From Thiospirochaeta perfilievii (GTDB lineage: Bacteria > Spirochaetota > Spirochaetia > DSM-2461), in the NCBI RefSeq assembly GCF_008329945.1, contig NZ_CP035807.1, positions 620,001 to 684,000 of the forward strand: DNA of 64,000 bases, in the 5' to 3' direction. How positions within the stretch are numbered: the stretch's first letter is position 1; each line of letters opens with the position of its first letter. The position numbers were made by a program, and so were the translations under genes. Shown here in pieces: positions 1-64,000 of this stretch. The notes beneath the pieces are model-generated. The model did no database searches. It had not been told where the DNA came from and saw only the letters and a list, made by a program, of their open reading frames with translations.

Positions 1-137
1 GAATAATATTTATAATTATTTAATCCACCAATTTGATCTGGTTTAAATAAGTCTATTTTATCGTAATATCTCAACGTTTTTTTTGTAATATTATGTAGTT
101 TGGCTACATCACCCATTTTATATAGTTTTTCTGGCAA
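1..137 (-). CDS. MerR-family transcriptional regulator, N-terminal part (runs off the window)
   Basis: The reading frame starts at a TTG (137-135) with an AGGAG ribosome site at 144-148, and runs off the left edge after 45 codons. The visible protein begins with a MerR-type helix-turn-helix: residues MGDVAKLHNITKKTLRYYDK followed by LFKPDQ and NNYKYY, which fits the usual MerR pattern of a GEVAK helix, then TLRYYD, then the winged segment. An ATG seven codons later is in frame, but the ribosome site favours the TTG. MerR proteins bind spacer-stretched promoters as dimers; the effector is set by the missing C-terminal part, so it cannot be said here. It is divergent from the helicase gene at 264. 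Confidence 0.8.
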   Translation of the reverse strand, partial: MPEKLYKMGDVAKLHNITKKTLRYYDKIDLFKPDQIGGLNNYKYY

Positions 138-263
138 AAAAAGCTCCTAAAATCATGACCCAAGGGCACAGTATATTTAGGTTAGTATAATATATGATGG
201 ATAATTTGGGGATACAATTACTCTTTTTGAATTCTACTGTATAATTTTTCTATATATGCATAT

Positions 264-1736
264 ATGGAAGACCTAATAAACAGTAAGTCAAAAGAACTTT
301 TTGGTATAAACTATGTATTCCCCTTTCAAAGGCTTGTTATATCTAATACATTGGCAGCAGCAGGATATTTCTCTGAAGATGATAGATTAGAGAGCATTCC
401 AAGGCAGATTGTTTTACTACCAACAGGAGCTGGGAAATCCCTCTGTTTTATGTTACCTGGGGTATTATTAGAAGGTATGACACTAATAATATTCCCCCTA
501 CTCTCTTTAATGGCAGACCAGGAGAGAAGAATAATAGAGGGAGGGGGATCTGTTACCATATTAAAAGGGGGAATGTCTAAGGATGAAAAGGATGAGGCAT
601 ATAAACTAATTAGAACAAACAGTGTAAAATTCATTCTTACAAACCCAGAAACCCTAGGAAGTGTTAAAATACTAGATCTATTAAGTGGTGCTGAGATTAC
701 CCATGTAGTTATAGATGAAACCCATACTGTTAGTCAGTGGGGGGAGAGTTTTAGACCTACATATTTAGAGGTAGGAAAACATATTAAAACAATTGGTGTA
801 GATTTAGTTACAGCCTATACAGCAACAGCATCTGAATATATTTTAGAGAGTGTAATTAAACATATATTTTTAGGGGAGCAGGTAAATATTGTTAGGGGCA
901 ATCCAGATAGGACTAATATTCACTACTCTGTTATTCCATCTATATCCAAGGATGAGACACTTATAGAGTTAGTTAAAAGTGTAGAAACACCAGCAATTAT
1001 TTTCCACTCATCAAGGGTCAGTGCCGAAGTAACAAATAGACTATTAATAAACAGGTTAGAAAGGGATGATATTGTATACTATCATGCTGGATTAACAAAA
1101 GATCAGAAAAGTAGAATCGAAGAGTGGTTTTTTACATCTGACACTGGAATACTAAACGCAACTTGCGCCTACGGAATGGGTGTTGATAAGCAAAATATTA
1201 GAAGTGTAATCCATTTAGAAGTCCCCTCCTCCATAGAGGCATTTTTACAGGAGTCAGGGCGGGGAGGACGGGATAGAAAACTTGCAAAATCTTTTTTAAT
1301 AACAACAAGGGTTAATAAAAAAAGTAGAATACTAGATGCTATTAATACAGGGTTATGCCGTAGAGAAGTTCTTCTTAGGCTTATGGGACATGAGATAGAG
1401 TTCTGTTCGGGATGTGATATTTGCGATAATAGTTTTCAAGCAGTTGAAACAGGATTTATACAAATTACCCAGTTCCTGATAAAAAATCGATTTATATATA
1501 ATATAGATCAGTCAGTAAATATTTTAAAAGGTTTTTATACATTTACTGCTAAACAGGAACAGTATCACAATGCCTGTGGTTTTGGTATTCTTTCCAGGTG
1601 GGATAAGGACTCTATTAAAGATAGTATAAATATACTAACTAAAAGTAATGTTATTATAAAAAGATGGGGGAAATTAGGTTTAACTAAACATTTAATTATA
1701 GGGGATGAAACTTCTCCATCCCCAAATACCCTATAA
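264..1736 (+). CDS. RecQ-family ATP-dependent DNA helicase
   Basis: A 490-residue superfamily 2 helicase, expected to unwind DNA 3'-5' using ATP in repair or recombination. The Walker A motif PTGAGKS is at residues 53-59 and the DEAH-type box is DETH at 151-154. Motif VI reads QESGRGGRDR, and a C-terminal CxxC-type zinc cluster (GLCRRE then CSGCDIC) follows, as in RecQ. It is shorter than classic RecQ (about 600 residues) and no HRDC domain is evident. No clear Shine-Dalgarno sequence precedes the ATG; a TATAAT box lies at 240-245. Its stop overlaps the convergent gene at 1731 by 6 bases. RecQ-like is firm; the exact subfamily is not. Confidence 0.85.
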   Translation: MEDLINSKSKELFGINYVFPFQRLVISNTLAAAGYFSEDDRLESIPRQIVLLPTGAGKSLCFMLPGVLLEGMTLIIFPLLSLMADQERRIIEGGGSVTILKGGMSKDEKDEAYKLIRTNSVKFILTNPETLGSVKILDLLSGAEITHVVIDETHTVSQWGESFRPTYLEVGKHIKTIGVDLVTAYTATASEYILESVIKHIFLGEQVNIVRGNPDRTNIHYSVIPSISKDETLIELVKSVETPAIIFHSSRVSAEVTNRLLINRLERDDIVYYHAGLTKDQKSRIEEWFFTSDTGILNATCAYGMGVDKQNIRSVIHLEVPSSIEAFLQESGRGGRDRKLAKSFLITTRVNKKSRILDAINTGLCRREVLLRLMGHEIEFCSGCDICDNSFQAVETGFIQITQFLIKNRFIYNIDQSVNILKGFYTFTAKQEQYHNACGFGILSRWDKDSIKDSINILTKSNVIIKRWGKLGLTKHLIIGDETSPSPNTL

Positions 1737-2648
1737 TCTATTTAAGTTATATCCATCTTTTTCTAAAAGATCTATTAAACTACCCTCTCCGCATAAGTGA
1801 CCAGCTCCTACTACAATAAAGTAGTTATCACCAGTTTCTAAATAATTTTTAACTTGTTCTAACCAGTTTTTATTTCGTTGGAAAAGAAGTCGGTCTAAAG
1901 CCTCCTTAGAACCTGGAATATCTTGCCCTTCAGAAGTCATAATTTTATAGATAGCTTCTGTATCTCCAGAAATCCAAGCATTCATTAGTCCATTAAAAGT
2001 CTCTTTAAGAGCATTTTTATCCTCTAAAAGTGATAATAATTCAAACTTTTGATACTCTAAAGAATTAGAATCCATCATTACTATTTGGGACTCCGCACTC
2101 TCTAGATAGAGAGGGTTTAATTCTATTTGATTTGCAACATTTTGCAGATGGACATCTACACCATTCCCGGAATAGAATCCAAGTTCCTGACCTAAGAACT
2201 CAGTTAATATTGTAGTTACCATCCAGGGCTTAAAAATTCTTATTTGATTAAAATTCATATTAAAAGGTGAGAGAATCTCATTTAAAACCTCTATATTATC
2301 CTTATCAATATAGTTAGCAAGATCATCTTTTTGGGGAAGTAGAGCCCTTTCCATAACAAATTTTTGGAAATCAGGATCTGTTCCTGCATAGGTTACATCA
2401 GCCTCCATAACAAAATGGTCTGATTGCCCTAAAGATTCATAATAGATATCATCTAATGGATAGATCTCATCTGGAGCGATATGTATTGACCCTGCAATAA
2501 ATATTGAAGTATCTCCATTTGTTAACTCCCATAAAAGAGCTCTTTTTTCTACACTTTGTGCTACATCTTTTTTAGTTGTGGTACAAGAGGCGGTTACAAT
2601 AATCCACAGTAGGATTAATACTAATTTTTTAGTTATTTTTTTATTCAT
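1731..2648 (-). CDS. TraB/GumN-family lipoprotein
   Basis: A 305-residue exported protein. The N-terminus has a lipobox (IIVTASC), so it should be anchored as a lipoprotein. Two signature motifs of the TraB/GumN (PF01963) family are visible: GSIHIAPDEIYPL near residue 53 and VVGAGHLCGEGSL near the C-terminus, which in this family carry the conserved GxxH elements. The family is thought to be related to Tiki-type metalloproteases, but the activity in bacteria is not settled. There is no Shine-Dalgarno sequence; a TATAGT box ends 5 bases before the ATG, so the mRNA may be leaderless. It ends head-on against the helicase gene. Confidence 0.8.
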   Translation of the reverse strand: MNKKITKKLVLILLWIIVTASCTTTKKDVAQSVEKRALLWELTNGDTSIFIAGSIHIAPDEIYPLDDIYYESLGQSDHFVMEADVTYAGTDPDFQKFVMERALLPQKDDLANYIDKDNIEVLNEILSPFNMNFNQIRIFKPWMVTTILTEFLGQELGFYSGNGVDVHLQNVANQIELNPLYLESAESQIVMMDSNSLEYQKFELLSLLEDKNALKETFNGLMNAWISGDTEAIYKIMTSEGQDIPGSKEALDRLLFQRNKNWLEQVKNYLETGDNYFIVVGAGHLCGEGSLIDLLEKDGYNLNRL

Positions 2649-2671
2649 ATAAAACTATATCATAAATAAAT

Positions 2672-2697
2672 AGAGGATGTCCAAATAGACATCCTCT
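2672..2697 (-). terminator. Hairpin terminator after the alpha-glucoside transport operon
   Basis: A perfect 10-base stem (AGAGGATGTC with GACATCCTCT) and 6-base loop lie between the last permease gene (stop at 2724) and the GumN-type gene start (2648). The longest T run (8 T) follows it on the plus strand; on the minus strand it is followed only by TATTTATT. Position says it ends the transport operon, but it may work in both directions. Confidence 0.65.
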
Positions 2698-2723
2698 TTT
2701 TTTTACTAGTTATTAAAAGTAAA

Positions 2724-3821
2724 TTATCCTTTTACTGAACCGGCCATTAGCCCTTTAACAAAAAATCTTTGTAGTCCAAAAAATACCATTAGAGGTATTA
2801 TCATACTCATAAATGCACCAGAAGTTAGAAGGTGCCAATCTTGACCTTTTTCTCCAACCATTGCAGCTAATGCACTAGTAACAACTCTATTTTTATCACC
2901 AAGGAAAATAAGTGCTACTAAGTAGTCATTCCACACCCATAAAAACTGGAATATTGCAAAACTTGCTAAAGCAGGAACAGAAAGTGGTATTACAAGTAAG
3001 ACAAAGGTTGTAAAAGGTGTAGCTCCATCTAGATAAGCGGACTCAAAAATATCCCTAGGAAGTGTACTTATATAATTATAAAGTAGATATACAGCTAAAG
3101 GGAGCCCAAATCCTGTATGAGCCAACCACATACTAACAAATGTACCATTTAACCCCCAAGCAGTAAAATCTCGAAGTATAGGTATTAATGCTATCTGTAA
3201 AGGAACAACTAAAAGTCCTACAATCATAATAAAAAGAGGTTTTCTTCCAGGAAACTCCATCCAAGCAAATGCATAGGCTGCAAAAGCTGCAATTAAAATA
3301 GGTATAACAGTTGCAGGTATGCTAACAGCTATAGAGTTCAAAACAGCATCTGCAAAATTATTCCCCTGTCTTGTTATCTGATTACCCTGGGCATCTTCGA
3401 AGGTAACTGTACCAGCAGCTAAAACATCACGGTAGTTACTTAGGGTTAAATTTGCTCCAAATCCTACCCATTTTTTCTCATAAACCTCTACAATTCTGGA
3501 TCTTTTATTACCATACCATCTTAATATTCTACCCTCTGAAACTTCTATCCCTTCCCGCCACTGGTTAAAATTAGCCGTATGTCCTTCTAGGGTAATAGGT
3601 CCATCTGGGTCTATATCCTGTGGTAACTCAATTTCTACTGTTTTTACAATATCTTTATGAGGTAGAACACTCCACCACCCGGAACTATAAATATCTTTAG
3701 AATCTCTAAAGGATGTAATAAAAACACCTAGAGTTGGAACTGTCCATAATGTAACGATAAGAATTAATACAGCAGCAATTACTATTTGTGATTTTTGTAT
3801 TTTTGGTTTTACTTTTTTCAT
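2724..3821 (-). CDS. aglG: Alpha-glucoside ABC transporter, permease AglG-like
   Basis: A 365-residue inner-membrane permease of the MalG class. The first membrane segment (residues 14-34) is followed by a long extracytoplasmic insertion of about 100 residues, with the pattern ELPQDIDPDGPITLEGH, WREG, RILRWYGNKR and LSNYRDVL. That insertion is characteristic of AglG of the rhizobial aglEFGAK system rather than ordinary MalG. Five further membrane segments and the permease loop EAAxxDGA-like sequence (ESAYLDGATPFTTFVLLVIPLS) follow. Its ATG overlaps the stop of the preceding permease gene by 4 bases (ATGA). No ATP-binding subunit is encoded in this window, so a shared MsmX/AglK-type ATPase elsewhere is likely. 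Substrate is by family only. Confidence 0.8.
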   Translation of the reverse strand: MKKVKPKIQKSQIVIAAVLILIVTLWTVPTLGVFITSFRDSKDIYSSGWWSVLPHKDIVKTVEIELPQDIDPDGPITLEGHTANFNQWREGIEVSEGRILRWYGNKRSRIVEVYEKKWVGFGANLTLSNYRDVLAAGTVTFEDAQGNQITRQGNNFADAVLNSIAVSIPATVIPILIAAFAAYAFAWMEFPGRKPLFIMIVGLLVVPLQIALIPILRDFTAWGLNGTFVSMWLAHTGFGLPLAVYLLYNYISTLPRDIFESAYLDGATPFTTFVLLVIPLSVPALASFAIFQFLWVWNDYLVALIFLGDKNRVVTSALAAMVGEKGQDWHLLTSGAFMSMIIPLMVFFGLQRFFVKGLMAGSVKG

Positions 3822-4906
3822 TTTAACACCTTCCTGCTTCTAAACTCTTTTAGGTTGTAATAAAGCACTGGAACAATAACAACTAATAACACAATAGCGA
3901 TAGCTGATGCCTCTCCTGTATTCCCGTATGTAAATTGTCGTAGATAGAACTCATTCGCAATAACATTAGTACCATAATTACCACCTGTCATAACCCGCAC
4001 AATATCAAATAGTTTTAGACTAAAAATTAGAATCGTTGTGGTTACAGTAATGATAGTAGGCATAATAAATGGAACAGTTATTTTAAAGAAAATAGTAAAA
4101 CCATTTGCTCCATCAACTCTAGCAGCTTCATTTAATGAACTAGGAATAGCCTTAATTGCTGATGAAATGATAACCATGGCGTAACCTGTTTGTAACCATA
4201 CCATTATGAATATTAGAAAAAAGTTATTCCAGAATGGAACCAATAACCAGGGTTGGGCCTCTCCTCCAAATGCAGTTACAATTGCATTTAAAAGTCCGAT
4301 TTCAACAATATTTATTCCCTGCCCCTTATATGCATAAACAAACTTCCATATAACACCAGCTCCTACAAAGGAAATTGCCATAGGCATAAATATTAAGGAT
4401 TTAAAAACTTTTTCATGTTTACTTTTATCTCCAAGAACTGCGATTAATAGCCCTAGTATTACACATGTAGATGTTCCAAATATCATCCATAATAGGTTAT
4501 TTCTAAAGCTTTCAAGCATTATTGGATCTGTAAATGCAAACATATAGTTTTTTAGGCCAACAAATTTTGATCCTGTAGCATCAAAAAAACTAAACCAAAA
4601 AGTACGAAGAGTTGGCAAAACAAGGGCCCAAAATAGTATAAGAACAGCAGGCCCTGCAAACACTATGGCAACAGCAACTGAACGCATTTTTCTTGGTAGA
4701 GATTGGGCTATAGAGTTCATAGTAAAATATAGAAGAGCCGCAGAACCAACCCCCCAAACAACTGCAAATAGCGTCATTAGAATTTTAACGTTCTGCATCT
4801 TTTGGAGTAAAACAAATCCTCCAATAAGTATTGCAAAAGTTATAAGAACTAAAACTAGAACATATCTTTTACTAGTTTTAGGTCTATTTATTAAGTCAGT
4901 TAACAC
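3818..4906 (-). CDS. aglF: Alpha-glucoside ABC transporter, permease AglF-like
   Basis: A 362-residue membrane permease of the MalF class. The conserved cytoplasmic loop NEAARVDGANGFTIFFKITVP is present near residue 260, the coupling segment that contacts the ATPase. About eight hydrophobic segments are visible, two of them in an N-terminal extension before the usual six-segment core. It is the middle gene of the binding protein - AglF - AglG operon and overlaps the next gene by ATGA. A GC-rich hairpin lies between it and the binding-protein gene. Sequence features point to sugar import; the alpha-glucoside assignment rests on the AglG-type partner and the neighbouring GH65 phosphorylase. Confidence 0.8.
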   Translation of the reverse strand: MLTDLINRPKTSKRYVLVLVLITFAILIGGFVLLQKMQNVKILMTLFAVVWGVGSAALLYFTMNSIAQSLPRKMRSVAVAIVFAGPAVLILFWALVLPTLRTFWFSFFDATGSKFVGLKNYMFAFTDPIMLESFRNNLLWMIFGTSTCVILGLLIAVLGDKSKHEKVFKSLIFMPMAISFVGAGVIWKFVYAYKGQGINIVEIGLLNAIVTAFGGEAQPWLLVPFWNNFFLIFIMVWLQTGYAMVIISSAIKAIPSSLNEAARVDGANGFTIFFKITVPFIMPTIITVTTTILIFSLKLFDIVRVMTGGNYGTNVIANEFYLRQFTYGNTGEASAIAIVLLVVIVPVLYYNLKEFRSRKVLK

Positions 4907-4936
4907 AAAGTTACCTCCTCTTTGTATAAGAAAGAA

Positions 4937-4960
4937 GGGGGCATACTGTGTGTAGCCCCC
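4937..4960 (-). promoter_or_regulatory. Intercistronic hairpin between binding-protein and permease genes
   Basis: GGGGGC (4937-4942) pairs with GCCCCC (4955-4960), extended by TAC/GTA inside. No T run follows in the direction of transcription, so it is not a typical terminator. Such hairpins after binding-protein genes often protect the 3' end of the upstream mRNA, giving more binding protein than permease; that role is inferred here. Confidence 0.5.
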
Positions 4961-4977
4961 ATTTAAGTTAATTTTTA

Positions 4978-6309
4978 TTATTTAGGCCATGAAGCGTCAA
5001 TCGCTTTAACAGCCTCATCTAATGTTTTAGCACCAACAACATAATCTGTCATCTCTCTCCAGAATGAACCAGCACCAACAGCACCAGGCATTAAGTCAGA
5101 ACCATCAAATCGAACACTTGTTGCATTTTGAATTACTTCAGCAACTTTTCTATCTACACTATTAGTATACCAGCTAAGCTTTGAATCTTTATGAGGAGAA
5201 ATTGCTCCACCTGCTTTAACCCAGCCTTCAACAGAAGCACCAGTAGCAAAGTACTGCATAACCATTCTAACTTCTGGTCTATCATTAAACATTGCGTAGA
5301 TATCACCAGCTACAAGAACAGGTTTACCAAGGGAAGGATCTTTACTTGGTAGATAGAAGAAATCGTAGTCCTCGTTTGCAACCATATTATCTGGGAAGAA
5401 AGAAGTTATAAAGTTACCCTGTTTATGTAACCATGCCTTAGGTGGTTGCTCAAACATAACCTTTGGAGCATCCCCAAAACTAGTAGTTGCTATACTATTT
5501 CTACCACCATAAACCATTCCATCTGCAAACCAGATATCAGCTACTGCTTGAATTGCAGCTCTAACTTCAGGGGAGTCAAATTTAAGTTCACCACTTACCC
5601 ATTTATCATAGTTTTCTAAAGAAGTTGTTCTTAACATCATCTCTTCAACCCAGTCAGTCATTGCCCAACCAGTTGCTGCACCAGACTCAATACCTATAGC
5701 CCAAGGAGTATCTCCATCAGCTATTATTTGACTTTGTAATGTCATTAACTCTTTCCATGTTGTAGGAACTTTATATCCAGCTGCATCAAAAGCCTTTTTA
5801 TTATACCAAACTAATGACTTACCATTTACACGAGCCCATAGACCAGCCATAATATCGCCTTCTGGTCCTGTCATTGTTGCCATATCTAACCAACTTTGAA
5901 TATAGTTGTCCTTAACTTTTTTCATATCTAAAGTTTTATTTAAATCGATTACATAACCTTTTTTAACAAAGTTTTCTAAAAGACCTGGTTGTGGGAAGTC
6001 AGCTATATCAGGAGGATTTCCACCTTCAATTCTTATTGCAATTGAAGCTTCAAACTCTTTTGAACCTTCATACTGAATATCAATACCAGTCATCTCTTCG
6101 AAACTTTTAATTGAGTTTTCAAACTTAACTGCATCATTATCCACAAATGGACCAGACATTGTTACAACCTTTCCTCTTACTGCTGCATAAGGGTCATTCT
6201 TATCTGCCATTGCTGCTGAATCTTTTTTATCCGCCTCTTTGTTACTGTTAGCAGATAAAAAAGCTGCAGAACTTATTACTAACATAAAAATAGCAATAAT
6301 TTTTTTCAT
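4978..6309 (-). CDS. aglE: Alpha-glucoside ABC transporter, substrate-binding protein AglE-like
   Basis: A 443-residue extracellular solute-binding protein of family 1 (MalE class). A signal peptide (MKKIIAIFMLVISSAAFLSA) is followed by a Lys/Asp-rich linker and the binding domain; segments such as KGYVIDLNKTLD, YNKKAFDAAGYKVPTTWKEL and GAISPHKDSKLSWY fit the family. There is no lipobox Cys after the signal, so it may be released in the periplasm. It is the first gene of the operon, with a good ribosome site (AAAGGAGA). The promoter region is loaded with two types of LacI-like operator (6421-6490), so it is probably induced by the sugar through two repressors. Confidence 0.8.
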   Translation of the reverse strand: MKKIIAIFMLVISSAAFLSANSNKEADKKDSAAMADKNDPYAAVRGKVVTMSGPFVDNDAVKFENSIKSFEEMTGIDIQYEGSKEFEASIAIRIEGGNPPDIADFPQPGLLENFVKKGYVIDLNKTLDMKKVKDNYIQSWLDMATMTGPEGDIMAGLWARVNGKSLVWYNKKAFDAAGYKVPTTWKELMTLQSQIIADGDTPWAIGIESGAATGWAMTDWVEEMMLRTTSLENYDKWVSGELKFDSPEVRAAIQAVADIWFADGMVYGGRNSIATTSFGDAPKVMFEQPPKAWLHKQGNFITSFFPDNMVANEDYDFFYLPSKDPSLGKPVLVAGDIYAMFNDRPEVRMVMQYFATGASVEGWVKAGGAISPHKDSKLSWYTNSVDRKVAEVIQNATSVRFDGSDLMPGAVGAGSFWREMTDYVVGAKTLDEAVKAIDASWPK

Positions 6310-6420
6310 TTTTGTTCTCCTTTAATTTTTTATATACTTAAACTTTATAAGTAGCCTAAGTAAATTTCCAATCTTTTTTATTTTTTATACATTATATGTA
6401 CAAAAAACAACACAAACTAA

Positions 6421-6526
6421 TGCACACGTTAGCATAATCCTTTTTAATAGTTTACATTGTAAGGACTTGCTGTTACGCAAACGTGTGCGTTAAAATAATA
6501 TTATGATAGGTTCTTATATCTGTCAA
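6421..6526 (-). promoter_or_regulatory. Promoter of the aglE operon with three operator-like sites of two types
   Basis: On the minus strand, -35 TTGACA (6526-6521) and -10 TAATAT (6503-6498) are separated by 17 bases. Just downstream lie three sites. Site A1 is 6475-6490, nearly palindromic ACGCAAACGTGTGCGT. Site B is 6448-6472 and contains TGTAAGGACTT. Site A2 is 6421-6434 with GCACACGTTAGC. A-type sites share GCACACGTT with a site before the LacI gene at 7563. Site B matches a site between the phosphorylase and the LacI gene at 10224. Both would block transcription if bound by a repressor. Confidence 0.7.
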
Positions 6527-6540
6527 ACATTTTTTTTGGT

Positions 6541-7563
6541 TTATGAGGATTTTCTTAGAACTAAAGTTGGCTTTACTACTTCTACAGTGTATTTATCATA
6601 ATTGACTTTATTAATAAGCTCCATGATACGGTTAGCGGCTAACCGAGCTAACTCTTTTTTAGGTTGGTGTATTGTAGTTAAAAGTGGAGATGTATACTCG
6701 CATACTGGTGTATCATCGTATCCTATAACAAGAAGCTTTTGGGGAATTTTTATTCCGCTCTCCTTTGCGGCTGTTAAAAACCCAAAGGCCTGTACATCTG
6801 TTTGAAAGAAAATTCCATCCGCTTTTTTAATAAGATTGGGTATCGATTGTACAAGATCATAGCCTTTAGTATATGAGCAATCAATTTTTATTACATATTC
6901 AGGATTAAACTCTATTCCATTCTCTTCTAAAGCGAGGAGATACCCCTTTGTTCTATCTATATACTCAAGGGATTTTTCCTCATTAGGAAGTACAGTTAAA
7001 ATATTTCTACAGCCCTGTTTAATAAGGTGGTTTGTTGCAAGTTTTCCCCCATAAATATTATCTGATGAAAAAGCATTTAACTTTTCCCCTTTGAAAAACC
7101 TCGGCCTCATATGTAGCTGAACAAGGGGAAGCCCTGCCTCCTGTATACTATTATAATCTCTATTAGTTATCTGATCATGGACAATAAGAAAACCATCAAC
7201 CTTTTGCTGACGTAATAATCTTTCAATATTACTTGCTCCTGTATCTGGGTGGTAACCCTCAATAATAATAGCATCCATATCCATACTTTCTAAAATATGC
7301 CTTAGTTCTGTAAATAGCTGATTAATATATAGGGATGAACCAAATTGATCTATATAGGACTCGTAAATTACAGCGATATTACCAGTTCGAACCCCTTTTA
7401 GACTTCTAGCACCGGCATTAAACTCAAAGTTCATGGATTTTGCGAGGTATTTTATTTTTTCCTTTGTAGCCTTACTTATTTGAGGACTATCATTTAAAGC
7501 CCTTGAAACTGTAGAGTGACTTACACCAGCGACAGCTGCAATATCTTTTATTGTAACCTTCAT
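6541..7563 (-). CDS. LacI-family transcriptional repressor 1
   Basis: A 340-residue LacI/GalR regulator. The N-terminal helix-turn-helix reads TIKDIAAVAGVSHSTVSRALN (family pattern VTIxDVAxxAGVSxxTVSR), followed by a periplasmic-binding-like sugar domain from about residue 60. It lies between the transport operon and the GH65 gene, all on the minus strand. An operator-like GCACACGTT site is just upstream of its own start, and two related sites lie in the aglE promoter, so it probably represses both itself and the transporter. It is closely similar along its whole length to the LacI gene at 14112, including FEFNAxARSL, GNIAVxYE and SNIxRLLRQQKVD, so the two are paralogues. Confidence 0.85.
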   Translation of the reverse strand: MKVTIKDIAAVAGVSHSTVSRALNDSPQISKATKEKIKYLAKSMNFEFNAGARSLKGVRTGNIAVIYESYIDQFGSSLYINQLFTELRHILESMDMDAIIIEGYHPDTGASNIERLLRQQKVDGFLIVHDQITNRDYNSIQEAGLPLVQLHMRPRFFKGEKLNAFSSDNIYGGKLATNHLIKQGCRNILTVLPNEEKSLEYIDRTKGYLLALEENGIEFNPEYVIKIDCSYTKGYDLVQSIPNLIKKADGIFFQTDVQAFGFLTAAKESGIKIPQKLLVIGYDDTPVCEYTSPLLTTIHQPKKELARLAANRIMELINKVNYDKYTVEVVKPTLVLRKSS

Positions 7564-7567
7564 AACC

Positions 7568-7633
7568 CCTCTCTTTGCACACGTTACCGAAATAATTTTG
7601 ATTTAAATCCCGGTTGTTGTCAACAAAGAGAGG
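7568..7633 (-). promoter_or_regulatory. Promoter region of LacI gene 1 with operator-like site
   Basis: On the minus strand TTGACA is found about 50 bases before the ATG, with a weak -10. GCACACGTTACC at 7577-7588 matches the A-type sites in the aglE promoter and lies just downstream of the promoter. A 10-base inverted repeat (CCTCTCTTTG at 7568-7577 and CAAAGAGAGG at 7624-7633) brackets the whole promoter. Autoregulation is the simplest reading. Confidence 0.55.
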
Positions 7634-7640
7634 TATTTAA

Positions 7641-10124
7641 CTACTTTATTTTAGGCCTAAAGCCTATAAACTCCCTGTTCTTTCTCCAAGAATCCCTATA
7701 TAAATTTTCAAGGTCATCATTTGTCTTTAAATCGGGTTGGGAGAAATAGTTAAGATATTTAATTATATTATCACCACTACTTATAATCATAACTTCCTCA
7801 GGTAGCAGATCATGTTTGTTTATATCATCAAATATAGACTCTTCCATATTAAGTCTATCCTGGGTGGAATCAAGTTTAATATGTAACTTAACCCTAGGAT
7901 ATAGACTCATAGTTTTAGTCTCATTTTTACTTAGCAGAATTAGATTACTAAAGTGAAAAATCTCTATGTCCCCATCTATAGGTGTATAGGAGATCTTATC
8001 ATCCTTAATTTTTATATTTAATTCCCCCCCCATAATAGAGACATTAAGTTCTAAATTATTAATATATCTAGGTAGTCTAGGACGAAACATTAAATTTCCA
8101 TCCCGGGTATCTAGACCTAAAAAACCAAATAGTATTATTAGGTATGATCCCCCCATAGAGGCTGTATGTAGTCCATGGAATACATTTTGGTGTAGGTCTT
8201 TTAAGTCCGTATGAACAGTCTCTAAGAAATACTCCCAAGCTAAATCCTCGTAACCTAACCAGTTAGCATTTATCCCCTGGGCGCAGGCGCTTAAGGATGA
8301 GTCCCTAGTTGTGACCTCTTCATAGTAGTCAAAATTTCTTTTAAGAAGTCCTGGAGGAAAGAAGTCTCTGAATAGAAATTGGGCCATTACTGTATCAGCC
8401 TGTTTTAAGACCTGTTTCCTATATATATTTAAAGGATGAAAGTTTAATAAAAGTGGATATTTATCATCACTTGTATTTTTAAAGTCCCACTTCTCTTTAC
8501 CTAGAAAACTATCATCCTGGGGGGTTATATCTATATTTTTTGGAAGATAGATCTCCCCTGCCCTTTTTATCCATAGGTTAACTTCCTCGGTATCATGACG
8601 TCCATTTAACCAATATGCAGCCATCTCCAGGTTTTTTTTAGCCATAATATTTGTATAAAAGTTATTATCAACTAATGCTGTATACTCATCGGGACCTGTT
8701 ACCCCATTAAAACAGAAACCCTTTCCCTCTATAGTATCTCCTAAACTACACCAAAAGTTAGCAGTACCTGATAGAAGTTCACAACCTCCTTGGTCTAAGA
8801 TTGTTAAATCCCCAGTTATTTCTAAGTACTTAGAGAGTCCAAGGGCTATGTCTGCATTTATATGGTATTGGGCAGTACCTGCAGGAAAGTATGCCGAAGA
8901 CTCCTCTCCATTAATTGTCCTCCATGGGAAAAGTATACCCTTATGACCTAGGATATCTGCTCTCTCCCTCGCCTTATCCATAATAGAGATTCTATATAAA
9001 AGCATACTCTTAGCAATTTCAGGGTTAGTATATATAAAAAATGGTAGAACATAGGTCTCTGCATCCCAAAAGTAGTGTCCTTCATAACCTGGTCCACTTA
9101 AACCCTTTGCAGCTATAGATCTCTTCCCATCTCTACCTGTAGACTGAAGAAGTTGAAACAGATTAAACCTTATACTTCTTTGAATATCTATATTTCCATC
9201 TAGTTTTATATCACTTCTACTCCAGAAACTCTCCATAAATGATCTCTGATTTAAGATGATAGATTCAAATCCATCTTTTAAAGCTTTGCTCTGTTGGGAT
9301 ATTAATCTTTTTGATAATAGATTCCTGTTTTCTTCAATATCATAATCGTAGGTAATAATTTTTGTTATACTTAATCTGCTCCCAGCAGAGATATCTATAA
9401 AACTACTCAGACCTTCATCTAATTCACTATTTTGAACTTTGTACTCACCACCACTTACTTGATGATCCATTATTGATGATAAAATCAGAGAACTTCCTGA
9501 GGTAACTATATTTAAAATCTTAGAACTATTATCACTCTCTGATTTATCTACACTAATTGAGTTATGATCAAAATGTGCAGAGATTCTAGGATCCTTTGTA
9601 GTTTCTGTTTTTGGTCTATTATAGGTTATTTTACTATTAATCTTTACCTGGTTATTTGAGTTAGCAAATTCAAAATCCCATCTGTATAAAACAGTACCTC
9701 TATAGTCAAATGGAACAATGGTTAAAAGACTTCCACTAATTATATTACTTTTGGAATCCTCCCATTTAAAGGACCACTTAGTATAGGATTCCCTCATATT
9801 TAAGATTCGACAACTCTCTATAAAACGCCCTTTAGGGTTAAACAGTTTCTCATTGTTTATTACAAAATCAATCTCTTTACCTTCGGGAAGACTAATCATT
9901 GTCTGCCAATTCTGGGCATAACCATAGGCATTTTCACCATATTTTATTGGACCTTTTTCATAAAAACCATTTATATACGTACCTTTTTGGAAGGATTTTT
10001 CCTCTTGGATTAGATCTCCCCTAATACCTAGAAAGCCATTTCCTAAAGTAAATAGAGTCTCATTTTTCTTAAGATCTTCTATATCCTCAAAGTTATTTTG
10101 TCTTATTACCCATTCTTCATCCAT
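7641..10124 (-). CDS. Glycoside hydrolase family 65 phosphorylase (maltose/kojibiose/nigerose/trehalose phosphorylase type)
   Basis: An 827-residue cytoplasmic enzyme of GH65. The N-terminal beta-sandwich begins FTLGNGFLGIRGD, and the (alpha/alpha)6 barrel holds GPDEYTALVDNNFYTN, where Glu480 fits the catalytic acid. A phosphate-site-like stretch, GLHTASMGGSYLIILFGFLG, lies toward the C-terminus, as in phosphorylases. Such enzymes split an alpha-linked glucose disaccharide with phosphate to give beta-glucose-1-phosphate and glucose. Which disaccharide is used cannot be read from sequence alone. No beta-phosphoglucomutase is seen in the window. It sits beside the AglEFG-type importer and is divergent from the LacI gene at 10224, with a shared operator. 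Confidence 0.85.
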   Translation of the reverse strand: MDEEWVIRQNNFEDIEDLKKNETLFTLGNGFLGIRGDLIQEEKSFQKGTYINGFYEKGPIKYGENAYGYAQNWQTMISLPEGKEIDFVINNEKLFNPKGRFIESCRILNMRESYTKWSFKWEDSKSNIISGSLLTIVPFDYRGTVLYRWDFEFANSNNQVKINSKITYNRPKTETTKDPRISAHFDHNSISVDKSESDNSSKILNIVTSGSSLILSSIMDHQVSGGEYKVQNSELDEGLSSFIDISAGSRLSITKIITYDYDIEENRNLLSKRLISQQSKALKDGFESIILNQRSFMESFWSRSDIKLDGNIDIQRSIRFNLFQLLQSTGRDGKRSIAAKGLSGPGYEGHYFWDAETYVLPFFIYTNPEIAKSMLLYRISIMDKARERADILGHKGILFPWRTINGEESSAYFPAGTAQYHINADIALGLSKYLEITGDLTILDQGGCELLSGTANFWCSLGDTIEGKGFCFNGVTGPDEYTALVDNNFYTNIMAKKNLEMAAYWLNGRHDTEEVNLWIKRAGEIYLPKNIDITPQDDSFLGKEKWDFKNTSDDKYPLLLNFHPLNIYRKQVLKQADTVMAQFLFRDFFPPGLLKRNFDYYEEVTTRDSSLSACAQGINANWLGYEDLAWEYFLETVHTDLKDLHQNVFHGLHTASMGGSYLIILFGFLGLDTRDGNLMFRPRLPRYINNLELNVSIMGGELNIKIKDDKISYTPIDGDIEIFHFSNLILLSKNETKTMSLYPRVKLHIKLDSTQDRLNMEESIFDDINKHDLLPEEVMIISSGDNIIKYLNYFSQPDLKTNDDLENLYRDSWRKNREFIGFRPKIK

Positions 10125-10133
10125 AAAAACCCC

Positions 10134-10198
10134 TTGATAATGTAAGTCCTTACATGTAAACTATTACAAAGATTAAAGCCCAGTGAATAAAAAGTCAA
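10134..10198. promoter_or_regulatory. Overlapping divergent promoters of GH65 and LacI gene 2 with a shared operator
   Basis: For GH65 (minus strand), TTGACT (10198-10193) and TAATCT (10175-10170) are 17 bases apart. For LacI gene 2 (plus strand), TTGATA (10134-10139) and TAAACT (10157-10162) are also 17 apart. The inverted repeat TGTAAGTCCTTACA at 10141-10154 lies inside the LacI promoter spacer and just downstream of the GH65 promoter. The wider site matches 6448-6472 in the aglE promoter. One bound repressor could shut both directions. Confidence 0.65.
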
Positions 10199-10223
10199 GT
10201 TAACGAAACCCATAGGAGTAAAT

Positions 10224-11225
10224 ATGTCTAATAAAAATTCAAATATTTATGATGTTGCTAAAAGAGCTGGTATTTCTATCGCTACAGTATCAAGGGTTAT
10301 TAATACCCCAGATAAAGTAAGTAGTAAAACCAAGGATAGAGTCCTATCTGCCATGAGAGAGCTTGAATTTACACCAAAAGCTGAAGCTAGAGAGAGGGCT
10401 AAAAAGAGTATTGGGAAAATTGGAGTTATAGCAAGTAACTTAAAGTGTCTCTCCTTTGTACATAGACTAAATGGTATATCTACAGCTTTAAATGGAACAC
10501 CCTACGAAATAGTAATAGTTCCAACTAAAAAAGATGAGGATCTAGGTTACTACTTAAGTACTGCTGAACTTAAAAATAACCTAGATGGAATTATTGTTCT
10601 TAGTCAAAAACTGGAAAATAAGACACTTAAAATACTAAAGGAAATCTCGGCCCATGTTGTTTTTGTAGAATTTGGAGAGAGGGATTTTTCCAGTATATCA
10701 ATAGATAATAACTATGGTGGTTCCCTAGTTGCTAGTTACCTATTGGATAGGGGGTATAGATCATTCTCTATTTTAACAGAAGAAGAGAGTAATTTAAAAC
10801 TACACCCTAATCAGATGAGGGTTACTGGTTTTATTAATCAATTAATAAAAAAGGGAATTAATATCCCTAATGATATGATTAAATACTCATCTGTCGATTT
10901 TGATGAGAGTGTGAAAGTTGCTAGGGAACTATTAAAAGATATTGTACGTCCCCAGGCTATTTTTGCAACAACAGACCTTTTAGCTGCAGCAACACTAAAA
11001 GCTGCTAGGGAGTTAGAGATATCTGTCCCTAATGAGTTAGCTATTATAGGTTTTGATGGAACAGATACATCTAACTATCTTAATCTAACTACTGTAGATC
11101 AATCCTTAGAGCAGTCTGGAAAGCTAGCTGTGGAGTTACTGCTTAAAAGAATTAAAAACCCTAAGGATCCTATACAAAATATATACTTGCCCCTTAAAAT
11201 AATTGAAAGAGGCACTGTTTTGTAA
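10224..11225 (+). CDS. LacI-family transcriptional repressor 2
   Basis: A 333-residue LacI/GalR regulator with the N-terminal DNA-binding motif IYDVAKRAGISIATVSRVIN and a C-terminal sugar-binding core (ending IGFDGTD and LTTVDQSLEQSGKLAVELLLKRI). It is divergent from the GH65 phosphorylase gene and shares the intergenic operator TGTAAGTCCTTACA with it. A second copy of the site lies in the transporter promoter 3.7 kb away, so this protein is the likely second repressor of the importer as well as of the phosphorylase. It is not a close paralogue of the other two LacI proteins here. Confidence 0.85.
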   Translation: MSNKNSNIYDVAKRAGISIATVSRVINTPDKVSSKTKDRVLSAMRELEFTPKAEARERAKKSIGKIGVIASNLKCLSFVHRLNGISTALNGTPYEIVIVPTKKDEDLGYYLSTAELKNNLDGIIVLSQKLENKTLKILKEISAHVVFVEFGERDFSSISIDNNYGGSLVASYLLDRGYRSFSILTEEESNLKLHPNQMRVTGFINQLIKKGINIPNDMIKYSSVDFDESVKVARELLKDIVRPQAIFATTDLLAAATLKAARELEISVPNELAIIGFDGTDTSNYLNLTTVDQSLEQSGKLAVELLLKRIKNPKDPIQNIYLPLKIIERGTVL

Positions 11226-11229
11226 AGAA

Positions 11230-12201
11230 CTATCTATTACTTTTCATCTTCATAAAAAAATCAAATAAGATATCAGATAGACCAGGAAGATGTTCATGTC
11301 CATAATCGTAATAGATTATTGACTCTTTCCTTGACTCAATATTGTTATATGCAGCAAATTGTGTGGATGGAGGACATATATTGTCCATTAGAGTAATAGT
11401 CATTAGTACCTCTCCCTTAATCCGGTTGGTAAGGTTCTTAATATCTATATAACCAAGAGTATTAAAAATCTCATCCTCTTTAATATGTAGTGGATCATAC
11501 TGTCTAAAGTAGTGCCGAATCTCTGCATATGCATCTATATCCAAATCCATATCCCATACTCGTTTATAATCGCTTAAAAATGGATAAATTGGTGCAACAT
11601 ATTTAATTCTTGGTTCCAATGAAGCACAGGCTAGAGTTAACCCTCCCCCCTGGGACGCCCCTGTTACAGCAATGTTATCCTCATCAACTTCAGGCAGATC
11701 CATAACAATTCTTGTCAACTGAACACAATCTAAATATATATCCCTAAAAGCTAAATTATCTTTTCCATCTTCTAGACCACGAACTATTTGTCCATTAAAT
11801 GTATGCCCATATAGCTCTGTCTTATCCTGGGATTTACCACTTTGCCCTCTACAATCTAATGCAGCATAGGAGAAGCCAGCAGCAACAAGGCTGAATCCAT
11901 CTTGCCAGTCCCCACTATTTCCATGATAACCGTGGAATTTAATAATACCTGGATTTTTTTTACCTTCTACTGATGGTTTAATATACTTTGCATATATACG
12001 GGCACCTTTCACACCTGTAAAGGTTAAATCATAACAACTTGCATAGGGTACACCCTTCTCTACCCTTGTAAATTTCACATCCCAATCAAATGTATCAAGT
12101 AGGGATAAAGCCCTCTCCCAATACTCATCTATATCAATTGGGCATGGGCTAATACCCTTATATTCTTTTAACTCTTCTAATGGTTTATCTAACTGTGGCA
12201 T
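11230..12201 (-). CDS. Acetyl esterase, carbohydrate esterase family 7 (acetylxylan esterase / cephalosporin-C deacetylase)
   Basis: A 323-residue alpha/beta hydrolase of the AXE1/CE7 family, close to the usual length of about 320. The three family motifs are visible: RGQ (ALDCRGQSGKS), the nucleophile elbow GASQGG, and HE near the C-terminus (YDYGHEHLPG). Members remove acetyl groups from xylo-oligosaccharides and other small acetylated sugars, usually in the cytoplasm; no signal peptide is seen here. The ribosome site GAGGAG is well placed. It is divergent from an AraC-type regulator and likely controlled by it. Its last bases are 4 bases from the end of LacI gene 2. Confidence 0.85.
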   Translation of the reverse strand: MPQLDKPLEELKEYKGISPCPIDIDEYWERALSLLDTFDWDVKFTRVEKGVPYASCYDLTFTGVKGARIYAKYIKPSVEGKKNPGIIKFHGYHGNSGDWQDGFSLVAAGFSYAALDCRGQSGKSQDKTELYGHTFNGQIVRGLEDGKDNLAFRDIYLDCVQLTRIVMDLPEVDEDNIAVTGASQGGGLTLACASLEPRIKYVAPIYPFLSDYKRVWDMDLDIDAYAEIRHYFRQYDPLHIKEDEIFNTLGYIDIKNLTNRIKGEVLMTITLMDNICPPSTQFAAYNNIESRKESIIYYDYGHEHLPGLSDILFDFFMKMKSNR

Positions 12202-12215
12202 AATATCTCCTCTAT

Positions 12216-12281
12216 TTGTATAATAGACCTATATTTTCCAATTATATAGAATAAAAGAACCATTTTTTTGTATAATAGTCC
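12216..12281. promoter_or_regulatory. Direct repeat TTGTATAATAG(A/T)CC in the esterase-AraC intergenic region
   Basis: TTGTATAATAGACC at 12216-12229 and TTGTATAATAGTCC at 12268-12281 match in 13 of 14 positions and are 52 bases apart, about five helical turns. The second contains the TATAAT that ends 6 bases before the AraC ATG at 12283. The repeats may be duplicated promoter boxes, or binding sites for the adjacent AraC protein, a family that often binds direct repeats. Confidence 0.45.
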
Positions 12282-12282
12282 A

Positions 12283-13080
12283 ATGAATGATTTAAACCCA
12301 CTCTTTAGCTTTATCAGTATTCCTAAGAATAAAATATTCTCCGTTAATTTTTATCACAGGGAAAATAGGGATGATTGGTTTATAAAAAAACATTATCACA
12401 ATATTTATGAGATTGTTTTATATAGAGAAATTTCCGGTTCTGTCTCTTTAAATAACAGTGAGCATTTTATTGATTCTTTTAAGCTACTATATATTCCTCC
12501 CTATGCAGTCCATGGTTTTACCCTACCTAAACAGAGTTGTGACTATATAGTCCTTCATACCTCTCACTCTTTTTTAGTCGATCTTCCCCAGTATCCAAAA
12601 CTTTTTAACCTTGATATAAAAACTAGGGATACATTAGAGGAGTTGCTACATTGGGTTAATGACTTATCTAATTCTGATGAGTTTAAATACAGTATAATAA
12701 AAACAATATTTTCATGGATAAATGAAAATCAAAATGATTCTAATAAAAAGTTTCACTACAATACTAACTACTTTACTCCCCTATTAAAGTATATAAACGA
12801 GAATAAAGTGTATAACATTACAGTTATAGAAGCTGCAGAAATATCAAATATGTCTAGGTCATCATTTTTAAAACATTTTAAGGGATATTTTAATGTGAGC
12901 TTTCACAATTTTTTATTAGAAAGAAGAGTTGATGAAGCTAAATACCTGCTACTTAATAGTGACCTAACTTGTCTTGAGATCTCTTTACAATTAGGATTTA
13001 GTGACTCGTCTCATTTTACAAGGGTATTTAAAAAAATTACTGGTCAACTACCTAAAAATTTTAAAAGTAGTGATAGTTGA
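12283..13080 (+). CDS. AraC-family transcriptional regulator
   Basis: About 265 residues. An N-terminal cupin-like sensing region (LLYIPPYAVHGFTLP is typical) is followed by the C-terminal double helix-turn-helix of AraC/XylS: ITVIEAAEISNMSRSSFLKHFK, then CLEISLQLGFSDSSHFTRVFKKITG with the usual P after it (QLPKNFK). I chose the ATG at 12283; an in-frame TTG at 12268 lies in the probable -10 box. There is no Shine-Dalgarno sequence and TATAAT ends 6 bases before the ATG, so the mRNA may be leaderless. It is divergent from the CE7 esterase gene, probably its target. Confidence 0.85.
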   Translation: MNDLNPLFSFISIPKNKIFSVNFYHRENRDDWFIKKHYHNIYEIVLYREISGSVSLNNSEHFIDSFKLLYIPPYAVHGFTLPKQSCDYIVLHTSHSFLVDLPQYPKLFNLDIKTRDTLEELLHWVNDLSNSDEFKYSIIKTIFSWINENQNDSNKKFHYNTNYFTPLLKYINENKVYNITVIEAAEISNMSRSSFLKHFKGYFNVSFHNFLLERRVDEAKYLLLNSDLTCLEISLQLGFSDSSHFTRVFKKITGQLPKNFKSSDS

Positions 13081-13089
13081 CCTAATAAG

Positions 13090-14085
13090 TTAAGATTTTA
13101 TACTAAAATTATGAATTGTCTTTTGTCTGTAAACTTCACCCGGGTTTAATACAATAGATTCAAATTTAGGATTATTTATGGCATCTGGGTACATCTGAGT
13201 CTCTGCACAAAAGAAGTTATGTTCCTCAAATCCAGTATATATCTGTACACCAGGTTCTGTTGTTAATATCTCCATAGCTCTTCCACTTTTAGGATGTTCT
13301 ATATACATTCTATTTACAGGTTTATCCTTCTTTTCTAAAGATAGATTAAAATTATGGTCATATCCACCTGTTTTTGTAATGTTATCACCAATTTTAGTAA
13401 GCTTCTTAAAGTTAAATGGTGTATTTTCAACACTTTTTAATTCCCCTGTGGGTATTTGATCTTTATCTAAGGTTAGGTAACTATCTGCTTCAATTAACAT
13501 ATTATGGTTATGAATACTCTCTTTAAAAGCACTTAAATTCCAGTATGCATGATTTGTTAGATTAACAGGGGTTTTTTTATCTGTTACTGCTTTATAGTTT
13601 ATAATAAATTGACTGTTTTTATTTAAAGTATATGTTACTTCAACCTCCAGATTTCCTGGAAAGTTCTCCTCCATATCCCTACTTAAATATGTAAAAGTAA
13701 CTCCTGCTTCATCTTCATTATTAAACACAGAGTAGTTCCAGATTACTTTATCAAAACCAACATTCCCACCATGAAGACAATTTGTTCCATTATTTACAGC
13801 AAGATTATATGTAGTGCCATCTAGGGTAAATTGAGCTTTTGCTATTCTATTTCCAACCCTACCAATAGTAGCACCATAATATGCTTTATGCTCTTCGTAC
13901 TCTTTAATACTATCAAAACCAAGGATGCACTCCTCAAGATTATTATCCCTATCTTTAAATTTAAATGAAGTAAGAGTAGCTCCTCTATCTATTACTGTAA
14001 ACTCAATTTCACTATTTGAGATTGTTGTTCCCATAACAGTTTGACCTTCATTTGTTTTTCCAAATTCAAACTCATTTATTTTCAT
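13090..14085 (-). CDS. galM: Aldose 1-epimerase (mutarotase)
   Basis: A 331-residue GalM-type mutarotase that interconverts alpha and beta anomers of aldoses such as glucose and galactose. Typical stretches are seen: GRVGNRIAKAQFTLDG, NLTNHAYWNLS with the active-site His, GGYDHNF, and an Asp/Glu-rich C-terminal half ending NPGEVYRQKTIHNF. The start has a good ribosome site (TGGAGAA). It lies 26 bases after LacI gene 3 on the same strand, so the two are probably co-transcribed. A mutarotase fits with the beta-glucose-1-phosphate-producing GH65 enzyme nearby, since phosphorolysis also frees glucose; that link is inferred. Confidence 0.85.
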   Translation of the reverse strand: MKINEFEFGKTNEGQTVMGTTISNSEIEFTVIDRGATLTSFKFKDRDNNLEECILGFDSIKEYEEHKAYYGATIGRVGNRIAKAQFTLDGTTYNLAVNNGTNCLHGGNVGFDKVIWNYSVFNNEDEAGVTFTYLSRDMEENFPGNLEVEVTYTLNKNSQFIINYKAVTDKKTPVNLTNHAYWNLSAFKESIHNHNMLIEADSYLTLDKDQIPTGELKSVENTPFNFKKLTKIGDNITKTGGYDHNFNLSLEKKDKPVNRMYIEHPKSGRAMEILTTEPGVQIYTGFEEHNFFCAETQMYPDAINNPKFESIVLNPGEVYRQKTIHNFSIKS

Positions 14086-14111
14086 ATTTTCTCCATATTT
14101 TATTATTTATA

Positions 14112-15134
14112 TTACGATGATTGTCTAATAACAAGTTCTGGGGCTACTACTGTCTGTGAAACAACCTCTAAATCTTTTTTATTAATTAGATCTATAACCC
14201 TAGCACAGGCTAACTCTGCTAACTTAGTTTTTGGTTGTTTTATAGTTGATAAGTTAGGAGTAATAGCTTTACATAGGGGAGAGTCATCATAACCTATAAT
14301 TTTAAGATCCTTAGGGATACTCATGCCCCTCTCTTTAGCGATTGTTAAAAATGCAAAGGCTTGAATATCAGTTTGAAAAAAGATTCCATCAGCTTTATTA
14401 ATAAGTTCTAAATGTTTTTCAAAAATCTCATGCCCTACAGAAAAACTAAACTCTGCTGGGATTATATACTCATCTTTAAACTCTAAGTTGTGCTTTTTAA
14501 GGGCATTTTTATATCCTAGGGTTCTATTAGCAAACTCTTCATAGTCTATCGGGTAGGGTAAAATTGTTAATATCGTTTTACACCCTTGGTGTATAAGATG
14601 CTCTGTAGCTATATAACCACCCTTAGTATTATCAGCAAAAAAGTAATCAACACTCTCCCTCTCTACATATCTTGGAAGGAGATGAAGTTGAACAAAGGGT
14701 ATCCCAGAGTCCTTAATATTCTCATAAACTTCTTTCTCTATATGATCGTGAACAATAATAAAGGCATCAACTTTTTGCTGCCTTAGTAGACGATCAATGT
14801 TACTATCTCCAGTTTTAGGATTTATTGCCTCTAATACAATTGCATCAAACTCTACTTCTTCTAATACTGCCCGTAATTCTACAAAGAGTTGGTTAATATA
14901 TAAGGATGGACCAAGCTCATCAATATGTGTCTCATATACGACTGCAATATTCCCTGTTTTATTACTACTTAAGCTTCTAGCTGCAGCATTAAATTCAAAT
15001 TTCAGCTCTTTTGCTATCTCTTTTATTTTAGCTTTCGTTTCTACTTTAATTAGTGGGCTATCATTAAGTGCTCTAGACACGGTTGATAGACTAACATTTG
15101 CAATATCAGCTATATCTTTAAGTGTTGTCTTCAT
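14112..15134 (-). CDS. LacI-family transcriptional repressor 3
   Basis: A 340-residue LacI/GalR regulator with the motif TLKDIADIANVSLSTVSRALN and a sugar-binding core. It has the same length as LacI protein 1 and is similar throughout (FEFNAAARSL, GNIAVVYE, SLYINQLF, SNIDRLLRQQKVDAF, FQTDIQAFAFLT), so they arose by duplication. It precedes the aldose 1-epimerase gene on the same strand. I found no copy of either operator type described near aglE in front of this gene, so its recognition sequence may have moved away from its paralogue. Confidence 0.85.
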   Translation of the reverse strand: MKTTLKDIADIANVSLSTVSRALNDSPLIKVETKAKIKEIAKELKFEFNAAARSLSSNKTGNIAVVYETHIDELGPSLYINQLFVELRAVLEEVEFDAIVLEAINPKTGDSNIDRLLRQQKVDAFIIVHDHIEKEVYENIKDSGIPFVQLHLLPRYVERESVDYFFADNTKGGYIATEHLIHQGCKTILTILPYPIDYEEFANRTLGYKNALKKHNLEFKDEYIIPAEFSFSVGHEIFEKHLELINKADGIFFQTDIQAFAFLTIAKERGMSIPKDLKIIGYDDSPLCKAITPNLSTIKQPKTKLAELACARVIDLINKKDLEVVSQTVVAPELVIRQSS

Positions 15135-15192
15135 TTTTTCTCTCTATAAATTTAAATATATCACATTAAGATATTTTAAAAAAGATTATTAT

Positions 15193-16470
15193 TTATTGAG
15201 CTTCTCCCTTAAGAGATATCTCTTTATCACCCTCTAGCTCAATAATTTTAACATTCACAAACTTATTATACATTGAACTATCCCCATGGAAAATAACAGG
15301 CACATAATTTTCACCAAATCCAGAACATATACCATCTTTAACTTTTTCTACTAAAACTCTTTGGGTTAAACCAATTAAAGACTCTCTATATTGTTTTTTT
15401 AACTCTAAGGCAACATCCCTAACAATCTCAGATCTTTTAGTTTTAATCTTCTCTTCCACTTGATTTTTTATTTCAGCAGCCTTGGTTCCTTCTCTTTTAG
15501 AATATTTAAAAGTATGTATATGTCCAAAACCTATCTCTTTACATGCCAATAGGCTCTTTTCAAATAACTCCTCGCTCTCAGTAGGAAAACCTACAATTAG
15601 ATCTGTAGTTACATTAAAATTAGGAATTACCCTACGTATTTTTTCAATAATGCTTTTATATTGACTAAAGGTATAGGTTCTTTTCATATCCTTTAAGATT
15701 TTCTCAGATCCACTTTGAAGGCAAAGATGTAGGTGGGGAGTCATTCTTGGATGTTTAAATAGTTCTACTATCTCATCCCCCATCATATCCGGTTCAAGGG
15801 ATGAAATTCTTAATCTCCAGTCACCTTCAATATCTAATATACTCTTAATTAGTTGTATAAAATTAACCCCATTATAATCATAACAGGACATATTTATGCC
15901 TGTTAAAACAATCTCCTTAAAACCCTCATCTAAGTGATTTTTGATACTTGAGATTATATCATCATTTGGTCTGCTGATTCCTCCGCCCCTTACATAAGGT
16001 ATAATACAGTAGCTACAAAAACTATCACAGCCATCCTGAATCTTTATAGTTGCCCTAGTTCTAAGTCCCCTATCAGTTGTATGAAAATCAAAAACATCAT
16101 CCTTTCTATTATCATGGGTCAATTCACCATTAAAATATGCATCAACCATTTGAAAAATCTGATTTTTTCTCTTATTTTCTATTAAAAATGTTATCCCTGT
16201 ATTTGCTTCTAAATCCTGCTTTGTAGAGTCAACATAACAGCCTGTAACAACAACAACTGCGTCATCCTGTTTTCTAGCCTTATTGATACTATTTCGGCTT
16301 TTTCGATCACTCTTATTTGTAACCGTGCAAGTATTTATTATGTAAACATCAGCCTTTTCATCAAAGGGTACAACAGTATACCCTGCTTTAATAAAATCCG
16401 AAGCAAGACTATCTGACTCGTATTGATTCATTTTACAGCCAAGGGTATTTAATGCGACTCTTTTACTCAA
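15193..16470 (-). CDS. mtaB: tRNA t6A37 methylthiotransferase MtaB
   Basis: A radical SAM methylthiotransferase of about 425 residues that adds a methylthio group to t6A at tRNA position 37. Order of domains: N-terminal UPF0004 domain starting VALNTLGCKMNQYESD with further Cys in NTCTV and VTGCYV; radical SAM domain with CDSFCSYC (CxxxCxxC); C-terminal TRAM region. The form CKMNQYES marks MtaB rather than MiaB. I place the start at a TTG (16470), 6 bases after AAGGGG; an upstream in-frame TTG at 16485 would put that ribosome site inside the gene. It overlaps the end of miaB by 8 bases, so translation is probably coupled. Confidence 0.85.
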   Translation of the reverse strand: MSKRVALNTLGCKMNQYESDSLASDFIKAGYTVVPFDEKADVYIINTCTVTNKSDRKSRNSINKARKQDDAVVVVTGCYVDSTKQDLEANTGITFLIENKRKNQIFQMVDAYFNGELTHDNRKDDVFDFHTTDRGLRTRATIKIQDGCDSFCSYCIIPYVRGGGISRPNDDIISSIKNHLDEGFKEIVLTGINMSCYDYNGVNFIQLIKSILDIEGDWRLRISSLEPDMMGDEIVELFKHPRMTPHLHLCLQSGSEKILKDMKRTYTFSQYKSIIEKIRRVIPNFNVTTDLIVGFPTESEELFEKSLLACKEIGFGHIHTFKYSKREGTKAAEIKNQVEEKIKTKRSEIVRDVALELKKQYRESLIGLTQRVLVEKVKDGICSGFGENYVPVIFHGDSSMYNKFVNVKIIELEGDKEISLKGEAQ

Positions 16471-17776
16471 CAGGAACCCCTTCAATAGACATATTACTAA
16501 TATCCGTAACTCTAATATTTACAAACTTACCAACAAGGTCTTTATCCTCTATTTTAACCCTGGTGACAACACGTCCCTGGGTAAAACCTTGGAAATACTC
16601 ATCCTTTCTATCCCGTCCAGTTAAAAGTACCCTTACCTCTTTATTTAATAGTGTTTTATTATACTCTAAGGAGGTCTCCATCATTACATCTGATAGGATA
16701 TGAAGCCTATTTTTTTTCTCTTCAAGGGGGATGTCATCCTCCCATCTATGACTTTTAGCACCAGGTCTAGGGGAGTAACACGCTATATAGGCCATGTTAT
16801 ACTTAAACATCTCCATTGCTAATTTTGTTTTATTAAATGCCTCTTCACTCTCTCCAGAAAAGCCAACAATTATATCTGTAAATAGAGTTGCCTCTGGTAG
16901 TATAGTTCTGATTTGTTCTACTGTTTTACCATAGGACTCTAGGGTATATCCCCTATTCATACGGTTAAGAATTTCATCATCTCCACTTTGAATTGGAAAA
17001 TGAACCCATTTAGCTAGACACTTATATCTCTTCATAATAAACAGTAACTCTATGGAAAAATCCTTTGGATGTGGTGCTGTGAAATAGACTAAAAACTCAT
17101 TTTCACTATCCTCTCCATATTTCCCAATCTCCTCTAATAACATTGGGAATGTTATCTCATCGCCATTTTTATCAGAACCATAGGAGTTTACATTTTGACC
17201 TAGTAGTGTAATCTGCTTAAATCCCCTATCTGCAAGCTCCTTAACCTCCCTGATTATCTCTTTAGAGGGTCTAGAGAGCTCTCTACCCCTAGTATAAGGG
17301 ACGGCACAATAGGTACAGTAGTTATTACAACCATTCTGTATTGGAACGTAGGCATCAAAATTATTATCCTGGTGGGGATCTATCTGCCAAAAATCAGTTA
17401 AATTGTTTTTTTTAAGGTTACCAGGTGTTGTAATTCCATAATTGTTTATCATCTCTGGTAATTTATCTAGATCACCCATTTTAAAAACGAAATCGAAGGT
17501 TTTAAGGAATTTTTTCTCATCACTCTCTAAAACACATCCTGAAAGAAAAGTTAAAATATTTCTCTTCTGCTTTCTTTTCATCTTATTCCATCTATGAATC
17601 CTAGAATATACTCGATCTATTGCCTTTTGTCTTACTGAACAAGCAATAACACCAAGTACATCAGCCTCTTCTTCATTTTCTGTATGTTTATACCCAAGAT
17701 TGTCAAAAACTGTTTTAACACGTTGTGAATCTGATATATTCATCTGACAACCAAGGACTACTATATGATATTTCAT
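16463..17776 (-). CDS. miaB: tRNA i6A37 methylthiotransferase MiaB
   Basis: A 437-residue radical SAM enzyme that makes ms2i6A at tRNA position 37. The N-terminal domain starts HIVVLGCQMNISDSQRV and has the other two cluster Cys in GVIACSVRQKA and LSGCVLES. The radical SAM cluster is CNNYCTYC followed by AVPYTRGRELSRP, typical of MiaB. A TRAM domain closes the protein (GRDRKDEYFQGFTQGRVVTRV). It is followed directly by the paralogous mtaB, overlapping by 8 bases, so one mRNA supplies both position-37 methylthiotransferases. Confidence 0.9.
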   Translation of the reverse strand: MKYHIVVLGCQMNISDSQRVKTVFDNLGYKHTENEEEADVLGVIACSVRQKAIDRVYSRIHRWNKMKRKQKRNILTFLSGCVLESDEKKFLKTFDFVFKMGDLDKLPEMINNYGITTPGNLKKNNLTDFWQIDPHQDNNFDAYVPIQNGCNNYCTYCAVPYTRGRELSRPSKEIIREVKELADRGFKQITLLGQNVNSYGSDKNGDEITFPMLLEEIGKYGEDSENEFLVYFTAPHPKDFSIELLFIMKRYKCLAKWVHFPIQSGDDEILNRMNRGYTLESYGKTVEQIRTILPEATLFTDIIVGFSGESEEAFNKTKLAMEMFKYNMAYIACYSPRPGAKSHRWEDDIPLEEKKNRLHILSDVMMETSLEYNKTLLNKEVRVLLTGRDRKDEYFQGFTQGRVVTRVKIEDKDLVGKFVNIRVTDISNMSIEGVPVE

Positions 17777-17847
17777 TATATAACCAGCCTTATTTATTTA
17801 AGCAAAATTATCATTTTTTTTATTAAATTCTATAGTATAACTACTTT

Positions 17848-18633
17848 ATGGAACTAACTTTTTTAGGAACAGGTACATCCCATGGGATTCCTGTTATTAC
17901 ATGTAACTGTAGAGTGTGTAGATCTTTATCATTTAAAAATAGACGATTAAGATCATCTATATATATAAAAAGCGGGAATAGTTCAATTTTAATTGATACC
18001 TCTCCAGAGTTTAGAATTCAAGCTAATAGATGTAAAATTAATAGTTTAGATGCTGTCTTTTATACCCACACCCATGCTGATCACCTCCACGGAATAGATG
18101 ACCTACGCCCTTTAAGTATGGATAAAACAATTCCTCTATATGGGAAATGGGATGATATTGATGATATTGAAAAAAGATTTCCCTATATTTTTAATAGTGT
18201 AAAACAGTTAGGTGGAGGTAAGCCGAACCTAGAGACAAGGGTATTAAATGACAGTGTAATTATTGGTGATTTAAAAGTTACACCTATTCCGATTAAACAT
18301 GGAGTATTGGATATTTACGGTTATAGGATAAATAACACAGCTTATTTAACAGATTGTAGCACTATTCCAAAAAATAGCTACAAACTACTTAAAGGGGTAG
18401 ATACTTTAATAATAGGGGCACTAAGATATAGATCCCACTCAACCCATTTTAATATAGATGAGGCTGTAGAGGAGATAAGATTGATAAAACCTGAATATGC
18501 TTATTTGACCCATATATGTCACGATGTTGAACACTATAAACTGACTAAGGAGCTAAAGAAAATAAGTAAAAATATAGACTTTATAAAAAAAATAAAGCCC
18601 GCACATGACGGACTTTGTTTAAAATCTGTTTAA
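17848..18633 (+). CDS. MBL-fold metallohydrolase, PhnP-like
   Basis: A 261-residue metallo-beta-lactamase-fold enzyme. The metal-binding motif HTHADHLHGIDDLRP and the later residues GVLDIYGYRI, TDCSTIP and LTHICHD fit the PhnP/YycJ-like phosphodiesterase group; the N-terminus (LTFLGTGTSHGIPVITCNCRVC) carries Cys residues as in PhnP. No phosphonate genes are nearby, so a role in C-P lyase metabolism is unlikely and the substrate (perhaps a cyclic phosphodiester) is unknown. No Shine-Dalgarno sequence is present; TATAAC ends 6 bases before the ATG, so the mRNA may be leaderless. It is divergent from miaB. Confidence 0.75.
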   Translation: MELTFLGTGTSHGIPVITCNCRVCRSLSFKNRRLRSSIYIKSGNSSILIDTSPEFRIQANRCKINSLDAVFYTHTHADHLHGIDDLRPLSMDKTIPLYGKWDDIDDIEKRFPYIFNSVKQLGGGKPNLETRVLNDSVIIGDLKVTPIPIKHGVLDIYGYRINNTAYLTDCSTIPKNSYKLLKGVDTLIIGALRYRSHSTHFNIDEAVEEIRLIKPEYAYLTHICHDVEHYKLTKELKKISKNIDFIKKIKPAHDGLCLKSV

Positions 18634-18657
18634 CTCTAAGTTAATAATAACTTATTA

Positions 18658-18885
18658 TTAAAGAGCTTCTACTTTTCCTGCTTTTAAGCATCTTGTACAA
18701 ACTTTTACAGATTTTGTTGAACCAGCAACAGTTGCTTGAACCTTTACAATGTTAGGTTTGAAAGTTCTTTTTGATTTAACACCTATGTGTTGTCCAGCTC
18801 CACCCTTTTTTTTAGGTAAACCTTTTCTTGGTACGCTATTTCCAGCAATAGTACCTTTACCACATAATTCACATTTTCTAGCCAT
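18658..18885 (-). CDS. rpmB: 50S ribosomal protein L28
   Basis: A 75-residue ribosomal protein. It starts MARKCELCGKGTIAGN and ends VKVCTRCLKAGKVEAL, so it has two CxxC pairs that make a zinc-binding version of L28. The middle is rich in Lys and Arg, as expected for rRNA binding. It is a single gene with its own ribosome site (AGGA); no L33 gene follows. The stop lies in an A/T-only inverted repeat shared with the end of the MBL-fold gene. Confidence 0.95.
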   Translation of the reverse strand: MARKCELCGKGTIAGNSVPRKGLPKKKGGAGQHIGVKSKRTFKPNIVKVQATVAGSTKSVKVCTRCLKAGKVEAL

Positions 18886-19091
18886 ATATATCCTACCTTA
18901 AGAAAAATTACTCACTAAGTGGGTCTTAAAATAACAAATAAATAAAAATATGTAAAGCCTTAGTTCTCTCTTTGTATAATTAAATTTCAAAATATCACGA
19001 ATACTAGGAAATTTCTTTCTATAAGAGATACTGACTTGTTATGCCTATTTATGCTAAAATAATTAAAATATAAAAATAATGAGGATCTCCT

Positions 19092-19523
19092 ATGAATAAG
19101 AAAGTTAAGCTATCACCAAGCCTAGAAGATTATTTAGAGACAATTCTACAACTTGAAAGGAAAAATAGAGTTGCAAGGGTAAAGGATATAGCGTCTTGGC
19201 TAGGGGTTCAGATGCCATCTGTTTCTGGTGCCCTTAAAAACTTAAAGGCCAAGGGAATGATAAATTATGAAAAGAACTCATATATTAGTTTAACAGAAGA
19301 GGGAATGAGTATTGCTGTTAAAGTTTATGAAAAGCATAAACTCCTTGTTTCATTTTTTAAGGATGTTCTATTATTAGATGAAAAGAAGGCAACAGAAATT
19401 GGCTGTAGAGTTGAACATGTTATAGATATAGATTGTGTTTTAAAGTTATCAAATATTCAAAACTATTTAAAACCTAAGTTAGAAGATAGAGAGACTTGGG
19501 AAAATATAATATCAAATAAATAA
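19092..19523 (+). CDS. DtxR/MntR-family metal-dependent transcriptional regulator
   Basis: A 143-residue regulator. The N-terminus SLEDYLETILQLE and winged helix (RVKDIASWLGVQMPSVSGALKNLKAKGMINY) fit DtxR/MntR, and the dimerisation helix region holds the usual metal-ligand candidates (CRVEHVIDID). There is no C-terminal SH3/FeoA-like domain, so it is the short MntR-like form. It is 8 bases upstream of pyrK and might be co-transcribed with it. A metal ABC transporter operon is 22 kb away (43-47 kb), and could be a target, but no shared operator was found by eye. Confidence 0.8.
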   Translation: MNKKVKLSPSLEDYLETILQLERKNRVARVKDIASWLGVQMPSVSGALKNLKAKGMINYEKNSYISLTEEGMSIAVKVYEKHKLLVSFFKDVLLLDEKKATEIGCRVEHVIDIDCVLKLSNIQNYLKPKLEDRETWENIISNK

Positions 19524-19531
19524 GGATTTTT

Positions 19532-20287
19532 ATGATTCAGGAAAAGTGTAGAGTAATTAGTAACAACTTAATTGCCAAGGATTATTTTGAACTCGTTTTT
19601 ACATGGACAAACAGTTTTAAACCTAATGCAGGGCAATTTCTAACCATTAAGCCAGAGGGAAAATCTCTACTAAGAAGACCCTTTGCCTTCTCCTCCTACT
19701 CTAACGGGACAGGTGGTATTATATATAAGAAGATAGGTGCAGCTACAACCAACTTCTCAGAGCTAAAACAAGACGATATTATTGATATCCTTGGCCCATT
19801 AGGTAAAAGTTTTGAAAAACCTAAAAATAGAGCTCTTCTAATAGCTGGAGGCATAGGTCTTGGTCCAATGATATTTACAGCTAATGAGCTTGCAAAAGAG
19901 GGATTAAAACCTATACTAATTATTGGGGCTCGGGATAAGGGTTTTATACCTGAAATCGATGTAGACCCATGTGTTAAAGTACTCTACTGTACAGATGATG
20001 GTTCCCTTGGATTTAAGGGTAATGTAACCCAATACTTAGAAAGTGAGGGCAAGAAATATCTTGAGAATAGCGAGATACTAGCTTGTGGACCCCATGTTAT
20101 GTTAAAAGCATGCCATAATTTATCATTAAAATATAACCTGCAGTGCCAGGTATCCCTAGAGGAGATGATGGCCTGTGGAATAGGTGCTTGTTACGGCTGT
20201 GTTGTGGAGACAACATTTGAAGAGAAGTATAAAAGGGTTTGTAAAGATGGCCCTGTATTTAATAGCAGGGAGATAATATGGACTTAA
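19532..20287 (+). CDS. pyrK: Dihydroorotate dehydrogenase B, electron transfer subunit PyrK
   Basis: A 251-residue iron-sulfur flavoprotein that passes electrons from dihydroorotate dehydrogenase to NAD in pyrimidine synthesis. The FAD-binding segment LLRRPFAFSS and NAD domain GGIGLGPM are present, and the C-terminal 2Fe-2S motif reads EEMMACGIGACYGCVV with a later Cys (RVCKDGPVF), as in PyrK. It overlaps pyrD by 10 bases, so the two subunits are made together. The other pyrimidine gene in the window, pyrF, is 36 kb away. Confidence 0.9.
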   Translation: MIQEKCRVISNNLIAKDYFELVFTWTNSFKPNAGQFLTIKPEGKSLLRRPFAFSSYSNGTGGIIYKKIGAATTNFSELKQDDIIDILGPLGKSFEKPKNRALLIAGGIGLGPMIFTANELAKEGLKPILIIGARDKGFIPEIDVDPCVKVLYCTDDGSLGFKGNVTQYLESEGKKYLENSEILACGPHVMLKACHNLSLKYNLQCQVSLEEMMACGIGACYGCVVETTFEEKYKRVCKDGPVFNSREIIWT

Positions 20288-21186
20288 AAGTAAAAATTGG
20301 TAATCAGATTTTACCTAACCCAGTTGGAGTAGCATCAGGGACATTTGGTTATGGAGAAGAGTACGGAGAGTTAATAGATCTATCTAAATTAGGAGCTATA
20401 TATACAAAGGCTGTTACAGTACTTCCTAGGGAAGGAAACAGACTGCCTAGATTAACAGAGACACCTAATGGAATGATTAACTCCATTGGTCTAGCAAATA
20501 GTGGTGTAGAGGGTTTTCTTAAAAATAAGGTCCCATTTCTAAATACTATTAAGAGTTGTAAAAACATAGTTAACGTTGCAGGATCAACTGAAGATGAGTA
20601 TGTAAAAGTAGTAGAGATGATCGACCATGTAGAGTCTGTATGGGGTTATGAGATTAACATATCCTGCCCTAATGTAAAATGTGGAGGCCTAGCCTTTGGT
20701 ACAGATCCAATTCAAGTAGAAAGGTTAACTAGGGTTATAAAGAGTAAAACTAAAAAGCCTGTTATTATGAAGTTAACTCCTAATGTTACCGATATAACAA
20801 CTGTTGCTACAGCCTGTGAAATAGGTGGAGCAGATGCTGTTTCCTGTATAAATACTGTAATGGGAATGAAAATTGATATCCATAAAAAACAACCGGCTAT
20901 TTATCAAAAAACAGGGGGATTATCAGGTCCTGCAATAAAACCTGTAGGAGTAGCAGCTGTATATAGGGTATCTAAAAAAATTACAATTCCAGTTGTTGGG
21001 TTAGGAGGAATTATGAATGCAGAGGATGCTATAGAGTATTTTCTTGCAGGGGCTAGTGCTATCCAAGTTGGAACTGCAAACTTTATTAACCCCAATGCAC
21101 CTTTAGATATTTTAGATGGAATAAAGGATTATATGAAAGAAAATAACCTTAATAAAATCTCAGACTTCCATGGTTTTATAGATTAG
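20278..21186 (+). CDS. pyrD: Dihydroorotate dehydrogenase B, catalytic subunit PyrD
   Basis: A 302-residue FMN-dependent class 1B dihydroorotate dehydrogenase. It starts LKVKIGNQILPNPVGVASGTFGYG and holds the active-site segment EINISCPNVKCGG, with the catalytic Cys of class 1B, then the FMN phosphate site region GLGGIMNAEDAIEYFLAGASAIQVGT. It works with PyrK, encoded just upstream and overlapping by 10 bases. The last step of this branch, PyrF, is encoded at 56217. Confidence 0.95.
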   Translation: MDLKVKIGNQILPNPVGVASGTFGYGEEYGELIDLSKLGAIYTKAVTVLPREGNRLPRLTETPNGMINSIGLANSGVEGFLKNKVPFLNTIKSCKNIVNVAGSTEDEYVKVVEMIDHVESVWGYEINISCPNVKCGGLAFGTDPIQVERLTRVIKSKTKKPVIMKLTPNVTDITTVATACEIGGADAVSCINTVMGMKIDIHKKQPAIYQKTGGLSGPAIKPVGVAAVYRVSKKITIPVVGLGGIMNAEDAIEYFLAGASAIQVGTANFINPNAPLDILDGIKDYMKENNLNKISDFHGFID

Positions 21187-21188
21187 TT

Positions 21189-21214
21189 TAAAAAGCTCCC
21201 TTTAATTAGGGAGC
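21189..21214 (-). terminator. Terminator after the META-domain lipoprotein gene
   Basis: GCTCCCT (21195-21201) pairs with AGGGAGC (21208-21214) around a 6-base loop. On the minus strand the stem is followed by TTTTT, which fits termination of the lipoprotein gene ending at 21223. It lies between two convergent genes and may also stop transcripts from pyrD, though the plus strand has no T run. Confidence 0.75.
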
Positions 21215-21222
21215 CAATAGTA

Positions 21223-21612
21223 TTACTGAATAATAAAGGTAAAGAGCTCTTTCTCCCCAGAATAGAGAGAAAGTGTATCACCTTCAATTCGAAAAGTGTC
21301 TATACTCTCTAGTAGAGGAAAGACTAACTCTCCCATATCATTTTCAACATACATTTTAGTAGAAGCAGATAGACCAAAACTTATAGAACTACCTTCAGTT
21401 GAAAACTCTCCAAAGAAAGTATTTCCACCTCCATTTCCACTATAACGATTCTCATCGAATGTTAATTCGACTCCTGGTTCAACTTCTACACCATCAATTT
21501 TTTGTAAAAACCATTGGTTCTCTATACTTACCTCTTCCCTGGACTCAACCCTATTACTTACACAACTAAAAAGAAATATAGGCAGTAAAAATATTAATAA
21601 TAACTTCTTCAT
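21223..21612 (-). CDS. META/HslJ-domain lipoprotein
   Basis: A 129-residue exported protein. The lipobox IFLFSC follows a short hydrophobic signal, so it is probably a lipoprotein. The rest resembles the META domain (seen in HslJ): QWFLQKIDGVEVEPGVELTFDENRYSGNGGGNTFFGEF. The function of this domain is not well known. The gene start carries the rebuilt ribosome site at the edge of IS110 copy 1: AGGAGATTAAATG. Before that insertion it would have followed the nucleotidyltransferase gene (stop at 23001) directly, with the ribosome site adjoining that stop codon. Confidence 0.75.
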   Translation of the reverse strand: MKKLLLIFLLPIFLFSCVSNRVESREEVSIENQWFLQKIDGVEVEPGVELTFDENRYSGNGGGNTFFGEFSTEGSSISFGLSASTKMYVENDMGELVFPLLESIDTFRIEGDTLSLYSGEKELFTFIIQ

Positions 21613-21672
21613 TTAATCTCCTATAAAAAGTCAATATATACCCTTCCGTAAAAAAGCATATATCGTGCTGTT

Positions 21673-22785
21673 CTACACAGCAAGTGCGGCACCTAATGCT
21701 GTCGCCTGCATTTCTCTATATTTACTATTGTGAGCCATTTTCTGAGGATCAAATGGTTCTCTAGTTTTTAGTATTGTATAAACTATGGTACTCATTTTTC
21801 TGGCTGTAGCTATAATACTTTTCCCAGAACCTTTATGTTTTTTCATATCTGTATACCTACTCATTAATCTGTATCCCATAGTATGTTTTTTACTTCTAAT
21901 CATTCCCATTACAGTTTGTACAAATGCAGTTCTAAGCTCTACTGGTCCTCTTTTCGTTATATGACCATGATGTATTGTCATATTTGAGTTTTGAACCCAT
22001 GGAACAAGTCCTGCATGTGCTGCATATTTTTTTGCACTACTGTATCTTTCAATATCATCAGTAAATGCTCTTATTGTTGATGCTGTTATTATTCCAACAC
22101 CAGGTATTGTTTGAAGAAGTGCAACATCTTCATCTTCTTCAACCATTTTAGCTAAGACTTTTTCTAAAATCTTGACTTCTGATGATACCTGATCTATCGT
22201 ATTAAGTAGCGGTCTTACCGCATTGGCGGCGTTTCCGTTAAACCTATGGTCTTCGAGACCCACAAGGATTCGCTGCCTCTCTTTTTTACTTTGCAACTGT
22301 CCTCTTTTGGATTCAATACCATATCCAAGTAATAGACCATGAACTTGATTTTTTAAAGAAACAACAGTTTTTACTAAAATAGATCGTGACTTTAATATTC
22401 TTCTGATATCTTCACTTTCCTGAGAACATAAAATCGACTCTGGAAGCATATCTTTTTCCAAAAACTCTGCTAATGTTCTTGCATCATGCTTATCTGTTTT
22501 CTTCACAGACTCATTTATAACTTTGAACTTCAGTGTATTCACAACTTTTACTTCAATTCCTGCACTAATCATTTTGTTTCTAAAAAATCTTGCATTTCCA
22601 GTTGATTCAACAGCAATAGATATTTCGTATCCTTGCTCTATCCATTCTTTAACCTGTTTTAAGAATTCTCCATACCCCGTTTTATTTGTTGGATACATTC
22701 CTGATTCTTCAATTTTACGATCTTCACTAAGTGAAAGTGTTGTAAATTGTGTTTTGTGTAGGTCTGAACCTATACTAAGTTTCAT
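21673..22785 (-). CDS. IS110-family transposase (DEDD recombinase), copy 1
   Basis: A 370-residue transposase. The N-terminal RuvC-like DEDD domain shows Asp8 (GSDLHKT), Glu60 (AVESTG), Asp98 and Asp101 (KTDKHDART). The C-terminal domain has IPGVGIITAS and AAHAGLVPWVQNSNM, where Ser267 fits the catalytic Ser of the family, then TKRGPVELR. Compared with copy 2 there are two substitutions, Gly39 for Glu and Arg357 for Lys. Both copies are full length, so both could be active. In known members this protein works with a bridge RNA encoded in the element. Confidence 0.95.
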   Translation of the reverse strand: MKLSIGSDLHKTQFTTLSLSEDRKIEESGMYPTNKTGYGEFLKQVKEWIEQGYEISIAVESTGNARFFRNKMISAGIEVKVVNTLKFKVINESVKKTDKHDARTLAEFLEKDMLPESILCSQESEDIRRILKSRSILVKTVVSLKNQVHGLLLGYGIESKRGQLQSKKERQRILVGLEDHRFNGNAANAVRPLLNTIDQVSSEVKILEKVLAKMVEEDEDVALLQTIPGVGIITASTIRAFTDDIERYSSAKKYAAHAGLVPWVQNSNMTIHHGHITKRGPVELRTAFVQTVMGMIRSKKHTMGYRLMSRYTDMKKHKGSGKSIIATARKMSTIVYTILKTREPFDPQKMAHNSKYREMQATALGAALAV

Positions 22786-22789
22786 ATAT

Positions 22790-22938
22790 TGCCCCCTATA
22801 TTAGACAGCTCCTGTACGGTTGATTAACTCCAATCTCCTATTCGGTCTCGCAGACCATTGAATGTTACGGCTACAGCTCTTCAATCTCCTTTGCGGTCTC
22901 GCAGACCAATAAATATGACGAACAGTAGCTTTGCTGTC
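22790..22938 (-). ncRNA. Candidate bridge RNA of IS110 copy 1
   Basis: On the minus strand a TATAAT box (22950-22945) precedes a short hairpin and then two similar units of about 32 bases, 51 bases apart. Each unit has the hairpin GGTCTGCGAGACC (22895-22907 and 22844-22856) and then an AGGAGATT stretch. The first unit reads AAAGGAGATT, as in the target left by this insertion; the second reads ATAGGAGATT, as at the element's own end (TATAGGAG). Two internal loops for target and donor are what bridge RNAs of IS110 elements show. No good -35 box is seen; ends are approximate. Confidence 0.65.
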
Positions 22939-23000
22939 TTACTAATTATAAAACAGTCTATCAACCAAAGGGGTTATATTTACTTTTTATCATTCCTCCT

Positions 23001-23906
23001 TTAAAATAGTTTATTGGGGTAGGCACCACTCTCCACAAGGGCTCTTACACTTTTAACAACCATATCCTTATCCTCTGGATAGGTAACACCAAACCAAGAG
23101 TCCTTAGATGTTAAAACTTCAGCACTAGCTCTACCCTCTTTTATTAAATCTGCAACAACAGATGGGATATAAAACTCAGACTTTAACTCATTACCTCTAT
23201 CCTTTAAGAAAGCTGTAAACATTCTCTCTAAATGGTCAAAAAGTGTTGGAGTAAAGCCCCAAAAGTTCATAGAAACAACCTCATCCCCTGTTAAAGAGAG
23301 TTTGCTCCCATCCTCTAATGTAGCCTCGGCACCACTAGCTGTTTTTACTATATTAGTTCGTTCAACAACTGTATCTAAAATATTGTTATCCCCTAATTCA
23401 CATACACCCCTGGATACAAAACCATTTTCAGATAGGGTATTACTTAGAACAAAACCTACCATAGAGTATTGATCAATAGTACTAGTACTTACTTCTTTTA
23501 ACTTCTGTCCAAGTAGGGTATATGCACTCTTCCCATAAAAGTCATCTGCATTTATTACTGCAAATGGCTCTTTTACAATATTCCTAGCAGCATAAATTGC
23601 ATGGCCTGTTCCCCATGGCTTCTCTCTACCCTCTGGAACTTGAAACCCATTAGGTAGATCGTTAAGTTGTTGGTAGGCGTACTCAACAGGAATTATATCC
23701 TGGAATCTACGACCTATATGCTCTTTGAACATATCTTCAATATCTTTTCTTATAACAAATACAACTTTTCCAAAACCTGCTTTTACTGCATCATATATTG
23801 AGTAATCAATTATTATCTCGCCATTTGGTCCAATTGGATCTATCTGCTTTAAGCCTCCATATCGACTTCCCATTCCTGCAGCTAATACTAAAAGTGTTGG
23901 TTTCAT
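23001..23906 (-). CDS. Sugar-phosphate nucleotidyltransferase family protein
   Basis: A 301-residue nucleotidyltransferase. The N-terminus LLVLAAGMGSRYGGLKQ is the nucleotide-binding signature (GxGxRxxxLxK type) of this superfamily, and VINADDFYG holds the metal-binding Asp residues. WGTGHAI is also typical. It should join a sugar phosphate to a nucleotide to make an NDP-sugar; the exact sugar is not clear, and it is not a close match in motif to GalU or RfbA. It is downstream of the PHP gene. Its TAA stop is 1 base from the AGGAG at the edge of IS110 copy 1. Confidence 0.75.
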   Translation of the reverse strand: MKPTLLVLAAGMGSRYGGLKQIDPIGPNGEIIIDYSIYDAVKAGFGKVVFVIRKDIEDMFKEHIGRRFQDIIPVEYAYQQLNDLPNGFQVPEGREKPWGTGHAIYAARNIVKEPFAVINADDFYGKSAYTLLGQKLKEVSTSTIDQYSMVGFVLSNTLSENGFVSRGVCELGDNNILDTVVERTNIVKTASGAEATLEDGSKLSLTGDEVVSMNFWGFTPTLFDHLERMFTAFLKDRGNELKSEFYIPSVVADLIKEGRASAEVLTSKDSWFGVTYPEDKDMVVKSVRALVESGAYPNKLF

Positions 23907-23945
23907 TACCTATCCGTCCTTATAATTATCTATGTTTAATTTAAT

Positions 23946-24728
23946 CTATAGCTTATAACTTATTCTTTTATTAATCACTACAGAGTTATTTATATATTCC
24001 TCATAACCTTGAAAGCTTTTATGTATATCTTCCTTTGATTTAAAGTAGAAACCATCCCCCTCAAGCTCCCGATTATTATATTTGATTCTTAGGATATTAC
24101 AAGCTCTAGCATCAGTTCTGTTTATATAAAAACTTCCACCTGTTACTACACAGGGTATAGCCATACTTTTTGATACTTTTATAATTTCTGGTATAATTAA
24201 ACGGTTTAACTCTAAGCCGTTGTTTTGTAGTTCGAAATATATGTCATTATTAAAAATATCCTTTAAATCCCTTATATTTTCTATAGCAGCGTTACAATTC
24301 CCTGCTATATATGGCTTATCAAAAACACCACCTAAACCACCTGTTAAACAGATTATACCGTTGTTATACTGCCGAACTAAAGAGATATCAATCCTTGGTT
24401 TATTACCAATTATATTACTATTAGATAATTGAACTAGTTTTTCTATATTTTTTATTCCATCTATGTTTTTAGCTATTAAAACCAGGTGTTGAGTCTCCTT
24501 TAAAGAGAACCCAAATGGTGCAAAATAGAAGCCACAGCCATATATAGGTTTAATATCAAACTCTTTACAACACTGCCCAAACTCTCTAAATCCATCTATA
24601 TTTCCACTGTCAGTAATAGCTAAAGAGTTCATTTTATACTCCTTAGCCTTTTTTATAAGTTCAGGGATCCTACTTAATCCGTTTCCTTTGGTATACTCTG
24701 TATGTACATGAAGATCTATATATTCCAT
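23946..24728 (-). CDS. Stand-alone PHP-domain protein related to the DNA polymerase III alpha PHP domain
   Basis: A 260-residue protein. It begins YIDLHVHTEYTKGNGLSRIPELIKKAKEYK and continues LAITDSGNIDGFREF, IKPIYGCGFYF and THHLVLIAKN-like (TQHLVLIAKN), the pattern of the N-terminal PHP domain of DnaE/PolC. The polymerase part is absent, so this is a free-standing metal-dependent phosphoesterase-like domain, which could be a proofreading-like exonuclease or phosphatase; function is unknown. There is no Shine-Dalgarno sequence, and CATAAT ends 5 bases before the ATG. Confidence 0.75.
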   Translation of the reverse strand: MEYIDLHVHTEYTKGNGLSRIPELIKKAKEYKMNSLAITDSGNIDGFREFGQCCKEFDIKPIYGCGFYFAPFGFSLKETQHLVLIAKNIDGIKNIEKLVQLSNSNIIGNKPRIDISLVRQYNNGIICLTGGLGGVFDKPYIAGNCNAAIENIRDLKDIFNNDIYFELQNNGLELNRLIIPEIIKVSKSMAIPCVVTGGSFYINRTDARACNILRIKYNNRELEGDGFYFKSKEDIHKSFQGYEEYINNSVVINKRISYKL

Positions 24729-24818
24729 GGTTAATTATGATATAAACATCCTACTATCAATGCAAGCTTCTTCAGTTTGATGGCTACTCTTTTAAACCTA
24801 TTTTTTGTATAATAAGGA

Positions 24819-25718
24819 ATGAATAAGTTATTATTTATATTTCTAGATGGTGTAGGCCTAGGTCTTAATTCAGAAATTAACCCAATAAAGAACCTCTTTA
24901 AGAACTTAACAGGTGTGGATTTTGTTTTAAATAATTACCCTATAATAAATGACGATTTTTTATTAAAGCCTATTGATGCCGTTCTTGGAATTAATGGTAT
25001 CCCCCAGTCTGCCACTGGTCAAACCTCTATTATGACAGGGGTTAATAGTCAACGAAGGCTTGGATTTCACCATACAGCCTTTCCAAATAGAGAGCTTATT
25101 AACATAATAAAAGAGAAGAATATCCTTCTTGAACTTAAAAATAGGGGTCTTAGTGTTACTTGTGCAAATATGTATTCCAAGGAGTATTTTGAAAAAAGAG
25201 AGTCTAGAAGTAAAAATATGCTTCCTGTTTCAGCCCTATCTGTTAAAACCTCTAATCTACCATTTAGATTTATGGATGATTATAATAAAAATGAGGCAGT
25301 ATTTGCGGATATAACAAATGAAATTATTAGAAGTCGAGGATATAATATCGATATAATCACTCCCCAGATAGCCGGAAGTAACATGTTAAATATTTGCAAT
25401 AAAAATGACTTTACCTTTTTTGAATACTTTATTACCGATACATATGGTCATAAAAAAGAGGAATTAAAGTTAATATCTGAAACCCAAAAACTCAATAGTT
25501 TTATAGAGTATATTTGGAATAGTGGGCAAAATGGGGTAGATATTATATTAACTAGCGACCATGGGAATTGTGAAGATATAAGTACAGGAAATCATACAAA
25601 AAATCCTGTACCTTTTTTATATCTTTCTAAGGATAGCTCCTTAAAGGGCAAATTCTTTAGGGAAGTAGAAAATATTACCCACTTTAAAGGGGCAATATTA
25701 AATCGCTTTGGATTCTAG
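24819..25718 (+). CDS. Alkaline-phosphatase-superfamily metalloenzyme (phosphopentomutase/phosphoglycerate-mutase-like)
   Basis: A 299-residue protein with the superfamily metal sites: LLFIFLDGVGLG at the N-terminus, SATGQTSIMTG with the nucleophile Ser/Thr, and TSDHGNCEDISTGNHTKNPVPFL at the C-terminus, which closely follows the end of cofactor-independent phosphoglycerate mutase. At 299 residues it is much shorter than that enzyme (about 510), lacking the inserted domain, and its substrate is unknown. No Shine-Dalgarno sequence is correctly placed; TATAAT (24808-24813) ends 5 bases before the ATG, so the mRNA may be leaderless. It is convergent with the TPM gene at 25720. Confidence 0.75.
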   Translation: MNKLLFIFLDGVGLGLNSEINPIKNLFKNLTGVDFVLNNYPIINDDFLLKPIDAVLGINGIPQSATGQTSIMTGVNSQRRLGFHHTAFPNRELINIIKEKNILLELKNRGLSVTCANMYSKEYFEKRESRSKNMLPVSALSVKTSNLPFRFMDDYNKNEAVFADITNEIIRSRGYNIDIITPQIAGSNMLNICNKNDFTFFEYFITDTYGHKKEELKLISETQKLNSFIEYIWNSGQNGVDIILTSDHGNCEDISTGNHTKNPVPFLYLSKDSSLKGKFFREVENITHFKGAILNRFGF

Positions 25719-25719
25719 G

Positions 25720-26511
25720 CTACCAACCACCAGAGGCTCCACCACCTCCAAAGCCACCACCTCCACCGGAGAAACCTCCACCGGAGAAACCTCCACCAGA
25801 GAATCCGCCCCCGGAACTACCAAATCCCCTAGAAGATCTTGATGATCCACCAAGTAGTGAGTTAAGAATTAAAATTGATGCTAAATTCCCACCCCTTCTA
25901 TGTCTACCTGATCTACCCAATATTGAGAATAGAACAAACATTATAAAGAATAGCAGTGAGAATATGGATGACCCATCTCCAGATCCACTAGATGATGACT
26001 TTCTAGATTCACTTAAGTCAGACCTAGTTATCTGATACTCTCCAGAAATAACTCCACTAATACCTGTAACACCCTGGCTTAACCCCTTATAGATATCACC
26101 ACTTCTAAAATTAGGAGAGATAATCGTTCTTATAATATAATCTGATTTAGCATCGGTTAATACACCTTCAAGACCGTAGCCAACCTCTAACCTTATACTC
26201 TTCTCAGCTAAAGATATTAAAAGTAGAACACCATTATCATTTTCAGCTGTCCCTAATTTCCATTTATCTACGACTCTAATAGAGAAGTCCTCTAAGTTAT
26301 CTCCCTCTAGGGATTTAATTGTTAGTATGGCTATTTGAGAGGAGGATGTGGCCTCTAACTCTCTTATTTCACTCTCTAACCTACTTGATTCACTACTACT
26401 TAAAATACCTGCATAATCATTAACTCTACCAGATAACCTAGGAACTTCCAGTGCATTTAGAGTCAAAAAAGAGTGTAATATAATAGCTACTATTAGACTG
26501 ATTTTTTTCAT
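25720..26511 (-). CDS. TPM-domain protein, YgcG family
   Basis: A 263-residue exported protein. A signal peptide (ending LNA) is followed by the TPM domain (RLSGRVNDYAGILSSSESSRLESEI, QIAILTIKSLEG, DNGVLLLISLAEKSIRLEVGYGLEGVLTD). A membrane segment near residue 190 precedes a long Gly/Ser-rich tail with repeats of GGGFSGGGFSGG, characteristic of YgcG proteins. It is the last gene of the LemA - TPM - TPM set, a grouping common in bacteria and thought to act at the envelope, but without a firm biochemical role. Confidence 0.85.
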   Translation of the reverse strand: MKKISLIVAIILHSFLTLNALEVPRLSGRVNDYAGILSSSESSRLESEIRELEATSSSQIAILTIKSLEGDNLEDFSIRVVDKWKLGTAENDNGVLLLISLAEKSIRLEVGYGLEGVLTDAKSDYIIRTIISPNFRSGDIYKGLSQGVTGISGVISGEYQITRSDLSESRKSSSSGSGDGSSIFSLLFFIMFVLFSILGRSGRHRRGGNLASILILNSLLGGSSRSSRGFGSSGGGFSGGGFSGGGFSGGGGGFGGGGASGGW

Positions 26512-26514
26512 ATA

Positions 26515-27180
26515 CTACTCCTTTAGAACCTGTATATCATCACTTAATTCATTTATGTCATCCGACTTAATTGGAAACTCTTTAGATAAAATATCACCAA
26601 TATCTTTAACAGCACCTGTAATTGAGGATGTATAACTTTTTACTTTGATCCCAGATATCAGAGAGTCTACAATTCCTGACCACCTACTCTGATCAATTTT
26701 TTCATTTATTCCCTTATCCGCAAGAAGTATAACCCTTCTCTCCATTATAGAAATAAAAATTAGAACTCCTGTTCTATCCTTTGTATAACAGGTTTCAGAC
26801 TCTATAAAGTGTCTAAGAGCCCTATTATAAACGGATTTAGTTATAACAGACTTAGGAATTATTAACCTATCAACAGCTGGGATATTAGATATGATATAGG
26901 TTATACCAATTACAAAAAATATGGAGAACCCTGTAAAAATTGTAAAATATATGTTTTTATAGTCCCAAAAAAATCTACTAAACCAGGCTTCAACTCTACT
27001 TGAAAAGAGTAGAAACATAACAAAATAAATAGCCCCTACAACTATGGAAAATGCTAACTCATAAAATGCGTAGTCAGAACTCTCCTCTATTATTGCAGTT
27101 GAGATCTCCCCACTTGTACCCTTTTCAGCCTGGGTAACAGAGTTTTTTATAGACTTAAGATCATCTTCACTTAATTTCAT
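26515..27180 (-). CDS. TPM-domain membrane protein
   Basis: About 221 residues. The TPM domain begins KLSEDDLKSIKNSVTQAEKGTSGEISTAI and includes two membrane segments (about 40-60 and 85-107) inside it; a second conserved piece is DRTGVLIFISIMERRVILLADKGI. I chose the ATG at 27180, just after the LemA stop, because the family usually starts at this point; an earlier in-frame ATG at 27213 would overlap lemA by 32 bases. It lies between lemA and the YgcG-type gene. It is probably a partner of both, function unknown. Confidence 0.8.
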   Translation of the reverse strand: MKLSEDDLKSIKNSVTQAEKGTSGEISTAIIEESSDYAFYELAFSIVVGAIYFVMFLLFSSRVEAWFSRFFWDYKNIYFTIFTGFSIFFVIGITYIISNIPAVDRLIIPKSVITKSVYNRALRHFIESETCYTKDRTGVLIFISIMERRVILLADKGINEKIDQSRWSGIVDSLISGIKVKSYTSSITGAVKDIGDILSKEFPIKSDDINELSDDIQVLKE

Positions 27181-27181
27181 A

Positions 27182-27796
27182 CTAATTACCAAAATCCACA
27201 GTAGGTGCAACATCTGCCCCTTCTACTGCTGTAAAATATGGTCTCTCTTTAAAACCAAACATATTAGCAAAGATATTATTAGGAAATGCTCTTATATAGA
27301 AGTTGTACTCCTTAGCTGTCTCGTTAAACCTTTTTCGCTCTACTGTTATTCTATTCTCAGTCCCTTCTAATTGACTTTGAAGGGATAAGAAGGAATCATT
27401 GGCCTTAAGTTCAGGATAACTCTCTGTAACCATCATCAATCTTTGTAAGGCACCACTTAGGGAGGACTGAGCTTCTTGAAACCTCTTAAATAGGGCGGGA
27501 TCATTTAATACCTCTTCAGAGATAGATATAGTACCTCCTGCCTTACTTCTAGCCTCGGCTAACTTTGTAAATGTATCCTCTTCATGGGATGCATACCCTT
27601 TTACTGTTGCAACTAAATTAGGTATTAAGTCAGACCTTCTTTGATATACATTTTCAACCTGACTCCACTTCTCTTTAACGCCCTCATCTAAATATACCAT
27701 ATTGTTATATCTAGACTTAAAAGCTCCATAAAGTGATCCAGCCCCTAAAAGCAAAACTCCCACAACAACTAATAAAATGATAATTCCTTTTTTCAC
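27182..27796 (-). CDS. lemA: LemA family protein
   Basis: A 204-residue protein with one N-terminal membrane segment (residues 4-24) and a long helical domain. Signature stretches are seen: YNNMVYLDEGVKEKWSQVENVYQRRSDLIPNLVATVKGYASHE and RKRFNETAKEYNFYIRAFPNN, both typical of LemA. The C-terminus continues to KERPYFTA. LemA proteins are membrane-anchored helical bundles of unclear function, often encoded with TPM proteins as here. Confidence 0.9.
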   Translation of the reverse strand: MKKGIIILLVVVGVLLLGAGSLYGAFKSRYNNMVYLDEGVKEKWSQVENVYQRRSDLIPNLVATVKGYASHEEDTFTKLAEARSKAGGTISISEEVLNDPALFKRFQEAQSSLSGALQRLMMVTESYPELKANDSFLSLQSQLEGTENRITVERKRFNETAKEYNFYIRAFPNNIFANMFGFKERPYFTAVEGADVAPTVDFGN

Positions 27797-27854
27797 AACT
27801 ATTTCCTTTTTAATATTTTATTATAATCTACTTATATTTAATTAAAAAAACAAG

Positions 27855-29207
27855 TTAGGTTAATTTCTTAATAATACTATTAACTAAACTCTTTATCTCT
27901 AATAATTTGTCACCACCTAAGTGGATATTTGAGAAAAAGCCTATATTAAAATAGTTTCTAAGGGTTTCTAACTCTGTTTTATCCAGACTATCTACTTGGC
28001 TTAATCTATAAAAAGCCTCATTTATTGTGCTCTTTTCTCTTTTAAAACTACTCCATTGACCACTTTTTTTTAATAACTTTAAATAGTATTTAAGAAGTTT
28101 GTTAATTTCTAACCGTTTTTTCTCATCAATATTCTGACTCTGTTTAACTCTTTTCCTAACATCCCTAGTGATATATTTATCCATTTTTTGATTCTTGATA
28201 AAAAGGGATTTAAAAAAATCTAATATACTTTTAATTAGGTTTAAATAGTACAGCCTAAGGTTAATTTTCTTTTTATTTTTTTTAAACAGTGGAGAGAATA
28301 TGGGGTATAAAAATATATATATTAAAACTACACCACAAACTATGTAGATAGCTCTAACTAGATATTTAAAAATGACCCTTAATAAAAGAGGGAGTTCTAT
28401 TTTACTGCCGCTATCCCCTGCTAGTCCATTTAGAATACTATAAAGATCCCCTTGCTGCCCTTCTTCTTCTACTACTGGAATAAGGTCTAAGTTTGTAGTG
28501 GATATTGAGAAGGATTTTAAAAAATTAATAATGTCATAATAGGGTATTATTGCACTATTAGAAGCAAAAATAGAGGAGATGATAAGGGATATAGAAAATA
28601 TAACTATTACGTATCTTCTATAGTTCACCCTACTATGAACTTTTGCCATTCCACCTACTAAAAGCCTTTGATCGTACAGTTTTCTCCTTCCATATGTCAA
28701 AACAGCAAAATCAAAAACAAACCCCAATAACCATAACAAAGTATAGATTCTACTATAATTAAAAATAGATAGAGTAACTAAAGTTATTAATTTTAGAATA
28801 ATAAATATCCTTGAAAAATTAAGAGTATAGGTTATATGGCTATCTAAAACCTTATCAACTACATCACTAAACTTATCCCCTAATATATCGTATACACAGG
28901 ACATATAAAATATTAATATTATTAAAAATATAGGAATAGACAGAAGTAAAAAAAATGGATTAAACCCTAATATCCCTAGGGATATAATTAGACTTAAAAT
29001 TATAAAAAAAGATGATAATAGGGTTGGGATAGTACCCTCTCTATCTTCAAAATTATATATATTACTTTTAATGTAGGACCTAAAAACAGGTGTAAGAAGA
29101 ATTAGAGTTATAGGTATTAAGAGACTTCTGAAATTTATACTAAATATAAAAACTACTGGTAAGAGGGTTAATAAAGAGTATATAAAACCTAAAAATGTAC
29201 TCATCAT
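27855..29207 (-). CDS. Multi-spanning membrane protein of a MoxR/DUF58 cluster, unknown function
   Basis: A 450-residue protein that I cannot assign to a named family. The first 240 residues carry about seven hydrophobic segments, another lies near residues 285-305, and the last 140 residues are soluble and very rich in Lys (NKKKINLRLYYL, KRVKQSQNIDEKKRLEINKLL). Its start overlaps the end of the DUF58 gene by 4 bases, so it is translated with it. In MoxR-DUF58 clusters this slot is often held by a transglutaminase- or DUF4129-type membrane protein; no transglutaminase Cys-His-Asp set is evident here. Confidence 0.6.
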   Translation of the reverse strand: MMSTFLGFIYSLLTLLPVVFIFSINFRSLLIPITLILLTPVFRSYIKSNIYNFEDREGTIPTLLSSFFIILSLIISLGILGFNPFFLLLSIPIFLIILIFYMSCVYDILGDKFSDVVDKVLDSHITYTLNFSRIFIILKLITLVTLSIFNYSRIYTLLWLLGFVFDFAVLTYGRRKLYDQRLLVGGMAKVHSRVNYRRYVIVIFSISLIISSIFASNSAIIPYYDIINFLKSFSISTTNLDLIPVVEEEGQQGDLYSILNGLAGDSGSKIELPLLLRVIFKYLVRAIYIVCGVVLIYIFLYPIFSPLFKKNKKKINLRLYYLNLIKSILDFFKSLFIKNQKMDKYITRDVRKRVKQSQNIDEKKRLEINKLLKYYLKLLKKSGQWSSFKREKSTINEAFYRLSQVDSLDKTELETLRNYFNIGFFSNIHLGGDKLLEIKSLVNSIIKKLT

Positions 29208-30358
29208 AGGAAGAGTTCCTTTCCATAGGATGTTAGAGTTAAAAACTCATAGGAGGAGCTTTTCATTGTAGAAGATACTCCCCCTGTATTTACAACTTTA
29301 ATATTATATCTTTGTCGATTAAAGTAGAACAAAGAATCAACAACTAAGCTGTCTATCTTAGGAAGAAGAATGTAGATAAAAGATCCCTGGGGGATATTAA
29401 TTTTTTTACTAAAAAAAGTATTTATTATACTTATTGATTCACTCTTTTGATTTAGAAAGTTAATCTTTGCTAAGTTATCTAGAATAGCAACAGTATGATC
29501 CCACCCTTTAGCCATAGGGATGTAATTAACTCCCTTAGAATCCCTTGTTAAGAGACCACATCTGTTGGAGTTTTTACTATAACTGGTAACAAGGGATGCA
29601 GCTACCTCAATTGTTCTCTCTAAATAGTTATAACGCTGTTTAATAGGGTATTTTAACGGATCAATATCCATTAAAATAAATAGTGGTGAGTTTAGAGTAT
29701 TTGAAAACTCCATAGTTTGTAGACTTCCAACCTTAGCAGAAGCCTTCCAATTTATTCTTTTTAATGAGTCTCCCGCTCTATACTCTCTTATAGACTTAAG
29801 ATCTGCCTGGTCTTCATACATTTTATTCTTAACCCTATGGTGGCCACCTTTCTCCCCAATGTTAAAAATAAGATTTATATCCTGATATTTTGGATATATA
29901 ACAACCTCACTAGATATATCTATCTCCTTTTTCCATGGGAAGAAGTTAAGAGGATCACTCCCATTTAAAAATACTGGTCCTATTTTATGGGCACCTCTAA
30001 CATTTGTTATAATATGGCTATCGAGACTACAGATACCCCTAGGTGGTAGAGATGTTAAAAAAGTTCCATCGATATTAGTAAAACACCCATTACCCCTTAT
30101 ATGAATAAGTGCACCATCTATTGGAAGATAACCTCGGTTTCTAAAAGTAATAGTAACAACTTCATCCTCTCTATTATTACAGTAATAAATTGGTTTAGAA
30201 AAACTTATATCTAAATTAAAATATAGATATTTAGAATATAAAAAGGATAAGAGATGAATTATTATTATAAATAGTGAGAGCATTTGTATTAAAAAAAATG
30301 GGAAAATCAATAGTGTTATAATTGAAAAAACTAATAAGCTAAGTTTTGTCCTATCCAC
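29204..30358 (-). CDS. DUF58-domain protein
   Basis: A 384-residue protein with two N-terminal membrane segments (within residues 8-45) and the DUF58 motif: LKSIREYRAGDSLKRINWKASAKVGSL, which is diagnostic. The middle contains a beta-rich part with conserved RGxHKIGPV-like sequence (VRGAHKIGPVFL). DUF58 proteins usually pair with MoxR ATPases, as here, with gene overlap of 28 bases, and are thought to present a substrate or act in envelope processes; no defined activity can be claimed. Confidence 0.85.
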   Translation of the reverse strand: MDRTKLSLLVFSIITLLIFPFFLIQMLSLFIIIIHLLSFLYSKYLYFNLDISFSKPIYYCNNREDEVVTITFRNRGYLPIDGALIHIRGNGCFTNIDGTFLTSLPPRGICSLDSHIITNVRGAHKIGPVFLNGSDPLNFFPWKKEIDISSEVVIYPKYQDINLIFNIGEKGGHHRVKNKMYEDQADLKSIREYRAGDSLKRINWKASAKVGSLQTMEFSNTLNSPLFILMDIDPLKYPIKQRYNYLERTIEVAASLVTSYSKNSNRCGLLTRDSKGVNYIPMAKGWDHTVAILDNLAKINFLNQKSESISIINTFFSKKINIPQGSFIYILLPKIDSLVVDSLFYFNRQRYNIKVVNTGGVSSTMKSSSYEFLTLTSYGKELFL

Positions 30359-31305
30359 TTAGTTACTCTTTGGGGAATAGGAATAGAGTATAAGATATCT
30401 TCTAAAGCATCAGAGACTGTTACTCCCTTAATTAGGAATTCCGGTTTTAATATAACCCTTTGTAGCATAATAGAGTTAAATATTTCTTTGATATCATCAG
30501 GTATTACAAAATTTCGACCCTTTAGGGCCGCATATGCCTGAGACCCCTTATATAGGGCTAAAGATCCTCTAGGGGAGACTCCAAGGGAGAAGAATTTACT
30601 CCTCCTTGTGGCCTCTATTAGGTCTAAGATATATAACTTAATAGTATCATCTACAAAAATATTGACAACTTCTTTTTTAAACTCTATTAACTCCTCCAGG
30701 TTTGATACAGGTTTTAAATCTGTAATAGGATGGGTTATTCTCCTATGGCTTTCTAGGAGTTTAGCCTCAGCTTCCCTTGAGGGATAACCAATATTAATTG
30801 TCATAAAAAATCGGTCTTTTTGCGCCTCAGGAAGGGGGAACGTCCCCTCAAACTCTGTGGGATTTTCAGTTGCAATTAGAAAGAATGGATTAGGCAGAGG
30901 GCGAACGACTCCATCTATTGATATTTGGGATTCAGCCATTGCTTCTAAAAATGCGGACTGAGTTCTAGGTGTCGCCCTATTTATCTCATCTACCAATACA
31001 ATGTTACTATTTATAGGACCAGGGGTAAATTTAAAAACCTCTTCCTTTGGACTATATATAGATAGCCCTAAAACATCGTTTGGAAGTAGATCTGGAGTTG
31101 CCTGAATTCTATTAAAGACACCTCCTAAGCTTATAGATACTGCCCGGGCTAAAATTGTTTTACCAAGGCCTGGAACGTCTTCTAATAATACGTGGCCCCC
31201 ACATAGAAGACCTGTTAGAATTTTATCTACCACATCATCTTTTCCAAAAAAGACAATACCAATATTGTCCCTTACCCTTTTAGCCCACTCTTCTATGTTA
31301 CTCAT
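30331..31305 (-). CDS. MoxR-family AAA+ ATPase
   Basis: A 324-residue AAA+ ATPase. Walker A is EDVPGLGKTILARA, Walker B is VLVDEINRATPRTQSAFLEAMAE, and the sensor segment ATENPTEFEGTFPLPEAQKDRF is typical of MoxR. MoxR proteins act as chaperone-like ATPases, often with von Willebrand or DUF58 partners. It overlaps the hydrolase gene before it by 8 bases and the DUF58 gene after it by 28 bases. The cluster continues to LemA and TPM genes, all envelope-linked families. Confidence 0.9.
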   Translation of the reverse strand: MSNIEEWAKRVRDNIGIVFFGKDDVVDKILTGLLCGGHVLLEDVPGLGKTILARAVSISLGGVFNRIQATPDLLPNDVLGLSIYSPKEEVFKFTPGPINSNIVLVDEINRATPRTQSAFLEAMAESQISIDGVVRPLPNPFFLIATENPTEFEGTFPLPEAQKDRFFMTINIGYPSREAEAKLLESHRRITHPITDLKPVSNLEELIEFKKEVVNIFVDDTIKLYILDLIEATRRSKFFSLGVSPRGSLALYKGSQAYAALKGRNFVIPDDIKEIFNSIMLQRVILKPEFLIKGVTVSDALEDILYSIPIPQRVTKWIGQNLAY

Positions 31306-32179
31306 TTAAACTCTCTCTAATAAATTCAGACATTTTCTTTATATTATCCATGGTTTTTTTTGCCCTAAGAACAATTGAGGACATATGTACTGTTCCCTTT
31401 GTATCGTTAAGTACAACATGGATACCACTCTCTTTTAACTTATTTGCGTATAATAATCCCTCATCATGTAGGGGGTCAAACTGGGAAAGTTCCACATAGG
31501 CTGGAGGAAGATTCTTAAAATCAGGTGCGTTTAAGGGGGATGCGTAATATGGGACATCCCCTGTTATATCCCTTAAGTAAAGTTCCCACATATGTCTGTT
31601 CCTCTTACTAGTCCAGTTAGGAGTATCTACAAAATTTTTAACAGAGTCTGTTACTTGCCTGTGGTCAGTTACAGGGCATATTAATATCTGGGCTTTTATT
31701 ATATCTAGATTATTGTCCCTAGCCCTTAGGGTTACACCGGCAGCAAGGGCTCCCCCAGCACTAAAACCCATAACAAATATTTTATCTTGTTTAATATTTA
31801 GAAATTCATAATTATTGTAAACCCAATTAAGACCAGCATAACAGTCATTTACTGGTGTTGGGTATGGAAAATCAATAGAGAGTCTATAGTCTACATAGAC
31901 AATAACCATACTGTTCTCCTTAATATATTCAGATAAAATTTTAGGAGAGAGAGCATCACCCTTTAGAAAAAATCCACCACCGTGATAGTAGACCATACAG
32001 GGTAGCTCCCTATCAATATTTTTAGGTCTATATATATATAGGTCGATTAAAAAATCATCAGTGGAGGGAATTGTTACCTTATTGGCACTTATAGTGTTGT
32101 CTACATTTAAGAAGTTAACCCTATTTAAAAGTGCATTACTAATACGAATGGCCTTTTCATCGTATAAGTTTATATTCAT
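31298..32179 (-). CDS. Alpha/beta hydrolase, hormone-sensitive-lipase-like esterase
   Basis: A 293-residue esterase. The oxyanion motif HGGGF (MVYYHGGGFFLKGD), the nucleophile elbow GFSAGGALA and the Asp/His segments (LSQFDPLHDEGLLYANKL, GTVHMSS) give the full family IV lipase set. No signal peptide is seen, so it is probably cytoplasmic. The substrate is unknown, likely a short-chain ester. It overlaps the MoxR gene by 8 bases, an unusual operon partner. Confidence 0.8.
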   Translation of the reverse strand: MNINLYDEKAIRISNALLNRVNFLNVDNTISANKVTIPSTDDFLIDLYIYRPKNIDRELPCMVYYHGGGFFLKGDALSPKILSEYIKENSMVIVYVDYRLSIDFPYPTPVNDCYAGLNWVYNNYEFLNIKQDKIFVMGFSAGGALAAGVTLRARDNNLDIIKAQILICPVTDHRQVTDSVKNFVDTPNWTSKRNRHMWELYLRDITGDVPYYASPLNAPDFKNLPPAYVELSQFDPLHDEGLLYANKLKESGIHVVLNDTKGTVHMSSIVLRAKKTMDNIKKMSEFIRESLNE

Positions 32180-32239
32180 TAGTGATACAAGGTTATACTC
32201 CTTGTCTATATCATATTTTTTAAAAATCTTTAACCTTCC

Positions 32240-32749
32240 TTAATAAAAACGGCGACTGTTCTTTCCAATAGGATGGAAATAACTCTCTCGCCCTATGCCG
32301 ATACCTATATTATATGCACCATTAACACCATAATCTGAATTAATGTATATATAGTAATTTCCACTTCCAGATAACTCTCCAATTTTAATTTGAAATAGTT
32401 TTTCATCAATATTAGTTATAGATACATCATCTGGTTGAAATGAGAAGTACTCGCTCTCGTTCCAGACTTGAACCTCTAAGTTAGTTATAAAATCTCTAAA
32501 CAACTCATTATCATAGGTTACTTGATTGTACTTCTTCTCAAAAATAATTTTAATATCCGACTTTTTTGTAATAGTAACACTCTCCCGTAGAAGAGTTCTA
32601 TTCTCACTTAAATCAGGGGAAAGATAGCTAAGCTCTGCCTCAAACCCCTGATAATAAGGAGAATTTATTAAAATGGCTGCAATTAGAAATAGCCCTAAAA
32701 TAGCTAAGATTATTGATATAGTTAGAATTATTTTATTTCTATCAATCAT
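32240..32749 (-). CDS. Membrane-anchored protein of unknown function
   Basis: A 169-residue protein I do not recognise. A single N-terminal membrane segment (about residues 8-28) is followed by an extracytoplasmic domain rich in beta-forming residues with several Asn, Ser and Tyr, ending GNYYIYINSDYGVNGAYNIGIGIG and a basic tail. The ending resembles small beta-sandwich domains, but no motif supports a function. It lies between the aminotransferase and hydrolase genes on the same strand. Confidence 0.6.
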   Translation of the reverse strand: MIDRNKIILTISIILAILGLFLIAAILINSPYYQGFEAELSYLSPDLSENRTLLRESVTITKKSDIKIIFEKKYNQVTYDNELFRDFITNLEVQVWNESEYFSFQPDDVSITNIDEKLFQIKIGELSGSGNYYIYINSDYGVNGAYNIGIGIGRESYFHPIGKNSRRFY

Positions 32750-32796
32750 TAAACACCATTGTAAATTACTTCTCTATTTTTTTACACAATAAATAC

Positions 32797-34089
32797 TTAA
32801 TTATTTAAATATTTATTTATAGACTCAGCTATTGTACTATATATCATATTCCGTCTAACATAATCATTTTCTAATAGAGTAAACCTAAACCCTTTTAAAT
32901 CTGAATAAAACCCGGAAAGTGGAACAACACATATTCCAGTAGAAGCTAAAAGATAGTATACAAACCGCTTATCAGAAGGTACATTTTTAACCTGAGAAGA
33001 AATATACTCTTCAACCTCTTTATTATCTATATCCAGAACTCCATTATCGCAAAGATCCTCAAATATTACTGAGAAGTATAGGGCCCCTCGAGGTTTTATA
33101 CATGTTACGCCCTTAACCTTAGAGAGTATAGAGTGTGCTTCCTCTGCCCTATCTGAAAATATTTTTGAACGACTATCAATATGTCTCTTATATCTTTTAT
33201 CCCCTAAAATCTTAGGTAGAACTAATTGGGGTAGTGTTGTAGAACATACCTCTAACCTTTTGGCACTAATAATAGACTCTATATATTTATTAAACTCTTC
33301 ATCCCTATGTCTATTATATACCTCTATCCAACCACACCTGGATCCTGGCCATGGAACCTCTTTAGATAGGCTTCGCATTGAAATACCAGGAACTTGATTA
33401 ATAACAGAACTTAAAAAGGTCCAGTTAGTATCTGGAAAAGTAACATTTGCATAGGTCTCATCGCATATTATAAAAAGATCATACCTTTTAGCTATATCTA
33501 CAATTTCCATTAATATCTCTTTTGTATAGACCGCACCTGTAGGATTATCTGGATTAATTAACAATATTCCAGCAATTGAGTCATTATATTTAACCTTACT
33601 CTCTAAATCATCTATATCTGGAAACCATTTGTTATGGGGATCAAGATTATAGGTTAGATGGGAATACCCTGAGTGAGCTGCCTCTGCAGATGAGTGGGTT
33701 GAGTATGCTGGAGATGGGCCTAATATTCTAGACTCCCTTTTTAGATAACTATAGACCTTACTAATAGCATCACCTAAACCATTAAAAAATATAATATCAT
33801 CCATGGTGATATCTATACCTTGTCTACTATTAACTTCATCTGCTAAGAAACTTCTAGCCTCTAAGTCTCCTTGGCTATCAGTATATCCATAACTAATACT
33901 CTCCCCTGCAGCCTCTTTTACAATATCCCTTATCCAGGGAGAGATCTCTTCACCCTTTAATATTGGGTCACCAATATTTTCCCAATAAATCTCCTGCCCC
34001 TTAGACTGAATAAATCTAGCTATCTTAACAATCTCCCTAATTTCATAGGTTAATTGTCCCGCTCCTTCATGTAGAATCTCTCTTCTCAT
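32797..34089 (-). CDS. PLP-dependent class I/II aminotransferase
   Basis: A 430-residue fold-type I aminotransferase. INPDNPTGAVYTKE holds the conserved Asn, ICDETYANV the Asp that contacts the pyridine nitrogen, and SLSKEVPWPGSRCGW the Lys that binds pyridoxal phosphate. FINGLGDAIS-like sequence (FFNGLGDAISKVYSYL) replaces the usual TxGA motif. The amino acid used cannot be read from the sequence; it resembles alanine/aromatic-type enzymes. A good ribosome site (AGGAGAAAGAT) precedes the ATG. A terminator and leader peptide frame upstream (34124-34245) suggest control by attenuation. Confidence 0.8.
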   Translation of the reverse strand: MRREILHEGAGQLTYEIREIVKIARFIQSKGQEIYWENIGDPILKGEEISPWIRDIVKEAAGESISYGYTDSQGDLEARSFLADEVNSRQGIDITMDDIIFFNGLGDAISKVYSYLKRESRILGPSPAYSTHSSAEAAHSGYSHLTYNLDPHNKWFPDIDDLESKVKYNDSIAGILLINPDNPTGAVYTKEILMEIVDIAKRYDLFIICDETYANVTFPDTNWTFLSSVINQVPGISMRSLSKEVPWPGSRCGWIEVYNRHRDEEFNKYIESIISAKRLEVCSTTLPQLVLPKILGDKRYKRHIDSRSKIFSDRAEEAHSILSKVKGVTCIKPRGALYFSVIFEDLCDNGVLDIDNKEVEEYISSQVKNVPSDKRFVYYLLASTGICVVPLSGFYSDLKGFRFTLLENDYVRRNMIYSTIAESINKYLNN

Positions 34090-34123
34090 ATCTTTCTCCT
34101 ATTAACAGGTCAGAGGAATATGT

Positions 34124-34157
34124 AAAAAAAAAGCCACAGTCCTCTGACTGTGGCTTT
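34124..34157 (-). terminator. Attenuator-type terminator upstream of the aminotransferase gene
   Basis: GCCACAGTC (34133-34141) pairs with GACTGTGGC (34146-34154), extended by AAA/TTT, and on the minus strand it is followed by nine T. The nearest gene upstream of it on the minus strand is a promoter with a leader frame, not another operon, because the gene at 34344 reads the other way. So it lies in the leader of the aminotransferase transcript and would cut transcription before the gene. Confidence 0.75.
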
Positions 34158-34170
34158 ATTATATAAACAT

Positions 34171-34282
34171 AACAACTCACCACAGAGAATTTATTACTGA
34201 GGCTTTGGCTGAGTTGTTTAATTGTAATGCTTTATAAGTATTCATTGTTAAAACTATATATCCAGATAAGATATATGGTCAA
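34171..34282 (-). promoter_or_regulatory. Promoter and leader stem of the aminotransferase transcript
   Basis: On the minus strand -35 TTGACC (34282-34277) and -10 TATAGT (34258-34253) are 18 bases apart. A 9-base stem follows: AACAACTCA (34218-34210) with TGAGTTGTT (34179-34171). Inside, CTGTGG at the end of the leader frame can instead pair with CCACAG, the 5' arm of the terminator, giving an antiterminator choice. Confidence 0.6.
34177..34245 (-). CDS. Putative 22-residue leader peptide
   Basis: A short frame with ATG at 34245-34243 and TGA at 34179-34177; it begins MNTYKALQLNNS and ends VINSLW. It starts 7 bases after the -10 box TATAGT, so it would be read from a leaderless mRNA. Its stop codon lies in the 3' arm of the leader stem and its final Leu-Trp codons lie in the segment that can pair with the terminator arm, so ribosome position could set the terminator choice. 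No single amino acid is strongly enriched (four Asn, three each of Ala, Ser, Leu), which leaves the sensed signal open. Confidence 0.45.
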   Translation of the reverse strand: MNTYKALQLNNSAKASVINSLW

Positions 34283-34343
34283 CTAATTAGTTGAAAAAAA
34301 TTAATATCTCGAATTAGATTGTAATTTATAATATAATATATTT

Positions 34344-35591
34344 ATGGATAAAAGAATTCTTCTATTAGAAAAAAATGATCTCTTTGGTAGAGCAATAAAA
34401 TACAAGATTGAATCCCAGGATGAGTACCAAGTAATTTGGTATAAAACATATGATAAATTTATAGAAGCTGGCCATGATTATAGAAAGATTCAACTAGGGA
34501 TTATCGATTACAATATACCAGATTCTAATGATGGAAAAATATTAGAGTACTTTCATGAAATTAAAATTCCCCTAGTTTTATTATCAGAAAAGATAACCCA
34601 TGATATACAGGAGAAAATATGGTCTTTAAAGGTTATTGATTATATTCTAACTGGGAATAATAACTCTTTAGACTCTATTGTTGATGTTACAAATAGATTT
34701 TTTAATAACCCTAATATTGGAATATTAGCAGTGGATAACTCTAAGGAGTCTAGACGTCACTTAAAAAAACTACTAAAACTACATCGATATACAATTTATG
34801 AAGCCTCTACAGGAGGTGAAGCTTTAGAAATTCTAAACGATAATTTTGATAAAATTCAGATGGTTATTACAGACTATATGGTTGATGATATAGATGGTTT
34901 ACAATTAACCGAAATTATTAGGGAGCGCTACCCTATGGATAGGTTAGCTATTATAGGTATTTCCGATAGGGGAAATCACACTTTAAAAATCCAATTTATA
35001 AAAAATGGAGCCAACGACTTTCTATCAAAACCATTTATTAGCGAACTATTATACTGTAGAATAACCCAAAACCTTAAAGTTATAGAGTATTTTAAACAGA
35101 TAAAAGAGTTAGCTGTAATAGATCAGTTAACAAAACTTAATAATAGACATTTTTTAAAAGAGACAGGTTCATACCTATTTGAAAATGCAAGACGACACGA
35201 TCTATCCCTTGTAACAGCTATGATAGATATTGATGATTTTAAGTATATTAATGATACCTATGGCCATGATGCAGGAGATATTGTTTTAAAAGAGGTCTCT
35301 TTAGAGTTAAAGTCATCTGTAAGGAAATCGGATCTTGTGATAAGGTTTGGGGGAGAAGAGTTTCTTATTATTGGTAACAACCTTGATCCTAATAGGGCAA
35401 AGGAGTTCTTTGAACACATTCTAAAAAAGATATCAGAGAGAAAAATTTACATTGGAAAACAGAGAATAACAGTAACTGTAAGTATTGGTGTATGTACAAA
35501 GATGAAGGATAGTCTAGAAGAGATTATAGTAAGCGCAGATAAAAAGTTGTATATAGCTAAGTCCAAGGGTAAAGAAAGGGTTTGTTTATAA
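34344..35591 (+). CDS. Response regulator with two receiver domains and a GGDEF diguanylate cyclase domain
   Basis: A 415-residue protein. A first, diverged receiver domain occupies about residues 1-115 (LLLEKNDLFG, GIIDYNIPDSNDG), a second receiver about 127-245 (ILAVDNSKES, VITDYMVDDIDGLQLTEII, then LSKPF), and a GGDEF domain follows from about 260. The GGDEF core is FGGEEFLIIG, an active GGEEF type, with DIDDFKYINDTYGHDAGD upstream, so it should make c-di-GMP from GTP. No Shine-Dalgarno sequence is present; TATAAT (34332-34337) ends 6 bases before the ATG. Its stop overlaps the ATG of the HDOD gene (TAATG), so the pair is probably one unit. Confidence 0.85.
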   Translation: MDKRILLLEKNDLFGRAIKYKIESQDEYQVIWYKTYDKFIEAGHDYRKIQLGIIDYNIPDSNDGKILEYFHEIKIPLVLLSEKITHDIQEKIWSLKVIDYILTGNNNSLDSIVDVTNRFFNNPNIGILAVDNSKESRRHLKKLLKLHRYTIYEASTGGEALEILNDNFDKIQMVITDYMVDDIDGLQLTEIIRERYPMDRLAIIGISDRGNHTLKIQFIKNGANDFLSKPFISELLYCRITQNLKVIEYFKQIKELAVIDQLTKLNNRHFLKETGSYLFENARRHDLSLVTAMIDIDDFKYINDTYGHDAGDIVLKEVSLELKSSVRKSDLVIRFGGEEFLIIGNNLDPNRAKEFFEHILKKISERKIYIGKQRITVTVSIGVCTKMKDSLEEIIVSADKKLYIAKSKGKERVCL

Positions 35592-37093
35592 TGAGAAAAG
35601 TATTTTATAGTAACTTTGATTTAGAGAATATTGAAAATATTGTAAATTCACTAAAAGGGAAAAAGGAATATATATGTACAATCCCATTTTATGATTCAGT
35701 ATCTGAAATTTTAATTTCCAAGGTTGTCTACGAATTATTAAATGAGTCCGGTTTTGAGGATTTTAATCAAGCTATATCAATTATTATTAATGAGTTACTT
35801 AAAAACTCAAATAAGATAAATATAAAAAACATTTTTTTTAAGGAGAGTAATACAAATTTAGAGGATATAGCCAAATCTAAGGAAGCGGACCAGATGTTCT
35901 CCTTTAAAGATTATTACAATAAGTTTATGCTTAATGTATCAGATAGGGATAAGAGTGAGTATATTAAAATTATAATTAATATCGATAAGGACTATTTTAA
36001 TCTATCAATACTTAATAGTGGAACTCTTTTAGATTGGCAACTAGAGGAGATAAATACATCTATTAAATATGCAAATCGATTTAATAATCTTAATGAGATT
36101 TTCCAAGATGATAAGGATATTTCTCAAAATGATAACTTTGGAATAATATTCTCTACCCTTATGTTAAAAAATATTAATATAGACTCTAGAGCTTTAGATA
36201 TAAAAAGACATGATGGATATACAGATACCACATTAACACTGCCTTTAAAAAGGTTAAAGGATGTCCACGGAGATAGGGTAACCGAGGAGATAATAAAGGA
36301 GATATCCGTTTTACCCCAATTCCCAGATAGTATAATGAAACTACAAAAGGAGATAATGGATCCTGAGTGGAACTATGATAGAATAACTGACTATATACTA
36401 TCAGACTCAGCATTGACTGCAGAGATATTAAGGCTGGTTAACTCTCCTGTATATAGACCAAGTAGTAGAATAGATAAGGTCTCAATAGCTGTTAAAAAAA
36501 TTGGAATTAATGGGTTAAAAGCTATCTTATACAATTTTGGTTCTTTTAAAGTTTTAAGCTCAAAATATGATATTGATAAAATAAACCAGTATAAGGAACA
36601 TCTGTTCCAGGTAGCCCTTATATCAAGCTACTTAGCAAATATGGTAGGTTTAGACGAGTTTTCCGAGGATATCTATGTTGCTGCTCTAATGCACGACATA
36701 GGTAAAATAATAGTTAATGCTCTAAACCCTGAATTAGAAGATGGAATTATGAAGCTATCAAAGGATAGAATGATCCCTACAGATGTAATAGACAACCTTT
36801 CCGATGGTTATAACCACTCAATAATTGGATCAAAATTAATTGAGAAATGGAATTTTCCCAAAAAATATATTGAGGCAATTAAACATCACCATACTCCCCT
36901 TAAAGTTGATGATGAGTATAAGATTATTACCTTTTGCGTATACCTGGGGAATCAAATACCCCAAGTACACGGGGAAAAAAGAAAGTTCTCTTCCATTGAA
37001 AATAAGGTTCTTAAGTTCTTTAAAATAAATACTATTCAAGATTTTAATAACCTTTTAACAAAATTAGAAAATAGTGGAATATTTTTTACTTAA
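35591..37093 (+). CDS. HDOD-domain protein with an N-terminal histidine-kinase-like ATPase region
   Basis: About 500 residues. The HDOD domain spans about residues 238-440 (LPQFPDSIMKLQKE, ILRLVNSPVYRPSSRIDKVSIAVKKIGINGLKAILYN, LMHDIGKIIVNAL, HHHTPLK). It keeps the HD pair of HD-type phosphohydrolases. The first 210 residues look like a degraded HATPase: INELLKNSNK resembles the N box and LSILNSGTLLDW a G1-like turn. Start chosen at ATG 35591, overlapping the preceding stop, with AAAGGG upstream. HDOD proteins act in signalling; with the cyclase gene in front it could be an output of c-di-GMP or phosphorylation control. Confidence 0.75.
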   Translation: MRKVFYSNFDLENIENIVNSLKGKKEYICTIPFYDSVSEILISKVVYELLNESGFEDFNQAISIIINELLKNSNKINIKNIFFKESNTNLEDIAKSKEADQMFSFKDYYNKFMLNVSDRDKSEYIKIIINIDKDYFNLSILNSGTLLDWQLEEINTSIKYANRFNNLNEIFQDDKDISQNDNFGIIFSTLMLKNINIDSRALDIKRHDGYTDTTLTLPLKRLKDVHGDRVTEEIIKEISVLPQFPDSIMKLQKEIMDPEWNYDRITDYILSDSALTAEILRLVNSPVYRPSSRIDKVSIAVKKIGINGLKAILYNFGSFKVLSSKYDIDKINQYKEHLFQVALISSYLANMVGLDEFSEDIYVAALMHDIGKIIVNALNPELEDGIMKLSKDRMIPTDVIDNLSDGYNHSIIGSKLIEKWNFPKKYIEAIKHHHTPLKVDDEYKIITFCVYLGNQIPQVHGEKRKFSSIENKVLKFFKINTIQDFNNLLTKLENSGIFFT

Positions 37094-38939
37094 AACTAAT
37101 AGACCGCCTCTCCTTATTGTAGTTAACATATATATCTATAGTATTATCACTTTTTAACTGAAAACGCTTCTCTATTTTATTACCTTTATAACTAAAGTTT
37201 ATGGAGTAGGAACCTGGGTTTAAAATCAACTCTCTTTTATCTACTCCTAACTTATCAAACTTTACTATTTCACCAGACCTATCACCAATAGTATAACTAT
37301 CCTTATCATTTAATTTTATTTTTATTCCAGAGACATTACTCTGAAGAGTTAAAACTCCAGGTTTTGGATATAGTCCAGCTTCTAATTTTAAGTCAGTTTG
37401 GTCATGGCTTATTTTTAAAATATAATCCTTAGCATAATATCCCTTTTGTGAAAATTGAAAATAGTGGACTTGACCGGTTTTAAGACTATTATCTCCTTTT
37501 TTAAATTTTTCAAACTTATTATTAACCCTACGTAAAATAGTAACAGTAGAAGTTATATCCTCTCCTGATATTTGGTCATAAATTTTAAACTGGGGGTGAA
37601 ACGGCAAAGGTTGGGACTCTGTATGAATTAGGGTTATCTTTTTTACCTCTTCTTCCTCGTTAATGGAGTGGACCGTAAAGTTTTTCCAAAATAAATTCCC
37701 ATCTACCATGAGTTTTAACCTATAAAAACCTACAGGAAGATAGATCTTTTCTGTTTCATAAATATTATATACTTCATCAAGACTCTCTTTTGATGGTAAA
37801 AAACTATAATTAGAATTATCTATTAATATTAGCCTACTACCACTCTCTACAAAGAGCTTACTCTTAATAAATATTTCATCTATCTCTTTATAATAATCTT
37901 TTTTTACCTTAAGATCGATATTTACAGCTCCATAACTATTTCTCTGAAACAGTAGATGGTGTACTCCTTTATCCTTAATATAAAATCCTAAAAGTATAAC
38001 AATGCCAGTTAAGATTAAAATAAGTAGAGGCTTTTTACTCTTTTTATTTTCCACTAACTCAACAACTCTACCTATTAAAAGGTTAGAAACAATGTTTTTA
38101 AACTGATCAAGATCACTATTCCTAAAATACTTTTTAATGATACTTATAGGTTTATCTAAGTCTTGATACCTCTTTCCCTGCTTATGATGCATTAAGCCCT
38201 TAATAAGTTTTAATGTAATATTTTTAACACCCTTATTTATCTTATTGACTCTTTTATATTTGCCCTTTTGTATCCTGGCAATACAACTTGGAGATAGCCC
38301 AGAGGGGAAGGGTTTAGTTTTAGTCATCATCTCGTAGAGAATAACACCTAAAGAGTAGATATCCGCTCTTTTATCCACATTTTTAGTATTTTCAAACTGC
38401 TCAGGAGCCATATATGATGGAGTTCCTAGTGTCATTCCTACAGTAGTTAAATCTTCATCAAGGATATCATCAGAAACTGCAATACCAAAATCTACTAACT
38501 TAATATCTCCACTTTTTGAAATTAAAATATTAGCTGGTTTTATATCCCTATGTACAACACCCTTTAGATGGGCGTATCTAAGAGCTTTTGCAACCTCTAA
38601 AACAATATACAACGCGATATCATCGTTAATATACTCTCCACTTTTTATTAAATCTTCAAGAGTTCCCCCATCAACATACTCTTGAACTATATAGTAGGAA
38701 TCTCTCTCTTTAAAATGGTCATAAACATCTACAATATTATCACTTTTAAAGTCCATCATAATTTTAGCTTCCCGAGTGAACCTCTGAATAATTTGATCAT
38801 CATCCTTCAATGTTAATTTTTTAAGTATAACATTTCTATTTAAAGTAGGATGCATTGCCTTATACACAGCACCCATACCACCTGAGGCAATTAACTCTTC
38901 AATCTCATACTTTCCAATTTTAGAAGGGATCTTAGCCAT
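37086..38939 (-). CDS. Serine/threonine protein kinase, PknB type, with extracytoplasmic PEGA-like domain
   Basis: A 617-residue Hanks-type kinase. Kinase domain about residues 10-270: Gly-rich loop ASGGMGAVY (18-25), catalytic Lys about 40, HRDIKPAN with Asp132, DFG at 150-152, and activation segment GTPSYMAPEQF. A membrane segment follows at about 305-322, then an outer domain of nearly 300 residues with beta-rich repeats such as SGIKIKLNDKDSYTIG and LILNPGSYSINFSYKG, similar to PEGA domains that contact the envelope. It overlaps the PPP-type phosphatase gene upstream by 8 bases, so kinase and phosphatase are made together. Confidence 0.9.
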   Translation of the reverse strand: MAKIPSKIGKYEIEELIASGGMGAVYKAMHPTLNRNVILKKLTLKDDDQIIQRFTREAKIMMDFKSDNIVDVYDHFKERDSYYIVQEYVDGGTLEDLIKSGEYINDDIALYIVLEVAKALRYAHLKGVVHRDIKPANILISKSGDIKLVDFGIAVSDDILDEDLTTVGMTLGTPSYMAPEQFENTKNVDKRADIYSLGVILYEMMTKTKPFPSGLSPSCIARIQKGKYKRVNKINKGVKNITLKLIKGLMHHKQGKRYQDLDKPISIIKKYFRNSDLDQFKNIVSNLLIGRVVELVENKKSKKPLLILILTGIVILLGFYIKDKGVHHLLFQRNSYGAVNIDLKVKKDYYKEIDEIFIKSKLFVESGSRLILIDNSNYSFLPSKESLDEVYNIYETEKIYLPVGFYRLKLMVDGNLFWKNFTVHSINEEEEVKKITLIHTESQPLPFHPQFKIYDQISGEDITSTVTILRRVNNKFEKFKKGDNSLKTGQVHYFQFSQKGYYAKDYILKISHDQTDLKLEAGLYPKPGVLTLQSNVSGIKIKLNDKDSYTIGDRSGEIVKFDKLGVDKRELILNPGSYSINFSYKGNKIEKRFQLKSDNTIDIYVNYNKERRSISFK

Positions 38940-39927
38940 CTATATCTCCTATATCATTATTTAAATCTATATCTTTATCAAAGCTAATATGTGCTATTAT
39001 GCATCTATTGGGATTATGGATTTGAACAAGTTTCCCATAGGCTCTAAGCTCATATAACCCATCAATGGTTTGATGTCCTGTAAAATATAGTGCATTATCT
39101 AACATATCCTTATCAATATACTCTTTTAACATATTAAAGACACTACCATCTTCGGATTGATTATCCCGTGTCCAAGTAAGGCCAAATACCACATCAGAGT
39201 TATTATAACAGTTAATTAATTGGTCTAAGGAGTAGAACTTTTTAGGTTCTGCATGGGAAACTATAAAGTTTTTACCAATAGCTATTAAGGGCAGTGATTT
39301 TTCAAAACTGGAGTACTTCCATAAAAAATCCTCCCCTAGAAACTTAGATACCCATTTTTTTACAATCTCACCCTCTAAGGTAAACTTTCCAAAGGGGAAA
39401 TTCCCACCACCATTTTCATTTAATATATTCTCATGGTTTCCCTTTAAAAAGTGTATTTGATCTGGAAATAGTATTTTTAGATTAATTACATACTTCATAA
39501 CACCTAAACTCTCAGCCATCTCTAAATCACTGTTTTCATGGTTTATAAAGTTATTTACCGCCTCACTCTCAATTTTAAACCAACGCTCTTTATGTCTTTT
39601 CTCAGAATGAAACCCGTCCCCAACAAAGACAATTTGTAGTTTAGAGAGTTGCAGTAACTCTAAAACTGATTTATTGTTTATTTTAAAATTTAGTAGTTTT
39701 TGTATAAAGTAGGTTCTTGCATGAAGGTCTGGAACTATTATTGTATCTAGATCTCTATTTAGTTTAATAACCCCTCCTGGCTGGAAATTTGTATCCCTAG
39801 CCCTTATAGAAGGGTCTTCAAAATTGAGAATTTCAATAACTCTGTTTAAACAAAAGATATAATCATCTTTATCTATAACAAAGGAGTCAGAAAAGATCTC
39901 ATCTATATAAAAGTTATTTCTGTACAT
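38932..39927 (-). CDS. PPP-type metallophosphoesterase (candidate protein phosphatase)
   Basis: A 331-residue metallophosphatase. The five-motif calcineurin-like set is visible: VPDLHAR (for GDxHG), VFVGDGF (GDxxDRG, here with DG), LKGNHEN (GNHE), IVSHAEP and TGHQTIDG. These make it PPP-like, although the DRG triplet is altered. It lies directly before, and overlaps, the PknB-type kinase gene, so it may remove the phosphates the kinase adds. No Shine-Dalgarno sequence is present: TATACT ends 6 bases before the ATG, so the mRNA may be leaderless. Substrate identity is inferred from context only. Confidence 0.75.
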   Translation of the reverse strand: MYRNNFYIDEIFSDSFVIDKDDYIFCLNRVIEILNFEDPSIRARDTNFQPGGVIKLNRDLDTIIVPDLHARTYFIQKLLNFKINNKSVLELLQLSKLQIVFVGDGFHSEKRHKERWFKIESEAVNNFINHENSDLEMAESLGVMKYVINLKILFPDQIHFLKGNHENILNENGGGNFPFGKFTLEGEIVKKWVSKFLGEDFLWKYSSFEKSLPLIAIGKNFIVSHAEPKKFYSLDQLINCYNNSDVVFGLTWTRDNQSEDGSVFNMLKEYIDKDMLDNALYFTGHQTIDGLYELRAYGKLVQIHNPNRCIIAHISFDKDIDLNNDIGDIDG

Positions 39928-39992
39928 ATATTTAGTATACAGTATTAATGTAAAAAAGTTATAGTTTTATATAAGACAACAAACTATAACTA

Positions 39993-40020
39993 TAAAAAAA
40001 GACTGCCTATTAAGGCAGTC
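39993..40020 (-). terminator. Terminator after asnB
   Basis: GACTGCCT (40001-40008) pairs with AGGCAGTC (40013-40020) around ATTA, and on the minus strand a run of seven T follows. It lies 24 bases past the asnB stop (40044) and ends that gene. Confidence 0.85.
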
Positions 40021-40043
40021 CCTATTATATAGATAAGTTATTA

Positions 40044-41702
40044 TTAATAACTCTTATCATGAACTGTTTTAACAGATCTACCTGATGGATCAGCCATCTC
40101 TTTTAAAGTCTGGTCCCACTCAAATACAATAGCTGTACTACATGCAATGGACTCTTCAAAAGGTACACAATTAACAGCATCATCCTCTGGAAAAAGTTCA
40201 GCAAATATGGAACGATACATATACTCTTCTTTAGTTCGAGGAGTATTTATAGGGAACTTATACTTTGCTGATGCAAACTGTTCGTCAGTAATTTCACTCT
40301 CTGCTTTATCTTTTAATCCATCAATCCAAGAGTAACCAACACCATCTGAAAATTGCTCTTTTTGTCTCCAAGCAACCTCATTAGGAAGATAATCTTCAAA
40401 GGCCTCTCTTAAAATATACTTCTCCATTCTCTCTTTAGAAGGCATTTTATCCTTAGGATTTTGTCTCATAGCAACATCTAAAAACTCTAAATCTAAAAAT
40501 GGAACCCGACTCTCAATACCCCAAGAAGCCATAGACTTATTACTTCTTAAACAGTCATATTTATATAGTTTCTCTAGTTTTCTTACTGTCTCTTTATGTA
40601 ACTCTTCTGGATTTGGCGCTTTATGGAAGTAGAGATACCCACCAAAGATCTCATCTGCACCCTCACCACTTATTACCATTTTAATACCCATAGATTTAAT
40701 AACTCTAGCCATTAAAAACATTGGAGTACTAGAACGGATAGTTGTTACATCAAAAGTCTCTAAATGATAGATAACATCACGAAGAGCGTCAAACCCTTCC
40801 TGTACTGTAAAGTTTATCTCATGGTGAATTGTCCCAATTTGCTCTGCAACTTTTTTTGCAGCAACTAAGTCTGGAGAGTCATGTAACCCTACTGCAAAAC
40901 TGTGAAGTTGTGGCCACCACGCATCACTTTTATCATCACTCTCTATTCTCTTTGCTGCAAATCTTTTAGCAATAGCAGAAGTAATCGAGGAGTCTAAACC
41001 ACCTGATAAAAGAACTCCATAGGGTACATCACACATTAGTTGTCTATGAACTGCAGCTTCTAATGCACTTTTAATATCTGGAACCGAAGTTAAATTATCT
41101 TTTACATTTTCATAATCAAACCAATCTTTATTGTAATACTTTACAAACTCCCCATCTTTACTTGAGTAGTAGTGTCCAGGAGGGAAATCATTAATTTGTT
41201 TGCAATAACCGGTTAAAGCCTTCATCTCAGAAGCAACAAAGAGAATACCATCCTCATCCCTACCATAGTATAATGGGATAACACCTATAGGATCCCTAGC
41301 TATTAAATAACTATCATCTGTTTGATCGTATAGAGCAAAAGCAAAAATACCATTTAAATCATTTAAAAAGTTTACTCCCTTCTCTCTATATAGGGGAAGA
41401 ATAACCTCGCAGTCTGAGTTTGTAGCAAAATTGTAATTAAGGCTATTTTTTATCTCTCTATGATTATAGATCTCACCATTTACGGCTAAAACCTGATTAT
41501 TATCCGATGAATATAGTGGTTGCGCACCATTTTCTACACCAACAATGGATAATCTTTCATGGACTAAAATAGCTTTCTCGTTAGAGAAAATTCCAGACCA
41601 ATCCGGCCCTCTATGTCTAAGTTTTCTAGACATTTCTAATGCTTGCGCTCTAAGCAAACTTGCATCTTCTCGAGTATTAAATACTCCTACAATTGAACAC
41701 AT
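40044..41702 (-). CDS. asnB: Asparagine synthetase B (glutamine-hydrolysing)
   Basis: A 552-residue enzyme making asparagine from aspartate, ATP and glutamine. Cys2 after the initiator Met (MCSIVGVF) is the glutaminase nucleophile, with HRGPDWSG and NGEIYNH following in the N-terminal Ntn domain. The synthetase domain has the ATP-binding SGGLDSS (residues about 231-237) and ISGEGADEIFGGY. Length fits E. coli AsnB (554). It stands as a single gene between two terminators. Confidence 0.95.
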   Translation of the reverse strand: MCSIVGVFNTREDASLLRAQALEMSRKLRHRGPDWSGIFSNEKAILVHERLSIVGVENGAQPLYSSDNNQVLAVNGEIYNHREIKNSLNYNFATNSDCEVILPLYREKGVNFLNDLNGIFAFALYDQTDDSYLIARDPIGVIPLYYGRDEDGILFVASEMKALTGYCKQINDFPPGHYYSSKDGEFVKYYNKDWFDYENVKDNLTSVPDIKSALEAAVHRQLMCDVPYGVLLSGGLDSSITSAIAKRFAAKRIESDDKSDAWWPQLHSFAVGLHDSPDLVAAKKVAEQIGTIHHEINFTVQEGFDALRDVIYHLETFDVTTIRSSTPMFLMARVIKSMGIKMVISGEGADEIFGGYLYFHKAPNPEELHKETVRKLEKLYKYDCLRSNKSMASWGIESRVPFLDLEFLDVAMRQNPKDKMPSKERMEKYILREAFEDYLPNEVAWRQKEQFSDGVGYSWIDGLKDKAESEITDEQFASAKYKFPINTPRTKEEYMYRSIFAELFPEDDAVNCVPFEESIACSTAIVFEWDQTLKEMADPSGRSVKTVHDKSY

Positions 41703-41773
41703 ACTCTTTAACTACCTTTTTCATATTTAGTTTATTAATGTTGTAAAAAGATAGGATTAATGTCAACGGTTAA

Positions 41774-41803
41774 AACAAAAAAAGCCACCTATAATAGGTA
41801 GCT
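41774..41803 (-). terminator. Terminator after the M29 aminopeptidase gene
   Basis: ACCTA (41787-41791) pairs with TAGGT (41795-41799), extended by AGC/GCT with one mismatch. On the minus strand a T-rich run (TTTTTTTGTTTT) follows. It lies between the aminopeptidase stop (41826) and asnB. Confidence 0.75.
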
Positions 41804-41825
41804 AGTATTGTTAAAATTGGGTTAA

Positions 41826-43052
41826 TTAGGCAAAGTTTCCATTTTTAAAAACTGGCACTTTATCACCATTCTCCTTAATTCCAATAATTTCTAGATCATC
41901 TGTCCCAACCATAAAGTCTACATGGACTAATGAGTCATTACCTCCGGCACTCTGTAGCTCACTTGGACTCATTGTAGTACCCCCTTTAATATTAATTGGG
42001 TAGGCCTTACCTAGGGCAAAGTGACAGGATGCATTTTCATCAAACAGTGTATTAAAAAATAGTATCTTTTGGTTTGAAATGGGGGAGTCATAGGGAACAA
42101 GAGCAACCTCTCCTAGGCGTTTTGCACCATTATCAGTATCAAGTAACTCTTTTAAAACATCATATCCCTTTTTTGCATCAAAATCCACAACTGTACCATC
42201 TTTAAAAGTAAAGGAGAAATCTTCAATTAAGTTACCATTATAATTTAAGGGGATAGAGCTGACAATTTTACCATTAACACCATCTAACTTAGGCATTGTA
42301 AAGATCTCCTCTGTTGGCATATTTGCAATAAAATACTGCCCCTTAGATGACTCCTCACCACCTCCTGCCCATATATGGTTCTGAACTAGCTCAACTGTAA
42401 CATCGGTTCCTATGCTATTTTTATACTTTAAATACTTAAAGCTGTTACTATTCATAAAGTTAAGTTTCTCTCTTAACCTATGCTGATGCTCTTCCCATGC
42501 TTTAATAGGATCATCTAAATCGACCCTAACAGCTTTAAAAATTGCGTCCCATAACTTATTTACAGCTTCTTGGTTATTTTTACAACCAGGAAAGACCTTT
42601 TTAGCCCAAGGGATAGTTGGAATAGAGGCTACACACCAAACATTCTGATTAGACATTAGTTTTGATCTATAGTATTTTAATGCATTAGTTTTCACCTTAT
42701 TTTGCCTAGATATTTTTTTAGGATCCACATCCTTCATAATCTGAGGGTCGGATGCTGAAATCCTTAAATATGCAGCATCCATATCCGCTGTAGTATTAAA
42801 AAAATTAGTCTCCCAATCATATACTTCATCAAAAACTTCATCATTAGCCATATTATATCTAATTTTAGTTAGTTTCTCATCGTTCCAGTTAACTAGTACT
42901 TCCCTAGCCCCAGCTTCGTAGGCTTTAATTGTTACTACTCTAGCAAAGTGGGCACACTCTACAGGGCAGTTAATAACTAAGGTCTGATTCTTCTGAATAT
43001 TTACCCCTATATTAACTAACAGTTCTGCATATTTTTCTTCATTACTTCTCAT
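41826..43052 (-). CDS. M29-family aminopeptidase (thermophilic-type metallopeptidase, PepS/AmpS-like)
   Basis: A 408-residue cytoplasmic aminopeptidase. Family stretches include KYAELLVNIGVNIQKNQTLVI, EVLVNWND, then VELVQNHIWAGGGEESSKGQYFIANMPTEEIFTMPKLDGVNG, and the C-terminal FALGKAYPINIKGG, GGNDSLVHVDFMVGTDDLEI, which carry the Glu, His and Asp metal ligands. It is a metal-dependent enzyme releasing N-terminal amino acids. It overlaps the metal-binding lipoprotein-type gene before it by 11 bases, so it belongs to the metal-uptake operon. Confidence 0.9.
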   Translation of the reverse strand: MRSNEEKYAELLVNIGVNIQKNQTLVINCPVECAHFARVVTIKAYEAGAREVLVNWNDEKLTKIRYNMANDEVFDEVYDWETNFFNTTADMDAAYLRISASDPQIMKDVDPKKISRQNKVKTNALKYYRSKLMSNQNVWCVASIPTIPWAKKVFPGCKNNQEAVNKLWDAIFKAVRVDLDDPIKAWEEHQHRLREKLNFMNSNSFKYLKYKNSIGTDVTVELVQNHIWAGGGEESSKGQYFIANMPTEEIFTMPKLDGVNGKIVSSIPLNYNGNLIEDFSFTFKDGTVVDFDAKKGYDVLKELLDTDNGAKRLGEVALVPYDSPISNQKILFFNTLFDENASCHFALGKAYPINIKGGTTMSPSELQSAGGNDSLVHVDFMVGTDDLEIIGIKENGDKVPVFKNGNFA

Positions 43053-43770
43053 AAAATTGTCCTACATTATAATTAATTACATCTATTAAACTCTTAGTTC
43101 CGTTAGTTCCTGGGAAGTTAACAAAACTTAGATATATACTATTTGGTAAAATTTCTATTAAACTTTTTCCAATTGGACTGTGAATATTATCTATAATATA
43201 ATCAGCACCTAACTCTTTAAAATCCTTTAATTCCGATGGTTTAATTGGACCTGGACCATAAATACCAACAATATTGAGACCTAACTCCTTAGCCATTGTC
43301 TGCTGATGGAAATGTACTATAACCTTTTTATCTAGTAATCCATCCTTTTTCAACTCACTTATAGAAGTTTTATAGAGTGTAGAAATCTCTTCTAGTGATA
43401 TTTTAGCCTTTTTTTCTGTGCCTAAACTTTTAGCCACTGTTAATATTGAATCTGATATTATTTTAAAACTATAACCGGTACCAATTTTAATCATCCTACT
43501 CTCATCAATTCCTAGGGAACCTTTTAGCTCTTTAACCATCCCTTCGTACCCTGCAAAAACAACATATTTTGCGTTATTAAGCTTTAAAATATCCGATGGT
43601 TTTAAAACATACTCAGGGGGGTGGGACATATCAGCTGGAGCAAAGTTATAAACATCCTCCCCACCTGCAGCTGTAACATAGGCTTTAACCCAACTTGTTG
43701 TTGTTACAATATTTTGTGCCCATAAGTTAAGACTACAAAATATAAATGATATTACTAAAAATTTCTTCAT
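43042..43770 (-). CDS. Metal ABC transporter, substrate-binding protein (ZnuA/TroA-like)
   Basis: A 242-residue exported protein: signal peptide ending LWAQ, then a short cluster A-I binding protein. Candidate metal ligands are His in DMSHPPEYVLKPSD, His in VIVHFHQQTMAKELG and the Asp/His of DYIIDNIHSP. It is smaller than ZnuA (about 310) and lacks a His-rich loop. The ribosome site is rebuilt at the edge of IS110 copy 2 (AGGAGAAAAAATG). Without the element the permease frame would end in a TGA overlapping this ATG, so permease and binding protein were once coupled. Zn, Mn or Fe is possible. Confidence 0.75.
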   Translation of the reverse strand: MKKFLVISFIFCSLNLWAQNIVTTTSWVKAYVTAAGGEDVYNFAPADMSHPPEYVLKPSDILKLNNAKYVVFAGYEGMVKELKGSLGIDESRMIKIGTGYSFKIISDSILTVAKSLGTEKKAKISLEEISTLYKTSISELKKDGLLDKKVIVHFHQQTMAKELGLNIVGIYGPGPIKPSELKDFKELGADYIIDNIHSPIGKSLIEILPNSIYLSFVNFPGTNGTKSLIDVINYNVGQFYEK

Positions 43771-43830
43771 TTTTTCTCCTATAAAAAGTCAATATATACC
43801 CTTCCGTAAAAAAGCATATATCGTGCTGTT

Positions 43831-44943
43831 CTACACAGCAAGTGCGGCACCTAATGCTGTCGCCTGCATTTCTTTATATTTACTATTGTGAGCCATTTTC
43901 TGAGGATCAAATGGTTCTCTAGTTTTTAGTATTGTATAAACTATGGTACTCATTTTTCTGGCTGTAGCTATAATACTTTTCCCAGAACCTTTATGTTTTT
44001 TCATATCTGTATACCTACTCATTAATCTGTATCCCATAGTATGTTTTTTACTTCTAATCATTCCCATTACAGTTTGTACAAATGCAGTTCTAAGCTCTAC
44101 TGGTCCTCTTTTCGTTATATGACCATGATGTATTGTCATATTTGAGTTTTGAACCCATGGAACAAGTCCTGCATGTGCTGCATATTTTTTTGCACTACTG
44201 TATCTTTCAATATCATCAGTAAATGCTCTTATTGTTGATGCTGTTATTATTCCAACACCAGGTATTGTTTGAAGAAGTGCAACATCTTCATCTTCTTCAA
44301 CCATTTTAGCTAAGACTTTTTCTAAAATCTTGACTTCTGATGATACCTGATCTATCGTATTAAGTAGCGGTCTTACCGCATTGGCGGCGTTTCCGTTAAA
44401 CCTATGGTCTTCGAGACCCACAAGGATTCGCTGCCTCTCTTTTTTACTTTGCAACTGTCCTCTTTTGGATTCAATACCATATCCAAGTAATAGACCATGA
44501 ACTTGATTTTTTAAAGAAACAACAGTTTTTACTAAAATAGATCGTGACTTTAATATTCTTCTGATATCTTCACTTTCCTGAGAACATAAAATCGACTCTG
44601 GAAGCATATCTTTTTCCAAAAACTCTGCTAATGTTCTTGCATCATGCTTATCTGTTTTCTTCACAGACTCATTTATAACTTTGAACTTCAGTGTATTCAC
44701 AACTTTTACTTCAATTCCTGCACTAATCATTTTGTTTCTAAAAAATCTTGCATTTCCAGTTGATTCAACAGCAATAGATATTTCGTATCCTTGCTCTATC
44801 CATTCTTTAACCTGTTTTAAGAATTCTTCATATCCCGTTTTATTTGTTGGATACATTCCTGATTCTTCAATTTTACGATCTTCACTAAGTGAAAGTGTTG
44901 TAAATTGTGTTTTGTGTAGGTCTGAACCTATACTAAGTTTCAT
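43831..44943 (-). CDS. IS110-family transposase (DEDD recombinase), copy 2
   Basis: A 370-residue transposase identical to copy 1 except for Glu39 and Lys357. It keeps the D8-E60-D98-D101 set and Ser267. No frameshift or stop is seen. The near identity shows that one copy moved recently. Confidence 0.95.
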   Translation of the reverse strand: MKLSIGSDLHKTQFTTLSLSEDRKIEESGMYPTNKTGYEEFLKQVKEWIEQGYEISIAVESTGNARFFRNKMISAGIEVKVVNTLKFKVINESVKKTDKHDARTLAEFLEKDMLPESILCSQESEDIRRILKSRSILVKTVVSLKNQVHGLLLGYGIESKRGQLQSKKERQRILVGLEDHRFNGNAANAVRPLLNTIDQVSSEVKILEKVLAKMVEEDEDVALLQTIPGVGIITASTIRAFTDDIERYSSAKKYAAHAGLVPWVQNSNMTIHHGHITKRGPVELRTAFVQTVMGMIRSKKHTMGYRLMSRYTDMKKHKGSGKSIIATARKMSTIVYTILKTREPFDPQKMAHNSKYKEMQATALGAALAV

Positions 44944-44947
44944 ATAT

Positions 44948-45096
44948 TGCCCCCTATATTAGACAGCTCCTGTACGGTTGATTAACTCCAATCTCCTATT
45001 CGGTCTCGCAGACCATTGAATGTTACGGCTACAGCTCTTCAATCTCCTTTGCGGTCTCGCAGACCAATAAATATGACGAACAGTAGCTTTGCTGTC
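44948..45096 (-). ncRNA. Candidate bridge RNA of IS110 copy 2
   Basis: Same sequence as the candidate RNA in copy 1, with the two GGTCTGCGAGACC hairpin units, the AAAGGAGATT and ATAGGAGATT stretches and the short 5' hairpin. The only difference I see in the whole non-coding part lies upstream of the RNA (AAAAGGG instead of AAAGGGG). It suggests both copies share the same target program. Confidence 0.6.
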
Positions 45097-45147
45097 TTAC
45101 TAATTATAAAACAGTCTATCAACCAAAAGGGTTATATTTACTTTTTA

Positions 45148-45945
45148 TCATTCCTCCTTTAAAATAAGTAAAATTAAAAATATAAAACTCCCTAAAACAG
45201 CCATTAAACCACTAGCAGGGAGATCGAATACAAGGGATGAAACTGTTCCACTTAAACTTAGAAAAAGACCAAAGGATATACTTAATAGAGTATAAAACTT
45301 CTGTCCTCTTTTCCAAAAACTAGATAGTACTACAGGAAGAATAAGTAGAACATCCACAAGCAGAGCCCCTAATAACTTCATAGCCAAGGCTACTGATATA
45401 CCGATAAAAAGGTTAATCATATAGCTAAATAGTTTAGTATTAACACCTAAGCTCCTAGCCATTATAGGATCAAAGAGATAGGCAATAAATTGATTTCTAA
45501 ATGCAACAAACATAAAAATAATAATTAAAGCCCAGATAATAAATACAATAAGATCACTACGACTTAAGGCGTAGGGGCTACCCCACAATAAGGATAAAAT
45601 AGTTTGACCCGGGACTGACTTAACCTGGGTTACTATGGCTGCACCACCAAGGGAGGCGACCATAAAAAATGAACTTAATCTTCCTAGGTCCATAAACTTG
45701 TTTATATTAACATAGGAGATAATAATAACAAATATTATATTTATCCCCACCATAAACAGCAGTGGAGATTGATTTAATACAACAGCAAGAGATCCACCAA
45801 AAAGCGCACCATGCATTAACATAAACCTCATAGGAAGTAGGTTTAATTCAATTAATGGCATACCACAAAGAGGAAGAACTAATCCAGCAATAATAAGAGC
45901 AATTATACCCCTCTGAATTGGGGCTAAAGATAATAACTCAAGCAC
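45148..45945 (-). CDS. Metal ABC transporter, permease (ZnuB/TroC-like)
   Basis: A 265-residue membrane protein with about seven to eight hydrophobic segments, of the ABC-3 permease family. Typical sequence: LPLCGMPLIELNLLPMRFMLMHGALFGG, FDPIMARSLGVNTKLFSYMINLFIGISVALAMKLLGALLVDVLLILP. Its last residues (KEE) and TGA stop are supplied by the edge of IS110 copy 2. It overlaps the DUF1893-ATPase gene by 8 bases. It should pass Zn, Mn or Fe with the nearby ATPase and binding protein. Confidence 0.85.
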   Translation of the reverse strand: MLELLSLAPIQRGIIALIIAGLVLPLCGMPLIELNLLPMRFMLMHGALFGGSLAVVLNQSPLLFMVGINIIFVIIISYVNINKFMDLGRLSSFFMVASLGGAAIVTQVKSVPGQTILSLLWGSPYALSRSDLIVFIIWALIIIFMFVAFRNQFIAYLFDPIMARSLGVNTKLFSYMINLFIGISVALAMKLLGALLVDVLLILPVVLSSFWKRGQKFYTLLSISFGLFLSLSGTVSSLVFDLPASGLMAVLGSFIFLILLILKEE

Positions 45946-46951
45946 CTATGTTTCCCCCTTTAACATATAGTTTTTCCCAACCAAGGTCATCAATAAACTC
46001 TTTATTATGACTAGAAACTATAATTGTAGGCATCTCTCTATCGTGAATATCTTTTAATAAGGAGACTAGGATATCCCGACCTTTTTTATCAAGGTTTGCA
46101 GCAGGTTCATCTAAAATAAAAATACCTGCTCTTTGGCAAATAAGCCGGGCTAAATTAACCCTTTGCTTCTCTCCCCCAGATAACTCATAGTAGTGCTTAT
46201 CTAAAAACTTCAAGGCTCCTGTTCTTCTTAAAGAGATCTCTATCTGATACTTCTTCTCCTCCCCCTTAAGGCCAAGAAGAGAGGCTGTAACATCCATTAT
46301 CTCCCTAACTAAAATTGGCATTTTCCTAGTATCAGGATTTTGATTCAAGAATCCTATATCACCTTTTTTAACCTTAATTTGTTCACCTTTTTTATAAAAA
46401 ACTACTTCCCCGGATATTTTATCTTGTAGGTTGGCTATTGTCCGTAAAAAAGTACTCTTGCCCTCACCGTTCTCACCTAGAAAAAGTAGGGTTCCACCCT
46501 CTTTAATATTTAGATCTATTTTATCTAAGACAACATCCCTTTGATATCCACAGGTAAGGGATTTGCAACTTATCTCTATACCTGAAAAAAGGCCAGCCCG
46601 CTGTTTTAGTATTTTATAAGCCTCTTTTGAGTTTTCCACGCCCTCTAATAGGGTTTCTGTTCTACACTTAATTCTATCAACTAAAGTATCATAGGTTATA
46701 TTTACAGAATTTTTTTTAAAAACCTCTAAACCTACCCTGCTTATTAGACCTATATGTACTTTTTTTATTCCTATATAGACCATTAAGTGGGCTGCAGCCC
46801 TTCCTGCAATTTTATCCTTTAAAAATAGAGTATCAACTGATAAATCATTTTTAATAATATAATTCTCGAGATCAAAAAGAGGATATACCCATCTACCATT
46901 ATTATAATAAATTAGTTCATCTTCCCTATATAGTTCTAAATGGTTATCCAT
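45938..46951 (-). CDS. Metal ABC transporter ATP-binding protein with N-terminal DUF1893 domain
   Basis: A 337-residue fusion. Residues about 1-115 match DUF1893, a small deaminase-like fold known from the stand-alone protein TM1506: DKIAGRAAAHLMVYIGIKK, then GLEVFKKNSVNITYDTLV and CRTETLLEGVE. Residues about 125-337 are an ABC ATPase: Walker A GENGEGKSTFLR, signature LSGGEKQRVNLARL, Walker B IFILDEPAANLD and a switch His (VVSSHNKEF). It overlaps the permease gene by 8 bases. The fused domain may sense a ligand or control the transporter; this is inferred. It heads the metal operon and is divergent from flavodoxin. Confidence 0.8.
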   Translation of the reverse strand: MDNHLELYREDELIYYNNGRWVYPLFDLENYIIKNDLSVDTLFLKDKIAGRAAAHLMVYIGIKKVHIGLISRVGLEVFKKNSVNITYDTLVDRIKCRTETLLEGVENSKEAYKILKQRAGLFSGIEISCKSLTCGYQRDVVLDKIDLNIKEGGTLLFLGENGEGKSTFLRTIANLQDKISGEVVFYKKGEQIKVKKGDIGFLNQNPDTRKMPILVREIMDVTASLLGLKGEEKKYQIEISLRRTGALKFLDKHYYELSGGEKQRVNLARLICQRAGIFILDEPAANLDKKGRDILVSLLKDIHDREMPTIIVSSHNKEFIDDLGWEKLYVKGGNIGA

Positions 46952-47049
46952 TATCTACTCGTTTCAATTTAGCAACCTTCATAATACAAACTAAAATAAT
47001 GATAACTTATAATAAAGTAAATAAGTAATAGATATTTCTATTTTTCTTG

Positions 47050-47091
47050 TTGACAGTAAAACAGAAACAACTATAATAGTAATTATTACTA
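47050..47091 (+). promoter_or_regulatory. Flavodoxin promoter with palindromic operator candidate
   Basis: TTGACA (47050-47055) and TATAAT (47072-47077) are 16 bases apart. The perfect palindrome AGTAATTATTACT (47079-47091) covers the likely start of transcription, so a bound repressor would block it. Flavodoxin is often controlled by iron, so a Fur-type or other metal regulator is possible. Confidence 0.6.
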
Positions 47092-47104
47092 ATAAGGAGT
47101 TTTT

Positions 47105-47602
47105 ATGAAAACGATAATTATATATGGAACAACAACAGGAAATACAGAGGATGTAGCAAAGCTAATTGGTCAAGAGATTGAAGATTCAGAAGTAGTAGAT
47201 GTAAGCAGTTTTGAATTTGATACAATAACAGATTACGATTTAATACTTCTAGGTTCTGCAACTTTTGGTTTTGGTGAACTACAGGATGAATGGGAGGAAA
47301 AAGCTGACGCCCTTGACCTATATGATATCTCAAAAAAGAGAGTAGGTATTTTTGGAACAGGAGATCAGGTAAGTTATCCCGACTCATTTGCTGGAAGCTT
47401 AAGCCATCTTTACAATAAAGTTGTTGAAAGTGAAGCTAAAATTGTTGGAAAAACATCCACTGAAGGATATGATTTTGAAGAGTCTGAATCAGTTGTTGAT
47501 GGGAAGTTTGTAGGTCTTGTTATTGATGAAGATAATCAGGCTCAACTTACTAATAAAAGAGTAAGTGACTGGGTTAAGCAGATTAAAGAAGAAATCGCTT
47601 AA
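47105..47602 (+). CDS. Flavodoxin
   Basis: A 165-residue flavodoxin. The FMN phosphate loop IIYGTTTGNTEDVAK at residues 4-18 is a close match to the long-chain family, and the FMN ring-stacking loops are LLGSATFGFGELQDEW and FGTGDQVSYPDSFAGSL. It carries one-electron steps in place of ferredoxin, often under low iron. AAGGAG precedes the ATG. It is divergent from the metal ABC operon, and both could answer to the same metal regulator. Confidence 0.95.
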   Translation: MKTIIIYGTTTGNTEDVAKLIGQEIEDSEVVDVSSFEFDTITDYDLILLGSATFGFGELQDEWEEKADALDLYDISKKRVGIFGTGDQVSYPDSFAGSLSHLYNKVVESEAKIVGKTSTEGYDFEESESVVDGKFVGLVIDEDNQAQLTNKRVSDWVKQIKEEIA

Positions 47603-47622
47603 ATTTAATTTCTTAGATAGTG

Positions 47623-47647
47623 CCCCTATTGGTTATAGGGGTTATTT
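47623..47647 (+). terminator. Terminator after flavodoxin
   Basis: CCCCTAT (47623-47629) pairs with ATAGGGG (47635-47641) and is followed by TTATTT. The -10 box of the next gene (47652-47657) starts 11 bases later, so terminator and next promoter nearly overlap. Confidence 0.75.
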
Positions 47648-47663
47648 CTACTATAGTTACCTT

Positions 47664-48374
47664 ATGAAAAAAATAAAAATATTATTGTTAATAATTTTTA
47701 CCATTTCTATATACTCATGTTCATCAGCACCTGTTTTTGATGAGAAAAAACTTCCAACCGATGTAATAATAAATACAATTAATGGTGGTTTTTCAGTTAT
47801 CCCCCAATGCTACACTATGGAGAAGGGTTTAATATTTTATCCTGGAGGTCTTGTAGAACCTGAAGCCTATATCCCATTAATGGCCAGAATAGCAAAGGAG
47901 GTTAATATAGCGGTTTTTATTAAGTCTATGCCATTTAACCTTGCTGTTTTAAACTCAAATGGTGCTAATAAAATTTTAGATGAGTATAACTATATTAAAG
48001 AGTGGTATATAGCGGGACACTCCCTAGGTGGGGCTATGGCTGCATCCTATGTATATGATAATCCAGAAGTTTTTAAAGGTTTAATACTTTTAGCAGCCTA
48101 CCCAATGGATAAAAAACCTTTAACAGATGTAGATGTTAAAGTATTATCCATTAAAGGTTCACAGGATGGATTAGTTGATAATAGTGAGTTTGAATTAAGT
48201 AAACAAAACCTACCTAAAACAGCACAGTTTGTTATAATTAATGGGGGGAATCATGCCCAGTTTGGTTCCTATGGAGAACAAAAAGGGGATAATCCAGCTA
48301 CAATTTCTAGGGAAGAACAACAGATGATTTCAGTAAAAAAAATTAAAGAACTAATTTTTTCATCATCAATTTAA
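47664..48374 (+). CDS. Alpha/beta hydrolase-fold lipoprotein
   Basis: About 236 residues. The signal (MKKIKILLLIIFTISIYSC) ends in a lipobox Cys. The body is an alpha/beta hydrolase of the PF12695 type: IFYPGGLVEPEAYIPLMARIAKE, the nucleophile elbow AGHSLGGAMAA and a C-terminal His (NGGNHAQFGSYGEQ). Start set at 47664 because the earlier in-frame start lies inside flavodoxin and the signal peptide begins here. No Shine-Dalgarno sequence; TATAGT ends 6 bases before the ATG, so it may be leaderless. Substrate unknown. Confidence 0.8.
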   Translation: MKKIKILLLIIFTISIYSCSSAPVFDEKKLPTDVIINTINGGFSVIPQCYTMEKGLIFYPGGLVEPEAYIPLMARIAKEVNIAVFIKSMPFNLAVLNSNGANKILDEYNYIKEWYIAGHSLGGAMAASYVYDNPEVFKGLILLAAYPMDKKPLTDVDVKVLSIKGSQDGLVDNSEFELSKQNLPKTAQFVIINGGNHAQFGSYGEQKGDNPATISREEQQMISVKKIKELIFSSSI

Positions 48375-48741
48375 CTGTTAAGATTATTAAAAATAGGGCA
48401 ATTATAAAATAGACAACAGTCTGGGGTAATTTTGAATAGAATATTTTTTCAATCCAAAATGTAGGAAATACTCCTAATATATAATTAAATTTTGATGGTA
48501 TAAAATATGGAACCACAGCTCCAATTATTATTAAAGATGAAAGTTTACCCTTAGTTAATGCTTCAACCTTATTTTTAGAGAATATAAAGATAAAGATAGA
48601 AAAATATGGAACTAAGCCTGAACATAATATAATTGTTAATATTAAATTAAGGTCAACCTTATATCTTAATAGTAGAATAAATACAAAATTATATACAATA
48701 GTAATAAGTAGAGAATACTTCTTTTTATGATGATATGGATT
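48343..48741 (-). pseudogene. Remnant of an ABC-2-type export permease (C-terminal part)
   Basis: On the minus strand a frame of about 130 residues has no start codon near its beginning; it opens right after a TAA and ends at 48343. The text shows membrane segments (YSLLITIVYNFVFILLLRY, LVPYFSIFIFIF, VVYFIIALFLIILTVKLMM) and AVVPYFIPSKFNYILGVFPTFWIE, which resembles the end of ABC-2 permeases of the fluoroquinolone-export type. It is the truncated end of a lost gene; its broken edge coincides with the start of the next fragment at 48735. Confidence 0.6.
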
Positions 48742-49202
48742 TTAAAAAAGTAACCCAGGAAAGTTCTAACAAACTTTGGGATATATATTCATCGAACAAC
48801 GACTCAAAATCTAAGGAGTTTGTTAACAGATTATATGATGAGTCTCTTGTTATATTAAAAAGCAGAATACTACATCAGCAGAAAGTATTAAAAGGTTGTT
48901 GTATTCCAGGTTATGACAAAATATACTTATCAGTAGATGGAAAGTACCATATGTGTGAAAAAGGAAACCAGAACCACCCTATAGGATCTATACATTGTGG
49001 TCTAAATGAAGAGGTAATAGAAAAACATCTGGACTTTATGACAGAACTCCATACAGAAAAGTGTCACTACTGTCCTATAAGTAACTTATGTGATGTATGT
49101 TTCAAGCATTTTGAAACAGAACAGATCCAGATGTCAAAACATACTGGATTATTAGGATTATATTACTCAAAGAAAGAGTTTGATAGAGATACAAGGATCT
49201 AA
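48735..49202 (+). pseudogene. SPASM-domain C-terminal fragment of a radical SAM peptide maturase
   Basis: A 155-residue frame. It carries a SPASM Cys set, GCCIPGYDKIYLSVDGKYHMCEK with a later CHYCPISNLCDVCF, typical of the auxiliary iron-sulfur domain of radical SAM peptide-modifying enzymes. The radical SAM core with CxxxCxxC is absent, so the first two thirds of the gene have been lost. No ribosome site precedes the ATG. The lost edge meets the ABC permease remnant within a few bases, so a deletion joined the two. It is followed at once by a second, complete radical SAM gene. Confidence 0.7.
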
Positions 49203-49203
49203 A

Positions 49204-50349
49204 ATGTATATTAAGTTAAAGAAAGAGGTAATAATTAACTCTGATAATAATAGTGGGTTTTTATTTGATACTCTACGAAAAAGATCAAAAGAGATAAGTT
49301 TACAACTATATGAAGAGATTAAAAACTTCTCTACTAATAGTGTTGTAAATTTTAGAGAAGAGATTATATCACTTGTTAGTGATGGATTCCTGGAATTGAC
49401 CAGTAATATGTCTGTTGAAGATACATTTAATACTATTAACACTGCTTTATTAAAAGCTCCACATCTAAGTGGAATAAATATTGAGACACTAACTATACAA
49501 TTAAGTAGTGATTGTAAACTTGACTGCTCTTTCTGTAACGATAGTATAAATAGAAGGTGTGGTTGTAATAGATGGTTCAATAATCAAAACAACCTTGATA
49601 ATATAACAATAGTGAGCCTTGTAAAACAACTCATCCCTATGGGATTAAAGTCTGTTTATCTTATTGGGGGAGATGTTTTTAAGAACTCTTCCAACCTCTA
49701 CTTTTTAATTACGGAACTTTCCCGTTTTGGTTTACATATATCTATTTTTTCAAACATTTACTCAATAAATAAGTTCGTAATTGATTTTATAAAACACTAT
49801 AACATAGGACTAATAATTCCAGTCTTCCATTATAAGGAAGAGATCGTTAATGATATTTGTAATAACAACTACTTTGAAATTCAGCAAAAGTACCTAAAGA
49901 TTATGTTGGACAAAGAAATAAATATAAAAATGAAAGTTATCATAGATAATACCCACAAAAGGGATTTAAATGAGATTATTACTTACTACAAACTTCCTGT
50001 TTACGATGTCGATATTATTAACGATAACAAAAATATTGAGTTCGATCATCTTTTACAACAATCTATCAGCAGTTCTAATTACATGAATATACAAGCTAGA
50101 AGTGAGTTTAATACTTGCCTTATTGGGGGACTTCACCTAACTATGGATGGAAATATATATCCATGTTCAGGTATACATAAATCCATAGGGAATATCCATA
50201 AAAATAGAATTATAGATATCCTTAAAGATTACAACTACTTAGATTATATAACAAAACAGAAACTCTGCGTGGATAACTGTAGGTATAACAATATATGCGA
50301 CTGTTGCTTACCTATGCACTCTAAAGTTTGCGAAGGAGTTACACTATGA
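49204..50349 (+). CDS. Radical SAM/SPASM peptide maturase
   Basis: About 381 residues. The radical SAM cluster is DCKLDCSFC (CxxxCxxC) near residue 110, followed by LKSVYLIGGDVF (the GGE-like motif). The C-terminal SPASM domain holds CLIGGLHLTMDGNIYPCSG and CVDNCRYNNICDCCLP with further Cys. Such enzymes often modify ribosomally made peptides. An N-terminal region of about 100 residues could be a peptide-binding domain. Start set at ATG 49204 with AAGGA upstream. It overlaps the ABC ATPase gene by 4 bases (ATGA). No precursor peptide is obvious. Confidence 0.8.
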   Translation: MYIKLKKEVIINSDNNSGFLFDTLRKRSKEISLQLYEEIKNFSTNSVVNFREEIISLVSDGFLELTSNMSVEDTFNTINTALLKAPHLSGINIETLTIQLSSDCKLDCSFCNDSINRRCGCNRWFNNQNNLDNITIVSLVKQLIPMGLKSVYLIGGDVFKNSSNLYFLITELSRFGLHISIFSNIYSINKFVIDFIKHYNIGLIIPVFHYKEEIVNDICNNNYFEIQQKYLKIMLDKEINIKMKVIIDNTHKRDLNEIITYYKLPVYDVDIINDNKNIEFDHLLQQSISSSNYMNIQARSEFNTCLIGGLHLTMDGNIYPCSGIHKSIGNIHKNRIIDILKDYNYLDYITKQKLCVDNCRYNNICDCCLPMHSKVCEGVTL

Positions 50350-51035
50350 GATTAAATATAACTAACATAGAGAAGAAATATAAATATTTTACATTAGGAC
50401 CTTTAAACATCAATATAAACAGAAGTTGTATTGTTGGCTTAGTAGGTAGAAATGGAGCTGGTAAAACAACACTGTTTAAATCCATATTTGGTCTCTATCC
50501 TAATAAGAAAACTAAACTCTATTTAAATGAAAAATTCCATAAGTACACAAGTAGTGAGGATAAAGAAAACATTGTGATGTTAACTGAAGTCTCAAGTTTT
50601 CCAAACTATATGAATGCTCATGAGATATCATCCATCTATTCTAAATTCTATAAAAACTGGGATAATCAGATGTTTCTTAGGATCGTTAACAAACTGGAAC
50701 TCTCACAATATAAAAGAGTTAAAGAACTATCCCTTGGTAATAAGAAAAAACTAGCTTTTGCAGCTGTATTAGCAACAAAAGCTCCTGTTATGTTATTAGA
50801 TGAACCCACTTCGAATATAGATCCTGTAACAAGACAGTTAATCTTAGATGAGTTAGCAGAATATATAAAAGAGAATGACTCGATTATCTTTTTTTCGTCA
50901 CATATTTTATCTGACATAAATAAGGTAGCTACTGAATTAATTTTAATTAATAAGGGGCAAATAGTTTATGATGGACCATTTGACCAGGTAGAACACACTG
51001 AGAGTAATGAGAAGATATTGGAGTTAATCAGATGA
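50346..51035 (+). CDS. ABC transporter ATP-binding protein, BcrA-like
   Basis: About 229 residues. Walker A is GRNGAGKTTLFKS, the signature is LSLGNKKKLAFA (in place of LSGGQ), Walker B is VMLLDEPTSNIDP, and the switch His is in FFSSHILSD. This type usually pairs with ABC-2 permeases exporting peptides or giving self-protection. Start set at 50346, overlapping the maturase stop; AAGGAG is 7 bases upstream. The two permease genes follow. Confidence 0.85.
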   Translation: MRLNITNIEKKYKYFTLGPLNININRSCIVGLVGRNGAGKTTLFKSIFGLYPNKKTKLYLNEKFHKYTSSEDKENIVMLTEVSSFPNYMNAHEISSIYSKFYKNWDNQMFLRIVNKLELSQYKRVKELSLGNKKKLAFAAVLATKAPVMLLDEPTSNIDPVTRQLILDELAEYIKENDSIIFFSSHILSDINKVATELILINKGQIVYDGPFDQVEHTESNEKILELIR

Positions 51036-51682
51036 TACATAATATTATTTACCTCGATATAAAAAACAGAGTGCCTTATTACACTTTTTTTACTCTAGGT
51101 TGTCTAATACTATCTATATTTATACCCATGTCATTTTTAATATTTGTTATGTTTATACTGCTAATGCGTATAAATCATATATGCTGTAATAAAGAGTTTC
51201 ATAATGGACTCTTTCAGTTCTATTTTATGTTACCCATTTCTAGAAAAGATGTGGTCTTAGGTAAAAATATAAGCCTTATGTTGGTATTAATAATAACAAT
51301 GATTGGTGTATTTATAGGATCTACCATTAGTAACGAGTTAGGATTTTCTAAAGTAACTGAAGGATTAACTAGTGAGTATGAACTGTTATTTCCGTATCTT
51401 GGTATATTATTAGGTTCGATACTACTAACGAATATTCAATATTTCTATTTCATTCTCCCATATGATGAGATTATAAGTAAAAACCGTATAATGATTTTTG
51501 TTGTTTTTGTTTTAATGATTGTATTCATACAGATATTAAATGATTCAACAATAGCTAAAGAGTTCATTAACCTATTAGAAAAAAATAGAATTAGCATAAT
51601 AATGTTCTCTATCCTATATTTTTTGACAGGTACATATATAACATCAAACAAAGTTGAATCTATGGACTGCCACAATGAATAA
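51032..51682 (+). CDS. ABC-2-type membrane permease, first subunit
   Basis: A 216-residue membrane protein with about six hydrophobic segments (for example FLIFVMFILLMRI, LMLVLIITMIGVFIGSTI, MIFVVFVLMIVFIQIL). QFYFMLPISRKDVVLGKNI is the conserved cytoplasmic turn of ABC-2 permeases. It overlaps the ATPase gene by 4 bases and the next permease gene by 8, so the three proteins form a unit. No catalytic motif. Confidence 0.75.
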   Translation: MIHNIIYLDIKNRVPYYTFFTLGCLILSIFIPMSFLIFVMFILLMRINHICCNKEFHNGLFQFYFMLPISRKDVVLGKNISLMLVLIITMIGVFIGSTISNELGFSKVTEGLTSEYELLFPYLGILLGSILLTNIQYFYFILPYDEIISKNRIMIFVVFVLMIVFIQILNDSTIAKEFINLLEKNRISIIMFSILYFLTGTYITSNKVESMDCHNE

Positions 51683-52232
51683 TACTTTAATTCAACTCCT
51701 AAGTATTCAGTTTCATAAAAACAGAAATATTATTATTGGATTGTTAGTAACATCGTTAATAACTACTCCAATTAGTTCTATAAATATCTCATTGAACAAT
51801 ATATTATTGTTAGTTATTACAGAGAGATATATCTATTATGAAGAAAATGAGAAGTTAATAAAGTTTAAATCATTACTACCTATAAGTAGGTTTTATCTGC
51901 TTATAAGTGACTATCTCTTCTTTATTTTATTAACACTAGGTTCAACTGGATTATCTCAGGTTATCCAAATAATTATTTTAGGGCATAACGTTAATCCTTT
52001 AAGTTTTTATGCTCTGTTAATAATATTAAATATACTATCTATTTACAGGCTTTTATCAGCAGAATTTGCCCAGATAATTATTTTCACGGGTCTTATCTAT
52101 AATCTTTTTAAGAGATATATCCCAGCAGAATTAACTATTTTTGATATTACAGAGAGTTTTTTTATAGTTTTAATATCTACTATTTTTATTTCAATTACAA
52201 CAATATTGTTATTTTCCAAAAAGGATCTTTAA
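51675..52232 (+). CDS. ABC-2-type membrane permease, second subunit
   Basis: About 185 residues with about five membrane segments (IIIGLLVTSLITTPI, FILLTLGSTGLSQVIQIIILG, FYALLIILNILSIYRL). The turn FKSLLPISRFYLLISDYLF matches the LPISR turn of the first permease, so they form a related pair. Start set at ATG 51675, which overlaps the first permease stop. It ends 1 base before a small truncated frame that meets the IS66 remnant. Confidence 0.7.
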   Translation: MNNTLIQLLSIQFHKNRNIIIGLLVTSLITTPISSINISLNNILLLVITERYIYYEENEKLIKFKSLLPISRFYLLISDYLFFILLTLGSTGLSQVIQIIILGHNVNPLSFYALLIILNILSIYRLLSAEFAQIIIFTGLIYNLFKRYIPAELTIFDITESFFIVLISTIFISITTILLFSKKDL

Positions 52233-52233
52233 A

Positions 52234-52410
52234 ATGTCAAATTACTCAGAAGTAAAACATAATAAACTATATAGACACACTAGTGGAGCTGAGATATATT
52301 TTGAAAAACAAGAAAGGGAGAGTGAATATTTTGTATCTCTTGGTTTTAAGACCAGTAAGCGGTTATTAATTCCACCTATACAGGTTTCAAAATTTCAGGT
52401 GTTTAGTTGA
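52234..52410 (+). pseudogene. N-terminal stub of an unknown gene, cut by an IS66 element end
   Basis: A 58-codon frame follows AAGGATCTTTAAA, the same ribosome-site layout as the maturase gene. Only the first 40 codons (MSNYSEVKHNKLYRHTSGAE and on to GFKT) are native; from 52355 the sequence is the GTAAGC end of an IS66 remnant and the frame runs into it before a chance stop. It was the next gene of the maturase operon; no family is recognisable from 40 residues. It may be a small precursor protein, but nothing proves this. Confidence 0.5.
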
Positions 52411-52858
52411 ACGGTAATAGTTTTTGATAATCTTCCTGTTTTTCACAATATGGTATTTTTCTTAAGATGTAATTAAAGTAATCACTAGCTTGGATATTAT
52501 TCATCTTCGCAGATTCAACAAGACTATATAATATTGCTGATGATTCGGCTCCTTTAGGACTGCCACTAAATATCCAGTTTTTACGTTTATGCGCTATAGC
52601 ACATAATAGACGTAACTTCTTATTTTCTGAAAGTCCTGAAGGAGCAAAATCTCTATGTTTTTTCTACTCTTTAATTGAAACTGCTAAGCTTAATGGATTA
52701 AATCCATATGCATATTTAAAGTGGCTTTTTGAAAATGTAGTTTTACTTTCAGAAGGTGAATCAATGGAACATCTCACTCCTTGGAATTGTGATTCGGTTG
52801 AAGTTAATAAGATTATGCATTAACTGCCCAAGAAAATGACGGATACTTTTAAGCTTAC
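52355..52858. mobile_element. Two IS66-family element remnants joined head to head
   Basis: Each end carries GTAAGC reading inward (52355 on the plus strand; 52858 on the minus strand), as at IS66 ends. On the minus strand 52403-52625 encodes SGSPKGAESSAILYSLVESAKMN and ends in LLPFN, the C-terminal piece of an IS66 transposase. On the plus strand about 52620-52823 encodes SESPEGAKSLCFFYSLIETAKLN and ends in KIMH, the same piece of a different IS66 transposase. Everything between the two is deleted. Confidence 0.75.
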
Positions 52859-52895
52859 AAATTATTACGTATCAAACTTAAAGTTAATCCTAAAT

Positions 52896-52926
52896 TCAAA
52901 AAGGCTACCCAAACCGGATAGCCTTT
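52896..52926 (-). terminator. Terminator after the Rhs-linked gene
   Basis: AAAGGCTA (52900-52907) pairs with TAGCCTTT (52919-52926) with a partly paired interior, and on the minus strand TTTTT follows. It is about 90 bases past the stop of the gene at 53016. Confidence 0.65.
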
Positions 52927-53015
52927 AGTATTAATTATTACCTGAAATATCCATAAGGGCTAGTTGAGCTGACCTACAAAGTAGGTTCTGCTCCAACTTT
53001 ATCTTATGGAAATTA

Positions 53016-53615
53016 TTATTCTACTACTTTTTGTTTATTACTAATTACTTCATCTATATATAAATTATGAATATTTAATTCATTAGCTTTAAGCTTTATA
53101 TTTTCAAATAAAAAATATTTCCCATAAAATTCTGTATGCTTATTAATGGGGTAAAAGTCATGACTATTATTAAAAAATAAATATGAACCAAAATAAAATT
53201 GTAAAAAAGCTCTATTTGATTTTACAAATCCAAACTTAGATTCAACTTCCTGCTTAAATGTGAACTTTTGATTTGGTAGCAGCTCAATAAACATATCCTT
53301 TTTTATTCTATAATCTATTTCTGAATCGAAAATGGTTCTATGCCTCTCAGAATTTGTCGAATTAAGAATTTTAGCTGATTTAAATCTTCCAATATAAAAT
53401 GAATGACTAATATTATCTTGATTTATTATGCTGTGGGTAAAAACATTATCTTCTTTATCATACTTTAATGTATAATAGACAGGAGAATCTAAAACAGGAG
53501 ATCTGTCATCAATTTCTGATACTAGGAAAATTAAACCATTGCTCTTAAAAACATTTTCTTGTGAGTATAATGGAAATATAATAATTACTAATTGGAGTAA
53601 AATTAATCTTTTCAT
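53016..53615 (-). CDS. Exported protein of unknown function downstream of Rhs, possible immunity protein
   Basis: About 199 residues. A signal peptide (MKRLILLQLVIIIFPLYSQ) directs it out of the cytoplasm; the remainder is mostly beta-rich with no known motif. I chose the ATG at 53615, overlapping the Rhs stop by ATGA, over a GTG two codons upstream. A gene coupled directly behind an Rhs toxin region is commonly its immunity gene; a secreted form would act on a toxin in the periplasm. No homology is claimed. Confidence 0.55.
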   Translation of the reverse strand: MKRLILLQLVIIIFPLYSQENVFKSNGLIFLVSEIDDRSPVLDSPVYYTLKYDKEDNVFTHSIINQDNISHSFYIGRFKSAKILNSTNSERHRTIFDSEIDYRIKKDMFIELLPNQKFTFKQEVESKFGFVKSNRAFLQFYFGSYLFFNNSHDFYPINKHTEFYGKYFLFENIKLKANELNIHNLYIDEVISNKQKVVE

Positions 53616-55485
53616 TCGCACTCACCATTATCTTCTGTATCATTAAAATCTTTTTCAAAGGAAGCTGCGGGTCTTGGAGGAATAGAATATTTCCATGGAT
53701 CTAGCAATACACCAACAACTGTTCCTAAATCAGGTTTTAGATCAAAATGTTGTGGATAATCCTCTTTTAATTGCTCCATTGTAGGAGTGTTTGGAGTTAT
53801 TCCTAATTCAATATCTACTTGTGCTGCATTATCAAATGCTTGCACTTCTTTATCAATACCATAAACAAAGCCTTGTGTAGCTTGAACATTATGAGTTCCT
53901 TCATGAGTTAATCTACCAGGTAATTCGTCTAATGTAATACTTAATGATGGATTATTATTTATATTTATAACCTCATCTTTAAAACCAAAATAATTTATAT
54001 GCTGAGCTCTAGTTGTTGTTCCTAGATCTTTATATTTTATCTGTCCCTTATCATTTAAATCTTTTAAATTTGATACAACTTTCTGGCCATAGTCAGTTTC
54101 ACCAAAGTTTGTCCCACCTATAACATCAATTGCAATAGTGATATCATCATCTCCTGGATTAGCTCTAAATTCAGCTAACCCCAACGGATCTATATAGTTA
54201 ATCGGATCATTCCCAACATAAGCATACCAGTTTGTGCCATCACGGATTGGATCAACAGTCGTCCATCTCATGTTAACCGGTGAATAGTCTCTAAATCCGT
54301 AATTATATAATCCTGTTTCCATATCTTCTATTTTACCATTATATCCGAAAAAGTTTTCCTTGTCAGGCCAATTCCACATATTAACAGTATTACCAAATAC
54401 AGTATATTTTACAGGTCTAATTGAATTATTTTCTTCATAAGCTACAACTGAACCTAAATTATCATGTCTATAAAAAGTTTCATGTGTATAATGCCATCTA
54501 GTTTCATCTGTTGTTAATACTTGCGAATACAAATAATCATGTTCTAAAACTTGAATATCATGCCAATTATTTGGATAAACTCTTTCTTCAAGCAATGTAT
54601 TAAAACTAAATCCATCATAAGTATAATTAGATACAGTCTCTTCTACACTTTTAAAACTTGCATTGGCTTTGCCTTTGTTCTTAAAATCTATATTGTTCTC
54701 GCTATAATAACCAACAGATCGAGAGTTTCTTCTTCCAATACATCGTATGTATAAGTTATTTTTTGTACATCTTCTATATAAGTAGATAGTCTGTTTTCAA
54801 AATTGTAGGACATATCAATTTCATTTCCATTAACAATCTCTTTAATCATATTTCCATTATAGTCAAACTCAAAGCTTTTTTTACCAGCTACTAACAATTG
54901 ATTTTCTTCATTGTAACTATAATCAACTGTACCAAAAGGAGTTGTTTTAGAATTTATATTACCATTCACATCATAGTTAAACTCTTCACTCCATATATTT
55001 TTATTAAAATCAAGATATTTCCATGATGGATTAATAAGATCTGAAGCGTCTCGAACTAATTGTTGCTCTTCAAATGACATGTCCCAACGATCTAAACTAT
55101 TTTTATTACTTCTTTTTCCATTATTTATCTTTAATTGTGAATTATAATTCCATATATCATGCTTATCTTTAAAATACCCTAAATCTTTTAATTCAGCAAA
55201 AGATTGTTTTAAATAGCCAGAGTCATAAGAATACTCTGCCTTTGCAAGCTGTCCTAAGGCATTGTAATCATATGAGCTCATTGCTCCTGTTTCATCTACA
55301 GAAAGTATTTTCTGTCCTAATTCATTATATACAAAACTTTCAGCTCGAACTATTTGTCGGCGGTTTTTATGTAAGTATGAAGTCATTCTTCCAACAGCAT
55401 CATAAGACATAATGGAAGTATCATTATCACTTTCTCTTAAAACTTCTTGACCAAGTTCATTGTAACTGATGTTAAACTCTCTAGT
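53612..55485 (-). pseudogene. Rhs-repeat protein, 5'-truncated and frameshifted, with metallopeptidase-like C-terminus
   Basis: The 3' half is clear Rhs: YxYNxxG repeats (NYTYDGFSF, YDYNALGQL), then the core GLYNYGFRDYSPVNMRWTTVDPIRDGTNWYAYVGNDPINYIDPLGL. A variable C-terminal region of about 180 residues follows, with LTHEGTHNVQA (HExxH) and a later EVQAFD, suggesting a zinc-metallopeptidase toxin. Near 54735 one base (G) is missing, which splits the frame into two. The 5' end is lost: the frame is fused to a transposase remnant at about 55485. It is therefore broken, unless the base loss is a sequencing error. Confidence 0.75.
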
Positions 55486-55964
55486 CATGGCACTATGGGA
55501 ATAATGTGTGTTTTCGTTTTTCTTAACTTTAGTTAAACAGTTTTTACAGCAGATGCTTTCTGATGAAAAGAACTCTGTACTATCAAGAGCCACCAGGATG
55601 GCTCCATTAAGTCCACTGTACTTTTTGAGATAACCATTTTTTTAATCCATTCGAAAGATTTTAAATATGCTGGATATAAAAGGGAGGCTTCACATTCATC
55701 AAGTAGGTTTCTTATATGATTATCTGTTGGAATCATCTCAATTCCAAATAATGATCTGGCATTATTTTTCCCTTTTGAGTTCTCCATGGCTTTCTGGTGT
55801 GAAAGGAACGATTGATTCTGCATATGAAAACATGAATAAGCGGCCTATGCGACATCTGACATTTTATATTGCGTGTTTCTCACTGATCTATTATCAGGGA
55901 AATGCTCAATGCTATCGTAGAGAAAAGATAAAAATGTATTAAATGCTGATTTTCCGGCTCCCAT
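55486..55964 (-). pseudogene. Transposase remnant (ISNCY/IS4-like), N-terminal half with stop and frameshift
   Basis: Read on the minus strand from ATG 55964, the frame gives MGAGKSAFNTFLSFLYDSIE, then a TAG stop after MSDVA. It continues with SFLSHQKAMENSKGKNNARS and MIPTDNHIRNLLD, and then shifts frame in an A-rich run near 55628. The second frame gives ILVALDSTEFFSSESICCKN, CLTKV and NTHYSH, a pattern known from DDE transposases. After THYSHSAM the sequence turns into Rhs repeats. It is inactive and was fused to the Rhs gene. Confidence 0.65.
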
Positions 55965-56104
55965 TGAAAATTTTATAACAGAAAAGCAAAAATTATAAAA
56001 CCCTTTTCAAGAGAATATTTTATAAAAAGTATTTTATGTTTATATTTGAACATTGCTATGCGATGGTTTTAATAAGGAGAATTGCTGACTGTAAACACTT
56101 AATA

Positions 56105-56133
56105 TTGATTTTATCACGACATTAAAATATAAT
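56105..56133 (+). promoter_or_regulatory. pyrF promoter
   Basis: TTGATT (56105-56110) and TATAAT (56128-56133) are 17 bases apart, 84 bases before the pyrF ATG. No PyrR-type attenuator or other hairpin is evident in the leader. Confidence 0.6.
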
Positions 56134-56216
56134 GTTTTGCGATAGAAGTATGTAATTCTCTATGTTAAAAGGAATTATACGTGTTTATAGAAAAATATAA
56201 AAAGGATGTAATATAT

Positions 56217-57008
56217 ATGTCATTTATGGAACAAGTTAAAAAGAGATGGGTAGAGAACAACACCCTTGTATGTGTTGGATTAGATCCTGATGTAGAGAAG
56301 ATACCAGCAAAATATAGGGAGTTAGAAAACCCTTTATTTGCATTTAATAAGGATATTATTGATGCTACAGCCCAGTACGTATGCTGCTACAAACCACAAA
56401 TTGCATATTATAACGGTGTTGGCCTTGAGAGGGACTTAGAGCTTACAATTAATTATATTCATGAGTCTTATCCAGGAATACCTGTAATATTAGATGCTAA
56501 ACGTGGAGATATTGGTTCAACAGCTCAAATGTATGTAAAAGAGGCTTTTACTCGATATAAAGCGGACTCTGTTACTGTAAACCCGTATATGGGTGGAGAT
56601 ACCTTGGAGCCATTTTTAGAACAAAAAGATAAGGCTACAATTATACTTTGTAGAACTTCTAACCCAGGAGCTGTTGATCTTCAGGACCTAGAAATTGATG
56701 GGAAACCACTCTATATGCATGTTGCTAGTAAGGCGACTAATAGTTGGAATAGGAATAAAAACATTCTTCTAGTAGTAGGTGCAACTTATCCTGAGGAGCT
56801 TAAAAAAATTAGAGAAGTTATTGGGGATATCCCATTTTTAACACCCGGTATTGGTGCTCAAGGTGGCGATGTGGAGAAGGCTGTTAAAGCTGGAACTACA
56901 CCAGATGGTACTGGAATGATAATTAACTCATCCCGTGGTATTATCTACGCAGAAGACCCTTCTATTGCAGCTAAAAGTTTAAGGGATGAAATAAACCTAT
57001 ATAGATAG
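56217..57008 (+). CDS. pyrF: Orotidine 5'-phosphate decarboxylase, type 2
   Basis: About 263 residues. The enzyme makes UMP from orotidine 5'-phosphate. LVCVGLDPDVEKIP and VILDAKRGDIGSTA (with the catalytic Asp-Lys-Asp array) and the C-terminal FLTPGIGAQGGDV are diagnostic of the long type 2 form. Start set at ATG 56217 with AAAAAGGAT upstream; an earlier in-frame GTG at 56181 lacks support. It lies just right of the decayed island, under its own promoter. Confidence 0.9.
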   Translation: MSFMEQVKKRWVENNTLVCVGLDPDVEKIPAKYRELENPLFAFNKDIIDATAQYVCCYKPQIAYYNGVGLERDLELTINYIHESYPGIPVILDAKRGDIGSTAQMYVKEAFTRYKADSVTVNPYMGGDTLEPFLEQKDKATIILCRTSNPGAVDLQDLEIDGKPLYMHVASKATNSWNRNKNILLVVGATYPEELKKIREVIGDIPFLTPGIGAQGGDVEKAVKAGTTPDGTGMIINSSRGIIYAEDPSIAAKSLRDEINLYR

Positions 57009-57014
57009 TAATAT

Positions 57015-57060
57015 AAAGGGGCTTTATTTAAAGTTGTATTTTTTAATAGCCCCTTTTTTT
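57015..57060 (+). terminator. Terminator after pyrF
   Basis: AAAGGGGCT (57015-57023) pairs with AGCCCCTTT (57048-57056) across a 24-base A/T-rich loop, then T run to 57060. On the opposite strand it overlaps the stop of the amino-acid ABC ATPase gene, so it may serve both. Confidence 0.75.
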
Positions 57061-57796
57061 ATTTAGTATGTTTTAAAACCTTATTTAGGAACTTTCTAAC
57101 CCTAGGATCTTCACTATTGTTTAATACATCACTTGCCGAACCACACTGAACAATCCCCTCATCCTCTATAAACATAACCTTATCAGCTGCTTCCTTGGCA
57201 AAACCCATTTCATGGGTAACTAGTACCAACTGCATTCCCTCATTTCTTAACTCATATATAAGGTCTAAAACTTCTGATGTATATTCAGGGTCTAAAGCTG
57301 ATGTAGGTTCATCTAATAAAAGATACTCCGGTTTTATTGCAACAGCCCTACATATTGCTATCCTCTGTTGTTGACCTCCTGATAGTGCTATAGGTTTTTT
57401 ATTCCCCTGATTCCCTAGATTAAACCTATCTAAAAGATCAAATGCCATCTCCTTTGCAATCTTAGGTTTTACATTATGAACCTTAATTAGGGGTAAGGTT
57501 ATATTTTCAACTGCAGTTAAGTGGGGAAATAGGTTGTATGCTTGATATACCATACCTATTCTTTTTCTATATTGGGATAGATATTTCTCGTCGTATATAA
57601 TTTGTTTATTATTAATTATTACATCTCCACCCTGGGGTTTTTCGAGGCCTGCTAATAACCTTAATAGGGTAGTTTTTCCCCCACCTGAGGGGCCTATTAA
57701 AACTAGAGAGTCAAAATCCTCTAGTTTTATTGAAACATCGGTTAAAACCCTATGATTTCCAAAACTCTTTGAGAGATTTTTAAGCTCAAGTTTCAT
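57059..57796 (-). CDS. Polar amino-acid ABC transporter, ATP-binding protein (GlnQ-like)
   Basis: A 245-residue ABC ATPase. Walker A is GPSGGGKTTLLR, Q-loop VYQAYNLFPHLTAVENI is typical of the amino-acid class, signature ALSGGQQQRIAICRA, Walker B YLLLDEPTSALDPE, and switch His VTHEMGFA. It overlaps the permease gene by 11 bases and completes the binding protein - permease - ATPase operon. Substrate class is by family, not by a specific residue. Confidence 0.9.
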   Translation of the reverse strand: MKLELKNLSKSFGNHRVLTDVSIKLEDFDSLVLIGPSGGGKTTLLRLLAGLEKPQGGDVIINNKQIIYDEKYLSQYRKRIGMVYQAYNLFPHLTAVENITLPLIKVHNVKPKIAKEMAFDLLDRFNLGNQGNKKPIALSGGQQQRIAICRAVAIKPEYLLLDEPTSALDPEYTSEVLDLIYELRNEGMQLVLVTHEMGFAKEAADKVMFIEDEGIVQCGSASDVLNNSEDPRVRKFLNKVLKHTK

Positions 57797-58577
57797 ATTT
57801 AAATTTCCTTTCTAAGTAGCCTGTTAATATAGATATAGGTATAGTTAATAGTAGATACCCAACTGCTAAAGGTACATAACTCTCAATTGTAGAGAATGTA
57901 TTTGCATTTATCTCCCTAGCTGCCATTGTAAACTCTTTAATAGCAATAATAGATAGAAGGGATGAGTCCTTAATTAAAGATGCAAACTGCCCTGCAAGGG
58001 GTGGTAAAACCCTGGTTAAAACCTGGGGAAAGAGAATATACCTATAGGTTTGTGTCTTACTTAACCCTATGGCCTTAGCAGTCTCCCTTTGTGTCTCTCC
58101 AATACTATCAACACCAGCTCTAATTATTTCTGCAATATAAGCACCGGAGAAGAAAGACATTATTATTACACCTGCTACATACCTATTATCTATACCAATA
58201 AAATTAGCCACAACATAGAAAAATATTAATATCTGTACTATTAGGGGGGTACCTCTAATAATTTCTATATATATTTTTGAAACGACTCTTAGCGGTAGGA
58301 ATCGACTTCTGCCAAAAACTCCAAAAAATAAACCTATAATAACACTAAATAGCAGACTTATTAGGGATAGAACTATTGTAGTGTAAAAACCAGTTAATAG
58401 GTTATCCTTATATTTATATACATTGTCCCACCTGAGATCATAATCAAGAATTGAGAAACCCTTAATTATAAATATTGCCAGAAAAATAAATATAATAGTA
58501 AAATTTAAGAGTATAGCCCCCCTCGGAGGTCTATCCGAGGGATTTTTTAATAAAAAATATCTTTTTAAACTAAACAT
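57786..58577 (-). CDS. Polar amino-acid ABC transporter, permease (HisM/GlnP-like)
   Basis: A 263-residue membrane protein with an N-terminal cytoplasmic stretch and about five membrane segments. GFYTTIVLSLISLLFSVIIG, EIIRGTPLIVQILIFFYV and AEIIRAGVDSIGETQRETAKAIGLSKTQTYRYILFPQVLTRVLPPL match the amino-acid permease family very closely. Its start adjoins the binding-protein stop. Confidence 0.9.
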   Translation of the reverse strand: MFSLKRYFLLKNPSDRPPRGAILLNFTIIFIFLAIFIIKGFSILDYDLRWDNVYKYKDNLLTGFYTTIVLSLISLLFSVIIGLFFGVFGRSRFLPLRVVSKIYIEIIRGTPLIVQILIFFYVVANFIGIDNRYVAGVIIMSFFSGAYIAEIIRAGVDSIGETQRETAKAIGLSKTQTYRYILFPQVLTRVLPPLAGQFASLIKDSSLLSIIAIKEFTMAAREINANTFSTIESYVPLAVGYLLLTIPISILTGYLERKFKYET

Positions 58578-59365
58578 TAAATATCAAAGAAAAATGGAAT
58601 TCCGGAATCATCGAAGATAGTCTTTATATATCCTAGATATTTATCACCTAACTTATTAAAGCCTCCATTATCCTGGTACTCTTTAATAAACTTATTAACA
58701 TCCCTTAAAAGCTCATCATTACCTTTTTTAACAGCCATTCCCCAATACCCCTCTGACCCTGGTAGAGGTTCTAGATTCATTCTTGTAGTTTCAATATTTC
58801 TTTGGTAATTTTCGTATACTGTTAAAACATCGTATATAAAAATATCTGCCTTCCCCTGGGAAACTTCTAAAACACAGGCTGCTACCTCATCAAAAAGTCT
58901 AACTTCCGCTTTTTTAAAAATATTTTTGGCTAAATTAGCTCCAGTAGTTCCAGATTTAACAGCAACAACTACACCCTCTTTATCAGCATCTGCAAAACCT
59001 GTTACTTTTGATTCATTATTAATTAGTAGGCTTAACCCAGACTTAATATACGGGTTAGAAAAGTCAACTACCTGAGCTCTTTCATCAGTAATTGTCATTG
59101 AGGATATAATGATATCCGCCTTATTTGTCTGTAAAGAAGGGATAAGGCCTGTCCATGCGATATTCTCAATAACCACTTCTCTACCTAAGTATTTACCAAG
59201 ATCCTTAGCAATATCTACACTTATTCCAGAAGGGTTTCCACTCTCATCACTCATTTCAAATGGTGGATATTGTAGTTCCATTGCAACTGTTAATTTATTA
59301 TTATTATCATCCTTACAACCAAGAAATGATAATAGAATTATTGATATTATTAATAACTTTTTCAT
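58577..59365 (-). CDS. Polar amino-acid ABC transporter, substrate-binding lipoprotein
   Basis: A 262-residue family 3 binding protein with a lipobox (LLSFLGC) near residue 17, so it should sit on the outer face of the inner membrane. ELQYPPFEMSDESGNPSGISVDIAKDLGKYLGREV and DIIISSMTITDERAQVVDFSNPYI are classical. Polar amino acid or glutamine-like ligands are possible; ligand residues were not resolved. Confidence 0.9.
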   Translation of the reverse strand: MKKLLIISIILLSFLGCKDDNNNKLTVAMELQYPPFEMSDESGNPSGISVDIAKDLGKYLGREVVIENIAWTGLIPSLQTNKADIIISSMTITDERAQVVDFSNPYIKSGLSLLINNESKVTGFADADKEGVVVAVKSGTTGANLAKNIFKKAEVRLFDEVAACVLEVSQGKADIFIYDVLTVYENYQRNIETTRMNLEPLPGSEGYWGMAVKKGNDELLRDVNKFIKEYQDNGGFNKLGDKYLGYIKTIFDDSGIPFFFDI

Positions 59366-59435
59366 CTATTAACTCCTTTTTAAATAGTATACTAAGGATT
59401 TAAATAAATAAAAAGTATTTTATTAGGAATAATTA

Positions 59436-60059
59436 TTAACTAGGTTTTTTAATCATCATATCCTGAACTTCAGCCGCTTTTTTAGCATCCATAAACAGAA
59501 TCCATGTTGATGAGTTTGATACCCGACCATCCCTTAAAGCTATTTCATCCTCTTTTCTTAGAGTATCAACAACCTTAAGAACAGGGTAGTTATTTAAAAT
59601 ATCCACTACTGATTGTGGTGGAAGAGCAGCAAGATAGCTTACAGTTGTTTCTAGGTTTTTCTGTTCATCATTATACCTATTTAGAGCCTCTTCTAGGGAT
59701 TTCTCCTTATCTATGATTGCAGCTTCTTTCTCCTTTAACTCTTCTAAGACCTGTCTATTTTTAGCCTCTTCTAAAGTGATACCCTCTTCCCTGGATTTTA
59801 AAGCGATCTCCCTTCTCTCAATTGCTTCCCTCTCTTTTACTAAACGTACCGCATCAAGGAGGTAGATATTAGACTCTTCATCGACAACTGGAGTCTCCTC
59901 ATCAATTCCTACTAAATTTGTTATAAAATTAAGAGAGTCTCCCCTATCTATAACACCTAAAAAGTCAAACCATAAAATTCCACCAATTATTAAAATAACT
60001 ATAAGAAGTAGTAGCAGTATGGATTTCCCTATCATTCCTGCGATTGAATTATTAGCCAT
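59436..60059 (-). CDS. flbB: FlbB-like periplasmic flagellar collar protein
   Basis: A 207-residue protein. A cytoplasmic start, one membrane segment (residues 13-35) and then a coiled coil of about 60 residues rich in Glu and Lys (REAIERREIALKSREEGITLEEA, ELKEKEAAIIDKEKSLEEALNRY), followed by LAALPPQSVVDILNNYPVLKVVDTLR, a MotE/MgtE-N-like motif. It comes directly after fliJ, overlapping it by 1 base, exactly where FlbB is found in Borrelia and Treponema. FlbB helps build the collar around periplasmic flagellar motors, so this is a strong marker of a spirochaete. Confidence 0.8.
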   Translation of the reverse strand: MANNSIAGMIGKSILLLLLIVILIIGGILWFDFLGVIDRGDSLNFITNLVGIDEETPVVDEESNIYLLDAVRLVKEREAIERREIALKSREEGITLEEAKNRQVLEELKEKEAAIIDKEKSLEEALNRYNDEQKNLETTVSYLAALPPQSVVDILNNYPVLKVVDTLRKEDEIALRDGRVSNSSTWILFMDAKKAAEVQDMMIKKPS

Positions 60060-60499
60060 TATACAGTACCCCCAAGTAATCTTTCTCTAATTTTTGATGA
60101 GTTATTTATCTCATTTATAAACATTGTCTCTTCTTTAAGACTCTCTTTTTTATACTTTTTAAGGGAGTTATCCTTTAGTTTATCTATAACTTTTCTCTCC
60201 ATGGATTTTTGAAGATAAACCTCTTTAACCCTATCCCTATCTAACTCTTTCTCTTTTAAAAGGGACTCTTCCCTCTTCTTTTGGTATAACAATCTATCTT
60301 CATATATACATTTAACCTGCATCTGGCTTATATCCACACTACTTAATCTAGAGGAGTTTAACTTACTCTCTATTTCTGAGATTCTGTTTTTTACCAGTTG
60401 AACTTCTTTATTAGCTAGTCCAAGTTTAGCTTCCCACTCTTTTTCAATATTTTCTCTAATTGATAAAACAGTCTCTAGGTTAAATTTAAACTTTTTCAT
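60059..60499 (-). CDS. fliJ: Flagellar export chaperone FliJ
   Basis: A 146-residue, almost wholly helical protein with high Lys and Glu content (LETVLSIRENIEKEWEAKLGLANKEV at the N-terminus). It is identified by size, coiled coil and its place between fliI and flbB, since FliJ diverges fast. It should couple the FliI ATPase ring to the export gate. It adjoins fliI by 1-base overlap. Confidence 0.8.
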   Translation of the reverse strand: MKKFKFNLETVLSIRENIEKEWEAKLGLANKEVQLVKNRISEIESKLNSSRLSSVDISQMQVKCIYEDRLLYQKKREESLLKEKELDRDRVKEVYLQKSMERKVIDKLKDNSLKKYKKESLKEETMFINEINNSSKIRERLLGGTV

Positions 60500-61842
60500 T
60501 AAGCTTCACCATCAAAATTATGCCCCGAAATAAAGCCTTGTCTAGAAAGGGTCTCATCTATTGATACCCCCTCATCAATATCCTGTCTTAAAAAGTTATT
60601 TATATCCTGCATCTTATCTATAGCTTCATCAATATCAGGGTTAGAACCCTTTGCATAGGCTCCAATATTTATTAAATCTTCCTTATCCCTATATAGGGCT
60701 AACATCTTTCTTATGTAACCTATATTCTGCTGTACAGGCTTACTTGTAATTTTATTAGTAAGTCTGGATACAGATTGTAAAACATCAATAGCGGGATAGT
60801 GAAATTTATGGGCTAGATCCCTACTTAGTACTATGTGACCATCTAAAATTCCCCGTACTGCATCTGCAATTGGTTCATCCATATCATCACCTTCTACTAG
60901 TATTGTATAAAAGCCTGTAATAGAACCTCTCTCATTGGTTCCAGCCCTTTCTAAGAGTTTAGGTAACATAGTAAAAACCGATGGAGTGTATCCCCTTGTG
61001 GCTGGAGGTTCCCCAGTAGAGAGACCGATCTCCCTCTGAGCCATTGCAAAACGTGTTACAGAGTCAAAAAGAAGCATAACGTCCTTTCCTTGATCTCTAA
61101 AATATTCTGCTACAGCTGTAGCGACAAATGCCCCTTTTAACCTGGCAAGTGGGGGAGAATCCCCAGTAGCAACTATAATAACAGATCTTTTAAGACCCTC
61201 TTCTCCTAGGTCATTTTCAAGAAACTCACGAACCTCTCGACCCCTCTCTCCAATTAATGCAATTACATTTATATCCGCATCTGTATTTCTTGCAACCATT
61301 CCCATTAGTGTTGATTTACCAACACCAGATCCTGCAAAAATACCTACACGTTGCCCCTTCCCTATAGGGATTAGACCGTCTATGGATTTAACACCTGTTA
61401 CAACCCTATCTTCTATTTTTTTCCTTGTCATTGCATCAGGAGGAGTATTCATAGCAGGGTATCTCTTTCCATCGACAATTGCTCCCTTACCATCTGTAGG
61501 CCTACCAAGGCCATCAAAAACCCGGCCTAACATAGAATCGGATACATTGACATGAAGAGTCTCTCCACTTGCTGTTACAAGGGATCCAATTTTAACACCA
61601 TCCATCTCGCCGTAGGCCATAAGTTGAACCTTAGTTCCCTTAAGTGCAACAACTTCACACCAAAGACGTCCGGGGTTCTTTTTATCCTTATCAGGATCAA
61701 TAGTTATATAACATAACTCTCCAATAACAGCTTGAGGTCCAGTGCTCTCGATAACCATACCATGAATACCAGTTACGCTTCCTGTAAACTTAACAGGTTC
61801 GAGCTCTTTTAAAGTTGAAATGTATTTATCAAAGATCTCCAA
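60499..61842 (-). CDS. fliI: Flagellum-specific ATP synthase FliI
   Basis: A 447-residue type III export ATPase. Walker A is GIFAGSGVGKSTLMG, Walker B DVMLLFDSVTRFAMA and the typical GEPPATRGYTPSVF follows. The C-terminal half includes ILDGHIVLSRDLA. It forms the hexamer that drives flagellar protein export. It overlaps fliH by 14 bases. Confidence 0.95.
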   Translation of the reverse strand: MEIFDKYISTLKELEPVKFTGSVTGIHGMVIESTGPQAVIGELCYITIDPDKDKKNPGRLWCEVVALKGTKVQLMAYGEMDGVKIGSLVTASGETLHVNVSDSMLGRVFDGLGRPTDGKGAIVDGKRYPAMNTPPDAMTRKKIEDRVVTGVKSIDGLIPIGKGQRVGIFAGSGVGKSTLMGMVARNTDADINVIALIGERGREVREFLENDLGEEGLKRSVIIVATGDSPPLARLKGAFVATAVAEYFRDQGKDVMLLFDSVTRFAMAQREIGLSTGEPPATRGYTPSVFTMLPKLLERAGTNERGSITGFYTILVEGDDMDEPIADAVRGILDGHIVLSRDLAHKFHYPAIDVLQSVSRLTNKITSKPVQQNIGYIRKMLALYRDKEDLINIGAYAKGSNPDIDEAIDKMQDINNFLRQDIDEGVSIDETLSRQGFISGHNFDGEA

Positions 61843-62776
61843 ATTCCTCTAACCTCTTCTTCTCCATATCCGCTTTAATAGGCATTAAGTCCCGAATTCT
61901 ATCTTCTATCTCTCTTAACTGACTGGATATTCTTGCATCTATTCGACCAAGGTTAGTCTCAATTATACAACCACCCTTCTCTATAGTTGAATCTTCTAAT
62001 ACCGTAATTGCAGAGACACTCTCTATCATCTCCATAAAATCTTTTATGTGTTCTGTTGTTAAAGCAACATCTGCTAAGTTTACCTTAATCTCAACTTCAC
62101 CCCGGCTTTTCATTTTTCTTAAGGCCTGAATAACATTACTTAAAACAACATTTTTTTGCTCTTCCGAGATTACTTTAACTACTTTCTGAGATATTAATAA
62201 AACAAGCTCAACCATTTGGTTTTCAGCCTCCATTATTATATCCCGTCTCTTATCAATGGCTGCATTTAAAACTTTATGAACCCTATCAACTAATCTTTGG
62301 ACCTCATCTCTACCAGAGTTATACCCCTCTTCCTTTCCAAGGTTAACTCCCTCGTTATAAGCTTCAGCCTTTATTTTCTCAGTCTCAGCCTTTGCTTCGT
62401 TGATTATTTTTTCTGCTTCATCTTTAGCTCTGTTTAAGGTTAAAGTAGCTTCGTCTATTAGTTTATTTGACTCAATTTGTGCATCATCAACCTTATCTTG
62501 AGCCATTTTCGCACTAGATTCCTGGGCTCTCTCTTTAATCTGGTTAGCTTCATTTTCAGCTTGAGATACAAGAAAACTCTTCTCCTGCTCCCACCTTTGC
62601 TTAAACTCTTCAGCTTCCCTTCTTAGATCGTCTGCTGTAGGCCCTGTATACTCTTCCATCTCAGTAAGTTCATCTAACTCTTCAACTTCTTCTATACTTT
62701 CAAAAACAGGAGCTTGGATTTCTACTTTTTGTACGAGATTCATTATTTCCATTGGTCTAAATACATTTTTTGCCAT
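61829..62776 (-). CDS. fliH: Flagellar assembly protein FliH
   Basis: A 315-residue protein. A long, charged helical region (residues about 40-165, many Glu, Lys and Ala) is followed by the conserved FliH/HrpE domain: LVLLISQKVVKVISEEQKNVVLSNVIQALRKMK, then EVEIKVNLADVAL and a C-terminal Gly-rich turn (GGCIIETNLGRIDARI). It regulates FliI. Spirochaete FliH is longer than the E. coli form, which fits. Confidence 0.9.
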   Translation of the reverse strand: MAKNVFRPMEIMNLVQKVEIQAPVFESIEEVEELDELTEMEEYTGPTADDLRREAEEFKQRWEQEKSFLVSQAENEANQIKERAQESSAKMAQDKVDDAQIESNKLIDEATLTLNRAKDEAEKIINEAKAETEKIKAEAYNEGVNLGKEEGYNSGRDEVQRLVDRVHKVLNAAIDKRRDIIMEAENQMVELVLLISQKVVKVISEEQKNVVLSNVIQALRKMKSRGEVEIKVNLADVALTTEHIKDFMEMIESVSAITVLEDSTIEKGGCIIETNLGRIDARISSQLREIEDRIRDLMPIKADMEKKRLEEFGDL

Positions 62777-62787
62777 CTAACTGCTCC

Positions 62788-63813
62788 TTAAACCAGTACG
62801 TCCTCTTCACCACTTCTGGCAATGATAACTTCACCTTGTTCCTCAAGTTTTCTAATAATTGAAACTATTTTCTGCTGGGCATCCTCTACATCCTTCCGTC
62901 TTGTAGGTCCCATATACTCCATATCCTCTTTTAATAGGGCTGCAGCCCTCTTACTCATATTTCTATATATTTTATCTTGAACATCCGCATCTACACCCTT
63001 AAGAGCTTTTGATAACTCGGAAGTATCAACTTCACGCATAATTTTCTGAATTGATTTATCATCAAGCATAACAATATCCTCGAATACAAACATTCTCTTC
63101 TTAATCTCTTCTGCTAACTCTGGATCATCCTCTTCTAGAACCTCAATAATACTCTTCTCTGTTGTTCTATCTACAAGGTTTAAAATCTCAACAATACTCT
63201 CAACACCACCAGCTGACGTATAATCTTCCTGGGATACTGATGATAGTTTTTTCTCTAGAACCCTCTCAACTTCCCTTAAAATCTCAGGGGATGTTCTCTG
63301 CATTGTTGCAATTCTCCTAGCAACATCAGACTGCTTCTCTGCCGGAAGTTGCCCTAGAATAATTGATGCTTTTGCCGGTTCTAAGTAGGCTAGAATAAGT
63401 GCAATAGTTTGTGGATGCTCCTGCTGAATAAAGTTTAAAAGATGGGCAGGGTCAGTTCTTCTAATAAAATCAAATGGTCTAGTTTGTAGGGAAGAAGTTA
63501 ATCTATTTATTATATCAACAGCTTTTTGATTCCCAAGGGATTTCTCTAGTAACTCTCTAGCGTAGTCAATACCACCATTAGATATAAAATCCTGTGCTAT
63601 CATTAACTCTTGAAACTCTGCTAAAACCTTATCTCTCTGCTCAGAATCGATATTCTCTAATCTGGCAATTTCAAAGGTTAATATTTCAATTTCATCTTCC
63701 CTTAGGTGTTTAAAAATTTCCGAGGATATTTCAGATCCAAGGGTTACAAGGAAAATTGCGGCCTTTTGCCGTCCTGTAAGTTCCTCTTTGTGGGTCTGCT
63801 TCTTCTTAGCCAT
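62788..63813 (-). CDS. fliG: Flagellar motor switch protein FliG
   Basis: A 341-residue switch protein. LTGRQKAAIFLVTLGSEISSEIFKHLREDEIE, then EHPQTIALILAYLEPAKASIILGQLPAEKQSDVARRIA is the FliG middle domain (EHPQ motif) and the C-terminal domain has KKRMFVFEDIVMLDDKSIQKIMREVD with the charged residues that face the stator. It forms the C-ring rotor of periplasmic flagella here. It lies between fliF and fliH with short gaps, in one operon. Confidence 0.97.
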   Translation of the reverse strand: MAKKKQTHKEELTGRQKAAIFLVTLGSEISSEIFKHLREDEIEILTFEIARLENIDSEQRDKVLAEFQELMIAQDFISNGGIDYARELLEKSLGNQKAVDIINRLTSSLQTRPFDFIRRTDPAHLLNFIQQEHPQTIALILAYLEPAKASIILGQLPAEKQSDVARRIATMQRTSPEILREVERVLEKKLSSVSQEDYTSAGGVESIVEILNLVDRTTEKSIIEVLEEDDPELAEEIKKRMFVFEDIVMLDDKSIQKIMREVDTSELSKALKGVDADVQDKIYRNMSKRAAALLKEDMEYMGPTRRKDVEDAQQKIVSIIRKLEEQGEVIIARSGEEDVLV

Positions 63814-63820
63814 CTATTTC

Positions 63821-64000
63821 CTACTCCTCTGATAACCAGGTTCTAATTAACTGTGCAACATCTTCAGGGTGTTCCCGTGCCACATTTATAGCCTGTTCTT
63901 GCATCTCTAATCTTGCTCTATCTTCAACCGACATCTCTACTTCCATGCCATCTTCTTCTGCACTTCTAAGAGCAGCTTCCCTCATAGCCTGGTGCTGTCT
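63821..64000 (-). CDS. fliF: Flagellar M-ring protein FliF, C-terminal end (runs off the window)
   Basis: Sixty codons, reading into the window from the right edge, end at TAG 63823-63821. The text ([19 protein letters not shown] and then [20 protein letters not shown]) is the conserved FliF C-terminus that binds FliG. It is directly followed by fliG, as usual. Confidence 0.9.

What the first reader, a model, noticed from the sequence alone, without database searches (positions are those of the whole stretch)
22786..22950. Candidate bridge RNA with two matching units: one carries the target, the other the element end
The 215-base non-coding part before the transposase encodes two 32-base units, 51 bases apart, each with GGTCTGCGAGACC and an AGGAGATT tract. 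Unit 1 reads AAAGGAGATT, identical to ten bases of the copy 1 target (AAAGGAGATT). Unit 2 reads ATAGGAG, identical to the element end TATAGGAG. The one differing base (A or T) separates target from donor exactly as needed. Known IS110 bridge RNAs have two loops, one for target and one for donor. A weaker complement, CATTC in unit 2 to GAATG at the other element end, is also visible. The pairing rules differ between IS110 groups, so assignment to left and right guides is uncertain.
Basis: partly seen in the sequence, partly recalled or inferred. Interest (0 to 1): 0.88.

Follow-up and report, generated by a model that had tools for sequence, protein, structure and literature searches.

The report
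Bridge RNA aimed at ribosome-binding sites
A small jumping gene in a spirochaete carries a guide RNA with one loop that reads the ribosome-binding site and start codon of other genes and a second loop that reads its own ends, so every copy examined sits exactly in front of a gene and gives that gene a new ribosome-binding site.

Summary
The element (window 21618-22995, plus a 99.4%-identical copy at +22158) is a 1,378-bp IS110-family insertion sequence, with six copies in its genome. Its 5' non-coding region encodes a two-loop RNA. Ten homologues share the fold with clear compensatory change (95.9% of pair cells paired, 11 pairs changed on both sides, 0 of 500 shuffles as high). Across 23 element types the loop letters covary with DNA. 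Loop 1's 3' arm follows the left target (P=5e-5), its 5' arm follows the right target up to ATG (P=4e-4), loop 2's 5' arm follows the element's left end (14 of 21 exact, 5.0 expected), and loop 2's 3' arm equals the right end (16 of 16, two sequence types). The target is a Shine-Dalgarno plus start codon. All 39 right flanks read GGAG-N5-8-ATG, against 15% of AAAGGAG genome-wide. The element end (TATAGGAG) rebuilds the Shine-Dalgarno. Corrections: one of six targets is ATAGGAG, only seven of the "ten" bases generalise, and the guide order is that of IS1111, not IS110/IS621, although the RNA lies upstream as in IS110. The mechanism is known and IS900 already shows this target, so this is a new variant. 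RNA expression is untested.

The parts
21618..22995 (-). IS110-family element, copy 1 (1,378 bp, counting the AGGAG core once; the core also occurs at the left junction)
43776..45153 (-). copy 2 of the same element (same orientation, 99.4% identical)
21673..22785 (-). transposase/recombinase, 370 aa; DEDD_Tnp_IS110 + Transposase_20; DEDD residues and the catalytic Ser position conserved, followed by Asn instead of Gly
22818..22970 (-). predicted bridge RNA (closing stem, 5' stem-loop, target loop, donor loop)
   Evidence: model R1, 143 bits
22960..22966 (-). closing stem, 5' side GGTTGAT (pairs with ATCAACC at 22818-22824)
22895..22907 (-). unit 1 hairpin GGTCTGCGAGACC (target loop)
22886..22892 (-). 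target loop, 3' guide AAAGGAG (= left target, Shine-Dalgarno)
22908..22917 (-). target loop, 5' guide CATATTTATT (pairs with right target up to and including ATG)
   Evidence: (P=0.0004), invariant CAT
22844..22856 (-). unit 2 hairpin GGTCTGCGAGACC (donor loop)
22835..22841 (-). donor loop, 3' guide ATAGGAG (= right end of element)
   Evidence: 16/16 families
22860..22864 (-). donor loop, 5' guide CATTC (complement of GAATG at the left end)
   Evidence: 14/21 exact, P=5e-5
22996..23002 (-). left target half AAAGGAG (target-derived)
22991..22995 (-). left-end donor half GAATG
21618..21634 (-). right end TTGACTTTTTATAGGAG: -35-like box, subterminal repeat and rebuilt Shine-Dalgarno
21623..21631 (-). 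9-bp subterminal inverted repeat ACTTTTTAT (partner ATAAAAAGT at 22982-22990)
   Evidence: sequence
21610..21617 (-). right target half ATTAAATG, ending in the start codon of the downstream gene (21223-21612)

Best explanation
The stretch encodes a bridge RNA (seekRNA) of an IS110-family recombinase. Transcribed in the transposase sense, it folds into a 5' stem-loop and two look-alike loops closed by one long stem. [quoted passage not shown] Loop 2 is the donor loop: its 3' arm (ATAGGAG) pairs with the right end and its 5' arm (CATTC) with the left end, joined in the excised circle. Recombination in the shared GGAG core inserts the element between Shine-Dalgarno and start codon, always in the gene's orientation, and the right end supplies a new Shine-Dalgarno (TATAGGAG-N5-8-ATG). 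Shown here: anatomy, conserved fold, four-way guide/DNA covariation, target context. Inferred: that the RNA is made and bound, the strand-exchange steps, and the circle-junction promoter (TTGACT-17-TAAAAA).
For: Six genomic copies share one target type and orientation. Fold covariation: 95.9% of cells paired against 20-44% for slid partners; 26 doubly changed cells against 8.4 in shuffles. Covariation by family-level permutation: left target positions 6 and 7, P=5e-5 and 1.5e-4; right target, P=4e-4; left-end donor, 14/21 exact against 5.0 expected, P=5e-5; right-end donor, 16/16 identical, including the ATAGGAG/ATGGGAG split. Natural reprogramming within one genome, G200. 25/395 Spirochaetia genomes carry the RNA. 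37/39 right flanks open a reading frame of at least 40 aa or running to the end of the fetched sequence. AAAGGAG occurs 1,085 times in the genome and only 163 (15%) have ATG 5-8 bases downstream. The order matches experimentally studied IS1111 RNAs (PMC11187229) and IS4321 read here.
Against: No transcript data. Target pairing beyond about seven bases on the left is absent (positions 8-9 at chance). The right-target signal is modest and was the best of eight registers and pairing rules tried (about 0.003 after correction). The GGAG-ATG spacing varies (5-8), which a rigid duplex would not explain. Some elements mismatch their target or end (L073, L077, G060). The invariant CAT of loop 1 may be structural, since it also pairs with AUG inside the RNA. 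Families are not fully independent.
Confidence: 0.93

Rival explanations
1. The recombinase protein itself recognises Shine-Dalgarno DNA; the upstream RNA is a leader that regulates the transposase, and its AGGAG tracts are ribosome-binding decoys.
For: AGGAG is nearly constant in all loops and targets, so protein recognition of this core cannot be excluded.
Against: The bases flanking the core differ between elements and follow the loop letters (P=5e-5), including within one genome. The donor-loop arms follow both element ends, which a leader would not need to do.
Confidence: 0.04
2. It is a bridge RNA, but only the Shine-Dalgarno half is recognised; start codons appear because insertions elsewhere (inside genes) are lost by selection.
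For: The right-guide signal is weaker, spacing to ATG varies from 5 to 8, and the element rebuilds the Shine-Dalgarno, which would make these insertions the tolerated ones.
Against: 39/39 sites precede ATG against a 15% background. Base-level covariation exists at spacer positions +3 to +5. CAT is invariant in the 5' arm.
Confidence: 0.25
3. The two units are a chance tandem duplication with no guiding role.
For: The units share 13-base identical hairpins in this element.
Against: In relatives the hairpins differ from each other yet keep pairing (GGTC/GACC, GACC/GGTC, GGCC/GGCC, AGCC/GGCT), and the guide arms evolve with target and donor respectively.
Confidence: 0.01

Closest known systems
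IS621 bridge RNA (IS110 group; Durrant et al. 2024, PMC11208160; Hiraizumi et al. 2024, PMC11208158)
   Same: Two-loop RNA encoded upstream of the recombinase; first loop reads the target and second the donor; recombinase with DEDD + Ser; [quoted passage not shown]
   Different: In IS621 the 5' arm pairs with the left bottom strand and the 3' arm with the right top strand; here the arms are swapped. Here there is a 9-bp subterminal inverted repeat instead of 2-3 bp. Target is Shine-Dalgarno + start codon.
IS1111-group seekRNAs (ISEc11, ISPa11, ISKpn4, IS4321; Siddiquee et al. 2024, PMC11187229)
   Same: Guide order (top-strand match 5' of bottom-strand match) and a long subterminal inverted repeat; IS4321 order checked here.
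   Different: IS1111 RNAs lie downstream of the transposase; here upstream, as in the stated exception ISMtsp17. The transposase does not group firmly with IS4321, and Ser-Gly is Ser-Asn.
IS900 (Mycobacterium avium subsp. paratuberculosis; PMC8141618, citing Doran et al. 1997)
   Same: IS110-family element whose target motif CATGNNNNNNTCTCCTT, read on the other strand, is a Shine-Dalgarno plus start codon.
   Different: I found no paper in the held library linking its target to a guide RNA; relation to this element not tested.

Membership tests
IS110 family (DEDD recombinase insertion sequences) | DEDD_Tnp_IS110 + Transposase_20 domains, D-E-D-D and Ser residues | tested here: met
   Pfam 54.9 and 65.1 bits; NF033542 at 207 bits, above cut-off 140; residues aligned
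IS110 family (DEDD recombinase insertion sequences) | no target duplication beyond a short shared core; site- and orientation-specific insertion | tested here: met
   shared AGGAG/GGAG only, six of six copies same site type and orientation
Bridge RNA / seekRNA | conserved two-loop fold in the long non-coding end | tested here: met
Bridge RNA / seekRNA | one loop matches target, the other matches donor, by covariation | tested here: met
Bridge RNA / seekRNA | RNA expressed and bound by the recombinase | not testable with these tools
   no transcript data
IS110 group (IS621-like) | non-coding RNA upstream of the transposase | tested here: met
IS110 group (IS621-like) | 5' arm pairs with left bottom strand, 3' arm with right top strand | tested here: not met
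   opposite order (rule from PMC11208160)
IS110 group (IS621-like) | subterminal inverted repeat short (2-3 bp) | tested here: not met
   9 bp, ATAAAAAGT/ACTTTTTAT
IS1111 group | subterminal inverted repeat of 7-17 bp | tested here: met
   9 bp
IS1111 group | top-strand match 5' of bottom-strand match | tested here: met
IS1111 group | RNA downstream of the transposase | tested here: not met
   upstream in the spirochaete elements; a 31%-identical Rhizobium element (L135) has it downstream and also sits before an ATG
IS1111 group | transposase groups with IS1111-group proteins | tested here: inconclusive
   deep branches open in the tree
IS900-like elements | target = Shine-Dalgarno + start codon | tested here: met
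   39/39 right flanks, GGAG-N5-8-ATG
IS900-like elements | transposase specifically related to IS900 | not tested
   IS900 sequence not in hand

The most novel reading that the evidence does not exclude
This is a distinct lineage of RNA-guided insertion sequences, with IS1111-type guide order and terminal repeats but an IS110-type RNA position and a Ser-Asn active-site motif. Its RNA reads a two-part biological signal, the Shine-Dalgarno plus the start codon, across several phyla. The target is thus a function (translation start) rather than a particular locus, and the element's own end restores it.
Probability: 0.6. Interest if true: 0.75.

Novelty: new variant of a known kind. Interest (0 to 1): 0.62.

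Why it matters
It offers an RNA-guided explanation for the old observation, made for IS900, that some insertion sequences land on translation start signals. It shows natural retargeting of bridge RNAs within one genome, and a guide order and RNA position not usually found together, which bears on how IS110 and IS1111 diverged. A recombinase that inserts in front of genes, in the gene's orientation, while rebuilding the ribosome-binding site would also be of practical interest. Each step is testable by guide and target swaps in a laboratory strain.

Tried and rejected
Rfam search of the window: no family reached threshold. IMG/VR viral contigs: no relative of the transposase. Placing the recombinase in IS110 or IS1111 by tree: deep forks unresolved, long branches. 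Reading the first loop in the IS621 orientation (5' arm = left target): no match, rejected. An RNA on the opposite strand: its arms would pair in a topology known for neither group, rejected. Alternative registers of the right guide (linker 1 or 3): no signal, P=0.96 and 0.22. The model R1 did not find the RNA at significance in the distant Lentisphaeria/Clostridia elements (best 15 bits), though their loops read similarly by eye.

Full report
WHAT IS THERE. The window holds two copies of one insertion sequence in the same orientation (transposase on the minus strand), offset by 22,158 bases and 99.4% identical over 1,418 aligned bases. The 3.70-Mb genome holds six copies. The protein (370 aa) is an IS110-family recombinase, with the D, E, D, D and Ser positions of IS621/ISCro4 conserved, although Ser is followed by Asn, not Gly. 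Comparing the flanks of the six copies gives the ends. The left side reads AAAGGAG (five copies) or ATAGGAG (one) followed by GAATGATAAAAAGT. The right end is always TTGACTTTTTATAGGAG, followed by host DNA. Target and element share AGGAG, so the exact crossover lies within those bases.

THE TARGET. In all six copies the host DNA after GGAG reads N5-6-ATG, and the ATG opens a reading frame. The empty site was therefore AAAGGAG-N5/6-ATG, a Shine-Dalgarno and start codon. For copy 1 it is the start of the 129-aa gene at 21223-21612. Across relatives, all 39 right flanks available in 15 families have ATG 5-8 bases after GGAG, and 37 of the 39 open a frame of at least 40 aa or one that runs to the end of the fetched sequence. 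AAAGGAG occurs 1,085 times in this genome and only 163 (15%) have ATG at that distance, so AAAGGAG alone does not predict the sites. Because the right end carries TATAGGAG, the gene regains a Shine-Dalgarno after insertion. The element is always oriented with the gene.

THE RNA. Ten homologues (55-73% identical transposases and others, Spirochaetota) were aligned over the non-coding 5' region. RNAalifold and an explicit pair count agree on a closing stem, a target-loop stem and two hairpins. 95.9% of pair cells are standard pairs, 11 of 29 pairs have changes on both sides, no shuffle of 500 reached the covariation score, and slid partners give 20-44% paired. A covariance model then found the RNA in 25 of 395 Spirochaetia genomes, often in several copies. 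The window's own fold is more stable than shuffles (z = -2.25).

GUIDES FOLLOW DNA. I extracted 23 element types with their ends and flanks and permuted guides among types. (a) Target loop, 3' arm versus left target: position 6 (the base before AGGAG) matches in 89% against 49% expected (P=5e-5); position 7, 69% against 27% (P=1.5e-4); positions 8-9, no signal. All four bases occur at position 6 and the target follows. (b) Target loop, 5' arm versus right target: significant when anchored on the core with a two-base linker (P=4e-4), the register that puts the invariant CAT opposite ATG when the spacing is 5. Eight registers and rules were tried, so the corrected value is about 0.003. (c) Donor loop, 5' arm versus left end: exact complement in 14 of 21, against 5.0 expected (P=5e-5), with pairs CATTC/GAATG, CATAC/GTATG, CGTGC/GCACG and CGTTC/GAACG. 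(d) Donor loop, 3' arm versus right end: identical in 16 of 16, ten with ATAGGAG and six with ATGGGAG. In genome G200 five copies have guide TTAGGAG and sit in TAGGAG; a sixth, variant copy has guide AAAGGAG and sits in AAAGGAG; all have donor arm and right end ATGGGAG. This is natural reprogramming and separates target from donor cleanly.

MECHANISM. Most likely the RNA is transcribed from the circle junction, where TTGACT (right end) and TAAAAA/TAAAAT (left end) stand 17 bases apart, as shown for IS621 and ISEc21 (PMC11208160, PMC11187229). The recombinase uses loop 2 to hold the joined ends and loop 1 to hold a Shine-Dalgarno/start codon, and exchanges strands in the GGAG core. The anatomy, fold, covariation and target context are shown here; expression, binding and chemistry are inferred from the family.

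GUIDE ORDER. In IS621 the 5' arm pairs with the left bottom strand and the 3' arm with the right top strand (PMC11208160). In IS1111 elements the order is reversed (PMC11187229). I checked an IS1111 member, IS4321: AAAACGGAAA (complement of the top strand) precedes TATTTTC (identical to the top strand). The present elements have the IS1111 order and a 9-bp subterminal inverted repeat (IS1111-like), but the RNA lies upstream of the transposase (IS110-like). PMC11187229 names one IS1111 relative, ISMtsp17, with an upstream region, so the combination may not be unique. A 31%-identical Rhizobium element (L135) has its RNA-like region downstream, with loop letters CTAGGAG and ATTGGAG, and sits in an A/TAGGAG...ATG site with right end ATTGGAG (read by eye). 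Lentisphaeria and Clostridia relatives also sit before ATG (by eye). The tree does not settle which group the clade belongs to.

WHAT IS KNOWN. RNA guiding by IS110/IS1111 elements is established. Insertion at translation initiation signals is known for IS900, whose motif CATGNNNNNNTCTCCTT (PMC8141618) is, on the other strand, AAGGAGANNNNNNCATG. I found no paper in the held library joining the two, but most subscription papers are not held. I therefore call this a new variant of a known kind.

LIMITS. Families used in the permutation are related, some by recent descent. G534 and G576 copies were pooled because their RNAs are identical. Some flanks come from contig ends. Whether ATG is read by the RNA or enriched by selection is not settled; I give selection alone about one chance in four (this rival is compatible with the main reading that it is a bridge RNA, so the confidences are not exclusive).

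Noticed in passing
L099 1358-1517 (reverse strand), L095-L098, L104, L108, L118, L123, L128; genomes G171, G142, G206, G317, G413: Miniature elements of about 140-190 bp without a transposase in Treponema-type genomes (20-57 matching places per genome in G171, G142, G206, G317 and G413; many partial or overlapping). They begin AGGAGNNNNGATAAA and end TTGACTTTTTATAGGAG in front of start codons, with internal palindromes; they look like non-autonomous relatives that also insert in Shine-Dalgarno sites.
   Followed up: partly
31 of 393 Spirochaetota genomes: The 17-base right-end signature TTGACTTNTTATAGGAG is present in 31 genomes (the reversed-pattern control is found in two) and marks both full and miniature elements.
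   Followed up: partly
window 21673-22785, residues around 259-268: Ser-Asn (GLVPWVQNSN) replaces the otherwise conserved Ser-Gly motif near the catalytic serine throughout this clade and its Lentisphaeria/Clostridia relatives.
   Followed up: partly
L135 (Rhizobium leguminosarum plasmid NZ_CP030761.1): A distant relative with the RNA-like region downstream of the transposase, also inserted between a Shine-Dalgarno and an ATG; a possible link between IS1111-type and IS110-type layouts.
   Followed up: partly
L013, L014, L015 (G000:C1:1082792, 3587315, 311916): A second, only distantly related IS110-family element with three copies in the same genome; its RNA and targets were not examined.
   Followed up: no

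Follow-up and report, generated by a model that had tools for sequence, protein, structure and literature searches.

Why should an intrinsic terminator stand between a promoter and the enzyme gene that follows it? This question is raised by a locus on the minus strand of the window, as we call the entire 64,000-nucleotide stretch of Thiospirochaeta perfilievii DNA analyzed here, where a promoter, a short open reading frame and a terminator succeed one another ahead of an aminotransferase gene. The first-pass annotation had read this arrangement as an attenuator, and conservation among relatives upholds that reading. On sequence grounds, the window leader is very probably a transcription attenuator worked by the ribosome, with charged alanyl-tRNA as its signal and an alanine-aminotransferase-like gene as its target. 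The computed features that carry this interpretation are the layout of the leader, its recurrence, its enrichment in alanine codons with free third bases, and pairings that exclude one another at fitting positions of the ribosome.

A short frame and a terminator precede an aminotransferase gene

The gene (32797..34089, minus strand, ATG at 34089) encodes a class I/II aminotransferase of 430 residues that belongs to the PRK06855 (NF005334) family, its profile score of 651.2 bits lying above the curated cut-off of 443. A second NCBIfam family, the alanine aminotransferase PRK08363, matched under its cut-off, and the nearest solved structures in a profile search were the AlaA glutamate-pyruvate aminotransferase 4cvq (5e-53), 1xi9 and alanine aminotransferase 2 (3ihj). 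By this homology the enzyme probably forms alanine, and alanine synthesis is its likely function because an alanine leader precedes an AlaA-like gene. The ribosome-binding site of the aminotransferase, AGGAG at 34096..34100, could be read directly from the sequence.

The elements that had been described upstream of this gene were all found on the minus strand. The promoter (34253..34282) consists of a -35 hexamer TTGACC at 34282-34277, a spacer of 18 bases and a -10 hexamer TATAGT at 34258-34253, and is followed after a gap of 7 bases by a leader frame of 22 codons and a stop (34177..34245; ATG at 34245, stop TGA at 34179-34177) with the peptide sequence MNTYKALQLNNSAKASVINSLW. Judging by the spacing between the -10 hexamer and the ATG, the frame is apparently leaderless. 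The strong terminator expected ahead of the gene occupies 34124..34157, with a stem at 34157-34130, nine T after GGC and a T-tract extending to 34124, and the upstream neighbor, a response regulator/GGDEF gene at 34344-35591 on the plus strand, is divergent as annotated.

The window frame contains 3 alanine codons among its 22, at codons 6 (34230-34228), 13 and 15, and these do not form a run. The presumed sensing codons are GCC AAA GCC (Ala13, Lys14 and Ala15; 34201..34209), which occupy the same place as the alanine codons of the two congeners, namely Ala14-17 in L002 and Ala13, 15 and 17 in L003. At the local alanine frequency of 5.1%, the probability of at least 3 alanines among 21 residues is 0.089, and that of at least 2 among the 5 residues at the congeners' run position is 0.024. 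We read the window leader as a weakened member of a family of alanine leaders, and we infer the alanine response of this species from its relatives, its own alanine signal being reduced.

A promoter with a closely following ATG is unremarkable by itself, as the pattern gave 91 matches in the species' own genome compared with 77 for the reversed control, and a general claim from this pattern in that genome was rejected on those numbers. Among the 30 of these 91 sites that were read, only at the window leader does a short frame lead into a terminator, and a slightly looser pattern applied to the 64 kb window also returned this leader as the sole combination of a short frame and a terminator. Elsewhere in the same genome, long frames begin a few bases past TTGAC...TANNNT (L129, L131, L132, L135, L136 and others), and leaderless genes may be common there.

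The leader recurs among spirochetes

To survey the region upstream of the gene in relatives, orthologs were drawn from whole genomes (some match in 60 of 61, with L001-L025 close), from the class (41 of 394 genomes at E 1e-120) and from named genome contigs (80 loci). Five loci were excluded by a start-position or identity rule (L024, which starts at residue 37, L026, L027, L029 and L030), L028 had no match, and the removal of 8 duplicates left 113 of 121 loci. The 113 upstream regions were sorted by genome kinship or record into 51 from spirochetes and 62 others, for example from planctomycetes, Desulfobacterota, Hydrogenedentota and Patescibacteria.

The same leader layout is present in 37 of the 51 distinct spirochete loci and absent from 12. 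The remaining loci, L044 and L105, are cut by contig ends and, by eye, keep a terminator-like hairpin; the genome of L044 carries a leader at the end of another contig. Frames were picked by taking the best-scoring promoter that has an ATG 3-10 bases past it, frame content being ignored, and this rule returned short frames in 33 of 51 spirochete loci versus 2 of 62 other loci; the leaders of L022, L034 and L038, which the promoter rule had missed, were placed by eye, and that of L025 by a weaker promoter score. At least three alanine codons within six codons occur in 32 of the 33 spirochete frames, the exception being the window, and in neither of the 2 non-spirochete frames. Similarly, 37 of the 51 spirochete loci have a terminator no more than 230 nt from the gene start, versus 4 of the 62 other loci. 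The distance from the -10 hexamer to the ATG is 6 or 7 bases in 29 of the 33 spirochete leaders, a conserved spacing that favors the leaderless frame claimed in the first-pass annotation. Examples of the leader peptides are MNKISELFTVCNLSAAAAAAPSEGIAG (L006), MTKYIPASRISLGAAAAS (L011) and MIVRVCDTSILLAAAAAAP (L023). When the leaders of relatives were aligned, the check that the annotation had itself suggested, both the frame and the alternative pairing proved to be conserved.

Five of the loci without a leader (L010, L012, L013, L014 and L015) have a TTGACC promoter 6-7 bases before the aminotransferase's own ATG and look as if the leader had been cleanly removed. This spacing agrees with transcription always starting at the ATG, with some doubt left by a GG-rich stretch upstream. 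A similar spacing of promoter and ATG is seen in the planctomycete loci L053 and L095. The last 60 bases before the aminotransferase in L072 hold a TTGACA promoter and, after it, a frame of two codons, ATG CAT TGA, which is perhaps the remnant of a leader.

Alanine-rich frames before non-spirochete orthologs were inspected in L052, L078, L083, L098 and L111 and rejected as alanine leaders, as none combines a leaderless promoter with a terminator, with L083 kept as a candidate. In this planctomycete locus, an alanine-rich frame of 28 codons lies about 220 bases before the gene, after a GGAG resembling a ribosome-binding site and without a clear terminator, and is possibly an independent alanine leader. 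A search for the leaderless alanine-run pattern across 388 genomes of the class matched 82 genomes, in 19 of which the match lies, by eye, at the aminotransferase gene; one further match, in G298, is at a contig end and probably belongs to the same gene. Many other matches fall away from this gene, among them a pair in G281 and G247 that by eye resembles a leaderless gene with a twin-arginine signal, and the absence of such leaders before other genes cannot be claimed from this class-wide pattern.

Alanine codons as the probable signal

The peptide of the window had been described as poor in any single amino acid, with the conclusion that the signal is not a plain count of charged tRNA. The relatives do not bear this out, as the place where a ribosome would stall is occupied in their frames by runs of alanine codons. 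Counted over the runs of 35 leaders (all but L001 and L003), alanine is encoded by GCA 61 times, GCC 60 times, GCG 46 times and GCT 17 times, and every one of the first five positions of the run has a mixture of codon types. Of the residues after the start, 25% (214 of 842) are alanine, and outside the run the peptide shows little conservation across the leader set. From the varying third bases of the alanine codons together with the enrichment in alanine, we conclude that selection acts on the amino acid.

Mutually exclusive pairings in the leader RNA

The window leader can be divided into regions that pair in alternative ways. In the protector stem (region 1:2, 34171..34218), AACAACTCA at 34218-34210 pairs with TGAGTTGTT at 34179-34171, which is the 9-base stem that had been reported to contain the leader stop and does. 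The antiterminator (region 2:3, 34148..34185) joins CUGUGGU at 34185-34179 to GCCACAG at 34154-34148 and has an additional inner helix (34175-34168 with 34163-34156). It includes the annotated pairing of CTGTGG (34185-34180) with the 5' arm of the terminator, made through CCACAG at 34153-34148, and it is conserved. The terminator itself constitutes region 3:4.

The 157-nt leader is more stable than dinucleotide shuffles of itself (z -3.15), none of the 200 reaching its stability, and the 2:3 pairing of the window, at -10.9 kcal/mol, was reached by 11 of 500 shuffles. When the ribosome was placed with either Ala13 or Ala15 at its A site, folding of the free RNA gave an antiterminator of 15 pairs at -13.4 kcal/mol; with the ribosome at the stop, region 3 was left unpaired and no antiterminator was present. 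Once fully transcribed, the terminator of the window was more stable than the antiterminator in every ribosome state tested, so the antiterminator, as in other attenuators, has to form earlier in order to prevail.

The same alternation was assessed across the leader set, in which a terminator was found by rule in 36 of 37 leaders (L035 being the miss). The median energy of the 2:3 pairing in these 36 leaders is -16.0 kcal/mol for a ribosome halfway through the alanine run versus -2.05 for one at the stop, and the pairing beats 95% of dinucleotide shuffles in 28 of 36 leaders and 99% in 24. In 28 of 36 leaders, the first base of region 2 falls at -20 to +13 relative to the stop, within the stretch that a terminating ribosome covers. 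When three groups of leaders were aligned, 20 of 20, 72 of 77 and 123 of 130 cells of the 2:3 helix were paired, compared with at most 9 of 20, 36 of 77 and 67 of 130 when the partner was shifted one or two columns. No cell in any of the three groups showed changes in both bases of a 2:3 pair, a result that is expected, though the expectation is not proof, because region 3 must fit two partners.

Eight of the 36 leaders do not fit the masking of region 2 at the stop. The strongest computed 2:3 partner lies past the stop in L004, L019 and L031-L034, where the simple model fails to discriminate, and inside the frame in L025 and L042, too far upstream for masking at the stop. In L023, L025, L032, L033, L040 and L042, no fewer than 94 of 500 shuffles give a pairing as strong. 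L004, L031, L032 and L033 belong to one genus, and in all four the terminator finds its strongest partner well past the leader stop; an extra hairpin is visible by eye between the alanine frame and the terminator of L004, to which the three-region model is a poor fit. L019 has two successive terminator-like hairpins before the gene, and an alternative pairing between them reaches -18.7 kcal/mol (0 of 500 shuffles). Some of these poorly fitting leaders have, by eye, an additional hairpin or terminator, and their mechanism may be more complex.

The start site, translation, stalling, regulatory outcome and enzyme substrate would then combine as follows. RNA polymerase would start at or beside the leader ATG, and a ribosome would load on the 5'-terminal AUG without a Shine-Dalgarno sequence, as the spacing suggests. 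When charged alanyl-tRNA is scarce, the ribosome would stall on the alanine codons and region 2 (CUGUGGU and the bases after it) would be available for pairing with region 3, so that no terminator would form and the gene would be transcribed. When charged alanyl-tRNA is plentiful, the ribosome would reach the stop and cover region 2, regions 3 and 4 would pair, and transcription would end. Without any ribosome, region 1 would hold region 2 and the terminator would be expected to form as well.

Alternative explanations

The reduced alanine signal of the window allows a reading in which the attenuator of this species has drifted and now senses general translation speed or another codon, no longer specifically alanine. 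The absence of an alanine run, with only Ala13 and Ala15 at the sensing place of a leader whose antiterminator and terminator are intact, is what such drift would leave behind; however, both congeners keep alanine at the same place, and the two alanine codons of the window sit where a stalled ribosome frees region 2, and we consider drift unlikely. Leader peptides of about this size (22 codons) can stall ribosomes with a cofactor, and the first-pass annotation had named an arrest peptide as one possible signal. A nascent-peptide switch of this kind, responding to a small-molecule or antibiotic cofactor, would suit the conserved C-terminal end AAAAAI.E.RG/D in one group, the Treponema-like loci, but the peptide differs between groups beyond the alanine run, and the conserved C-terminal codons also encode region 2, so that their conservation is explained at the level of the RNA. 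Given the poor conservation of residues beyond the run, the proposal of an arrest peptide did not hold up, and we regard it as very unlikely.

The annotation's other suggestion, a small-molecule-binding RNA, fared no better, as no Rfam family reaches its threshold. A ligand-binding riboswitch accompanied by a chance short frame would be consistent with a leader that is more stable than its shuffles and with an antiterminator and terminator that alternate, but the frame, the ATG spacing and the alanine codons are conserved whereas the leader sequence is not. Moreover, Rfam 15 (T-box and other RNA switches) returned 0 matches at gathering score in the whole window; at E 10 the leader region gave 14 matches, all below threshold, and the best of these, the trpB motif (25 bits against a gathering score of 59), was rejected as reflecting a hairpin followed by a terminator. 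A riboswitch is in our judgment extremely improbable. It is scarcely more credible that the element encodes a small RNA, complete with terminator, and precedes the aminotransferase by chance. Promoter and terminator do bound a transcript of about 120 nt, and attenuated leaders can act in trans, as described for rnTrpL in Sinorhizobium in the cited passages of PMC7298713; against this, the element travels with the aminotransferase gene across spirochetes, its frame is conserved, and the interval between the two contains no start of another gene.

Relation to known attenuators

Attenuators of the E. coli trp and his type have regions that pair as 1:2, 2:3 and 3:4, with region 2 masked by a ribosome at the stop. 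Enteric attenuator leaders carry a ribosome-binding site, unlike the probably leaderless frame of the spirochetes. The spirochete leader shares the 1:2, 2:3 and 3:4 anatomy and the masking of region 2 with the trp and his attenuators and with that of ilvB1 in Mycobacterium tuberculosis (PMC13236596), whereas all of these sense other amino acids. Leaderless frames are also represented among known systems. Polycysteine leaderless short-ORF attenuators occur in mycobacteria (Canestrari et al. 2020, as mentioned in PMC9094748), and the spirochete leader resembles these cys leaders, as described there, in having a short, apparently leaderless frame that contains a run of a single amino acid and would answer the supply of that amino acid. 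It differs from them in its amino acid, alanine in spirochetes versus cysteine in mycobacteria, and in its clear terminator and antiterminator, as the cys leaders are without obvious terminators according to the cited part of an earlier survey (PMC1262725). In the trpL/peTrpL system of Sinorhizobium meliloti (PMC7298713), the RNA begins with the leader ATG, and the leader, once terminated, is itself a small RNA; stalling at the sensing codons favors the antiterminator there as it would here, although that attenuator has tryptophan codons, precedes a tryptophan operon and belongs to a different phylum.

The uORF attenuator of mycobacterial whiB7 is reported to answer alanine starvation (Poulton et al. 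2024, cited in PMC13236596, PMC11550727 and PMC10727445). In these accounts, the whiB7 uORF has a transcription factor under its control and responds to many inhibitors of translation, whereas the spirochete leader stands directly before an enzyme gene and has a dedicated alanine run. Leaderless genes are on record for some spirochetes in the cited passages of PMC3160421. An alanine attenuator before an aminotransferase was not found in the literature searched, most subscription papers being outside reach, and the 2010 attenuation survey of Lopatovskaya et al. could hold an earlier prediction. Within that literature, the mechanism is known, the amino acid and the phylum are new, and the frame is probably leaderless. 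The finding would extend amino-acid attenuation to alanine and to spirochetes, would point to the enzyme behind spirochete alanine synthesis, and would offer natural variants in the form of complete leaders, the weakened signal in the genus of the window, and five genomes with the promoter directly before the ATG of the enzyme.

A possible pairing between the terminator and the region before the gene

A further complementarity links the terminator to region 5 (UCCUCUGAC, 34109..34117), which lies directly before the ribosome-binding site of the aminotransferase. Over 9 bases, region 5 is complementary to GUCAGAGGA at 34148-34140, comprising the end of the 5' arm, the loop and the start of the 3' arm. 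The relation is found in all 3 members of the genus, the two congeners using different bases, and compared with shuffles it reaches 5% or better in 15 of 36 leaders and 1% or better in 12 of 36 (the window, L002, L003, L005, L008, L011, L017, L020, L037, L038, L042 and L081). It hints, though we think it rather doubtful, that in spirochetes the terminated leader of a dedicated alanine attenuator with a leaderless frame has an additional role. Once released, the leader RNA could block translation of the read-through mRNA in trans; alternatively, the pairing could act in cis and hold the antiterminated form in place. If true, either would add a second layer on top of attenuation. In L020, the complementarity between the terminator and region 5 extends over about 25 pairs.
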